A stretch of 38,749 nucleotides of DNA from Candidatus Methanoflorens crillii (lineage in GTDB: Archaea > Halobacteriota > Bog-38 > Methanoflorentales > Methanoflorentaceae): contig PMMR01000038.1 of the NCBI GenBank assembly GCA_003162175.1, positions 11,560 through 50,308 of the forward strand, in the 5' to 3' direction. Each line of letters opens with the position of its first letter. Within the stretch, counting starts at the first letter, position 1. Positions 1 to 38,749 of the stretch are shown here, one piece after another. The notes under the pieces were generated by a model, which saw only the letters and a list, made by a program, of their open reading frames with translations, ran no database searches and was not told the origin of the DNA. The position numbers and the translations under genes were made by a program.

Positions 1-689
1 GCACCTGCAGCGGTTTCTTCACTGACCGGTTCGGGTCGCTTATGAACTTCCAAGTAATCGACTTCTTCTGCGCCAGCAAATTGAATGATTTTTTCAGCCA
101 AAAGCTTCTTGTAATACTGCACTTGTTGATTGAATCCTAATTCGTAGGGCATTTCGACAATCAGTCTATCGTCAGCGATCGATACGTCAAAGTCCCTATT
201 CAAGTAGTACTTGAACAAGCCCTTGGTTTTTTCGACAGTATCGACAATGGCCCCCCCAATCTTATAGTCATAGGTGATGGTCCGGCCTGCGTACGGTGAA
301 TTGAAATCCACGCGCACGCGCCCCCCAATTACGCTCTCGACGGTTCCTGTCCTGTTATCGAGTGTGACACGCATTCCAGGCGCTGGCCTCTTCTCGAATC
401 TACGCGTTGGGACGACCTCAATTAGTTCAGGGATTCGCTGTCCAAAAGCATCTTGTGGTGCAATTTTGATCTGCCCTTCGTAGCCAGGTTTTTTTCCGAT
501 CAAATCTTCGTCAAGCCCCTTGACTACCATGTTTTCTCCGACCACGATAGTTATAGGTGCGTAGCTGACGCCCTCTGCTAATAGCCCATTTTCCTTGGCG
601 ACATTTTCGTCCGTGGTATCAAAAACATCGCCGTTGTCTAATCGCCCGGTATAGGACAAGCTGATGAAATCGCCCCGTTCAACGGTCAT
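1..689 (-). CDS. FKBP-type peptidyl-prolyl cis-trans isomerase, long archaeal type (3' truncated by window edge)
   Basis: About 229 residues are visible, starting at the ATG at 689; the stop lies beyond base 1. The N-terminus (MTVERGDFISLSYTGRLDNG, then VFDTTDE) is the FKBP opening. It is followed by the hallmark VVGENMVVKGLDEDLIGKKPG and a QDAFGQR segment, which mark the SlyD-like arrangement with an inserted-flap domain. The remainder (about residues 145-229) matches the extra C-terminal domain of the long archaeal FKBPs. The role inferred from the family is cytoplasmic prolyl isomerase and chaperone. The gene is co-oriented with the aconitase-X cluster but separated from it by about 330 bp, so it is probably a separate transcription unit. 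A purine-rich ribosome-binding site is not obvious before the ATG. Confidence 0.9.
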   Translation of the reverse strand, partial: MTVERGDFISLSYTGRLDNGDVFDTTDENVAKENGLLAEGVSYAPITIVVGENMVVKGLDEDLIGKKPGYEGQIKIAPQDAFGQRIPELIEVVPTRRFEKRPAPGMRVTLDNRTGTVESVIGGRVRVDFNSPYAGRTITYDYKIGGAIVDTVEKTKGLFKYYLNRDFDVSIADDRLIVEMPYELGFNQQVQYYKKLLAEKIIQFAGAEEVDYLEVHKRPEPVSEETAAG

Positions 690-1023
690 AGGGGATAGTT
701 GCGTCTCATGTTTAAAACCCTTATCTCTGGCAGGACAGAGTTCCGCGATGAAGCTACTCTCTCCGCCGCAGTCTTCAAGGCCGTTTTCAAGCTAAATTTA
801 TCGGTGTTAGCGAGTCGACAGCAACATCCTGTCACATCTGCGCACGGGCTCTCCACCGGCTCGTTATGCGTGGTCGATTCGATGCTACCGGAAAAATGTC
901 CAAATTGGCACCAGGGCTGATGCAACTTGAGGAAAGCCGGGTGGTCGTCTTAGCATCACTGAGAATCGTCTTCGGCTGCTGCTGCTGATAAGTGAAACCA
1001 GCCAAGTCCTTAACGTAAAAAGC
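690..1023. other. intergenic region with no supported gene
   Basis: This 330-bp gap separates the FKBP and metallophosphoesterase genes. Open frames exist on both strands (for example 699-920 plus and 686-925 minus), but they overlap each other, have Arg/Ser/Cys-rich shadow-like composition, and one runs into the FKBP start. A CTG/CTGCTG-rich patch lies near 977-990. I see no RNA gene here. Confidence 0.5.
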
Positions 1024-1665
1024 TTAAGACTGAATCAGTGTGACGTTTGCGCTCTCTCCCGGATGAATTTCGATAACAGCACCAAAGCCTCGAGCAGCCA
1101 TTCCGGGATTCACGATCGTGGTTTTGCCCGAGACAAGCGCGCCTCGCTGCTCGTGTATGTGCCCGCAGGCTAGCACGTCGACGATCCCCACGGCGTGGAG
1201 AATTGCCTCACTTCCGACGTGCCTCGAGTCAACCGCGTCTAAGAATCCTTTGGGGGGGGTATGTGAAAGCAACACCGTGGTAGCCCCGACGTCGTTCAAG
1301 AGTCTAGCAGCGTAACTCTGTAATTCCGCCTCGCTGAGTTCAAATGGAGTGTTAAATGGCGTTGGATTTGATCCGCCGATGCCGAGGAATCTGATATCAT
1401 CGTAGTCAAAACTCTTTAGATGTAGGTTTACTGCGGGAGATTCCTCAATCGTTTCAACGATCGTAGGGAGGTCGCAGTTCCCCGGTATCATGAGTGTTGG
1501 TACGTCGTCCCCGATGAGCGAAAGCAGCTCTTGGACGAGGGCATTGGGTCCGAAATCTGTAATATCTCCTATTACGCAAACGGCGTCGACGTCTCCCGCC
1601 TTAAACAACAGTTGGGCGATATGAGAATAGACCCCGTGCGCATCTGAAAGGGCTAAAAACTTCAT
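1024..1665 (-). CDS. calcineurin-like metallophosphoesterase (YfcE/MJ0936-like)
   Basis: The 213-residue protein has the metallophosphoesterase metal-ligand motifs in order: DAH at residues 8-10, GD at 33-34, GNCD at 62-65, SHTPP in the C-terminal half and GHIH after it. Length and motif spacing fit the small YfcE/MJ0936 phosphodiesterases, which bind two divalent metals and hydrolyse phosphodiesters. The physiological substrate cannot be told from sequence. It starts 28 bp after the end of the radical SAM gene and is the last gene of the minus-strand run that begins with aconitase X, so co-transcription is likely. Confidence 0.88.
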   Translation of the reverse strand: MKFLALSDAHGVYSHIAQLLFKAGDVDAVCVIGDITDFGPNALVQELLSLIGDDVPTLMIPGNCDLPTIVETIEESPAVNLHLKSFDYDDIRFLGIGGSNPTPFNTPFELSEAELQSYAARLLNDVGATTVLLSHTPPKGFLDAVDSRHVGSEAILHAVGIVDVLACGHIHEQRGALVSGKTTIVNPGMAARGFGAVIEIHPGESANVTLIQS

Positions 1666-1693
1666 GAGCTCTCACAAATCTTGCCAGTACTTA

Positions 1694-2872
1694 TTACGGC
1701 CTCTGTTTTAAATCGTTTGTCTTTTTGTGTCGCAGACGTGGAGGATCCCACCGTCCGGAAACCTTGCCGTCGCGCGCGAGCTTGCCAAGTCTTTTTCCCA
1801 CTTTGCTCGACACTGGCGCGGGCTTCTCATCTTCGTACGGCGTCCCTGGTAGCGGGGTGAAGTAGTGAGCACGTACTCGTCCGCCCGTTGCGACGATCGA
1901 GTCAACGAGCTCGAGGCTGTCCAGCTGATCTGCGGCGACCTCGGTCGGAAGTCCGAAGATAAAATCCACAATTGCAGTGACGCTATGGGCGCGGCATGTT
2001 TCGAGCGCTGCTACAACATCACGGCGGGAGTGTCCTCGGTGTACTTCGCTTAATACGGCATCGCTTCCCGACTGCGCTCCGATGTGCACTGAAGTATTTG
2101 CGCAGTACTCCTTGAGAATCTCAAGAAGCTCATCTGTAACAAATTCTGGCCGCACTTCGCATGGGAAGGTGCCGAAATATACCCGACCACGCAGCGACGT
2201 GAGAAGCTCAGTGACGCGGTCGAGCGCGATGTGATGCCCATCTGATCCGTACGCAAACGCGTTAGGCGAGACAAATCTGATGTATGAAAGGTACCTGCTG
2301 TAGAAAGCAATAGCAGCCGCGCTGCGATGCCGCATTTTTGTGCCGAATAAGCGCGGCGTTTGACAGTACTTGCAGTTGTATGGACAGCCACGGCTGATCT
2401 CGATAGGGGCCCGGAAGTTCTCGATGAAGGGCGGATACGCGTCGAGATTTACGTGAGGCCTTGGGTCTGTTTTGCGGATTCCATCGGGGCTTCTGAACGC
2501 AATGCTGCGCACCCCGTCCACGTCGTCATCGCCTTTCAACGCAAGGATTAGCTCAGGGAGCGTTTCCTCGCCCTCACCGATCACGACGAAGTCAAAATGC
2601 TCTAGTGCCTCGGTCGCTCTCGCTGAAGGATGAGGGCCGCCGGCGATGAATATGGACCGAGTGCGTGCGTTTGCTACCTCTCGATAGACGTCGGGTGCCT
2701 GCGGCGTCGCGAGGCTGTAAATCATTATGCCATCGCGCGGACTTGATGAAAAGTTTACCTCAATGCCCCGCGAGAGGAGTATTGCTTGGATGGCTGCCAA
2801 GCTAAACATATTCTTCTTGTCAAAGCGTATAGTTACGCTTGAAACGGGATTGGGGTGAAACAAGCTATGCAT
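1694..2872 (-). CDS. radical SAM protein with N-terminal B12-binding-like domain (MJ_1487-like family)
   Basis: The 392-residue protein has an N-terminal Rossmann-like region with GGPHPSA and VIGEGEETLPEL, typical of cobalamin-binding-like domains of this class. The radical SAM core follows, with RGCPYNCKYCQTPRLFG; the cluster cysteines are C163, C167 and C170. The C-terminal part (HVGAQSG-like, then FIFGLPTE and HYFTPLPGTPYE) matches the archaeal B12-binding/radical SAM family typified by MJ_1487, whose function is unknown. The chosen ATG lies inside the 3' end of the site-2 protease gene (40-bp overlap). A shorter start is possible because family homology begins near VTIRFDKKN at residue 13. 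It lacks the DxHxxG-type cobalamin motif, so cobalamin binding is unproven. Confidence 0.88.
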   Translation of the reverse strand: MHSLFHPNPVSSVTIRFDKKNMFSLAAIQAILLSRGIEVNFSSSPRDGIMIYSLATPQAPDVYREVANARTRSIFIAGGPHPSARATEALEHFDFVVIGEGEETLPELILALKGDDDVDGVRSIAFRSPDGIRKTDPRPHVNLDAYPPFIENFRAPIEISRGCPYNCKYCQTPRLFGTKMRHRSAAAIAFYSRYLSYIRFVSPNAFAYGSDGHHIALDRVTELLTSLRGRVYFGTFPCEVRPEFVTDELLEILKEYCANTSVHIGAQSGSDAVLSEVHRGHSRRDVVAALETCRAHSVTAIVDFIFGLPTEVAADQLDSLELVDSIVATGGRVRAHYFTPLPGTPYEDEKPAPVSSKVGKRLGKLARDGKVSGRWDPPRLRHKKTNDLKQRP

Positions 2873-3894
2873 AGGCCGAAAGCTATGATTCCTAAGACCA
2901 CGCGCTTAGCATCGAGCTTTTTCATGTCGTTGATCGGCTGCGGATGTCCCCCGGCTGCGAACAACAACGTGAAGAGCGCCCAAAATAGGAGCATTTCTCC
3001 GTTTAAACCGTTCAAAGAGTAGTAAATGCCGCCAGTCATAAGGATAAGCGGAACCGCCGCCGAGATGTACGTCGTCTTGTCTCCGGATAGGGCCCTGGCG
3101 ATATGCCCGCCGTCGAGTTGTCCTACTGGGAGCAGGTTCAAACTGGTTATGAGCATGCCCACCCATCCCGCAAACGCGATTGGATGCAAGCTTGTTGACG
3201 CCGCGGGAACAACTTTTTCGATCAGCCCAAAGAGAATCGGGACGCCGAGCGCCGCTGTGGGCATTAGCGCGGTACCGGGGGTGATGGGGGGGAGCAGCAA
3301 CCCCACTATTGTGACGACGACAGCTGCCGTAAGGCCTACGAGTGGACCAGCTACGCCCACGTCAAAAAGTGACTTTCGATCTGGAATAGCCCCCTTAAGC
3401 TGTATAAGTGCGCCGAGAGTTCCGACCGGCGAAATAAATGGTAGCGGTATGAAGAATGGTAAACTTGCCCTCATTCCGCGCCGCTTTGCGACCAAATAGT
3501 GAGCCAGCTCGTGCGAGCCTAGCACAAACATGACCGCAGCCGCGAAGGGCAAGCCCTTGTAGATGAGCAATGGCTGCTCAAAAGGGTTGACGCCGTAAAA
3601 AAAGACAGCGCCGGTGAGCATTATGGCAAAAACGGTGGCGACTGCAAGAACAACATTGACGTGCTTTTTTTCGCCAGCGTCGCTCGCGGGCGTAGCCAGG
3701 AGCACATACTCGCCGTGTTCGCGCCGCAGTTCGATATCGTAACCTCTCTGGGCGAAGTCGTTCCAAAGGTGCGTGAAAAGCGTCTTGCTGTCAACCTTAG
3801 GTTCGCCGTAATACTTGATGACAGACCCGCTGGTTCGTACCTCGTACACCTGGAACACCGCGTTGATTCGTTCTAAATCGCTTTGTTCAGTCAC
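2833..3894 (-). CDS. site-2 protease family membrane metalloprotease
   Basis: The 353-residue protein has a soluble N-terminal domain of about 75 residues. Multiple hydrophobic segments follow, carrying the zinc motif HELAH (H128, E129, H132) in one membrane helix and LDGGH (D261) in a later one. This is the site-2 protease signature of intramembrane cleavage. It resembles archaeal and plant EGY-type S2P proteins in the FFIPLPFISPVGTLGA segment. The start overlaps the stop of the aconitase-X small subunit by 4 bp (ATGA), which strongly suggests translational coupling. The substrate is unknown. The placement next to phosphomevalonate dehydratase recalls lipid or membrane homeostasis, but that is inference. 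Confidence 0.92.
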   Translation of the reverse strand: MTEQSDLERINAVFQVYEVRTSGSVIKYYGEPKVDSKTLFTHLWNDFAQRGYDIELRREHGEYVLLATPASDAGEKKHVNVVLAVATVFAIMLTGAVFFYGVNPFEQPLLIYKGLPFAAAVMFVLGSHELAHYLVAKRRGMRASLPFFIPLPFISPVGTLGALIQLKGAIPDRKSLFDVGVAGPLVGLTAAVVVTIVGLLLPPITPGTALMPTAALGVPILFGLIEKVVPAASTSLHPIAFAGWVGMLITSLNLLPVGQLDGGHIARALSGDKTTYISAAVPLILMTGGIYYSLNGLNGEMLLFWALFTLLFAAGGHPQPINDMKKLDAKRVVLGIIAFGLCIACFTPIPFQA

Positions 3895-4298
3895 TTTTCA
3901 ACCTCAACAAAACCTTCAACGCAGTTTACGAGAACATGCGATCCGGGCTTGATTGCGGCGATCGGGTCTACCTCAAGCTTGTCGATGAGGGGGATGTTTG
4001 AAATGATCGCCCCGACAGCCACAATTGTTTCGCTTACGGCGTTAATAATTGCGGCCGGAGCCTTTTCGTTTCTTTTGAGCTGGTAAAGTACATAAGATCC
4101 GACGGTCGATCCCTTGCCCTGCGGAAAAACGAGAACCGTTCCTGCAATTGAGGTGCCGCGCAGCTCGTGATGTTGATCGATTATGACTCCTTGTTTGGGA
4201 TCGACACCTCCTAAGAACGAGAGCGGTTGACGTGTAACTACGGCAGGCCCCTCGCCAACTCCTTTGGCTATTATTCGTCCTTTTATGCGCTTGAGCAT
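3891..4298 (-). CDS. aconitase X small (swivel) subunit; phosphomevalonate dehydratase small subunit
   Basis: The 135-residue protein is the swivelling beta-domain partner of aconitase X (PF01989 type). The diagnostic stretch is PLSFLGGVDP, then DQHHELRGTSIAGTVLVFP and GKGSTVGSYVLYQL. With the large subunit encoded just upstream, it forms the [4Fe-4S] enzyme that dehydrates (R)-5-phosphomevalonate to trans-anhydromevalonate 5-phosphate in the archaeal mevalonate pathway. Twenty-four bp separate the two subunit genes. The stop overlaps the start of the following site-2 protease gene. Confidence 0.93.
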   Translation of the reverse strand: MLKRIKGRIIAKGVGEGPAVVTRQPLSFLGGVDPKQGVIIDQHHELRGTSIAGTVLVFPQGKGSTVGSYVLYQLKRNEKAPAAIINAVSETIVAVGAIISNIPLIDKLEVDPIAAIKPGSHVLVNCVEGFVEVEK

Positions 4299-4322
4299 AG
4301 ATAACCCCGTTGCTGTGCAGGT

Positions 4323-5447
4323 TCACGCGGTACACGCGGCCGTGATGCAGTTCGCTGTCGTTCCCATGCATGTATGCGAATTGCACAAGCTTGGCCCGTA
4401 CTCAAGAGCTTTTCCGGAATTAACCATCATGCGTCGTTTTTCAAACGCTGGAGAGACGATCATGCAAGTGTCACAGATCACGCGGGCCCCGCTCGCTTCA
4501 ATGCGCGATATCACTGACTTGGAACGATCGGCTACGAACCGCGAGGTACAAATCCAGAGAGGCCGCGCAACTGTGCGTTTTTCTAAAAGGCGCGCGATCT
4601 CTGCGAGTTCTGAGGGTGAGCAGTGTGGGCATCCCAGCACAACCACATCAGGTTCGCTCGATGAATAGATATCAATGTCTGAGCGGTCTACTTCGAGGAT
4701 TTCTTGTTGTACCGCTCGCTCGTTGGCAAAGAAAAGAGCCACAGAGCCTGAGGCGGCCATTGCGGCACCCAGAGCTTTCAACTCATCAGCCTTCGGTAGA
4801 GCAACAAATGAAAACTGTGGCACATGTGATTTGACCATTTTGCCAACTACGTATCCAAGTGCGCCAAAATCACTTCCGGCCAAGGGGAAATCTAATCTCA
4901 CCGAGATATCAGGAACTCTATTCTCGTCGCGGTGGTAGCCGTAGTTAGGCGTCTTCCCGACGAGGGCAGAAGCAAGTGCGCTAGGCCCTCCTTCTCGATT
5001 GGTGCGCGCCCCAAGAACGGAGTTCGCATAAGACACCGCGGAGGACTCAGCCCAGCTCAAATGGGCCCCAGCTCGTGGAGCATTAATATAATAAGGCGTG
5101 CAAGTACACTGGGCATCGATTCCGAGCAGTTCATATTGTCTTATAATAGCCAGTTGCTTTTCTACGAAGGTTTCGTCGATACCCATCTCTCTCCATTTAT
5201 ATCGGTCCATGCCCATGGGATTGAGCATTGTCGGAACGACGACTTTGCCGCTCAAGTCTGTAAGGTACTCGAGCCCAGCTTCGCCAATTGTTTTATAGGA
5301 AACACCAGCGATTTGTGCACTCTCGATTGGGATAAGCCTTTCAGCGTTGTAGATATCACCGAGTGAGACTAAGATCTCCATCGCTTTTTGTTTGACGGCG
5401 CCTGATTCGCCCGCGAGGATACCTTCTTCATCTCTCGTAAGGTGCAT
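4323..5447 (-). CDS. aconitase X catalytic (large) subunit; phosphomevalonate dehydratase large subunit
   Basis: The 374-residue protein is of the DUF521/aconitase X catalytic family (PF04412). Visible hallmarks are QCTCTPYYI and the following SWAESSAVSYANSVLGARTNREGG, VLGCPHCSPSELAEIA in the middle, and CDTCMIVSP near the C-terminus. These supply the cysteines expected to hold the Fe-S cluster. It ends with a Cys-containing tail (SLCNSHTCMGTTANCITAAC). The gene heads a five-gene minus-strand run, and a TATA-like element (ATATATAC and TTTTATAG on the minus strand, about 5450-5480) lies directly upstream. Length is near 400 residues, as usual for the archaeal subunit. Confidence 0.93.
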   Translation of the reverse strand: MHLTRDEEGILAGESGAVKQKAMEILVSLGDIYNAERLIPIESAQIAGVSYKTIGEAGLEYLTDLSGKVVVPTMLNPMGMDRYKWREMGIDETFVEKQLAIIRQYELLGIDAQCTCTPYYINAPRAGAHLSWAESSAVSYANSVLGARTNREGGPSALASALVGKTPNYGYHRDENRVPDISVRLDFPLAGSDFGALGYVVGKMVKSHVPQFSFVALPKADELKALGAAMAASGSVALFFANERAVQQEILEVDRSDIDIYSSSEPDVVVLGCPHCSPSELAEIARLLEKRTVARPLWICTSRFVADRSKSVISRIEASGARVICDTCMIVSPAFEKRRMMVNSGKALEYGPSLCNSHTCMGTTANCITAACTA

Positions 5448-5485
5448 TGTTAGTATATATCTTCACATTACTATAAAAACTAGCT
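5448..5485 (-). promoter_or_regulatory. probable promoter of the aconitase-X operon
   Basis: Reading the minus strand there are two A/T-rich elements, TTTTTATAGT and then AGATATATAC, just before the ATG at 5447. The first is at a plausible TATA distance of 20-30 bp from the start, which would give a very short leader. Start mapping has not been done. Confidence 0.4.
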
Positions 5486-5804
5486 GGAAGTATTTAGAGC
5501 CCGAATGGGGGGCATATACGGAAAATCCGATCGAATACGTGCTGCGACGCCGCCCAGCCAGCGCAGGCATGACGCACGAATTCTTTAGAGTCACGCGTCA
5601 ACGGAGCTCACTGTTTACTGTCGCACTGCGCTAAGAGCGTGTGCACGAGCCGGCTCCAATATTCCCCACAACCGTTATCTTGCAAAAGCTACCATTGACT
5701 CGTAGTGATCGAAAAAGTAAGCCCGCCCCTGTTGCTCAAGTTGAAGACTCTAGCCACGCATGGTTACCCAGTGCTGCGTCGTGATTTAATGCCCCCTTTT
5801 TCGC
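5486..5804. other. intergenic region with no supported gene
   Basis: About 320 bp between the aconitase-X operon head and the small plus-strand gene at 5805. Only short shadow-like frames are present. I see no RNA fold or repeat that I can defend. Confidence 0.4.
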
Positions 5805-6005
5805 ATGGCGAAAATTATTGACGATCCGCGAGCGCTTCCAAAATGGAGGTTTGTATTCGTCTGCAAATCACAGCGCTGCTTGGATGAACGACTTATCGAG
5901 CTGAAGGAACTCGAAAACAAGTTCCCGCAGTACCAATACAATTACAAGTGGGAGCAAATCGGCAACAACTACGTCGTTCGCTTGGTTAATATAACGCAAC
6001 GCTGA
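5805..6005 (+). CDS. small hypothetical protein, 66 aa
   Basis: The product is a 66-residue charged and aromatic protein with no recognised family. It has WRFVFVCKSQRC near the N-terminus, then a Glu/Leu/Lys helix (ERLIELKELENKF), and a C-terminal half rich in Tyr, Asn and Val that reads like two beta strands. Amino-acid composition and third-position usage look protein-like, unlike neighbouring shadow frames. It stands alone between two oppositely oriented transcription units. A T-rich run follows at about 6127-6145 and could terminate transcription. Confidence 0.5.
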   Translation: MAKIIDDPRALPKWRFVFVCKSQRCLDERLIELKELENKFPQYQYNYKWEQIGNNYVVRLVNITQR

Positions 6006-6418
6006 GCCGGCGAGGCGCTTGGATCAGGAGTGAGCCTCGTTCCTGCTTGAGCGAAGAACGCGCTTTTCATATCTTGTATCTTGTGGCTTGTTGTGTTGCC
6101 TTGCCGGAACCTTGCCAAAAGCGTCAAAACTTTTTTTGTTTGTTTGGGTGAGATGGAGACGCAGCCAATTACGTTCTTAGCAGTACGTTGCGGCACGCGA
6201 ACCTTTTGGCGCTTTGTGATGCTTTATGACTCTGACAAAGCAACCTAAAGGCGGAGAGCCGGATTTCTTCTAATCGAACGGGCCACTAGTCTGAAATCTA
6301 GCTATCGATGATTCTACTCTGGGTGGGCGCGCTTGATGGTGGCCGCACTTGCTCATTTGCTGGGATACCTCTGAGCATATGCCGCCGCGATACTTCGTGA
6401 AAAACAAGACAGACGCGC
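6006..6418. other. intergenic region, T-rich tract and tRNA-like fragments not resolvable to a gene
   Basis: The gap holds a T-rich run (about 6127-6145). It also has a stretch with tRNA-like words (GGGCCAC near 6278 and GTGGCC near 6340; on the minus strand AATCCGGCTCTCCGCC near 6250-6265). No D-arm or T-arm closes, so I do not call a tRNA. No protein gene is supported. Confidence 0.35.
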
Positions 6419-6946
6419 TTAAAGCGTGCCAAGATCAGACGTTTTATCCTCTCTAGACACCTCTTTTAGCCTACTCACCCCGTCGATTTGTTCAATGACC
6501 TCGACCGCAGCCGGGGGGACGAGATGCTGCCAGGGTTCGTTACGCAGCATCCTTTTTCGAATTTCTGAGCCCGAGTAGACTTCACGTTGATAGAGCGGAG
6601 ATGACTTGACCTCAAATCGCGCCTCGTTGAAGAGTCGGATAACATACGGATTGTTAGTGTAAACGACGTCAAAAAGAGGCGTCATGGATATTACGTGCGA
6701 TACCCATACCGCGTTTCTACGGATATCTTCGATTGGGATCACATACAGTAATGCATCAAGATCTCTTAGCGAGCGCGTGATCATTAGTATTCGTTCGCCG
6801 GCCGTAAACGGATCCGAAAACGTATGACTCAGCTGTGCACTACCGACACCGATAATGATTTCCTCGCATTCGCGGGCTATTTCTTCGAGGACTTCTTGAT
6901 GTCCGAAGTGATACGGCTGAAAACGGCCTATGTAAAACGCGCGCAT
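6419..6946 (-). CDS. nadM: nicotinamide-nucleotide adenylyltransferase, archaeal type
   Basis: The 175-residue protein starts [29 protein letters not shown] (residues 7-16) is the nucleotidyltransferase (T/H)xGH-type motif in the form typical of archaeal NadM, followed by [14 protein letters not shown] and NPFTAGER-like [12 protein letters not shown]. Near residue 130 is [10 protein letters not shown], the second phosphate-binding motif. It transfers AMP from ATP to NMN to make NAD+. Length fits the archaeal family (about 170 residues). The gene appears monocistronic: there is no close neighbour on its strand. Confidence 0.95.
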
Positions 6947-7070
6947 AACGTTGGGGGTCTCTCTCTTGGGAATTGCCCTTGTAGTATTATAACGCTTTTG
7001 TTCACCCTTATTCGATATCCGAGCTTGCGAAGTGCAATCCAGCAGTGTTTAAGCGCGTTTTTCGGTTTTT

Positions 7071-7117
7071 GAGAGGATAGATTTGAACCCGCGACACTGA
7101 AATAAGGAACTCAGTGG
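7071..7117 (-). other. possible tRNA 3'-end relic (long variable arm plus T-arm-like sequence)
   Basis: On the minus strand a perfect 6-bp hairpin CACTGA / TCAGTG (plus-strand 7095-7100 and 7111-7116) looks like a class II variable arm. It is followed by GTCGCGGGTTCAAATC and TATCCTCTC, which resembles a T-arm and the 3' acceptor strand. The T-stem has two mismatches, and no matching 5' half (GAGAGGA, D-arm, anticodon arm) is found upstream. If real, it is a degenerate 3' fragment of a Leu/Ser-type tRNA, the kind of trace left at integration sites. Confidence 0.35.
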
Positions 7118-7161
7118 GCAACCGATTGAAATATGTTTAGTATAGGTAATGCAATGCTGTC

Positions 7162-7602
7162 ATGATGACAGACGATCGCGGAGGCTTGGCTAAGGCGTTG
7201 GGGGATACAATTGGTGCCGGTAGGGAGATCGTGAGTGTGAGGCGTTTGCTGCACCAGAGTAGCGAACTCATTGATAATATTGCCGAGCTAACCGACAAGC
7301 GCGCGAAACTGAACCCGCTTCCGGGCTCACTGCGAAAGCGGCATATGCGATGTGGTAAGCGAAGCTGCCGCTGCAGGACCGGTGCACTGCACGGCCCCTA
7401 CTACTATTTTGAGCCCTCGCGGCAGCACGGCAAGTGGCGGTACGTGTCGAGCGAACGTCTTGTTGAAGTGAAGAAGGGCATCGCTGACTGGAAAAAGCAG
7501 CAGGAAATCGACGAAATGCTGCAGACGTGTGCTTCACGGCTGGACGCCGTTCTCAAAACGCTACAGCGGGAAGTCGAATTGCTCGTGCAACCGGCGCAGT
7601 GA
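7162..7602 (+). CDS. DUF6788-like Cys-motif protein
   Basis: The 146-residue protein has a central HMRCGKRSCRCRTGALHGPY segment, the diagnostic block of the DUF6788 group (Cys-x4-Cys-x-Cys, then LHGPYYYF). It is flanked by predicted helical regions rich in Leu and Glu at both ends; the C-terminal helix looks like a coiled coil. Function is unknown. Members are scattered in archaeal and bacterial accessory DNA, so mobility is suspected rather than shown. Two consecutive ATG codons begin the frame. It sits just after a possible tRNA 3' relic and before the rearranged metal-transport locus. Confidence 0.75.
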   Translation: MMTDDRGGLAKALGDTIGAGREIVSVRRLLHQSSELIDNIAELTDKRAKLNPLPGSLRKRHMRCGKRSCRCRTGALHGPYYYFEPSRQHGKWRYVSSERLVEVKKGIADWKKQQEIDEMLQTCASRLDAVLKTLQREVELLVQPAQ

Positions 7603-7649
7603 GCTCTTCGCAAAGACGGCGCGGCAGCACTATTTTTGGGCAGAAGAAT

Positions 7650-7694
7650 TCCTACTCTAGTTAGCAGCAATCTATTTATATACATAGAGTAGGA
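7650..7694 (+). promoter_or_regulatory. TATA box bracketed by a perfect 10-bp inverted repeat (operator candidate)
   Basis: TCCTACTCTA at 7650-7659 is matched by its exact reverse complement TAGAGTAGGA at 7685-7694. Between them lies an archaeal TATA-like element (CTATTTATATACA, about 7672-7684). An arrangement with one half-site on each side of TATA suits a repressor that blocks TBP/TFB binding. The downstream genes are metal transporters, so a metal-responsive regulator is a reasonable but unproven candidate. Confidence 0.6.
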
Positions 7695-7753
7695 TAGCAC
7701 ACACTCAAGGTAGCGCCGTGCACGGCGGGTGCCGCACCGCGCAGGAATTGCCA

Positions 7754-8017
7754 ATGGCGCATATCCATTTGCCGGACGGGGTCTTTTCGATCCAATGGAT
7801 ACTCTTTTGGTGGCTGCTAGCGGCCACCCTCAATACGATGCCCATCATCGTCGCCCGCCGGCAGATCGTCACGGCCCAGCGGCTCACTATTGCGGCGATG
7901 GTAGCAGCAGCATCGTTTGCGATCTTTCAGGTAAACGTGCCGTTCGCCGGCGGAGACTTGGCTGACTACAATGCATATTCAGAAAGAGTAAGACAATGCG
8001 GAAAACTGGTTATGTAA
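7754..8017 (+). pseudogene. truncated cbiM (cobalt/nickel ECF transporter membrane subunit) remnant
   Basis: The ATG at 7754 opens a frame of 87 residues. The first 68 or so match the CbiM N-terminus: AHIHLPDGVFSIQWILFWW, a first membrane helix, a conserved linker helix, a second membrane helix and then FQVNVPFAGG. Intact CbiM continues with GTSGHL and more than 130 further residues. Here homology stops exactly after FAGG, and unrelated residues (DLADYNAYSERV...) lead to a stop inside the start of the substrate-binding-protein gene (22-bp overlap). The missing part is not present in other frames. I infer a recombination junction near 7960; the remnant may still act as a translated leader. Confidence 0.7.
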
Positions 8018-8931
8018 TTATTGCAACCGTTTTGGCTGCGTTAATTGTCTCGGGAGCCTTCGCAGGCATTTACCTCTCAAACCCTACAACTTCCAGCACT
8101 ACAAGTTCTAGTGGAGTGATACACGTAGTTGCCGCCGAAAATTTCTGGGGCAGTCTGATAACTCAGCTTGGCGGAACACGGGTTAGTGTGACAAGCATCG
8201 TTTCAGACCCCAATGCTGACCCTCACGAATACGAAAGCAATACCGCTAACGCCATAGCAATAGCAAATGCCCAGTTTGTAATTATTAACGGAGCCGGATA
8301 TGACACTTGGGCTCAACAGCTTATAGCCGCCAGCAGTACCCCACATCAAGTGGTCTTAAACGTGCAGGAACTCATTAATCAGACGGGTGATGCCAATCCT
8401 CACTTCTGGTACAGTCCTACTTATGTGAATGAAACAGTGAAGGCTATGTATCAGGATCTTGTTTCCATAGATCCCTCTCATGCTTCATACTATACACAGC
8501 AGTATGATGCGTTGAAAGCATCGCTAGCGGTATACAACGGGCGTATCGCTGAGATAAAGCAACAGTTTGGAGGCGTGAAAGTAGCATCAACAGAGGGCAT
8601 CTTCGGGTATCTGGCGAACGCCACTGGTCTTGACCTTGTTTCTCCTCCCGCATTCATGGAAGCTGTCTCAGAAGGAAACGATCCCCCAGCGCAGAGCATC
8701 GTGCAGTTCGATCAGCTTATTACGAATGGAACTGTTAAAGTGCTGGTCTACAATGCGCAAACGGTGACGCCACTCACTCAGAGCACTAAAGCATTGGCCT
8801 CTCAATATAACATTCCGATCGTTCCAGAGACGGAGACTATCCAACCGCCGGATGCCTCGTTCCAAGTCTGGATGAATGCGCAGTTAATCATTCTTCAGAA
8901 TGCACTTAACCAACAAGCCCTTGGGAAATAA
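7996..8931 (+). CDS. znuA: metal ABC transporter substrate-binding protein (ZnuA/TroA family)
   Basis: The 311-residue protein has a membrane-spanning N-terminus (residues 5-27) and then a Thr/Ser-rich linker, as in archaeal secreted and membrane-tethered binding proteins. The mature domain begins VVAAENFWGSLITQLGG. Cluster A-1 metal ligands are visible: His in DPHEYE, His in NPHFW, and Glu/Asp in the C-terminal lobe (VPETETIQPP). It lacks the His-rich loop of canonical ZnuA, so zinc versus manganese cannot be settled. It is encoded with its ATPase (4-bp spacing) and permease. The start lies within the cbiM remnant. Confidence 0.9.
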   Translation: MRKTGYVIIATVLAALIVSGAFAGIYLSNPTTSSTTSSSGVIHVVAAENFWGSLITQLGGTRVSVTSIVSDPNADPHEYESNTANAIAIANAQFVIINGAGYDTWAQQLIAASSTPHQVVLNVQELINQTGDANPHFWYSPTYVNETVKAMYQDLVSIDPSHASYYTQQYDALKASLAVYNGRIAEIKQQFGGVKVASTEGIFGYLANATGLDLVSPPAFMEAVSEGNDPPAQSIVQFDQLITNGTVKVLVYNAQTVTPLTQSTKALASQYNIPIVPETETIQPPDASFQVWMNAQLIILQNALNQQALGK

Positions 8932-8934
8932 CGA

Positions 8935-9732
8935 ATGAGTGCACAGCACGAGATCATCACGTCCAAGAATCTAGTGGCGGGCTACCCAGACAACATAGTT
9001 TGGCGAGACGCCACTTTCTCAATCGATCGCGGCGAGTTTGTAGCGGTTATCGGCCCTAACGGAGCGGGCAAGACAACTCTGTTTCGTTTGCTCCTTGGTT
9101 TGCAGCAACCTGTCAGCGGCGCGATCAAGATATTCGATGCAGCGCCCAAACGTGGCAATCCACAGATTAGTTACGTGCCTCAGCGTCACATATTCGACGA
9201 TGACACAAATGTTGAATCCCTTGAACTTGTGCGACTGGGATTCTCCGGCAAAAAATGGGGTCTGGGCCTGTTTTCCCACGAGGACCGCAAAGCTGCTCTT
9301 GATGTGCTGCAAGACGTTGGAGCTACAGACTTGGCTCATCGCTCGCTCGGCATATTGTCGGGCGGAGAACTGCAGAGGATATTTCTGGCAGAGGCGCTGG
9401 TAAGCAAACCCACTCTCCTTTTGCTCGATGAACCCTTGTCAAATCTTGACATGAGACGCGAAAGAGAATTGCTTCATCTTATAGATGGCGTAGTTCGATC
9501 GCGCAACGTGACTGCACTTTTGATAGCCCATAACATCAACCCTCTTTTGCCGTATCTCGATAAAGTGATTTACATCGCTAACGGTAAGGTGGCGACCGGG
9601 ACGCCGAAAGAGGTCCTGACATCAGCAAGTCTCTCGGCTTTGTTCGGGGTTCAAGTTGAGGTTCTTCGGGACTCTAGGGGCAACATTGCAGTTGTAGGCA
9701 TAGAAGATTACCACCGGTGTCAACCAGAATGA
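8935..9732 (+). CDS. znuC: metal ABC transporter ATP-binding protein
   Basis: The 265-residue ATPase has Walker A GPNGAGKTT at about residues 40-48, a Q-loop segment ISYVPQRHIF, the ABC signature LSGGELQR beginning near residue 141, Walker B LLLLDEPLSNLD and a switch His in LIAHNINPL. This is the family pattern of zinc/manganese uptake ATPases. The stop overlaps the permease start (ATGA), indicating one polycistronic message with the binding protein and permease. Confidence 0.93.
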   Translation: MSAQHEIITSKNLVAGYPDNIVWRDATFSIDRGEFVAVIGPNGAGKTTLFRLLLGLQQPVSGAIKIFDAAPKRGNPQISYVPQRHIFDDDTNVESLELVRLGFSGKKWGLGLFSHEDRKAALDVLQDVGATDLAHRSLGILSGGELQRIFLAEALVSKPTLLLLDEPLSNLDMRRERELLHLIDGVVRSRNVTALLIAHNINPLLPYLDKVIYIANGKVATGTPKEVLTSASLSALFGVQVEVLRDSRGNIAVVGIEDYHRCQPE

Positions 9733-10595
9733 CTTTCAGCATTAATCCATGGATCGATCTGCAACAGATGCTTCAGTACCAGTTCATGCAGCACGCCTTC
9801 GAGGCAGGAACGATAGTCGCAATCCTCGCGGGCATTGTTGGCTACTTCGTTGTGTTGCGCCGTTCTTCATTCGCAGCGCACGCGCTCTCCCACATCGGTT
9901 TCTCTGGGGCAGCGGCGGCCGTACTAATCGGGGTCAGCCCAATTTACGGTCTTCTCCTTTTCACAAGCGTGGGCGGACTTGGGATAGCCGCGCTTGGCCG
10001 ACGCGCCGCTAATCGCGACGCCGAAATCGGAATAGTTCTCGCATTCATGCTTGGCCTAGGTGTGTTGTTCCTCAGCCTCTACACCGGCTATGCAACTGAA
10101 GCGTACTCCATCTTGTTTGGAGAAATACTGGGCGTCAGTTTCAGCAATGTGCTTTTAACCTTCGTTGCCGGTGTGATAGTTCTGGTTCTGATCTCGCTTG
10201 TATACCGACCTCTCTTGTTTGCATCGCTGGATGAAGATGTGGCGGAAGCAAAGGGAATGCCCGTAGTCTTGCTCGGCATAGTATTCATGCTGCTAGTCGC
10301 GGTCGCAACGTCGTTTGCGGTTCAGGTAGTTGGTGTCCTCCTCATTTTCTCATTGATGGTCACGCCAGCTGCGACGGCTCAGCTATTGGCAAAACGACCG
10401 GGGCGAGTCATAATTATTTCTGTAGTCATTGCTCTGATAGCAACGTGGTTGGGGCTCTTTATTGCTTTTTTTGAGCCGTACCCAGTGAGCTTCTTTATAA
10501 CAACCATCGTCTTCGTCTTTTACTTGTTTGTTAGGTTCATCACTCCAAGAATCAGAAACTTCCTGTCTGGTTTCGGGGAAAGCACGATTAGTTAA
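9729..10595 (+). CDS. znuB: metal ABC transporter permease (ZnuB family)
   Basis: About 288 residues with seven to eight hydrophobic segments and the ABC-3 permease hallmarks: FVVLRRSSFAAHALSHIGFSG near the N-terminus, the coupling region LDEDVAEAKGMP, and LIFSLMVTPAATAQLL. I chose the ATG at 9729 because it overlaps the ATPase stop by 4 bp; a GTG at 9717 is in frame but less likely. It completes a three-gene metal-uptake operon. Confidence 0.93.
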   Translation: MTFSINPWIDLQQMLQYQFMQHAFEAGTIVAILAGIVGYFVVLRRSSFAAHALSHIGFSGAAAAVLIGVSPIYGLLLFTSVGGLGIAALGRRAANRDAEIGIVLAFMLGLGVLFLSLYTGYATEAYSILFGEILGVSFSNVLLTFVAGVIVLVLISLVYRPLLFASLDEDVAEAKGMPVVLLGIVFMLLVAVATSFAVQVVGVLLIFSLMVTPAATAQLLAKRPGRVIIISVVIALIATWLGLFIAFFEPYPVSFFITTIVFVFYLFVRFITPRIRNFLSGFGESTIS

Positions 10596-10631
10596 CGTGG
10601 TTGGGGCTCAACATTTTGACATTCGACTGAT

Positions 10632-11500
10632 CTATTCGTCGGATGCCCCTGTGGCCTCGAAGATGGCAAGTAATGTGTCGAGGGCATCGCTCCGTATCAC
10701 GAAGTTGTCCACAGTTCTGTATCGAGTGGTCATAAGCGTCGTTCGTATGCCCTCAAATGCTCGGGTTATGTAGTTCTCCCGAAAGAAAGCAATATCGAGA
10801 TCGCGTGTCCCGCTGCCGGCGACGACGAGTATCGTTTTATCACCGTAACAGTAACTTATGCCTCTCAGCAGTACGTACCCAGAAGAGGTTGGTAGGTGCA
10901 GCACATTGCCAAAGTGCTCTTGGTACTAGTCCTGAAGAAGGATAAGGTACCTTTCCAACGCAGCAGCGCCGCTTCTTCATCCGATTCAGCAAGAATCACG
11001 AAATCTGCGGGAAACCGATCTTCCGCCAATCGATTTGAATCGTATACCGCGTGAGAACTGCCCGCGTCCTAAGACGTTTGATATGGTAAGCAGCGGCGTT
11101 GCCGTCGCTGAGGCCGAGGCGCGCGTCAGCTTGTATTTGTAGTAGCTTTTGCCATCCGTGCTCTGTCGTGGGCTCAAAAAAGCTAACGCACGAGATCGAC
11201 GATCGCGCATTTGCCCCAGGACCACGCATGCAACGTGCTTTAAATAAGTGCAGCACCACTCACACTGATGCTCGCAAAGCGGATTGTTCTGTGTCTTGAC
11301 GTCAAATACGGAACGGCAACAGGGCACTCGTCGTGAAGGCACGACTTATGTGCCTTCAGTGATTGCTGTTTCCAAAAGATGTAGTACAGCCCACAGCAGT
11401 GCGGATTTATGAAAGTATTAGCCAAAATCATGCATTGGTCGACTCGAAACCAGTCAAAGAGCACGATCTGATCAAGATACTCTCGCGCGTGCTCGAGGGC
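10632..11500 (-). pseudogene. frameshifted Lrp/AsnC-like transcriptional regulator
   Basis: Reading right to left, protein-like sequence is spread over all three minus frames. About 11500-11300 holds an unassigned part with Cys/His pairs (FDWFRVDQCM, HDECPVAVPY). About 11310-11200 continues in another frame (NPLCEHQCEWCCTYLK). About 11190-11000 gives an HTH-like segment (KLLQIQADARLGLS, AAAYHIKRLRTRAVLTRYT). About 11000-10870 continues as ADFVILAESDEEAALLRW in a further frame. 10904-10632 reads like an Lrp RAM domain (YVLLRG, ILVVAGSG, TTLMTTRYRTVDNFV). At least three frame changes are needed, so it is read as a decayed regulator. The Lrp assignment is moderate, and the N-terminal third is unassigned. 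Confidence 0.5.
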
Positions 11501-11554
11501 GCCTAATTGTGAGGATAAAGCTTAATCGCCATAACGGCAAACGGAGGGTTTTAC

Positions 11555-11797
11555 GTGGAGTGGAAAGAACTGTGGGGCGTTGAGATTGAGAGTTCAAAAA
11601 GCGTCGCCCTGAGGGTCAGCGTCTCCCAAAGGGAGGACACTGCGACCAAGGTACTCAGCATTCGCAAATGGATCCGGCGCGGCACTGAAAGTTATCCGAC
11701 AAAAGGTGGTTTCGCGATACAGGTCACGCCTGACGCACTCGATCAGCTGACAAGAGCTTTAGAAGCCGCCAAAGACTACGTGAGCGAAAGCGAGTGA
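11555..11797 (+). CDS. PC4-like (transcriptional coactivator p15) domain protein
   Basis: The 80-residue protein has the PC4/Sub1 fold pattern: a short N-terminal segment, strands ALRVSVSQR and KVLSIRKWIRRG, then ESYPTKGGFAIQVTPDALDQL, where the P-T-x-x-G turn and final helix are the conserved feature. PC4-like proteins bind single-stranded DNA and affect transcription or repair. The start is GTG at 11555, supported by a GGAGG ribosome-binding site at about 11542-11547. It is the first of three plus-strand genes for probable nucleic-acid-associated proteins. Similarity is by pattern only; a profile search would confirm it. Confidence 0.65.
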   Translation: MEWKELWGVEIESSKSVALRVSVSQREDTATKVLSIRKWIRRGTESYPTKGGFAIQVTPDALDQLTRALEAAKDYVSESE

Positions 11798-11910
11798 TTA
11801 CCGACATCATCAACTTTCTGTCGTAGGGCGGAGTTCAAAGCGCTGGCTGTCGCTTAAGACGATTTTTGACACCGTAATGCTTCTATACTCATAAGGCGTA
11901 TTACATGTGA

Positions 11911-12336
11911 ATGTCGGACGCGGAGCTCGAAAAATTCATCCGAGAGAAAATTCGGCAGCTGGGGGTGGACGGATTATATGATAATCCGAAAGTGACGCTC
12001 GTAGCTGAGCTCATTTATGGGACCCTTGAACGAGCTCTGGAAGCAGCCCTGAATTACGACGTCGTTGACGACATTATCGCGCTGTACCGAAATCGGTCCG
12101 ATATGACGGCAATCAGTGCCGAAGCAGAACACCCGGACGTATACAACAAAGCAGTAAAAGATTATGGTTCGTGGCGCGGAGCTTTAAAGGCTGCAAAATC
12201 AAAGTGCGAACAAATGCGCGCAATCGAAAAGGACGAATGGACGTTTCCCAACTACAAAACGCCAGAGTCGTCCGAAGAACTGACCGCGAGCGCTGACGCA
12301 GACAATCCAACCAATTCGAGCAAAGACTCACTTTAG
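11911..12336 (+). CDS. protein with a homing-endonuclease-associated (HNH) repeat-like segment
   Basis: The 141-residue protein is helical and acidic at the N-terminus. It has a repeat-like module around residues 65-92 ending VKDYGSWRGALKAAKSK, which follows the pattern (Y/F)-G-S-W-x-x-A-L-x-A-A of the homing-endonuclease-associated repeat (HNH_repeat type). No nuclease catalytic motif is present. The C-terminal 35 residues are low-complexity and acidic (Ser, Glu, Asp). It is probably a DNA-binding accessory protein; function is unknown. A TATA-like CTATACTCATA lies about 20-28 bp upstream. Confidence 0.55.
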   Translation: MSDAELEKFIREKIRQLGVDGLYDNPKVTLVAELIYGTLERALEAALNYDVVDDIIALYRNRSDMTAISAEAEHPDVYNKAVKDYGSWRGALKAAKSKCEQMRAIEKDEWTFPNYKTPESSEELTASADADNPTNSSKDSL

Positions 12337-12451
12337 GTACCCTTTTTCTTGCTTGAGATGTGCGACAATACGACTGCGAGGGCGGCGGTTTTGAATATCG
12401 CGTCTTAGGCTGTTAGGAAGGCCTGTAAGCGTGTCCCGCGCGTAGTTTAGG

Positions 12452-12468
12452 TAAATATTTATATTTTA
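12452..12468 (+). promoter_or_regulatory. TATA-like promoter element
   Basis: TAAATATTTATATTTTA lies 45-60 bp before the start codon of the following gene and is by far the most A/T-rich stretch between the two genes. Confidence 0.5.
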
Positions 12469-12512
12469 CTCCCGTACATATTAAGATAAGAGACGAATCG
12501 CTGGTGATAGAG

Positions 12513-13286
12513 ATGGGTGAATATGACTTCGATCGCCTGACGCGTTACAGAAGAGTTGACGTGCTTTCAAAGGCACTAGATGATGAAAATGAGCACCAGC
12601 GATTTAGAGCCGTTGACGCACTCGAAGCGGTCGCGCTCGCTTCTGGCAACGCAGATTCCGCGGCCCGCGACATCTTGACTCAAGCGGCAACGCAGAGCGC
12701 GCACGAGGACGTCAAACTGCACGCGAGGATCGTGCTGAGAACTCTTGAAACCTCTCAAGAAGACCGAATCGGGAAGACCGAAGAACAGACAAAAAACGGC
12801 CCGAAGCACCAGGATCTAAAAAGAAACTCGGTGCACAAGCCGCTGCGGGAACCCCATCCAGAGAGTGGGCTTCTGTGCGAACTTGATGAAGATTGCACGA
12901 CCTTGATTGTCCGCGGAAGCACTCTAAGCGCACGTAACAGGCCAAGCGCTACAAAAGAGGGGTCTTGGGACAAAGAGGAAAGGGTATGGCGATTTCCGAT
13001 CAATCGAGCATCGATTGAGAGTCTGAAGAACGGAGGCGTTGTGTTGCACCCGACTGTGCACTGCTTGTGCACGTCTTCGCAAAATACGTGGGCCGTGGCA
13101 ACTCGCAACAAGAAGTGGGTCAAGGTGCTAGGGGATACGCATGAGATCGAGGACGCGCTAAAGCAAGTGCCGGGGTCTCAATGGGATAGCGCGGAACGCG
13201 CCTGGATAATCCCGTTTAAAGCTGATTCTTTAAAACGTCTGATACGGATCGATGGACTCTACGTGAGCCCGTTCATACTCGACTAG
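12513..13286 (+). CDS. HEAT-like / HARP-like tandem repeat protein
   Basis: About 257 residues from the ATG at 12513 (GGTGAT ribosome-binding site just upstream); a GTG at 12504 is the alternative. Residues 1-90 form a HEAT-like helical pair (VDVLSKALDDENEHQRFRAV, EDVKLHARIVLRTLE). A charged linker follows. Two related modules then end in a W-D-x-(E/A)-x-R-x-W-x-(F/I)-P signature: SWDKEERVWRFPINRASIESL and, 90 residues later, QWDSAERAWIIPFKADSLKRL. This is the pattern of the HARP-type module found on SMARCAL1-like helicases, here without any helicase. A nucleic-acid-binding role is inferred. It is the third gene of a plus-strand group after the PC4-like and HNH-repeat genes. Confidence 0.55.
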   Translation: MGEYDFDRLTRYRRVDVLSKALDDENEHQRFRAVDALEAVALASGNADSAARDILTQAATQSAHEDVKLHARIVLRTLETSQEDRIGKTEEQTKNGPKHQDLKRNSVHKPLREPHPESGLLCELDEDCTTLIVRGSTLSARNRPSATKEGSWDKEERVWRFPINRASIESLKNGGVVLHPTVHCLCTSSQNTWAVATRNKKWVKVLGDTHEIEDALKQVPGSQWDSAERAWIIPFKADSLKRLIRIDGLYVSPFILD

Positions 13287-13357
13287 CGCACTTGGTAGGA
13301 ACGTCTGCGCTCAAAACTCGATCGCTCACAAATAGAAGGTAGCCTCTCCAGCGCGGT

Positions 13358-13397
13358 CAAAAAAGAAAAAAAGGAGTAATAGAGAGGGCTATTACTC
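13358..13397 (-). terminator. stem-loop plus T-tract terminator of mtd
   Basis: GAGTAATAG at 13374-13382 pairs perfectly with CTATTACTC at 13389-13397 across a 6-base loop. On the minus strand the hairpin is followed by a T-rich run (13358-13372). The 3' part of the stem includes the TAA stop of mtd, so the hairpin starts inside the coding sequence. Confidence 0.7.
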
Positions 13398-14213
13398 AGG
13401 CTTTGATATCAGCTTAGTCTTGCTAAGTATAGCACCGTCTTTCGAGTGAGGTGCTCTCTTTACGGTGTCGTCAGCCTTTTCCATTTCACGAGCTTCGTCT
13501 ACGAGCTTAGCGGCAGTGCGCATCATGTCGTGAGATGCAGCCGTAAGCGGGACGTACTTTTCCCAATCTTTCGTCATGAAGCAGGCTTTAACGTTCACAT
13601 CAGCAACTTTAGCGGCCATTTCGTACGCCGCTATCGCCTTCGCGCGGGCGTACGGGTTACTGAACTCATTGATCGTCGCTTTTTCCGCCGTCATAACAAT
13701 CTTAGGTAACTCGTATTCTTTGCCTTCTTTGATAGCTGTAATGCATGTGTCGAGCGCAGTTTGGAGTACCCTAAAAGTACCGGTCGCGGCCAGAACTTTC
13801 ATTAGGTCGGCATTGTAAATGGCCATTTCTATAGGGTCAAGCCACTCTCTCCGAGCACCAATCATTGCGTCGGCGTTTATAAGGATGTATCCGAACCCTC
13901 CCTCTTCTTCAAGCTTGTCCTTAAGCTTGCCTGAGTCTGTGATGACAACAACTTTCTTCCCGGCATTTTTCAGCAATGTTCGTGCCTTTGTCGGGCCTGG
14001 CTGAGCCGCATTGGGAGACACCACGACGCACAAGTCTGGCTCAAATTTCAGCAGCGCTTCGACAACCTTCTCGGCATCTTCCTCTTTCATCTTCGTGCCG
14101 CTCGTTACGGTCACCGCTTCGAAGTCCTCGCGGTCCGCACGCTCGTCGAGCAGCAAATCAGTCATCAAACCGCTGACGATATTACCTATTTTCGCGATTC
14201 CTAATTTCACCAT
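13392..14213 (-). CDS. mtd: F420-dependent methylenetetrahydromethanopterin dehydrogenase
   Basis: The 273-residue protein aligns end to end with Mtd: VKLGIAKIGNIVSGLMTDLLLDERADR at the N-terminus (bar length, split here by eye), SPNAAQPGPTKAR, GFGYILINADAMIGARREWLDP in the middle, and the C-terminal YVPLTAASHDMMRTAAKLVDEAREMEK. It reversibly oxidises methylene-H4MPT to methenyl-H4MPT with F420 as electron carrier, in the C1 branch of methanogenesis or its reverse. It lies 148 bp downstream of ftr on the same strand, with its own TATA-like element and a palindrome in the leader. Confidence 0.97.
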   Translation of the reverse strand: MVKLGIAKIGNIVSGLMTDLLLDERADREDFEAVTVTSGTKMKEEDAEKVVEALLKFEPDLCVVVSPNAAQPGPTKARTLLKNAGKKVVVITDSGKLKDKLEEEGGFGYILINADAMIGARREWLDPIEMAIYNADLMKVLAATGTFRVLQTALDTCITAIKEGKEYELPKIVMTAEKATINEFSNPYARAKAIAAYEMAAKVADVNVKACFMTKDWEKYVPLTAASHDMMRTAAKLVDEAREMEKADDTVKRAPHSKDGAILSKTKLISKPE

Positions 14214-14245
14214 TTTCCTTCACCTGTCACCTTAGAACTAATCAG

Positions 14246-14300
14246 TGGTTCCCATGAACCATTATCTTTCGTAAGTTAAGGGAGACTGTATTTATCTCTT
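14246..14300 (-). promoter_or_regulatory. mtd promoter region with leader palindrome
   Basis: On the minus strand a TATA-like AAAGAGATAAATACAG (14286-14300) lies about 75 bp before the mtd start. Between it and the gene is a perfect inverted repeat TGGTTC-CCAT-GAACCA (14246-14261). It could be an operator overlapping the transcript start or a short leader hairpin. Confidence 0.45.
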
Positions 14301-14361
14301 TTGGTTACCGCTAGGACTGAGGCTTTTGCAGGCCGCTATCGACAAACGGAGCCCGCAGCGA

Positions 14362-15270
14362 TTATTTTGGATCAGCGTAATCGCTAAGTATCTCATGTAG
14401 GTTGAACTTGAACGGTCCAAGCTCTCCCCCATAGTTGCCTGCTGAGATCTCTATTATTCCTTGTGCGTGCGCCGCGGCAAGTATCCCCCGCTTCATCGCT
14501 TCTGCGATGACCTCTTCGCTTAGGCCGCATATTACTATCTCGTAAATCGACTTTACGCCGTCTGGGACAAACGAATCTGGTACCTTATCTTTGAGGGTCG
14601 GGGCAAGTCGGTGGTGTGTGGAGGCTTTCATAAAAGTCGAATACGTCGGACAACCCACCTTAGATCCTGATGCAACAATTCCACCCGGAAATGGGGTTAT
14701 CGTTCCATCAACCGATTTAATTGCCCCAATAGCTGCCTGGGCAGCCAGCAGGGCTGAACCTTGTGAGTCGCCGTAGATGAAGAAATTGCCCCCTGCTACA
14801 CCTTTTTGCACGCCATAGGTCTCCTCACAGATGAACTCTCCTTCGAGTATGGGGATTGCCCACACGTCTCGTCCGCCAACCGTGGTCTGATACTCGTACC
14901 CGTCGCCAAAGAAGTGGAGTTTGACGGGCACGGTTTCCTCAGATTCCAGCGCGTTGAAAACAGCAGTTGTTGCTGCGGTGAGAACGCATTCTCCTATCCT
15001 TTCGATAAGGTTGCTCTTTATCTGTTTCTTCGACGGGTGAACAACCATAATTATAACCCCTGGTCTGCCGTCGGGAGTCTCACTTGGCATCACATAGCGA
15101 TCAATTCCCGCTTCGGCGCTGCAGCCGATGACTGAAGTGGCAAATCCGGTTGCAACCGTAGCGGCAGTTTCGGCAAGCGCTGTCGTCGTGCCTGTGATTA
15201 AAACACGTGCGACATAGACAGGGAATGCCTCTGCGTAGGTGTCGTCAATTTTTACGCCGTTTACCTTCAT
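14362..15270 (-). CDS. ftr: formylmethanofuran--tetrahydromethanopterin N-formyltransferase
   Basis: The 302-residue protein shows Ftr hallmarks throughout: FPVYVARVLITGTT near residue 17, GCSAEAGIDRYV, PDGRPGVIIMVVHPSKKQ, GGNFFIYGDSQGSALLAAQAA, and the C-terminal EISAGNYGGELGPFKFNLHE. It transfers the formyl group from formylmethanofuran to H4MPT, one of the first steps of CO2 reduction (or the last of its reverse). Length is typical. It is upstream of mtd on the same strand, so two enzymes of the H4MPT branch are neighbours, although mch is not between them. Confidence 0.97.
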   Translation of the reverse strand: MKVNGVKIDDTYAEAFPVYVARVLITGTTTALAETAATVATGFATSVIGCSAEAGIDRYVMPSETPDGRPGVIIMVVHPSKKQIKSNLIERIGECVLTAATTAVFNALESEETVPVKLHFFGDGYEYQTTVGGRDVWAIPILEGEFICEETYGVQKGVAGGNFFIYGDSQGSALLAAQAAIGAIKSVDGTITPFPGGIVASGSKVGCPTYSTFMKASTHHRLAPTLKDKVPDSFVPDGVKSIYEIVICGLSEEVIAEAMKRGILAAAHAQGIIEISAGNYGGELGPFKFNLHEILSDYADPK

Positions 15271-15313
15271 TTGAAACCTTCCAACTTTCTTTAGCAGTCT
15301 TTAGCGTCGTCCG

Positions 15314-15327
15314 CTATTATATCTTTC
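15314..15327 (-). promoter_or_regulatory. ftr TATA-like element
   Basis: On the minus strand GAAAGATATAATAG lies about 45-55 bp before the ftr start, at a suitable place for an archaeal promoter with a short leader. Confidence 0.45.
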
Positions 15328-15462
15328 TGTTTCACAAAAGGGCCATAAAATCGCTCATTCTGTCGACGCGGCCTCTCAGCAAACGTTACAGAACACCGCG
15401 TTTCAAGACTCAGTTGGGGCGTTATAGGGGTGCACACAGCTGCAAGCAGCTGCCAGACAACA

Positions 15463-15507
15463 TTTATTGCCTACGGCATCAATAAACTGTGCTGCAAAGT
15501 GTTTATT
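15463..15507 (+). repeat. TTTATTG inverted/direct repeat cluster upstream of the phosphoesterase gene
   Basis: TTTATTG (15463-15469) is inverted as CAATAAA (15480-15486) and occurs again directly as TTTATTG at about 15501-15507, close to where a promoter for the gene at 15528 should be. It may be an operator or an unusual TATA arrangement. Confidence 0.35.
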
Positions 15508-15527
15508 GCACATTGTCCTAACGTATA

Positions 15528-15926
15528 ATGATGCGATATCCGCGCAATCGTTTTGTCGTTCAGGAACATTTCTCGTCGCACCATCATTATGACTTCCGCT
15601 TGGAAATGGACGGAACATTGAAGAGCTGGGCCATTCCAAAAGAAGTCCCTCGGGAGAAGAAAGTTAGGCGTCTCGCGGTGCAGGTTGCGGATCACGATGT
15701 GAACTACATAGGGTTCGAGGGAGAAATCGCAGAGGGTGACTATGGCGCCGGGATAGTGCGGATATACGATTCCGGGGATTATTACTTGCTTGAAAAGAAA
15801 GAAGAAAAGATTAAGGTCGTCCTGCTCGGCAAGAAGCTTGAGGGCGTGTACGAGCTCATTCGTTTGAAAGATCAGAAAAACTGGCTCATATTTATGGTAG
15901 GGGATCGCGCGCACGTGATTAGTTGA
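15528..15926 (+). CDS. stand-alone LigD-type 3'-phosphoesterase
   Basis: The 132-residue protein is the phosphoesterase (PE) module of LigD without ligase or polymerase. It has RFVVQEHFSSHHHYDFRLEM near the N-terminus, where the H-H-x-D-x-R-L-E block carries metal ligands. GTLKSWAIPKEVP, AVQVADHDVNYIGFEG and EGDYGAGIVRIYDSGDY follow. The PE family trims 3' ribonucleoside and 3'-phosphate ends at DNA breaks using a metal. Stand-alone archaeal PE proteins are known. An inverted pair of TTTATTG elements lies about 45-65 bp upstream. A small Cys-motif gene follows 13 bp after the stop. Confidence 0.93.
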   Translation: MMRYPRNRFVVQEHFSSHHHYDFRLEMDGTLKSWAIPKEVPREKKVRRLAVQVADHDVNYIGFEGEIAEGDYGAGIVRIYDSGDYYLLEKKEEKIKVVLLGKKLEGVYELIRLKDQKNWLIFMVGDRAHVIS

Positions 15927-15939
15927 TTAGAGGCAACAT

Positions 15940-16107
15940 ATGGCACGTTCAAGAAAGGTGGTTTGCGGGGACGGGTGCAACGGTTGCAATGTAATGAATG
16001 CCGCACTTATCGTACCTGTTCACAAGATGACGGAAAAGGACTTTAAGAAGATGGGCATCGATTATTGGAGCTCAGACTTTAGCGACGTATTTTCGAACGG
16101 AACGTGA
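15940..16107 (+). CDS. small Cys-motif protein, 55 aa
   Basis: The ATG at 15940 begins a 55-residue frame with a C-x3-C-x2-C motif (residues 9, 13 and 16 in VCGDGCNGCNV). This is followed by a hydrophobic and charged segment (ALIVPVHKMTEKDFKKMGID) and an acidic aromatic tail (YWSSDFSDVF). The Cys triad could bind zinc or an Fe-S cluster. It starts 13 bp after the phosphoesterase stop and probably shares its message, which hints at a role with DNA-end processing. No family was recognised. Confidence 0.5.
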   Translation: MARSRKVVCGDGCNGCNVMNAALIVPVHKMTEKDFKKMGIDYWSSDFSDVFSNGT

Positions 16108-16198
16108 CCGGGCGTCTCTGTTTGTGGCTTTCACGTCGGTCGCGACTTCACAAGAAAGCGAAAAGCAATAGCTGAACGTTTGCTTGTTTGTGAACAAT

Positions 16199-16936
16199 AT
16201 GCAAATGCTGCCTCAAGAGGACTTCCAAGGCATCGGAAATCTAAAACAGCAGTTCGGTATCGATTTCAGAATGATTGCCTGTGACACGTGTTTTCTTGCA
16301 TCTAGTGTTGCCACTGTGAGGAAACATCAGCCCGCCCCCCACGTGTACGCGAGCAAAAAATTGTCAGACCGACGAGTGGGTTGGGTCTACCGCGAGGCGT
16401 ATGCACTGGCGCTGTCGGGCAAATATCTCGAAAGCCTTGCGCGATTTGATGAGGTCATCAGGCTTGAGCCCGCGTACGTGCACGCGTGGAATCAGAAGGG
16501 CCTGTGCAACTACTTCCTAGGGCGGTACGCAAGTGCTGTGCACTGCTTCGACAAAGCCAGCGCACTCGATTCGCGCTACGTCGAGTCGCATAACAACAAG
16601 GGCTGCACGTTGCAGAGGCTGGATGAGTTTGACGTCGCGATTGAGTGCTTTGATGCAGCAGAATCGATACGAGCCGGTTTGTTTGAGACCTCAAATAACA
16701 AGGCTATCTCGCTGATTGCACTGGGCGACTTTACGGCGGCTCTGACGTGTAGTGATCGTTGTATTTCCGCGCACGGTGTGAACTGGTCAGTATACGCCTT
16801 GCGCAGTCTTTGCTTTTTAGCGCTAGGCGAAATCAGCGAGGGCCTTTTTGATCTCAGGCTTGCTGAAAAGCTTGATTGTGGGAACAAGCACGTTCTGGCA
16901 CTCCTTGACGTTTTCAGTCGCGCTGCTCTGAGTTGA
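16199..16936 (+). CDS. TPR-repeat protein
   Basis: About 245 residues from the ATG at 16199; a TTG at 16184 and an ATG at 16205 are alternatives. After an N-terminal region with a C-x2-C (ACDTC) come at least four tetratricopeptide repeats: YALALSGKYLESLARFDEVI, then LCNYFLGRYASAVHCFDKAS, CTLQRLDEFDVAIECFDAAE and ISLIALGDFTAALTCSDRCI. TPRs mediate protein-protein contacts; the partner is unknown. Separated from the upstream small gene by about 90 bp. Confidence 0.8.
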   Translation: MQMLPQEDFQGIGNLKQQFGIDFRMIACDTCFLASSVATVRKHQPAPHVYASKKLSDRRVGWVYREAYALALSGKYLESLARFDEVIRLEPAYVHAWNQKGLCNYFLGRYASAVHCFDKASALDSRYVESHNNKGCTLQRLDEFDVAIECFDAAESIRAGLFETSNNKAISLIALGDFTAALTCSDRCISAHGVNWSVYALRSLCFLALGEISEGLFDLRLAEKLDCGNKHVLALLDVFSRAALS

Positions 16937-17039
16937 ATGAAGGCCAGCTTGAGCTCAGGTACGAGGCTCGAGCGTAGCGTGGCAGTCGTTTGGCGCCCTT
17001 CACAAAGCTTTTCAACAATAATTGCTATGTAGAACTCGT

Positions 17040-17453
17040 ATGCCCTTAGATGATCAAGAGCTGGAGCAGATATCAAATATGCTCGAACGTGGTGGCAAGA
17101 TGCTTGCCGATCACTGCGTCGTCTGCAAGTCTCCCCTATTCAAGTTTGAAGGCAAGACGACGTGTCCTGTTTGCACGTACAGAAAGATGCAAAACGCCAT
17201 TAAGACATCAGAAAGCCCCGCGGAGGTTTCGCCACAAGTGGTAGAATCGACGCAATCAGTGAGCACGAGTCAACCTGTGTCCTTGGACGACGTGATGACT
17301 GAACTAATCTCAAACGTGGCGATCGAGATGAGAACGGAAACGGACTTAGCGCGAATCCATATGCAGCTCGAATGCATAGAGCGCGGGCTCCGAATCATTC
17401 AGCTTATCCGAGGAATCGATTCTCTCGCCGGCGATGCGTCACGAGTAGGCTGA
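17040..17453 (+). CDS. SSSCA1/autoantigen p27-type zinc-ribbon protein
   Basis: About 137 residues from the ATG at 17040. The N-terminal domain has the family pattern: ISNMLERGGKMLADHCVVCKSPLFKFEGKT (a conserved helix, then C-x2-C) and CPVCTYRK as the second Cys pair, which together form a zinc ribbon. The C-terminal part is helical. Archaeal members of the Sjogren syndrome/scleroderma autoantigen 1 family have no settled function; the zinc ribbon suggests protein or nucleic-acid binding. It lies directly upstream of glyS on the same strand. Confidence 0.85.
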   Translation: MPLDDQELEQISNMLERGGKMLADHCVVCKSPLFKFEGKTTCPVCTYRKMQNAIKTSESPAEVSPQVVESTQSVSTSQPVSLDDVMTELISNVAIEMRTETDLARIHMQLECIERGLRIIQLIRGIDSLAGDASRVG

Positions 17454-17552
17454 GCCTGCATCAATCGCGCCGGCAAGGCTGGCATTACGAAGTGAGAATT
17501 CTCAAAGCGCGTGGTTTCCAGCGAAGCAAATGGAGGCAAAGAGGAACTCGTC

Positions 17553-19301
17553 ATGCAGCTTGACAAACATAAGGATACTTCTATCGATGGCTTGAAGGAA
17601 CGGGTCTTGGAGTTGGCAAAGAGACGCGGATTTCTCTGGCCCTCGTATGAGCTCTATGGAGGGGTTGCAGGACTGTGGGATTACGGCCCTTTTGGCGCAA
17701 TGCTGAAACACAGAGTCGAAAGCGCGTGGCGCGACATCTTTGTTGTAGGCGAGAGTGCGCTCCCGATTGAAACGCCCACCATCGGGGTCGAAGAGCTTTT
17801 CCTCGCCTCTGGGCACTTATCAAACTTCGTGGATCTCATCGTTGAATGTGTAAACTGTCACACGGCTTTGAGGGCTGATCACGTCGTTACGGAGTACCTC
17901 AAGAGCAGGGGAATCGCTGCCGATCTCTGCGACCCCGGCATTGCCGGCGCGTGCGTGCCGTCGAGCGAAAAGACCCAGCAACAGATAGATTCTCACGGTA
18001 TTACGTGCCCGGATTGCGGGGGGCCTTTGGGGAAAGTGCACGATTTCAATTTGATGTTTACCACTCATATAGGGCCGGGCACCCAGCGAAAGGGATACCT
18101 TCGGCCTGAAACAGCACAAGGGATCTTTGCTGACTTTCCGAGGCTTTTGAGATTTCATAGAGACCGACTGCCCTTTGGCGTCGCGCAAATTGGAAAGTCA
18201 TACAGAAACGAAATATCACCACGCCAAGGCGTAATTAGATTGCGAGAATTCACTCAAGCCGAAGCCGAAGTGTTCGTTGATCCACGCGAAAAGAACCATC
18301 ATCCGCGGTTCGATGAAGTAGCTAACGTCGAAATCAATATTCTGTCAAAGGATTTCGTTGGCACGGCCTCAGTCAAATCTGCGTGCGAACGAAACATCAT
18401 CGCGCATGAGTATTTGGCCTACTACATCGCCCGTTGCCAGGAGTTTTTTATCCGAGTGGGGGTTCGCGAATCGCGACTCAGGTTCAGACAGCACTTGCCC
18501 GATGAGATGGCGCATTATGCGGTCGACTGCTGGGATGCAGAGGGACTTACGCAACACGGGTGGATTGAGCTTGCGGGAATCGCAGACCGAACGGATTACG
18601 ATCTGAAACAACATGAGCGGCAAAGTGGCCTCCAAATGGCGGTTTTTGTGCCGTATGAGGCACCTAAAGAAGTGGAGCGGATCGTCGTTCGTCCAAACAT
18701 GGGATATCTGGGTCCAAAATACAAGGGCAAAGCCAAACAGGTGGCAGCCTTCCTCTCAGGGATCCGTCACCCCGAAGGGGCTATCGTCTTTGACGGACAG
18801 GTTGTAGACCCCGAGGGCTACGCGATAGAAACTGTTAGAGAGTCCATCTCAGGGGACTTTGTGACCCCGCACGTTATCGAACCATCCTTTGGCATCGACC
18901 GATCTATCTACACCATTCTTGAACACGCGTACGATGAGGACACAATCGACGGCGAAAGGCGAGTCGTGCTGCGGCTGTCTCCTCACATAGCCCCGGTCGA
19001 AGTAGCGGTATTTCCCTTGGTGAAAGCATTGAACGAAAAAGCTTTGGAGGTCTTTCGCCTCCTTCGGCGTGCGGGTCTTTTGGTCGAGTACGACGATTCA
19101 GGCACGATTGGGCGACGGTATCGAAGACAAGACGAGATCGGAACACCGTTCGCCGTTACTATCGATCACGAAACTATTGAAAATTCGACGGTAACCGTCA
19201 GGGATAGAGACACGACAAAACAGGTCCGGAGCTCCATTGAATCCTTAGCGGACGTCTTGCGTGAGATGCTTGTCCGCGGATTTGATAAGCAATCCTCCTG
19301 A
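17553..19301 (+). CDS. glyS: glycyl-tRNA synthetase, archaeal/eukaryotic type
   Basis: About 582 residues from the ATG at 17553 (MQLDKHKDTSI...); an upstream in-frame start at 17511 is less likely. Class II motifs are visible: FLWPSYELYGGVAGLWDYGP at the N-terminus, LRPETAQGIFADFPRLL and FGVAQIGKSYRNEISPRQGV (motif 2, then RLREFTQAEAEVF), and motif 3 in HVIEPSFGIDRSIY. An insertion with two Cys pairs (CVNC and CPDC) follows the first block. The C-terminal anticodon-binding domain ends with AVTIDHETIENSTVTVRDRD. It charges tRNA-Gly as a homodimer. Confidence 0.97.
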   Translation: MQLDKHKDTSIDGLKERVLELAKRRGFLWPSYELYGGVAGLWDYGPFGAMLKHRVESAWRDIFVVGESALPIETPTIGVEELFLASGHLSNFVDLIVECVNCHTALRADHVVTEYLKSRGIAADLCDPGIAGACVPSSEKTQQQIDSHGITCPDCGGPLGKVHDFNLMFTTHIGPGTQRKGYLRPETAQGIFADFPRLLRFHRDRLPFGVAQIGKSYRNEISPRQGVIRLREFTQAEAEVFVDPREKNHHPRFDEVANVEINILSKDFVGTASVKSACERNIIAHEYLAYYIARCQEFFIRVGVRESRLRFRQHLPDEMAHYAVDCWDAEGLTQHGWIELAGIADRTDYDLKQHERQSGLQMAVFVPYEAPKEVERIVVRPNMGYLGPKYKGKAKQVAAFLSGIRHPEGAIVFDGQVVDPEGYAIETVRESISGDFVTPHVIEPSFGIDRSIYTILEHAYDEDTIDGERRVVLRLSPHIAPVEVAVFPLVKALNEKALEVFRLLRRAGLLVEYDDSGTIGRRYRRQDEIGTPFAVTIDHETIENSTVTVRDRDTTKQVRSSIESLADVLREMLVRGFDKQSS

Positions 19302-19361
19302 GCGCCCGTTTCGCGGCGCGGTCGAAAAAGTTGGCGGGAACCTTGTGTGACGGCCCAGTTC

Positions 19362-19811
19362 TTACGGGATTTGTATTGGGCCCTCTTCTTTGACCGAATT
19401 CATGATGATATTGATCGTTAGGTCGTTTATCCCTATCGGAGATACGTACTCTTTTAATATGCTCCGTAAATGGTCGTAATCCGTTGCAGCGATTGAGAAC
19501 TCTAGGTTGTGGTCGCCCGAAATCTGGTTGATTTGATACACCGCTTCTATCTTTTGAAGCTCTTTGGTGAAGGCGTCCATTTTTTTCGGATCGATCTTTG
19601 CAAACGCCCGGGCATTGCAGTTGAGTCCAACTTTCTCCTTGTTTATCACAGCAGAGTAACCCTTGATCACGCCCTCGTCTTCCATGATGGAGATACGATC
19701 ACGTATCGTCGATTCTGATCTGTTTAGCGCTCTGGCAATGTCCTTATACGTCATGCGAGCGTCTTTTTGGAGCAAGTACAAGATCTTCTTATTGATGTCA
19801 TCGATACGCAT
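19362..19811 (-). CDS. Lrp/AsnC family transcriptional regulator
   Basis: The 149-residue protein has an N-terminal winged HTH (INKKILYLLQKDARMTYKDI, then ALNRSESTIRDRISIMEDEG) and a C-terminal RAM domain (IKGYSAVINKEKVGLNC, QISGDHNLEFSIAATD, SPIGINDLTINIIMN). Lrp-type proteins are octameric or dimeric DNA-binding regulators that sense amino acids or other small ligands. It is divergent from mtxX across a 150-bp region that contains one TATA-like element usable in either direction, so it may control itself and mtxX. A purine-rich AGGTGAT site precedes its ATG. Confidence 0.95.
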   Translation of the reverse strand: MRIDDINKKILYLLQKDARMTYKDIARALNRSESTIRDRISIMEDEGVIKGYSAVINKEKVGLNCNARAFAKIDPKKMDAFTKELQKIEAVYQINQISGDHNLEFSIAATDYDHLRSILKEYVSPIGINDLTINIIMNSVKEEGPIQIP

Positions 19812-19852
19812 CCTATCACCTTTTGCCTATTTTAGCCAAGATTTGCGGCCTT

Positions 19853-19866
19853 GTCTTATATACGTA
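19853..19866. promoter_or_regulatory. shared TATA element between lrp and mtxX
   Basis: TCTTATATACGTAT reads as ATACGTATATAAGA on the other strand, so the element looks TATA-like both ways. It is about 42-55 bp from the lrp start and about 100 bp from the mtxX start. No second comparable element is seen in the divergent region. Confidence 0.45.
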
Positions 19867-19964
19867 TTGTCCGCGTTCGCTGTGACGGTGTGGCAGAGCG
19901 ATGCAAAGGATTTATCAGCCTATCGGCGTTCATGCAATACAAAGAAGCCTATTGTCACGGTGTT

Positions 19965-20774
19965 ATGATGGCGCACGATATCTTAAGGAAGCTTGAGCGC
20001 TGCGCCGCGCAATCGCGGAGCCTAGTTGGCATCGGAGTCGGTAATGCAAATTCGCAGCTCATGCGCGGTGTCGCGAGGGCAGGGCGCTTCGCCGATGTTG
20101 TGCTCGTCGGGGATGTTGAAAGAGCGCGACGAGACGTCGTAAAAACGCCTGAACCAGAGCTAAAACTCGTCGAAATGCTTGTCGACGGCGCGATTGACGC
20201 AGCCGTGAGGGGCACGATAAGTGCACGAAAGACGCTGCAGCACCTCAAACTGCAGATTGGAGCCCGTCACTTGTGTCGGTCGGCGCTGCTCTCGTCCGCG
20301 GCAGGCAAGCAATTCTTTTTGCTTCCGGTAGGTATCGATGAAGGCGCATCGACAATCGCACGTGCTCATCTCGTTACTGAGACCGCACATCTCCTAACCG
20401 CGCTCAACGTGCGTCCGAAAGTAGGTGTTTTGTCGGGCGGAAGATCTGAGGATAAAGGCCGGACAAAGGCCGTTGATCGGACACTTGCAAGCGCAAAGGC
20501 GTTAACTGAGCAGCTGCGCGGCGCTGGCCTTGATGCAACGAACTACAACATTCTTATTGAAGACGCGACAGAATCGTCGAACATACTCGTTGCGCCAGAC
20601 GGGGTTAGCGGCAACCTAATTTTTCGCACGCTCGTGCTTCTAGGGGGTGGGAAGGGACACGGAGCGCCTTTTTTTGGCATCCCCTACACGTTCGTTGATA
20701 CCTCCCGGTCTGGAGCTGCATTCGGCGATGCTATCATAATGGCTGGCGCCCTCAGTAATCTCGCGCAAGCATAA
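19965..20774 (+). CDS. mtxX: methanogenesis marker protein 4 (MtxX), phosphotransacetylase-like
   Basis: About 269 residues from the tandem ATGs at 19965/19968 (MMAHDILRKL). An in-frame start at 19851 adds 38 atypical residues and sits on the TATA element, so I reject it. Hallmarks are GIGVGNANSQLMRGVARAG, DAAVRGTISARKTLQHLK, LPVGIDEG, GVLSGGRSEDKGRTKAVDRT, VAPDGVSGNLIFRTLVLLGG and GIPYTFVDTSRSG. The family (phosphate acetyl/butyryltransferase-like) is found in methanogens and their relatives and was linked to methyltransferases, but its reaction is unproven. It is strong evidence for a methanogen-type host. Confidence 0.85.
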   Translation: MMAHDILRKLERCAAQSRSLVGIGVGNANSQLMRGVARAGRFADVVLVGDVERARRDVVKTPEPELKLVEMLVDGAIDAAVRGTISARKTLQHLKLQIGARHLCRSALLSSAAGKQFFLLPVGIDEGASTIARAHLVTETAHLLTALNVRPKVGVLSGGRSEDKGRTKAVDRTLASAKALTEQLRGAGLDATNYNILIEDATESSNILVAPDGVSGNLIFRTLVLLGGGKGHGAPFFGIPYTFVDTSRSGAAFGDAIIMAGALSNLAQA

Positions 20775-21024
20775 TTTTAGTCGGTTGCCTCGATTTGGAA
20801 AAGTCCCACGGAGAAAAAGTGCGGCGCGGATCTCCAACTGAGCTCAAGGCACACCGAACGGAGCGTGTGGCGGGTTGTTGCAGCGCCTAAATGATCGGCG
20901 CTGCTGTCGCCGCCGAGTGCCAACGGGAGCTATTGAGTTTTGATGCCCAAGGACGTCGCGTTCAGCAAGATACTTTCAATAGACTTCGAATCATACCGGT
21001 GAGACAGAAAACGTCTGGCAGACC

Positions 21025-23415
21025 ATGCGCGAGACTACCGTTACCTTGAGGATACTTGGCATGACGTGCACGATGTGTGCACTGACGATTGAGAGACAGC
21101 TTCTCGGTCAACGTGGGGTTGCAACCGCCACCGTCAACTTTGCACTGGGGCAAGCTACGATAAAGTATGATGCTGACACGGTTGCCTCTAAACAGCTCGT
21201 GCAGGCTATACGCGATGTAGGCTATGACGTCGACATAGAGCGGGCAGAACTTGAAGTCGTAGGTATCGTGTGCGCCTCGTGCGTTATGGCGATCGAGACA
21301 GCCTTGAAAGAGATTCCAGGCGTCATCGATCAGAGCGTGAACCCGGTAACTGCGAAGGCGGTCATCGACTATGATCCCTCGATCGTGACCGTTGACAAGC
21401 TCATACAGACAATACGAAACACAGGCTATGACGTCACAGAAGTCCCGGAAACAGCGGAAACGGCACGGCTTGACAGGGAACGGGCGTCTCGAGAACGTGA
21501 GATCGGACAGTATCGAAATCGCCTCATTTTCACGTTAGCCTTCGGCATCCCCCTCCTGTTGGGGATGCTCGCTCCGTACGTTGCTTCCATCCCGGTGTTC
21601 TTTATGAACGCCGTGTTCCAATTTTTGGTCACGACTCCCGTCATGATTATCGTTGGTTATGGGTTTTACCGGAGGGCCCTCATCTCGGTCGCGCACAGGG
21701 GCGCAAATATGGACGTTCTTATTTCTTTAGGGACGATCGCCGCATATGCATACAGCACGGCGGCCACCTTTTTCATTCCTGGGTACACGTATTTCGACAC
21801 CTCAGTGTTCATATTCGCATTCGTGCTCCTCGGCCGCTATCTTGAAGCTCGCGCGAAAGGCAGCACGTCTGAGGCAATACGGACGCTTTTGCAGCTGAAG
21901 CCGGAATTTGCCATCGTCATAACGGAGGGGGGAGAGCAGTCAGTCCCGGCTGACGAAGTCCGGGTCGGCGATATGGTTCTTGTTCGCCCGGGTTCAAAGA
22001 TTCCGGTTGACGGGCTCGTCGCCGAGGGGCAGTCTGCCGTTGATGAGTCTTTACTTACCGGCGAAGCTGTGCCCGTCGATAAACAGCCCGGGGATGAAGT
22101 GATCGGTGCGACGATCAATCGCGAAGGACTGCTGAAAATAAAGGCGACGAAGGTCGGGGCAGACACCACGTTAGCACAGATTATCCGGCTTGTGGATATG
22201 GCACAAACGTCAAAAGCGCCAATACAGCGGTTTGCAGATCGAGCGGCAAGCTATTTTGTTCCGGGAGTCGTAGCAGCGGCTCTTCTCACATTTGCGGCAT
22301 GGACGTTTTTGGGGCTCCCGTCAAATGATGTCCTCTTGCGTACGATCGCTGTACTCGTTATCGCCTGCCCGTGCGCCTTGGGGCTGGCGACGCCAACCGC
22401 AGTCATGGTCGGAACAGGTCTCGGTGCCGAAAACGGCATTCTGATCAAAGGGGGTGAATACCTTGAGCGTGCCGAGGACATCGATACAATCGTGTTTGAT
22501 AAGACCGGAACGCTAACCGAGGGCGTTCTCACAGTGACAAACGTCTTTAGTGACACGTCATTGTCGGAAGCAGAGATCCTGCGGCTCGCCGCCAGCGCGG
22601 AGCGGGGCTCCGAACATCCGCTCGCTCAAGCAGTATTACGCCGTGCCGCGGAAATGGGTGTAGACTCAAGCCCCCCACAGGATTTCAAAGCCGTGGGGGG
22701 GCAGGGGGTTACCGCGTCAGTAAATGGCGTCGATGTCGCGCTTGGCAACAAGGCGCTCATGGACGCGCGCGGCATAGAAGTTAAACAAGGTGCCACGATC
22801 CGCGAATTCGAGGCGCAGGGGAAGACCGTCATGATGCTTGCGGTCAACGGCACGCTAGCAGGAGGAATTGCACTGGCTGACAGAGTTCGAGCCGAAGCTG
22901 CGGGCGTTGTCGCGGAACTGCAGGACATGGGAATTCAATCGGGCATGCTTACGGGCGACAATCAGACCGCCGCGCGTGCAATCGCAACGCAGATCGGAAT
23001 CCGAAGCGTGCATGCTGAAGTGCTCCCGCAGGGCAAAACCGCTGAAATTGCGCGTTCTATGGGGGGTGGGAATGTCGTGGCTATGGTGGGTGACGGCATC
23101 AACGACGCCGCCGCGTTAGCCGAGGCCGATGTCGGCATTGCAATTGGCACAGGCACCGACGTTGCCATTGAAGCATCAGATATCACACTGCTGCAAGCTG
23201 ATTTGCGCGGTGTCGTGGCTAGCATTAAGCTCTCAAAAAGGACGATGACGACGATTCGTCAGAACTTCGGCTGGGCGCTTCTTTACAATTCAATCGGCAT
23301 CCCGATAGCCGCGCTGGGGTTTCTACGCCCTGAGTTCGCAGCAGCGGCTATGGCGATGAGTTCGGTATCGGTCGTCGCCAACTCACTGCGCCTCAAACGA
23401 TACAAGCTCCACTGA
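21025..23415 (+). CDS. copA: Cu+-exporting P1B-type ATPase with two N-terminal metal-binding domains
   Basis: The 796-residue protein has two heavy-metal-associated domains: GMTCTMC (C15, C18) and GIVCASC (C83, C86). Eight membrane helices are expected. CPC at residues 448-450 in helix 6 ([17 protein letters not shown]) marks the Cu+/Ag+ subgroup. The A-domain has GEAVP, the P-domain DKTGTLTEG with the phosphorylated Asp at 492, and the hinge [20 protein letters not shown]. The N-domain has HPLA. C-terminal [12 protein letters not shown] and [15 protein letters not shown] are the conserved last-helix signatures. No copper chaperone gene or regulator is adjacent. The second HMA domain has GIVC in place of the usual GMTC. 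Confidence 0.97.
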
Positions 23416-23558
23416 ACGGCTTCGAGCGTTGCGTCGACTGGTTGCTTGTATAAACGTCATCTGATCAGGCCACCTGCGCCACCGTCTAGGCCACACAATC
23501 ATTCAATAAGTTTTTTCTGCGCTTCGCGAGACGTTATGCGGGCCGAGACGCTAGGTTT

Positions 23559-24410
23559 ATGAGAGCGTCTCCTTATAGGACTGTTGAGTTCATGGCACAG
23601 GCACAGATGGGAACGCGCTCTAGAGCGGGCTCAGCGCACCGCTCACAGCTTTTGTATCACGGGACGGTAATAGACGCACATAATCACATCGGCATGGACT
23701 TAGAGGGGGTCATGCAGCAGCCCCAATCCCTTCTGCGTAAGATGGAGCAATCGCACGTTCAAAAGTGTATAATCTTTCCTTTCAACGAGATTAAGCCTGG
23801 CAAAGCGTTTTCAACTGCAAATGATTACATAGCGAAAGTCGTCGCAGCTCACCCTGAAAAATTCATCGGATTTGCCCGCACAGATCCTCAGCATCCACTC
23901 GCTGTCGATGAGGTCCGGCGAGCGGTTAAGCAGCTGGGATTGAAAGGGCTGAAACTGCACCCGCGCAGCCAGCTGTTCAATCCATCTGATGAGCGAACGC
24001 TGCCGATACTTGAGGCGTGTGTGGAGCTCCGTGTGCCGATACTGTTCCATTCCGGCTACGCGTACGATCCTATTCCACCGATGATTGCTCAAGTGGCGCA
24101 AAGCTTTCCCGAGCTCTCGATTATCATGGGCCATATGGGTTGCTCAGAAGTCTGTACGCCAACCGGCGTCGAGGAAGCCATTCACGTCGCGCGCTGCAAC
24201 GACAACGTCTACTTAGAGACGTCTCGTGTCATGCTTGCCTCTTGCATTGCCAAAGCCGTTCAGGTTGTTGGGGATACTCGGGTGTTGTTTGGCTCTGATA
24301 CGCCGTACGGTTCGCAGCTGGATGAAATAACGACGATTCTGCGAACGGGGTTATCGGAAACATCTCTGAGTCGAGTATTCTCAGAAAACATTAAGGAATT
24401 GCTCCGCTAG
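23559..24410 (+). CDS. amidohydrolase-2 family metal-dependent hydrolase
   Basis: About 283 residues; an ATG at 23592 (MAQAQMG) is an alternative start. The TIM-barrel motifs are VIDAHNHIGMD (HxH metal pair), GLKGLKLHPRSQLF (Lys/His), VPILFHSGYAYDP, IIMGHMGCSEV and LFGSDTPYGS (the conserved metal Asp in GSDTP). This is the amidohydrolase-2 superfamily; substrate is unknown. It starts a plus-strand group with a TPR protein, a TrmO-FmdE fusion and a UPF0173 hydrolase, all closely spaced. Confidence 0.88.
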   Translation: MRASPYRTVEFMAQAQMGTRSRAGSAHRSQLLYHGTVIDAHNHIGMDLEGVMQQPQSLLRKMEQSHVQKCIIFPFNEIKPGKAFSTANDYIAKVVAAHPEKFIGFARTDPQHPLAVDEVRRAVKQLGLKGLKLHPRSQLFNPSDERTLPILEACVELRVPILFHSGYAYDPIPPMIAQVAQSFPELSIIMGHMGCSEVCTPTGVEEAIHVARCNDNVYLETSRVMLASCIAKAVQVVGDTRVLFGSDTPYGSQLDEITTILRTGLSETSLSRVFSENIKELLR

Positions 24411-24482
24411 GTCGCTGCAAGGGAGCCGACGCAACCCGCGCATTCGAAAGTGCTTTATAAGTCAGAAGAACACTTCTCGCTC

Positions 24483-24962
24483 ATGGGTTCAGTCGACGAT
24501 TATATCGCGCAAGCGATCGACCGCTTGAACAGCGACGACATAGGAACAGCGATTCAGATGTATCGTGAAGCGCTCAAACTAGATCCGAGCGATCCTACGG
24601 CATTGACCGGACTTGGGGCTGCACTCGACGAGTCAGGAGAACTCGAAAGCGCGATAGATTGCTACCGAAAAGCGCTAAAGGCGGCCCCTGATGATGTTAT
24701 TGCACGCAGCGGCTTAGGCGTCGTCTATGAGCAACAGGGCAATATTGATCTTGCGACGAAGGAGTATCGCGCTGCATTGTCACTTGACCGACAAACTGCC
24801 TTCTTGCACATCGCCTATGCTCGAGATCGACACAAAAAACGCCTCGTAAGGGAAAAAGAAGGATACGAGTCGAAAGTTAAAGAGCTCGAAGAACTCATCG
24901 ACCGCTACGTGAGCGCCGCTGAAGCAGTCGATCGAGACGTCGCGGAGGACTTTCTAAAGTAA
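24483..24962 (+). CDS. TPR-repeat protein with C-terminal coiled coil
   Basis: About 159 residues from the ATG at 24483 (MGSVDDYIAQ); an upstream in-frame start at 24450 is less likely. Three tetratricopeptide repeats run from residue 5 to about 110 (GTAIQMYREALKLDPSDPTA, ESAIDCYRKALKAAPDDV, DLATKEYRAALSLDRQTA). A basic/acidic coiled-coil tail follows (KRLVREKEGYESKVKELEEL). It is a scaffold or adaptor. It precedes the TrmO-FmdE fusion by 26 bp and may be co-expressed with it. Confidence 0.8.
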   Translation: MGSVDDYIAQAIDRLNSDDIGTAIQMYREALKLDPSDPTALTGLGAALDESGELESAIDCYRKALKAAPDDVIARSGLGVVYEQQGNIDLATKEYRAALSLDRQTAFLHIAYARDRHKKRLVREKEGYESKVKELEELIDRYVSAAEAVDRDVAEDFLK

Positions 24963-24988
24963 CGACCAGAACTGCTTTAACGAAGTGA

Positions 24989-25795
24989 GTGGGGGTTGCT
25001 TTGTACGACCTAAAGCCTATTGGCACAGTGCAGTCGACAGTGACGCAATCACGTGATATGCCGCTACAGGGCGTTCCGGCAGTTATCAACGTTTTTGACG
25101 AGTTTCTAAAGGGGTTGACAGGCATAGAGAGCGACACCCACATAAATGTCATCGGCTGGTTTGACAAGGCTGATAGAGCGCCGCTGATGGTACGGCCACG
25201 AAAAATAAGCGCTCAGCTCGAAAAGCGGGGCGTCTTCTCTCTGCGCTCGCCTGCCCGGCCAAATCCACTATCTCTCACAGCCACACGGCTGGTGAAGGTT
25301 GAGGGCCCACTCCTTTACGTCGAACCGCTTGACCTTATCGACGGATCACCGGTCGTGGACATCAAGCCGTATTCAGCCGGATGGGACACAATTTTTTGGG
25401 CAAGAGACGTGCACTCTGCGTTGATCACTCAACATATGGCCGAGGAGCAAGTGCTCGCGGAGCTTTTCCGAGAAGCGTTCAATTTTCACGGAGAGAAATG
25501 CGCGGCGATAGCAGTTTCTGCGAAGATCGCGTACGATGCTGCACAGGTGCTTGAAACAAGCGTGCGCGATATCCGTCTCCAGCTTCCGCAAACCGTGAAC
25601 CCCCACTTGGCCGATGGTCTCGTCGGCGTGTCTAGGGCGACAATGGGCAATGCAAGGCTCACATTTTCCGAAGATCCGGATATTCGTATTTGGACCGCTA
25701 CACGGTCAGTTATCTATCGTGTGTTCGACGTGTCTGGCTCAGATGCGCAACGCGTACTTCAAATGAGCTCCGACCAACTGTTCTCGAGGCAGTAA
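24989..25795 (+). CDS. TrmO (TsaA/UPF0066) methyltransferase domain fused to an FmdE-like domain
   Basis: The 268-residue protein has two parts. Residues 1-135 form a TrmO/TsaA domain: LKPIGTVQSTVTQ, GVFSLRSPARPNPLSLTATR and EPLDLIDGSPVVDIKPY are the family blocks for S-adenosylmethionine-dependent methylation of t6A37 in tRNA. Residues about 145-265 look like an FmdE domain: FNFHGEKCAAIAVSAKIAYD keeps the H-G-x-x-C core, and LADGLVGVSRATMGNARLTF resembles the second block, although the usual C-P-G and Cys cluster are altered. FmdE domains accompany molybdenum/tungsten formylmethanofuran dehydrogenase and also occur alone. The fusion is an unusual pairing. The start codon is GTG (24989); a TTG four codons on is possible. 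Confidence 0.8.
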   Translation: MGVALYDLKPIGTVQSTVTQSRDMPLQGVPAVINVFDEFLKGLTGIESDTHINVIGWFDKADRAPLMVRPRKISAQLEKRGVFSLRSPARPNPLSLTATRLVKVEGPLLYVEPLDLIDGSPVVDIKPYSAGWDTIFWARDVHSALITQHMAEEQVLAELFREAFNFHGEKCAAIAVSAKIAYDAAQVLETSVRDIRLQLPQTVNPHLADGLVGVSRATMGNARLTFSEDPDIRIWTATRSVIYRVFDVSGSDAQRVLQMSSDQLFSRQ

Positions 25796-25949
25796 TTTGT
25801 GTTAAGCGGTCCGTGTTGCACTGGTTTGAGCACATTGAGGTCCTTGCCCTTACCGCAGGGAGACGGAGGAGATGGTTCGCTGCAATCTGTGGCGGGGCGC
25901 CCCACTTGTTACGCCAAAGTATTATATTTTCTCTGCGTGACGTACTTGT

Positions 25950-26579
25950 ATGGAAGAAGATCTCTCTGTCCGCGTGACGTACCTGAGCCACTCGTGTTTT
26001 GAGGTGCAAGACGTCGATCACACGCTCCTGCTTGATCCATTTTTTAGCAAAGAAAACCCAAACGCGCCCAGTTACGCCGGAAAACCGGATATCGTGCTTA
26101 TTACCCACGAGCATTTCGATCACACGACCGCCGAGAAGTTTAGCGCGCCGGTAGTCGTTCCGCCAACGATGGCAGGAAGATTCCGCAAGACGGTTGTTAT
26201 GGAACGAGGGCAAACTAGGCTTGTTGAAGGGGTTCGCGTGACCATGGTCGGTGCGAGCCATCATCAGAGCAAGTACCCAACCGGCTACGTCTTCGAACTC
26301 GGCGGGGTTCGATTCGCACATCTCGGCGACACCTATTTGGATGGAGTTCAACGTTTGGAGAACATCGACGTGCTATTCATTCCAATAGGCGGCTTTTTCA
26401 CAATGGACGTAGAAGAAGCGCTCGAAGCACTAGACATCATTAAACCCGATGCCGCCATTCCGATGCACTTCAACACATTCAGTCAGATCAAAGCAGATCC
26501 GCAGCGATTTAAGCAACTAGCCGAAAACGCAGGCCACCGGGTCATCGTGCTTTCCGTAGGGGAGACGGTGGCATTCTAG
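25950..26579 (+). CDS. UPF0173 metallo-beta-lactamase superfamily hydrolase
   Basis: The 209-residue protein begins with an RVTYLSHSCFEVQ segment typical of UPF0173. It has the metallo-beta-lactamase motif THEHFDHT (HxHxDH), further ligands in GASHHQSKYPTGYVF and LGDT, and ends with IPMHFNTF and VLSVGET. Members bind two metals; related enzymes include L-ascorbate-6-phosphate lactonase, but the substrate here is unknown. It sits about 155 bp after the TrmO-FmdE fusion. Confidence 0.93.
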   Translation: MEEDLSVRVTYLSHSCFEVQDVDHTLLLDPFFSKENPNAPSYAGKPDIVLITHEHFDHTTAEKFSAPVVVPPTMAGRFRKTVVMERGQTRLVEGVRVTMVGASHHQSKYPTGYVFELGGVRFAHLGDTYLDGVQRLENIDVLFIPIGGFFTMDVEEALEALDIIKPDAAIPMHFNTFSQIKADPQRFKQLAENAGHRVIVLSVGETVAF

Positions 26580-26926
26580 ACCGATGTTGTCGTGCGATTC
26601 TGCTGGCCGTAACGTCTGAGGTCGACTGAGCTGTCTCCGGTGCAAGGGTTAGGTTAATTGAGGCGCAGTGCCGCGTTTGCCTAGCATCAGATGCGTTTTG
26701 CTCGGCGGCCTGAGCCAAAAGGCTTCACCGGGGCGATCGAGCGGACTTAACTCGCTCGCGTTCGCTCGCTTTATAGCGCATGCATTTGCTCTAGATCGAT
26801 TTTGCGTGGGCCGCGCACCTGGCGTCATTGAATCGAGAGAACTGAAATGGATCGTTGCAGGAGATTAGAAAGACCTCTGCGTGGCATTTTTGTTTTTTAG
26901 GCGTGCTACCGCTGAAAGGATATGCG
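26580..26926. other. intergenic region with no supported gene
   Basis: Convergent space between the UPF0173 and hef genes. It contains a short CTCGCTCGCGTTCGCTCGCT repeat near 26752-26771. A T-rich stretch near 26887-26900 could end the leftward hef transcript. No coding frame is convincing. Confidence 0.4.
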
Positions 26927-29365
26927 CTATCTGACGCCGTCATCCGACCTTGGAATAACCGAGTCGGTCTCGTAATATGCCGATGCGAGTTTGCGAATCG
27001 TCTGTGCGGTCTGTTTGCCGACGCCTCGTACCTTCGTGAGCTCTTGAGTCTGCGCGCGAAAAATGGTCTCAACGGAGCCGAAATGTTCTAACAGGGAGCG
27101 GGCAGTGGCGGGCCCTACGGAGGGAATTGCAGCGATGACGTATTCTTGCTGCTCTTGAAACGTCTTTAGGATCTTCTTTCCGTGCACTTTGGGGGTCCGC
27201 TTTTTGTCCAGTTGTTCCCGTTCTGCGATTACAAAAAGTTGTCTGGCCGTTTCGGCGGCATCGCGGCAGCATATTATCGGGACCCCCAAATCCACAGTAA
27301 TGGCAGCTAGCGTGCCACGGATCGCATTAGGGTGCATGTCTGTCTGCGTGAAGAGGTCAGGTCCTTCTATGACGATGAGAGGCCGCTCGTAGTTTGTGGC
27401 GAGCTCTTGGATTTGACCGAGAAGATCACGCCCCGTCAGCGAAGCTGTGAAATCACGGTCAGTTTTCCGCTCTACAGCGACTCGGTCACTCATGACATAG
27501 TCGGCGACAGGAAGCGTGCGACAGTCAACGATTGCCCCAAGCGCTTGAAGCTCTTTTATAACCCCTGATCGAGCTTCTCGCTGATCGGCGACAATCCGTA
27601 TCGCGCTTGTGCCTACCTTTTTGTCGTGGGAATCAAAGTCCAGTAGAGTCTTTTGTTCCTCTTCAGAGATAGCGCCCGCCGTTCTGTTTGGAGTGCCAGG
27701 ATCTCCACCTTGATTCTCAGTGCCTCGAACGTCATTTTCCGCGTGGAAGCTGCACTGGGTCTCCAGCCGTGCGTCTGTTGGTGCGAGATTGTCTGCGTCA
27801 CTTAGCGTTCGACGAGCTAATCGCCCGCGCCGGTTTTCCGCATCAATTTGAACGAACTCTGCGACCGGAGCGTGCTTTGCGCTCATACGTTTCATTTCGG
27901 CACTCATCACGCGCTTTTTTCGGGTGCTCGAAAAGCTGTACGTTTCGTCTCGGGTACCTTTTGTCACTAGAACTACGACACGACCGGCGCGTCGTCTCCC
28001 TGTCCGCCCCTCGCGCTGGATGCTGCGAATTGCAGAAGGGATAGGTTCGTAAAATACTACCATGTCGGTAGCGGGGATGTCCAAGCCTTCCTCTGCAACG
28101 CTTGTAGCGACGATGACGTTGTATGTGCCACTTACGAAGTCTGTTACGAGCTGCACCTGCTCCCTCTGCGAGAGGCCTTTTTGCCCGTCCCTCTTTGCTT
28201 GGCCAACGAATTTCTCTGCCCGGATGTCCTGCATAGTATTGAGCGTGTTTTTGACGACCTCGGCGGTATCTCGGTAGTTCGTGAATACGATGATTCGTGA
28301 ATCGGGCTTGCGCGCCAATTGCTGCGCAACGACGTCTTTCAAGGCTCCGAGCTTTGGATGCATTTCGTCCAGACGATTTGAAAGCGTCATGGCCGCCTTT
28401 ACGTGATCATCGGCGACGAGGCTTCGCGCTGCTTTGCTGCCCTTTTTTGACTGTGCTTCTCTGTTCAGCCGCTCAAAGTACTTGCGCGTCGGCACGATGC
28501 CCTGTGTCTCAATCAATCCTATAGCGTGCCGCAACTTGATCACCTCAGCAACCAGAGACATAGCCCTGTAGTTCCTATCAGCGGCGACTTTGTGCTGTAT
28601 TTTGATCAATTCGGATGTAGACACCCATTCGCTGAACACAACTTTCAACTTCATAAGCTGGCGCAGCCGCTGCGCCGCGGCTTGCTTGAGATCCCGCTGA
28701 ATGGTCTCCATCTGGGCCGGCAGTGAAAGTTTGCGCGTCTCTACGTTCTTTTCGTGCGTGTACGGATACACATCTGGATCAGACTCGGTGCGGATCTCAA
28801 TATTATCAATGAGTAGGCTCTCGCTCACTTCGTGGATTTTCTCAATGGTGCCGCCAGGAGAGGCGGTCATCCCAAGTATAAGAGGATCGGGTGCCTGCTC
28901 GACGTACGTGCTGGCGATGAAGCGATACGCATAGTTGCCCACCGCGCGGTGCGCCTCGTCAAAGATGATGAGTTTCACGTCAGAAAGATCGATCCTCGCC
29001 TTCTTAAGATCGTTTTCAATGACTTGAGGTGTGGAAACGATCGCTTGCTGCTTCTGCTTCCACAGTTCACTTCGCTTATCGGGAGGAATCTCTCCGGTGA
29101 AGATGGTCGTCTCTGCGAGTAGGTGCGAACGCAAGAACGCAGCGTGCTGCTCTACAAGGGGTTTCGTTGGCGCCAGAAAGAGAACCCGCCCGTCGTTTTC
29201 GAGGCGTTTAGCGATGACGAGAAGCGCTACGATGGTTTTGCCAAGCCCTGTCGGCAGCACAATCATAGTGGAGGCCCGCGTGGCCGATTCGGCAAGCGCG
29301 AGTTGATATGCCCGGGCCTCTACCGAATCATGGACGATTAATCTATGGTCAACGTAGTCTCGCAT
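26927..29365 (-). CDS. hef: Hef-type helicase/nuclease (XPF/FANCM family)
   Basis: The 812-residue protein combines an SF2 DEAH helicase and an XPF/ERCC4 nuclease. The N-terminal half has LPTGLGKTIVALLV (Walker A), FDEAHRAVGNYAY (Walker B), GMTASPGG (motif III), VFTNYRDTAEVV and QREGRTGRRRAGRVVVL (motif VI). After a linker the nuclease region has VADQREARSGVIKELQALGA and VAVERKTDRDFTASL (VERK-x3-D). The end holds tandem helix-hairpin-helix motifs (IPSVGPATARSLLEHFGSV, VRGVGKQTAQTIRKL). Hef acts on stalled or broken replication forks. It has the full length of the archaeal family, and all key motifs are intact. It is divergent from pyrE. Confidence 0.96.
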   Translation of the reverse strand: MRDYVDHRLIVHDSVEARAYQLALAESATRASTMIVLPTGLGKTIVALLVIAKRLENDGRVLFLAPTKPLVEQHAAFLRSHLLAETTIFTGEIPPDKRSELWKQKQQAIVSTPQVIENDLKKARIDLSDVKLIIFDEAHRAVGNYAYRFIASTYVEQAPDPLILGMTASPGGTIEKIHEVSESLLIDNIEIRTESDPDVYPYTHEKNVETRKLSLPAQMETIQRDLKQAAAQRLRQLMKLKVVFSEWVSTSELIKIQHKVAADRNYRAMSLVAEVIKLRHAIGLIETQGIVPTRKYFERLNREAQSKKGSKAARSLVADDHVKAAMTLSNRLDEMHPKLGALKDVVAQQLARKPDSRIIVFTNYRDTAEVVKNTLNTMQDIRAEKFVGQAKRDGQKGLSQREQVQLVTDFVSGTYNVIVATSVAEEGLDIPATDMVVFYEPIPSAIRSIQREGRTGRRRAGRVVVLVTKGTRDETYSFSSTRKKRVMSAEMKRMSAKHAPVAEFVQIDAENRRGRLARRTLSDADNLAPTDARLETQCSFHAENDVRGTENQGGDPGTPNRTAGAISEEEQKTLLDFDSHDKKVGTSAIRIVADQREARSGVIKELQALGAIVDCRTLPVADYVMSDRVAVERKTDRDFTASLTGRDLLGQIQELATNYERPLIVIEGPDLFTQTDMHPNAIRGTLAAITVDLGVPIICCRDAAETARQLFVIAEREQLDKKRTPKVHGKKILKTFQEQQEYVIAAIPSVGPATARSLLEHFGSVETIFRAQTQELTKVRGVGKQTAQTIRKLASAYYETDSVIPRSDDGVR

Positions 29366-29531
29366 TCCCTCCTTTAGTTTGACTCAAGCGCTATTATAAG
29401 TATCCGTGGTTGTGGCGTGCTGCTTTTTTTGGCGGCTCTGTTAAAACGCGTGGACCTATATGCTTATGAGCTAAAAAGCCCAATCTACGGCTTGCAGAGC
29501 TTTCGGCAGCGACGCCTGAAAGGAGGTAATC
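29366..29531. promoter_or_regulatory. divergent promoter region of hef and pyrE
   Basis: Facing TATA-like elements are seen: CTTATAATAG on the minus strand (about 29393-29402, roughly 30 bp from the hef ATG) and CCTATATGCTTATG on the plus strand (about 29455-29468). A strong ribosome-binding site AAAGGAGGTAA lies at about 29518-29528 just before the pyrE GTG. Confidence 0.5.
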
Positions 29532-30059
29532 GTGCAAAAAGCGTACGACGACTTAAAGGATCTGGTTACGAAATACGCCTTCTTTTCTGACGGCCCTTAC
29601 CGATTGTCGGCAGGGGAGTTGAGCGATTTTTACTTCGACTTGCGTCGCGTCACGATGCACCCTCGTGGCGCGTCTCTGGTTTCCGAACTCATGTTGGAAC
29701 GCTTGGGCACCGTAGACGCTGTAGGGGGAATGGAGAGTGGTGCGATACCCATCGCTACGGCAATCGCCCTCAAATCAGGAACGGTGCGCGCTTTTTTTGT
29801 GAGAAAGGCGCAGAAGCAACACGGAAGGATGCGCCGCACAGAGGGATGCATAAGGCACGGGGATGTCGTTGCGTTCGTTGAGGACGTTACGACAAGCGGA
29901 GAATCAGTCCTTTTAGGAATAGCTGCTGTTGAGCAGCTTGGTTGCACGATTGCAAAAGTCATGTGCATTTTGGATCGCGAGAACGGGGCTAAAGAGCGGA
30001 TAGAGTCGAACGGGTATCCGTTTGAAGCGTTGTTTGGGGCGAGTGACTTTGTCGGGTGA
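29532..30059 (+). CDS. pyrE: orotate phosphoribosyltransferase
   Basis: The 175-residue protein has the type I PRTase signature VAFVEDVTTSGESVLLG (PRPP-binding loop) and FYFDLRRVTMHPRG, VGGMESGAIPIATAIAL and the catalytic loop region FFVRKAQKQHGRMRRTEG. It adds ribose-5-phosphate from PRPP to orotate in pyrimidine synthesis. The GTG start at 29532 is chosen because a strong AAAGGAGGT site is 5-8 bp upstream. Length and motifs are typical. Confidence 0.93.
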   Translation: MQKAYDDLKDLVTKYAFFSDGPYRLSAGELSDFYFDLRRVTMHPRGASLVSELMLERLGTVDAVGGMESGAIPIATAIALKSGTVRAFFVRKAQKQHGRMRRTEGCIRHGDVVAFVEDVTTSGESVLLGIAAVEQLGCTIAKVMCILDRENGAKERIESNGYPFEALFGASDFVG

Positions 30060-30281
30060 CGAATCTTCCATATCCATCGCAAGGCCGTGGCTCATAGGAC
30101 GGCCGGACTAGCAAGGCCGATCTCGCATAGTCTAAGTCAGACGTCGCGGCGTTCGCGCGGAGGTTGACAGTGCGAGTTCTCATAGTCATTGCACCTGAGC
30201 AATCGAGTTGACAAGGCTTATCCGTGCCGACACCACATACGGTATGCGGAGTCGCGACAACCGAGACTAGGGGCGTGGTTT
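30060..30281. other. intergenic region with a GGCCGT/ACGGCC hairpin
   Basis: Short GC-rich region after pyrE. GGCCGT and ACGGCC (about 30083-30104) could form a hairpin, and the word AAGGCCG recurs near 30112. No coding frame is supported. Confidence 0.35.
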
Positions 30282-30452
30282 ATGAACATAAACAAAAGCG
30301 ACGATATTGAACTGTCTTGTGAGAAGTGCGGTACTGCATTGAGCATGGATGAGGCGAGCAGAACTCTACTCATTGACGCTTACGTACACGTTTTCTGTCA
30401 AAGCTGCATGCAGCACGTACTTATCGTCAAAGATGGTTCAATACAGTTCTAA
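30282..30452 (+). CDS. small zinc-finger-like protein, 56 aa
   Basis: From the ATG at 30282 (MNINKSDDIELSCEKCGTAL) the frame gives 56 residues with two C-x2-C pairs (SCEKCGT near residue 12 and FCQSCMQH near residue 39). These would form one treble-clef or zinc-ribbon site, with an acidic linker between. An in-frame start at 30189 adds residues that look non-coding. It is similar in style to other small Cys-rich proteins of the window but I see no family match. Confidence 0.6.
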   Translation: MNINKSDDIELSCEKCGTALSMDEASRTLLIDAYVHVFCQSCMQHVLIVKDGSIQF

Positions 30453-30635
30453 GGTAGCCAGTCACCTCGTAGCGTTGAAATCCGTGCGGAGATTGGTCGA
30501 AAATCCTCTCGAGCATTCTGTGGACTTAGCGGGTTACGTCGCGCTCGTGTCCGCGCGGTTAAACGTTGATGCAGGATCCAGTGCTTGCTTGTCACCGGTT
30601 GCGCGAGTGCGCTTTACGCGACTCAATCATCGGCT

Positions 30636-31112
30636 TCATTCATTTCTTGAGAAGCGGAAAATGCGGCGAGCGCGCTGCTGCGGCGATGATTGCGTCGCTT
30701 TGAGCTTCTGCTTCACAGGCGACTTTGCTTTGCGTTCTGCGGCTGGCAACGCGGTAGCTTCGCCAAAAACAGTTTGGCAGCCATTGAGTTCGGCTGTAAG
30801 TTGTGCATACTCTTTGCGTAAGTCCCTGAGCGCATTGGAGACGCTTTGGTCGCTTCCTGCGGCCATCGCCTCAAAACGCTTGACTACGATGACTTCAAAA
30901 TCAGAAAGAGTGAGCTTGTGCACGGCAGGAACGAAGCTCATTAACTCTAAATTGAGTGCCCGCTGCGGTATAACAAGTTCAAGCCCGCGTCGACCGATAC
31001 GCTCCTCGGTGATAAGCTCTTTGCTCTTGACCCGACGTTTTACGGTCGTCGTCGAAACGCCCAGGAGTTTGGCAGCCTCTTTAACCGTAAAGCAGCGTTC
31101 TTTGTAAATCAT
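30636..31112 (-). CDS. HTH DNA-binding protein (MerR/excisionase-like N-terminus)
   Basis: The 158-residue protein begins MIYKERCFTVKEAAKLLGVS and continues TTTVKRRVKSKEL, a helix-turn-helix of the MerR/HTH_17 type. A helical middle part (ALNLELMSFVPAVHKLTLSD) and a coiled-coil-like region (LRDLRKEYAQLTAELNG) come next, then a Lys/Arg/Ala tail. It overlaps the preceding small frame by 4 bp (ATGA). Probably a transcription regulator or plasmid/element-type DNA binder; the target is unknown. Confidence 0.75.
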   Translation of the reverse strand: MIYKERCFTVKEAAKLLGVSTTTVKRRVKSKELITEERIGRRGLELVIPQRALNLELMSFVPAVHKLTLSDFEVIVVKRFEAMAAGSDQSVSNALRDLRKEYAQLTAELNGCQTVFGEATALPAAERKAKSPVKQKLKATQSSPQQRARRIFRFSRNE

Positions 31113-31342
31113 TGATGCACGTCACTATCGCGAGCCAAAACAAGCCTCATACCTTTCCCACATTTAAGCCATTTAACTGCAACTGCGGCCGCCTTAATCT
31201 TTGGGCGAGCGTGAACCCTTTCATTTGACGGGTCTCTTAGAAACCAACAGTGCGTCGTTTCGCGCCTCGCTGCAGTGCGATTTGCTGGATTCCTCGAGAC
31301 ATTTTGCCGTACTTTCTCTGCGAGAACACGACATCGCGCCAT
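31109..31342 (-). CDS. small hypothetical protein upstream of the HTH gene
   Basis: The frame gives 77 residues, rich in Arg, Ala and Lys, and ends DSDVHQ. The C-terminal half (CWFLRDPSNERVHARPKIKA, then AAVAVKWLKCGKGMRL) looks more protein-like than the Arg-rich N-terminus, so the real start may be further in. Its stop overlaps the HTH gene start by 4 bp, which favours coding and coupling. No family is recognised. Confidence 0.4.
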   Translation of the reverse strand: MARCRVLAEKVRQNVSRNPANRTAARRETTHCWFLRDPSNERVHARPKIKAAAVAVKWLKCGKGMRLVLARDSDVHQ

Positions 31343-31422
31343 TTTGGACAGTTCAATCGGGTAATTCGGTGTACGCTCAGATTCCAGCGTGACGATGTTC
31401 TTTTTGTTTTTAGTTTCTTGTG

Positions 31423-31854
31423 CTATACTGATTGCTGGCGAGGGTAATTCGTGGCTGCACCCGGCAAGTGGGGGGCAATGCTTATGCGCTTCGGATTAAT
31501 GGCGTAGCTGTCGATGAAACAGCAGAAGTATCGTACGAATCCTTCTTGCACCAGAGGAGCGACTGCGGCTTCGAATTCGCGTCGGCGGTCTTTCTTGCGT
31601 TGAGCTTTGAGGAAAGGAGCTAAGGTGTCAAGCAAGACCTCCGAATGTATCGCGCAGGGGCTGACGGGCATCAGCTCTGTCAGTATCGCCAGCTGGAGCT
31701 CGTTCATCTCTTGGAGCTTCTTGAGATCGTCCTTGTCTCGTTCAAGCTGAGCTCCGTTCGTTGCCCCCTCCTCGTGCGCAGGCTCGACCTCCAACTGGCG
31801 GTTGTCGGGGATTGCGCACGAATTGACGCGGGTTTCTTTTTTGGCTCGAAGCAT
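31423..31854 (-). CDS. hypothetical protein, winged-helix-like
   Basis: The 143-residue protein has an acidic, Glu-rich N-terminus. A segment NELQLAILTELMPVSPCAIH leads to LLDTLAPFLKAQRKKDRRREF and FEAAVAPLVQEGFVRYFCCF, whose helix-helix-strand order resembles a winged helix. The C-terminus is short and basic. It is oriented like the two genes to its left and divergent from the DUF362 gene. Not identified. Confidence 0.5.
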   Translation of the reverse strand: MLRAKKETRVNSCAIPDNRQLEVEPAHEEGATNGAQLERDKDDLKKLQEMNELQLAILTELMPVSPCAIHSEVLLDTLAPFLKAQRKKDRRREFEAAVAPLVQEGFVRYFCCFIDSYAINPKRISIAPHLPGAATNYPRQQSV

Positions 31855-31963
31855 CTGTCCGATACATTAGGTCGACGTCCTTGAATAAAACGTTTTACGT
31901 GACGGCCACAGTGCGCCGGAGAGAAGCTATTTGAGTGGCAACACAGAAACAGATGAGCAGAGC

Positions 31964-33109
31964 ATGCCATACGAAGTGTCGATCCATAGATGTGACTCTT
32001 ATGATGATCTGAAGGTCAGCCAAGCGGTCGAAGCCAGCCTCGTACCTCTCGGGGGGCTCGAGTCGGTCATCAAGGCTACCGATCGCGTGCTGATCAAGTT
32101 GAATCTGTTGTCAGCGAAGCCGCCTGAAGCTGCTGTGACCACGCACCCTGCGATAGTAAGGGCGACGATTAAGCTAGTACAAGAGCTGGGGGCGACGCCT
32201 GTGGTCGGGGATTCTCCCGGCGGCGGAAGCACTCGTGCGTCGTATAAAAAGTTGCTCGAAAAAACGGGAATTCGGCAGGTGGTTGAGGACACTGGCTGCG
32301 AATTGGTTCGATTTGACGAGGCAACACTGGAGGTCGCCTCAGACAAAGCAAAGACGTTTAAGAAACTCACGCTGGCTAAAGCGGTCACCGAAGCAGACGT
32401 GATCATCGGCCTCCCGAAGCTTAAGACGCACAGCCTCACATACTACACCGGGGCCGTCAAACTCTTGTATGGCTACATTCCTGGAATGTTCAAGACCGAG
32501 TTTCATCTGCACACCGCGCGGGACATAAACCTGTTTGCTGATCTGCTGCTGGACTTGCACGAAACGTGCCCTCCCGCTCTCACGATTATGGATGCGATTG
32601 TGGGTATGGAGGGCGATGGCCCCTCTAACGGGAACCCGCGCAAAATCGGGTTAGTGCTCGCAAGCAAAAGCTGCACTGCGCTGGACTATGTGGCGGTAAC
32701 AATCGCAGGCTTCGATCCCATGTCGGTCCCCACGGTGAAATTGGCACACGAGCGAGGCGTTGGCCCAGCGCGCTTGGAAGACATCCAATTGTTTGGAGAG
32801 GTGGTTGAGCCCCTCATTATGGGTGATTTTGAAAAAACTTCAACCACGTCACTCTCGAGAGCACCGCCGTTTCTTGTGAACAGCTTGAAGAGGTTCATAG
32901 CTGCAAAACCCGTCGTGAACGCCTCTAAATGCATACGGTGCGGGGAATGTTTCAAGGATTGCCCGCCGAAAGCAATAACGTTTGCAAAAGCTGCGGGGCC
33001 GACGATAGATTACGGCAAATGCATACGCTGTTATTGCTGTCAGGAACTGTGTCCGGAAGGCGCTATCACCGTATCTACGCCGGTTGTGAGAAGGCTCCTT
33101 AAACGTTGA
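31964..33109 (+). CDS. DUF362 domain protein with two C-terminal [4Fe-4S] ferredoxin motifs
   Basis: About 381 residues from the ATG at 31964; TTG at 31931 is an alternative. The DUF362 domain fills residues 1-270: VLIKLNLLSAKPPEAAVTTH, GDSPGGGSTR, LPKLKTHSLTYYTGAVKLLY and MDAIVGMEGDGPSNG are its conserved blocks. The C-terminus carries CIRCGECFKDCPPKA and CIRCYCCQELCPEGA, two ferredoxin-type 4Fe-4S motifs. Related proteins occur widely in anaerobic archaea, with proposed electron-transfer or Fe-S-coupled roles; the reaction is unknown. Confidence 0.9.
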   Translation: MPYEVSIHRCDSYDDLKVSQAVEASLVPLGGLESVIKATDRVLIKLNLLSAKPPEAAVTTHPAIVRATIKLVQELGATPVVGDSPGGGSTRASYKKLLEKTGIRQVVEDTGCELVRFDEATLEVASDKAKTFKKLTLAKAVTEADVIIGLPKLKTHSLTYYTGAVKLLYGYIPGMFKTEFHLHTARDINLFADLLLDLHETCPPALTIMDAIVGMEGDGPSNGNPRKIGLVLASKSCTALDYVAVTIAGFDPMSVPTVKLAHERGVGPARLEDIQLFGEVVEPLIMGDFEKTSTTSLSRAPPFLVNSLKRFIAAKPVVNASKCIRCGECFKDCPPKAITFAKAAGPTIDYGKCIRCYCCQELCPEGAITVSTPVVRRLLKR

Positions 33110-33216
33110 GTTGTTGGTGCCCGAGCAGACCGTTGCCGCTTTTGGTCGGCTATATCGCTTGGCGCGGACATATGCGGCGTTTATGCGTCTCACGACACAA
33201 GCCACGCTGCATAAGA

Positions 33217-33265
33217 CCTTATATGATTGAAACATATATTCTCTCACAACAAGAAACGGAGGTGA
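33217..33265 (+). promoter_or_regulatory. promoter and ribosome-binding site of the TRAM gene
   Basis: TATA-like CCTTATATGA (33217-33226) and ACATATATT (33232-33240) lie 30-50 bp before the gene. A strong GGAGGTGA site (33258-33265) precedes the ATG at 33269. The combination suggests high expression. Confidence 0.55.
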
Positions 33266-33268
33266 AAC

Positions 33269-33559
33269 ATGTATAGATCAAATCAAAGCTCTTTCGGTAG
33301 CAGCAGTTTTAACAAATACGGCAGCGGATCGCTTAACGATGCTCCTGTGGACGTCGGTAAACAATACGATGTGAAGATTGAAGACACTGCCAGACAAGGG
33401 GATGGTATTGCGCGCATTAGCGGTCTTGTGATTTTTGTTCCAAACACAAAGGTCAACGACTCAGTTAAGATAGAAATCAAATCCATAAAGCGCAACTGTG
33501 CGGTCGCTGAGGTCGTCGAAGTTCCTGAGGAAGTAGAATCCCTAGGGGAAGTCGAGTAA
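33269..33559 (+). CDS. TRAM-domain small RNA-binding protein
   Basis: The 96-residue protein has a Ser/Asn/Gly-rich N-terminal tail (30 residues). A TRAM domain follows: VDVGKQYDVKIEDTARQGDG, IARISGLVIFVPNTKVNDSV and KIEIKSIKRNCAVAEVVEV. It ends with an acidic Glu tail. Stand-alone TRAM proteins of methanogenic archaea bind RNA and behave like cold-shock RNA chaperones. A strong promoter and ribosome-binding site precede it. Intergenic T-rich sequence follows and could terminate the transcript. Confidence 0.93.
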   Translation: MYRSNQSSFGSSSFNKYGSGSLNDAPVDVGKQYDVKIEDTARQGDGIARISGLVIFVPNTKVNDSVKIEIKSIKRNCAVAEVVEVPEEVESLGEVE

Positions 33560-34100
33560 CCTTGGTTAGCTATCTACGTTGTTTTTTGACGATGGATCGA
33601 CTGCATTGTTGTTGTGGGGTTTGCCCCCAAGTATTTTGACGAGGATGTTGTTTTTCCATCAGTTTTTCCTTTAGCGAATTTTTGAGCGATTTCTAATTTT
33701 ACTCAAAGTCTTTTGCTTTTCTTCAGCATACTTTTTAGACCTCCATCCACGTGAGACTGTTTGCTTGAGCCACTACCCGCAAAAGGCCCGTAAAAATGGA
33801 TCGCGTGGTGTTGCGATGATAGCACGCGCGCCGCTGTGTGCGAGAGCTGACGATGTCGCGCCGGTTTCTCATCGCTAAGGTGTCAAGCGCCTGTGTTCTC
33901 TTTTTTTCGGTTGGCACCATAGCTGCGACAGTAATTACCGACCGACCTGATAACAGGCCAACAAAAACCAATTCGTTGAGCTATTCGACCCGCTCCGGTT
34001 TCGCCTGCAGAAAAAACTTGTCAGGCGCTTGACTGGCGTTAATCCGCCCGTCTCATGCCCCACAGCACCTACGAGAAGGCTTCATAAGTCCGGAAAACGG
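33560..34100. other. T-rich intergenic region after the TRAM gene
   Basis: No supported gene. Several T-runs occur (33580-33588, 33650-33720), consistent with transcription termination. A segment TTGTTTTTTGACGATGGAT near 33580 has a near copy at about 34989-35007 (TTGTTTTTTGCACGATGGAT). Confidence 0.4.
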
Positions 34101-34134
34101 CGGTGAGGCTATATTTCTGCAATCGGGTTCACAA

Positions 34135-34290
34135 TGTTTCGGCGGTAGTCGCCCGCCGCCCGGCAGACCACTTCTGACCGCTGCTACGATTCAACCTTTC
34201 AGCAGGCGTAGAATGGGCCCCTATTCCAGGACCCGGGGCTTCAACCGGCGGACCGCAAAAAAGGAACGAAGCCGGATTTGACGCCCGACG
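34135..34290. ncRNA. GC-rich structured region (candidate RNA, strand unresolved)
   Basis: This stretch is far richer in G+C than its flanks and contains several pairable elements: GGCG...CGCC near 34140-34155; CTACG/CGTAG with CTGCT/AGCAG (about 34180-34212); and GCCCC/GGGGC (about 34217-34240). It lies downstream of tfe on its strand. A short minus frame through it is low-complexity and unlike a protein. Neither SRP RNA nor RNase P RNA signatures could be matched by eye. Confidence 0.3.
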
Positions 34291-34297
34291 AGGCTCT

Positions 34298-34870
34298 TTA
34301 TTCTTCTTCTGTCTGGACAAGATCAAAAATCGACGAGTTCTCTGGATAGAAGATGGCTTGGACGTCGGTTCTTAATTCGCTAATTTTCCCTTGCATAGTG
34401 TCGGTCAGCTCTGACGTGTCGTCGTAGTGGAGGCTTTGCTTGCATACAGGGCACACAAATTGGTATCCGCACGTGTAGCCACTCGCCATGTCAAACGTGT
34501 AGCGACCGCAGTGGTTGTCACACGTGTAATAGGCGGTGTTCAGCTCTCCATCCAGCCACGTCTCGAGCTTAGAGAGAAGCTTGTGAGCATCATCAGCGAG
34601 GCGACGCTCAATATCCTCAAAGTTTACGAGCCATCGATACAGCATCCATCCAGTTTCTTTGTCGCGCTGAAGCGTATAGAAAGCAAGGCGATGCTCGTAC
34701 AAAGTGAATAGCGTCCGCCTCACGGTGTTCAACTCAGAACCAGTTTCTTCTGCTATTTGCTGGTCCGTCAACTCATTTTTTGAAAGTCGCTTGATCATGT
34801 CAAGGCCCTCTTGACCAACCAACTTCTCGAGATACGCCAGCGTAGCTTTGTCTTCTTTGTTTTTCTTCAC
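34298..34870 (-). CDS. tfe: transcription factor E (TFE, TFIIE-alpha homologue)
   Basis: The 190-residue protein has an N-terminal extended winged helix (LAYLEKLVGQEGLDMIKRLS, ELTDQQIAEETGSELNTVRR, TLFTLYEHRLAFYTLQRDKE). A helical linker and a zinc ribbon follow (YTCDNHCGRYTF, then YQFVCPVCKQSLHYDD), with two Cys pairs. The C-terminus is acidic. TFE stabilises the open promoter complex with TBP, TFB and RNA polymerase. The motif order and length are those of archaeal TFE. Confidence 0.95.
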   Translation of the reverse strand: MKKNKEDKATLAYLEKLVGQEGLDMIKRLSKNELTDQQIAEETGSELNTVRRTLFTLYEHRLAFYTLQRDKETGWMLYRWLVNFEDIERRLADDAHKLLSKLETWLDGELNTAYYTCDNHCGRYTFDMASGYTCGYQFVCPVCKQSLHYDDTSELTDTMQGKISELRTDVQAIFYPENSSIFDLVQTEEE

Positions 34871-35300
34871 TAGTCATATATGGACTCACATCAGCTTATA
34901 GTTGCTGCCACTTGTTCGTCGACCGCGCTTGTGGATTTTAAAAGCGCGCAGAAGTGACGGGACGCCCCTCTTGTTGGATAGTGGTAATTTGTTTTTTGCA
35001 CGATGGATAGAGATTTTGCTGCTGTGTATTTTGTGCAGCACACATTCTGGCTAATCAACAAAGGGCTCTAGACATAGATCGACAGCATAGTAATAAGCAC
35101 CTCTTCAGCGCTCTCGTTTAATCGCTGCGATCGGCAGAAGAGAAACGCTCTGCGAAATAGGGCCTTGTTAGGCGGCTATAACCCCACCAAATTGATTATT
35201 GTGCTTACTCAACATTCTGAAGTGTTTAGGGAAAAGGAACCGTCGACGGTTGTTCCATAATGTGAAGGCTCCACGCCATTCAAAATCTAGAAAAAACACA
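34871..35300. other. non-coding region upstream of tfe
   Basis: No gene is visible. On the minus strand ACTATAAGCTG at about 34896-34906 is the likely tfe TATA element, 25-35 bp from its start. The rest is A/T-rich with many short frames. Confidence 0.4.
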
Positions 35301-35302
35301 CT

Positions 35303-35330
35303 AAAAAAAAGAGAGTGGGTTTAATCTCTC
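35303..35330 (-). terminator. stem-loop plus T8 terminator
   Basis: On the minus strand GAGAG (35330-35326) pairs with CTCTC (35315-35311) across a 10-base loop, followed by a run of eight T (35310-35303). It lies just past the end of the coiled-coil gene to its right and is the natural end of that transcript. Confidence 0.55.
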
Positions 35331-35357
35331 AATTATACGTGAAAAACGCGCTCTTGC

Positions 35358-35606
35358 TTATGTCTCATCAAGCTCCTCAATCTTCTCCACCGTGCCCTTC
35401 GAGTGCGTGATATTCTTCTCTAATTGCTCGTTATCGGCCTCTGTTACTTCTTATACTATAGTGAGCGTCTTATTCATTGCATCCTTGACCCGTTGCTCGC
35501 GCTTCAGTCCCTCATCTAAATAATGCGCGTAGACTTCCTTAAGCACGTCGATCTCGCTCTGGAGCCGCTTAAGTTCGTTCAAGATGAACCCCTCTTTATC
35601 GGTCAT
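35358..35606 (-). pseudogene. small coiled-coil protein gene with one in-frame TAA
   Basis: From the ATG at 35606 the frame reads MTDKEGFILNELKRLQSEID, then KEVYAHYLDEGLKREQRVKD, and reaches TAA at codon 52 (35453-35451). It then continues without further stops (VTEADNEQLEKNITHSKGTV and EKIEELDET) to a second TAA at 35358. Both halves share the same Leu/Glu/Lys heptad-like composition, so they look like one protein of about 82 residues interrupted by a nonsense change. A terminator follows directly. Alternatively a 51-residue protein is made. Confidence 0.5.
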
Positions 35607-35777
35607 TCGTGTTTCTCCCCCCCCTCAAGCATGTGTCTCTTTACCGTAAAAAGAAGCTTATAATGAAAAAGCGAGAGACCAACACACCACTTGATAGGGC
35701 GATTATGACTTAGACATTACTTGCAAAAAAGCGAGGTTCCGAGCTAGTCATCGATACCCTCTTTTGACCTCTTCTTA

Positions 35778-35894
35778 TTATGTTGGGTACATGATACGGC
35801 GCGGACGCCGGTACTTATCGCAATATGGTACGTGATCCCTCTCACCGCGTAGTTTGCAACCGTTATACCTCTCGCACCGTCGACAATCCATCAT
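35778..35894 (-). CDS. tiny Cys-rich (zinc-finger-like) protein, 38 aa, intact copy
   Basis: From the ATG at 35894 the frame reads MMDCRRCERYNGCKLRGERD, then HVPYCDKYRRPRRIMYPT and stop. It has a C-x2-C-x5-C-x11-C arrangement and a basic tail, suited to bind one zinc ion and nucleic acid. A second, damaged copy lies at 36134-36243 with recognisable DNA identity (for example CGACAATCCATCA and CAATATGG shared in order). Conservation of the Cys pattern in two copies supports real coding despite the length. Confidence 0.5.
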   Translation of the reverse strand: MMDCRRCERYNGCKLRGERDHVPYCDKYRRPRRIMYPT

Positions 35895-36133
35895 CGTTGC
35901 AACGTGAGTTATTCAGCTAGCCAGTTAAGGTTATCTCACTGTCGCGTTCGGTTCTGATGAGATGATATGGGCGAGGGATGCTTGATAGTAGGTCGTACGA
36001 GGCGTGTTATTTGAGTAACCGGGGTCGACAAAGCCCGCATAGTTCGGAAGTAGCGTCGAGAACGAATAGATAGGGCCATTCTTTATTGTCTTTGCCGCGC
36101 GTCGAGGCCGTTCTCTGAGGTAACGCGGAATCG
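35895..36133. other. spacer between the two Cys-rich gene copies
   Basis: No supported gene. It forms the downstream flank of the decayed copy and upstream flank of the intact one; I could not align it convincingly with the flank on the other side. Confidence 0.35.
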
Positions 36134-36243
36134 TCAATATGCCAAACGGCGCGGACGGCGATAATAAACACAATATGGGACGTGCTCGGCATCGCCGCGG
36201 AGTTACAGCGAGCGAATTTGATGCACCTGCGACAATCCATCAC
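36134..36243 (-). pseudogene. decayed second copy of the tiny Cys-rich protein
   Basis: The minus frame begins (GTG)MDCRRCIKFARCN, like the intact copy at 35778-35894. After a frame change it resumes as HVPYCVYYRRPRRLAY and stop, matching HVPYCDKYRRPRRIMY. The unshifted frame instead runs on as low-quality sequence to about 36007. I read this as a diverged and frameshifted duplicate. Confidence 0.5.
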
Positions 36244-36707
36244 TAACGGGGATTAATTCGCCCTCTTACATTCATTACCTACGTCTGAAAAAACTAATGA
36301 GAGCCGCTACTGCTAATGGGGGACAACGCTTGTAGACATACGCGGGCAGTTGCGTTGTTCATTCAGCGGCAAGACTGCGATTTCAAAGACGTTTTTCTGA
36401 GCGTTGAATTTGCCGACGAATCCGGGCCGTAGCGTGGCTGCTTATCGCGCTGCTTGTTTTCAGCGTGCGTATAACATTCTTTCCTTTTTTTCTTGATAGG
36501 TTGAAATGCCCTCGAAGGCACTTTTTTTGCTACAAAGCGGTGAGGTTGCAGTGTTGCCGCTGAACGCGGCCTTAAATCAAAGGGAATTGCAAAAAGAAAT
36601 GACGAGTCAGGAGCTACGGAGGGGGCGAATGGAACACGCGAGTGCGCAGCTGAAAAAACAACACACGCCTTTGATGGATAGTGCTCCGCAACGGAACAGC
36701 CATGGAT
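36244..36707. other. intergenic region with one weak plus-strand frame
   Basis: A 72-residue plus frame from 36506 (MPSKALFLLQSGEVAVLPLN, helical and Gln/Glu-rich in the middle) ends at 36724, inside the end of the facing gene. It may be real but has no visible promoter or ribosome-binding site, so I do not list it as a gene. The remainder shows nothing. Confidence 0.3.
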
Positions 36708-37016
36708 TTAGCCATCTTGGTTGACCTTTTCTTTTATAAACGCATATAGCCCATCAAGGTGAATAATCGCTTTGCTCCGGTCGGTAGGAGCTTCTTCGAA
36801 GTCCTGGAGGAATACCACGTCGTCATTCTCCGTGATCGCAACCACTGGATTGAGGTTATTCTGGAACTTCGCTGCCCCTTTCATCTTAAGCCATTCCGTG
36901 AGGTCAGCGATAACTTCATTCCCAAACTCATCGTTTATAGTATTGTAATCGGAACCACGCAGCAGCTTCTTTAGCTCCCACATCCTCACCTTGAACCAAT
37001 CTGTTGCTTCGGTCAT
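36708..37016 (-). CDS. hypothetical protein, 102 aa
   Basis: From the ATG at 37016 (MTEATDWFKVRMWELKKLLR) the frame gives 102 residues; an upstream in-frame ATG at 37103 adds a basic segment read from non-coding sequence. It is mixed alpha/beta in appearance: NTINDEFGNEVIADLTEWLK, PVVAITENDDVVFLQDFEEA, then KAIIHLDGLYAFIKEKVNQD. No family is recognised. A GGTGGTTATACCG stretch just upstream may hold its ribosome-binding site. Confidence 0.6.
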   Translation of the reverse strand: MTEATDWFKVRMWELKKLLRGSDYNTINDEFGNEVIADLTEWLKMKGAAKFQNNLNPVVAITENDDVVFLQDFEEAPTDRSKAIIHLDGLYAFIKEKVNQDG

Positions 37017-37086
37017 AGCGGTATAACCACCCTTATGTTTTGAATCTCGTTCGGTTTCAATCCTTGTTTTAGTGAATGTTGTTCTC

Positions 37087-37296
37087 CTATCCTTCGCAAA
37101 CACACTCTTTTAGCCTATAATTCTTGTCATGTTGCCCCTCTAGAAGAGATTGTAGTCTTGAAAACCTGCTCTCCTTATGCTGTTCTTCGGGCGCGCCTAA
37201 ATCAGCGCCGCACCCTGCACAGAACTGCGCGTTTAAAGCGACTTTGCGACCACAGGTCGTACAGAATTTAAAGTTCGTCTCTGCATATGATGTCCC
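37087..37296 (-). pseudogene. zinc-ribbon protein frame without a start codon
   Basis: The minus frame contains NFKFCTTCGRKVALNAQFCA, then GCGADLGAPEEQHKESRFSR and a further 30 residues to TAG at 37087. The two C-x2-C pairs and the 14-residue spacing are those of the common zinc-ribbon domain. The frame opens after a TGA at 37299-37297 and has no ATG, GTG or TTG before the first Cys. An ATG (37286) sits one base out of frame. It is therefore either broken by a single indel or affected by a sequence error. Confidence 0.5.
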
Positions 37297-37386
37297 TCAT
37301 AGATGGCGTCATGTCACATTCGCAACGTGTCGCCCGTTTCAAGCTGCACACTGCACTTTCATGATGATTTAAGTTGTCAAATAGAC

Positions 37387-37439
37387 TTTGGGAAATCGTG
37401 CTTTATAAACAGCTCTTTTGTTAAGTGAAGCTTCCCAAA
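37387..37439 (+). promoter_or_regulatory. 8-bp inverted repeat flanking a TATA element
   Basis: TTTGGGAA (37387-37394) and its reverse complement TTCCCAAA (37432-37439) bracket CTTTATAAAC (37401-37410). The geometry resembles the other TATA-spanning repeat at 7650-7694 in layout, not in sequence. Confidence 0.35.
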
Positions 37440-37447
37440 ACAACAAT

Positions 37448-37567
37448 ATGACCATCGTGATTCAGCTGGTCGGTAAGCTCAACCCGTTCTACCCCTGCCA
37501 ATTGCACTCGACGAAAGCATATAACCCAGCCCATACGAGTGGAGGGATTAGCGTACCTTTCCACTAG
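37448..37567 (+). CDS. very small open frame after the 37.4-kb promoter (doubtful)
   Basis: A 39-residue frame begins MTIVIQLVGKLNPFYPCQLH at 37448, about 45 bp after the TATA element. There is no ribosome-binding site and no family. It is listed only because of the promoter-like element before it. Confidence 0.2.
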   Translation: MTIVIQLVGKLNPFYPCQLHSTKAYNPAHTSGGISVPFH

Positions 37568-37751
37568 TTTATGAAATGATTAAGGCCGTCACGGACACGC
37601 TAAGGTAGTTTTGATAACTTCTCGATTTCTAATCTCTCTTTTTTGGCTTCGGGTGACCGAAAACAAGCTTAAGGGCTCGTTTATACCCAGCGAACTAGCT
37701 AAAGGCTCCCCAGGATAGCACGTGAGCTACGAGTGTTCTCAATCTAAAGAA

Positions 37752-37764
37752 GAATTATAAATAT
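37752..37764 (+). promoter_or_regulatory. TATA-like element before the TPR-like gene
   Basis: AATTATAAATATG lies 30-40 bp before the ATG at 37793, the expected archaeal promoter distance, so the broken gene still has a good promoter. Confidence 0.5.
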
Positions 37765-37792
37765 GCCCGCGTGGTTTTAATGAGGGATCAAC

Positions 37793-38020
37793 ATGGGGCC
37801 ACTTGACGAGTTCAAGTCGAGCAATGCACCAACGCAGAAGGGGCTGACAGAGAAGGAATGGTGTGACTAAGTAGACGCACTTGCAAAGTCAGGTCGCCAC
37901 GAAGAGGCGCTTCAGTCTCTCGATAAGGCGCTTGCGATCGACCCGACGAATGCAATCGCACAACAAGGGAAACCGGTGGCAGTTGAGAAAACTCGTAAAA
38001 CCACGCCCAAAAAGCAGTGA
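37793..38020 (+). pseudogene. small TPR-like protein gene with one in-frame TAA
   Basis: From the ATG at 37793 the frame reads MGPLDEFKSSNAPTQKGLTE, then KEWCD and TAA at codon 26 (37868-37870). It continues open as VDALAKSGRHEEALQSLDKA, LAIDPTNAIAQQGKPVAVEK and a basic tail to TGA at 38020. The second part is a clear tetratricopeptide-repeat unit (A-x-x-x-G-R-x-E-E-A-L, then A-x-x-x-D-P). The most direct reading is one 75-residue protein with a nonsense change. A GAGGGA-like ribosome-binding site is just upstream. Confidence 0.5.
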
Positions 38021-38344
38021 GGAAGATAACTTGCGCGATGCTTCCCCTTCATAATTAGGTTAGTTTTTCGGGCCATCATGCGATAAAGGATGATCGCAGT
38101 CAACGACAACACTTGAGCTCTCATGCGGTCGTTTGAACGTCTTTGATTCCTTCTTTTTGAGCCGAACTGGTGCGAAGTGGGACGACATAGTAGTCGCCTT
38201 ACTAGGTGTTAGTGACGTAAACACGCGCTAGTGTTTTCTGGCATTCTCGCCAGCGTACATGTACGACACTTAGCTGCAAAGTCAATTGTTATATAAACAA
38301 ATACTGATATTTTTGTCAATACATTTTTTTGATCAGTTTTCAAA
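38021..38344. other. A/T-rich non-coding region
   Basis: No supported gene. A GGAAG...CTTCC pair near 38021-38046 may form a terminator-like hairpin after the TPR-like gene. GTTATATAAAC near 38287-38297 is TATA-like but has no gene in a suitable position. Confidence 0.35.
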
Positions 38345-38384
38345 GCTATTTGCACGAAAGAAGCGCAAATAGCAAGCTTTATAT
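38345..38384 (+). promoter_or_regulatory. palindromic operator candidate and TATA box of the HTH regulator
   Basis: GCTATTTGC (38345-38353) and its exact reverse complement GCAAATAGC (38365-38373) are separated by 11 bases. They immediately precede a TATA-like AAGCTTTATATC (38373-38384). A half-site-like TTTGCATC follows at about 38387-38394. A palindrome abutting TATA upstream of a regulator gene suggests autoregulation. Confidence 0.5.
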
Positions 38385-38422
38385 CAATTTGCATCAACGG
38401 CGTGATATAATAACAAATGAAT

Positions 38423-38749
38423 ATGGGGGGGCCAAGCTGAACGAAACACTACTGGCAAGAAGAGGGAGCGTAGCGAGAGAAGAGCTGAACGAAACACTCC
38501 TCGCGTCGCAAGTCGATGGCGCGGAGATACTTCGGCTGTCGATGTGTTCTGATCTCAGGAAGAATCTCATTCTCTCACTCAAAAAAGGCCCAACAGCGCT
38601 AGCTGACTTGCGGACGGCGACGGGAACCAACTCCGCTGCCGCGATCCATGCTCTAAGAGAGCTCGAAAAGGAACAGCTCACATACCAAGATAATAAGCGC
38701 AACTATGAACTTTCGAACACAGGCAAGATTGTCGCCTTGCACGTGGAGA
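38423..38749 (+). CDS. winged-HTH transcription regulator, archaeal DUF1724-associated type (cut by window edge; start out of frame at a G7 tract)
   Basis: The readable frame includes AKLNETLLARRGSVAREELN, ETLLASQVDGAEILRLSMCS, then DLRKNLILSLKKGPTALADL, RTATGTNSAAAIHALRELEK and YELSNTGKIVALHVE at the edge. The last three blocks are the archaeal winged helix that precedes DUF1724 domains in methanogen regulators. ATG codons at 38417 and 38423 lie one base out of frame because of the G run at 38425-38431; one more G would join them to the protein. The N-terminal 16 codons are duplicated (AGCTGAACGAAACACT at 38435 and 38483). Confidence 0.65.
38435..38498 (+). repeat. direct repeat AGCTGAACGAAACACT
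   Basis: The 16-bp word occurs at 38435-38450 and 38483-38498, 48 bp apart, so the duplication keeps frame and repeats LNETLLA in the protein. Confidence 0.85.

What the first reader, a model, noticed from the sequence alone, without database searches (positions are those of the whole stretch)
7650..10595. Metal-uptake locus rebuilt on a cbiM stump
The N-terminal ~68 residues of CbiM (ECF cobalt/nickel subunit) stop exactly after the FAGG motif and run into a complete Zn/Mn-type ABC operon, whose first start codon lies inside the remnant frame. The ABC operon thereby inherits the promoter and TATA-spanning repeat of the old cbiM gene, so regulation by one metal may now control transport of another. 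The sequence shows the junction; the regulatory capture is inference.
Basis: partly seen in the sequence, partly recalled or inferred. Interest (0 to 1): 0.6.

Follow-up and report, generated by a model that had tools for sequence, protein, structure and literature searches.

The report
Metal importer swapped under old promoter
In a group of peat methane-producing archaea a nickel/cobalt importer operon was cut out and a manganese-type importer from other archaea put in its place, leaving both ends of the old operon and its promoter, so a foreign metal importer now seems to answer to the old importer's switch.

Summary
At 7754-7954 the window encodes the first 67 residues of CbiM; a complete metal ABC importer operon (znuA-C-B, 7996-10595) follows. 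Three other species of the genus (GTDB Bog-38, Methanoflorens) carry intact cbi genes at the same place: G003 the whole cbiM-N-Q-O between the same neighbours, G002 and G005 cbiQ-cbiO. Four species carry the replacement. The scar is two-sided: the last 39 codons of cbiO survive at 11387-11503, and a decayed copy of the host's own lrp-hisF region lies between importer and remnant. The stump evolves without protein constraint (dN/dS about 1.1; frameshifted in two relatives); znuABC is constrained (0.17-0.27). The importer is foreign, nested among Nitrososphaerota operons. A perfect 10-bp inverted repeat over the TATA box is unchanged (20/20 positions), while the DNA around it drifts to 44-70% invariant; in 295 genomes of the phylum it occurs only at this genus's cbiM promoters. 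No other TATA-like site lies near znuA. Corrections: the binding-protein site is His-His-Glu-Glu, pointing to Mn/Fe rather than Zn; that the metals differ, and which regulator acts, is unproven. It is a clear case of in-place operon displacement with promoter capture.

The parts
7162..7602 (+). DUF6788 gene, left flank shared with relatives that still have cbiMNQO
   Evidence: PF20586 E 3e-15; syntenic in G003, G001, G004, G006; a related DUF6788 gene also precedes the second repeat-bearing cbiM of G003 (C9)
7650..7659 (+). left arm TCCTACTCTA of the inverted repeat (probable operator)
   Evidence: 10/10 invariant in three scar genomes and intact G003
7675..7682 (+). TATA box TTTATATA inside the inverted repeat
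   Evidence: best TATA match of the region; none close to znuA
7685..7694 (+). right arm TAGAGTAGGA of the inverted repeat
7754..7954 (+). cbiM stump, codons 1-67 (to FAGG)
   Evidence: PF01891 1-61; 75% identical to intact CbiM of G003; dN/dS about 1.1 against L036
7955..8017 (+). fused tail of the stump frame; the DNA from here to 11386 is absent from the ancestral locus
   Evidence: junction alignment
7996..8931 (+). znuA-like substrate-binding protein (cluster A-I), metal ligands H77, H136, E200, E280 predicted
   Evidence: PF01297; ligand columns invariant wherever the column is covered in 51 aligned operons; AlphaFold model pLDDT 80.8 matches Mn and Zn binding proteins
8935..9732 (+). 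znuC-like ATPase
   Evidence: dN/dS 0.25
9717..10595 (+). znuB-like permease; the only PF00950 permease found in this genome
   Evidence: dN/dS 0.18
10621..11133 (-). decayed copy of the host's lrp/AsnC-like regulator gene, several frameshifts
   Evidence: 87% identical to G000:C29 lrp-like gene; intact copy 250 aa with HTH_24
11134..11341 (+). copied lrp-hisF intergenic DNA and truncated 5' end of hisF
   Evidence: 77% over 225 bp to G000:C29; intact hisF there
11387..11506 (+). 3' remnant of cbiO (last 39 codons and stop): right scar
   Evidence: 85% identical to CbiO residues 257-295 of G003; also in G001
11555..11797 (+). 80-aa gene that directly follows cbiO in G003, right flank

Best explanation
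An in-place operon displacement with promoter capture. Shown by the sequence: the ancestral locus was DUF6788 - inverted repeat with TATA - cbiM-cbiN-cbiQ-cbiO. In the common ancestor of four species the core, from cbiM codon 68 to about cbiO codon 256, was replaced by a foreign metal ABC importer operon plus a copied piece of the host's lrp-hisF region, leaving the start of cbiM and the end of cbiO as pseudogene scars. The importer proteins are under selection; the stump is not. Inferred: the importer is transcribed from the old cbiM promoter (start near 7705, leader through the stump), and the conserved inverted repeat is an operator bound by the repressor that used to control cbiMNQO, now controlling this importer. 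Inferred with less certainty: the metals differ (Ni/Co before, Mn/Fe now), so uptake of one metal may be switched by another.
For: Intact cbiM-N-Q-O between the same neighbours in G003, intact cbiQ-cbiO at the site in G002 and G005. Identical left junction in the window, L036/G001, G006 and L035/G004. cbiO remnant in the window and G001. Stump dN/dS 1.11 (67 codons, window-L036) against 0.17-0.27 for znuA, 0.25 znuC, 0.18 znuB and 0.07-0.15 for neighbouring genes; -22 and -1 nt frameshifts in G004/G006; His3, kept in the other genus cbiM copies whose starts were read, is Leu in L036. ZnuC+B tree: the scar clade (100/100) lies inside a mostly Nitrososphaerota clade (95/95); of 394 genomes of the phylum only 4 have a close permease. 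Inverted repeat arms 20/20 invariant in three scar genomes against 44% spacer, 61% leader, 70% stump, P about 4e-4 for that run. Exact repeat only at 5 sites in 295 phylum genomes, all upstream of cbiM or its stump; none on the backwards-read control. No TATA match of 6/8 or better in the last 120 nt before znuA in any scar genome.
Against: No expression or binding data. The regulator of the repeat is not identified. In G004 the repeat falls in a two-base scaffold gap, so its state there is unknown. The nearest znuABC relatives have a NikR-like gene beside znuA, so the metals may not differ. The repeat is also kept in front of a G003 C9 cbiM that has an in-frame stop, so conservation of the repeat is not by itself proof of use. 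The DUF6788-to-stump tract shows mosaic divergence between species, which weakens rate comparisons there.
Confidence: 0.78

Rival explanations
1. Like-for-like swap: the incoming ABC importer also carries nickel or cobalt, so the promoter still controls uptake of the same metal and nothing was rewired between metals.
For: Nitrososphaerota operons closest to this one (L037, L038, L039, L043, further off L040) and two Micrarchaeota ones carry a NikR-type gene (PF08753) upstream of znuA. Cluster A-I proteins can be polyspecific; the model also matches FpvC, solved with Ni, Mn and Fe.
Against: Ligand set H77-H136-E200-E280 is of the Mn/Fe (PsaA/YfeA) pattern. In the NikR-like regulators of the four closest Nitrososphaerota operons one Ni ligand position (His89 of E. 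coli NikR, numbering from own knowledge) is Lys. Thermoplasmata relatives and the methanogen G055 have DtxR/MntR-type regulators instead.
Confidence: 0.25
2. The importer uses its own weak promoter inside or just after the stump; the cbiM promoter and repeat are relics.
For: The leader between TATA and znuA would be about 290 nt and runs through a decaying frame.
Against: No TATA match of 6/8 or better near znuA in any scar genome; repeat and TATA are kept while everything around them drifts; the znuABC homology with foreign relatives begins only inside znuA, so no foreign promoter came along recognisably.
Confidence: 0.15
3. The 87-residue frame is a functional small protein (a mini CbiM or a leader peptide).
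For: Open in the window and in L036; overlaps the znuA start (ATGA in the relatives).
Against: dN/dS about 1.1; frameshifts and an early stop in G004/G006/L035; metal-site His lost in L036.
Confidence: 0.04
4. Assembly or binning chimera.
For: All sources are metagenome-assembled.
Against: Same junction in four genomes, with flanking synteny on both sides in the window and G004.
Confidence: 0.01

Closest known systems
Gene displacement in situ / mosaic operons (Omelchenko et al. 2003, Genome Biol 4:R55; known to me and cited in PMC4455057, original not held)
   Same: A horizontally acquired set of genes takes the exact chromosomal place of resident genes, flanks unchanged.
   Different: Here the incomer is not homologous to the resident (ABC importer with binding protein for an ECF importer), fragments of the old operon remain at both ends, and the old promoter with its repeat is kept.
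Cluster A-I metal ABC importers (ZnuABC, MntABC, PsaABC, YfeABCD, AztABC)
   Same: Binding protein PF01297, permease PF00950, ATPase; His-His-carboxylate ligand set.
   Different: Fourth ligand is Glu rather than the Asp of YfeA; no NCBIfam equivalog cut-off is reached; no linked regulator in this locus.
CbiMNQO / NikMNQO energy-coupling-factor importers
   Same: The ancestral operon in G003 has CbiM, a small membrane protein in the CbiN position, CbiQ and CbiO.
   Different: In the window only the first 67 residues of CbiM and the last 39 of CbiO are left; the CbiM subfamily is below NCBIfam equivalog cut-offs.
NikR-type nickel regulators
   Same: G000 has a clear NikR next to its full-length cbiM on C35; NikR-like genes adjoin the foreign relatives of this importer.
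   Different: No NikR gene at this locus; binding of NikR to the TCCTACTCTA repeat is untested; the repeat is absent from the C35 cbiM upstream region.

Membership tests
Cluster A-I metal ABC importer operon | Binding protein PF01297, permease PF00950 and an ABC ATPase in one operon | tested here: met
Cluster A-I metal ABC importer operon | Four metal ligands in the cleft (His, His, Glu/His, Asp/Glu) | tested here: met
   H77, H136, E200, E280 are the only residues seen in those columns of 51 aligned operons, gaps apart; YfeA His76/His141/Glu207/Asp282
Zinc-specific ZnuA | Third ligand His and/or a His/Asp-rich loop | tested here: not met
   third ligand position is Glu; no His-rich stretch in the protein; the loop criterion is quoted in PMC5387054
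Manganese/iron importer | Transport or tight binding of Mn or Fe | not testable with these tools
   needs purified protein
CbiMNQO ECF importer at this locus | Full-length CbiM, CbiQ and CbiO | tested here: not met
   only CbiM 1-67 and CbiO 257-295 remain; cbiN and cbiQ are gone
In-place operon displacement | Outgroups carry the resident operon between the same flanks | tested here: met
   G003 whole operon; G002 and G005 cbiQ-cbiO
In-place operon displacement | Incoming genes have a phylogeny different from the host's | tested here: met
   nested among Nitrososphaerota operons 95/95; rare in the host phylum
Promoter capture | Incoming genes transcribed from the resident promoter | tested here: inconclusive
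   promoter and repeat conserved, no other TATA near znuA; no RNA data
NikR regulon member | NikR binds the inverted repeat in response to Ni | not testable with these tools
   NikR present at C35; binding needs an assay

The most novel reading that the evidence does not exclude
A manganese/iron importer has been placed under the nickel/cobalt-responsive operator of the importer it replaced, and the cross-metal wiring has been kept by selection since the common ancestor of four species: a natural rewiring of metal homeostasis by operon replacement.
Probability: 0.4. Interest if true: 0.65.

Novelty: new variant of a known kind. Interest (0 to 1): 0.48.

Why it matters
Horizontally acquired operons must find a promoter and a regulator. 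Here ancestor, event, scars and retained operator can all be read in one genus, so one can ask whether inherited regulation is neutral, tolerated or useful. It also shows how a peat methanogen, which needs nickel and cobalt for methanogenesis, gained what looks like the only importer of this permease family in its genome, at the cost of one of its cbi operons.

Tried and rejected
Functional mini-CbiM or leader peptide: rejected by dN/dS and frameshifts. A broken cbiM whose other half is the C-terminal fragment on G000:C14: rejected, because that fragment is closer (83%) to the separate cbiM copy on G003:C18 and shares flanking DNA with it and with G001:C90. Codon and GC evidence for foreign origin: uninformative, znuABC GC3 0.47-0.57 against 0.51-0.62 for neighbours. 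Lrp fragment as a regulator that came with znuABC: no similar sequence beside the foreign znuABC operons; intact 82-85% copies elsewhere in the genus show it is host DNA. Same repeat in front of other cbiM copies: absent from G002 C103/C169, G003 C18, G001 C90, G004 C8 and own C35 upstream regions; G002 C122 could not be judged, only 39 nt upstream are on the contig. DUF6788 as cognate regulator: only a synteny hint, no paper found.

Full report
Setting. The window is G000:C22:11560-50308 of a 1.82 Mb, 69-contig genome, 81% complete. A paper equates the GTDB genus Bog-38 with Methanoflorens (PMC10805028). So the host is most likely a Methanoflorens peat methanogen; the name is inferred.

The observation. 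The stump at 7754-7954 matches CbiM (PF01891) from its first position, E 1.9e-9. It is followed by complete znuA, znuC and znuB genes. The frame of the stump overlaps the znuA start codon in the window; in L036 it ends in a TGA that overlaps the znuA ATG. The inverted repeat TCCTACTCTA-N25-TAGAGTAGGA with TTTATATA inside lies at 7650-7694.

The ancestral locus exists. G003 has, in the same order and between the same neighbours, the NMN adenylyltransferase gene, DUF6788, the repeat, cbiM (230 aa from its ATG), a 92-aa small membrane protein in the cbiN position, cbiQ (TIGR02454 above cut-off), cbiO, then the 80-aa and 141-aa genes. G005 and G002 have intact cbiQ-cbiO beside the same 141-aa gene. 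Homology of the window to G003 stops in cbiM after GGCGGAG and resumes in cbiO, window 11386.

The scar is two-sided and composite. Between znuB and the cbiO remnant (11387-11503, 85% identical to CbiO residues 257-295) lies a decayed antisense lrp-like gene, its upstream region and the start of hisF. This is a copy of the host's own lrp-hisF locus, still intact at G000:C29 and G003:C1, at 85-87% identity. G001 shares the cbiO remnant. L034/L035 (the public records behind G006/G004) keep more of hisF and have lost the remnant, with a junction at GAGGGCGC, which occurs in both hisF and cbiO. The right edge therefore went on eroding after the event.

Selection. Nei-Gojobori estimates between the window and L036: stump 1.11 (67 codons), 0.70 over the 81 codons that include the fused tail; znuA 0.17, NMN adenylyltransferase 0.14, DUF6788 0.15. 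Between the window and L035: znuA 0.27, znuC 0.25, znuB 0.18. In L035/G004 and G006 the stump has lost 22 and 1 bp, and in L035 the frame from its start closes before znuA. The His at position 3 kept in the other genus cbiM copies whose starts were read is Leu in L036. The stump is a pseudogene; the importer is in use.

Origin. In a ZnuC+ZnuB tree of 51 operons the scar group is one clade (100/100) inside a ten-row group (95/95) that otherwise holds Nitrososphaerota operons and one unnamed archaeon. Best outside identity is Candidatus Nitrosotalea, 69/76/78% for A/C/B. In 394 genomes of the host phylum only G000, G004, G006 and one distant methanogen, G055, have a close permease (in G001 the contig ends before znuB). 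In G000, G004 and G006 it is the only PF00950 permease found; G002 and G003 have none.

Promoter. In the window, L036 and G006 all 20 arm positions are identical, while the spacer is 44%, the leader 61% and the stump 70% invariant; the chance of 20 invariant positions at the leader-plus-stump rate is about 4e-4 (7e-5 with G003). This takes the drift rate from nearby DNA, which has a mosaic history, so it is indicative only. The exact repeat occurs five times in 295 genomes of the phylum, always in front of cbiM or its stump, and the backwards control never occurs. The best TATA match lies inside the repeat; none of 6/8 or better lies in the last 120 nt before znuA in the scar genomes. A start near 7705 is an inference from archaeal TATA spacing (own knowledge).

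Which metal. The four ligand columns are H, H, E, E wherever covered. YfeA, with His-His-Glu-Asp, binds Zn, Fe and Mn (PMC8411934), so the set favours Mn/Fe but does not exclude others. The structure model (pLDDT 80.8) matches Mn- and Zn-binding proteins equally. In foreign relatives the linked regulator is NikR-like in Nitrososphaerota and some Micrarchaeota, and DtxR/MntR-like in Thermoplasmata, the archaeon L041 and G055. In the four closest NikR-like proteins the position of His89 is Lys. The substrate is therefore open, with Mn/Fe preferred. The former operon's metal (Ni or Co) rests on family assignment only.

Mechanism, shown and inferred. Shown: replacement, scars, foreign importer, conservation pattern. 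Inferred: use of the old promoter, action of the repeat as operator, and a change of metal. The regulator is unknown; candidates are the genome's NikR (C35) and, more speculatively, the DUF6788 protein, whose cbi-linked form occurs only with repeat-bearing cbiM loci among the loci examined.

Verdict. The finding is real and better supported than its author could know. It is an unusually legible example of a known evolutionary process with a less usual twist: a non-homologous importer takes over the promoter.

Noticed in passing
L003 (G000:C14:23659-23766) and L120:11495-11779: A C-terminal cbiM fragment fused to an unrelated N-terminal stretch, directly upstream of a membrane protein gene: the remains of another cbiM copy, matching cbiM at G003:C18 and G001:C90.
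   Followed up: partly
L126:6818-7450 (G003:C9): Second repeat-bearing cbiM of the genus has an in-frame TAG at codon 19 and no cbiQ/cbiO close by; nonsense mutation or something else, not resolved.
   Followed up: partly
L123 (G003:C18), near 7085-7100: A third cbiM copy of G003 is frameshifted; this CbiM subfamily seems to be repeatedly lost in the genus.
   Followed up: no
window 7162-7954: DUF6788 and the stump show mosaic divergence: the window is unusually far from L036/L035 here, while L036/L035 are unusually close to G003, suggesting recombination between species.
   Followed up: partly
L037:4557-4940, L043:4450-4833, L038, L039: NikR-like regulators next to Mn/Zn-type ABC importer operons in Nitrososphaerota, with Lys in place of one Ni ligand His: possibly a NikR branch with another metal.
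   Followed up: partly
L173, L175, L176, L177: A second DUF6788 subfamily in the genus is always paired with an 89-aa gene of unknown function.
   Followed up: no
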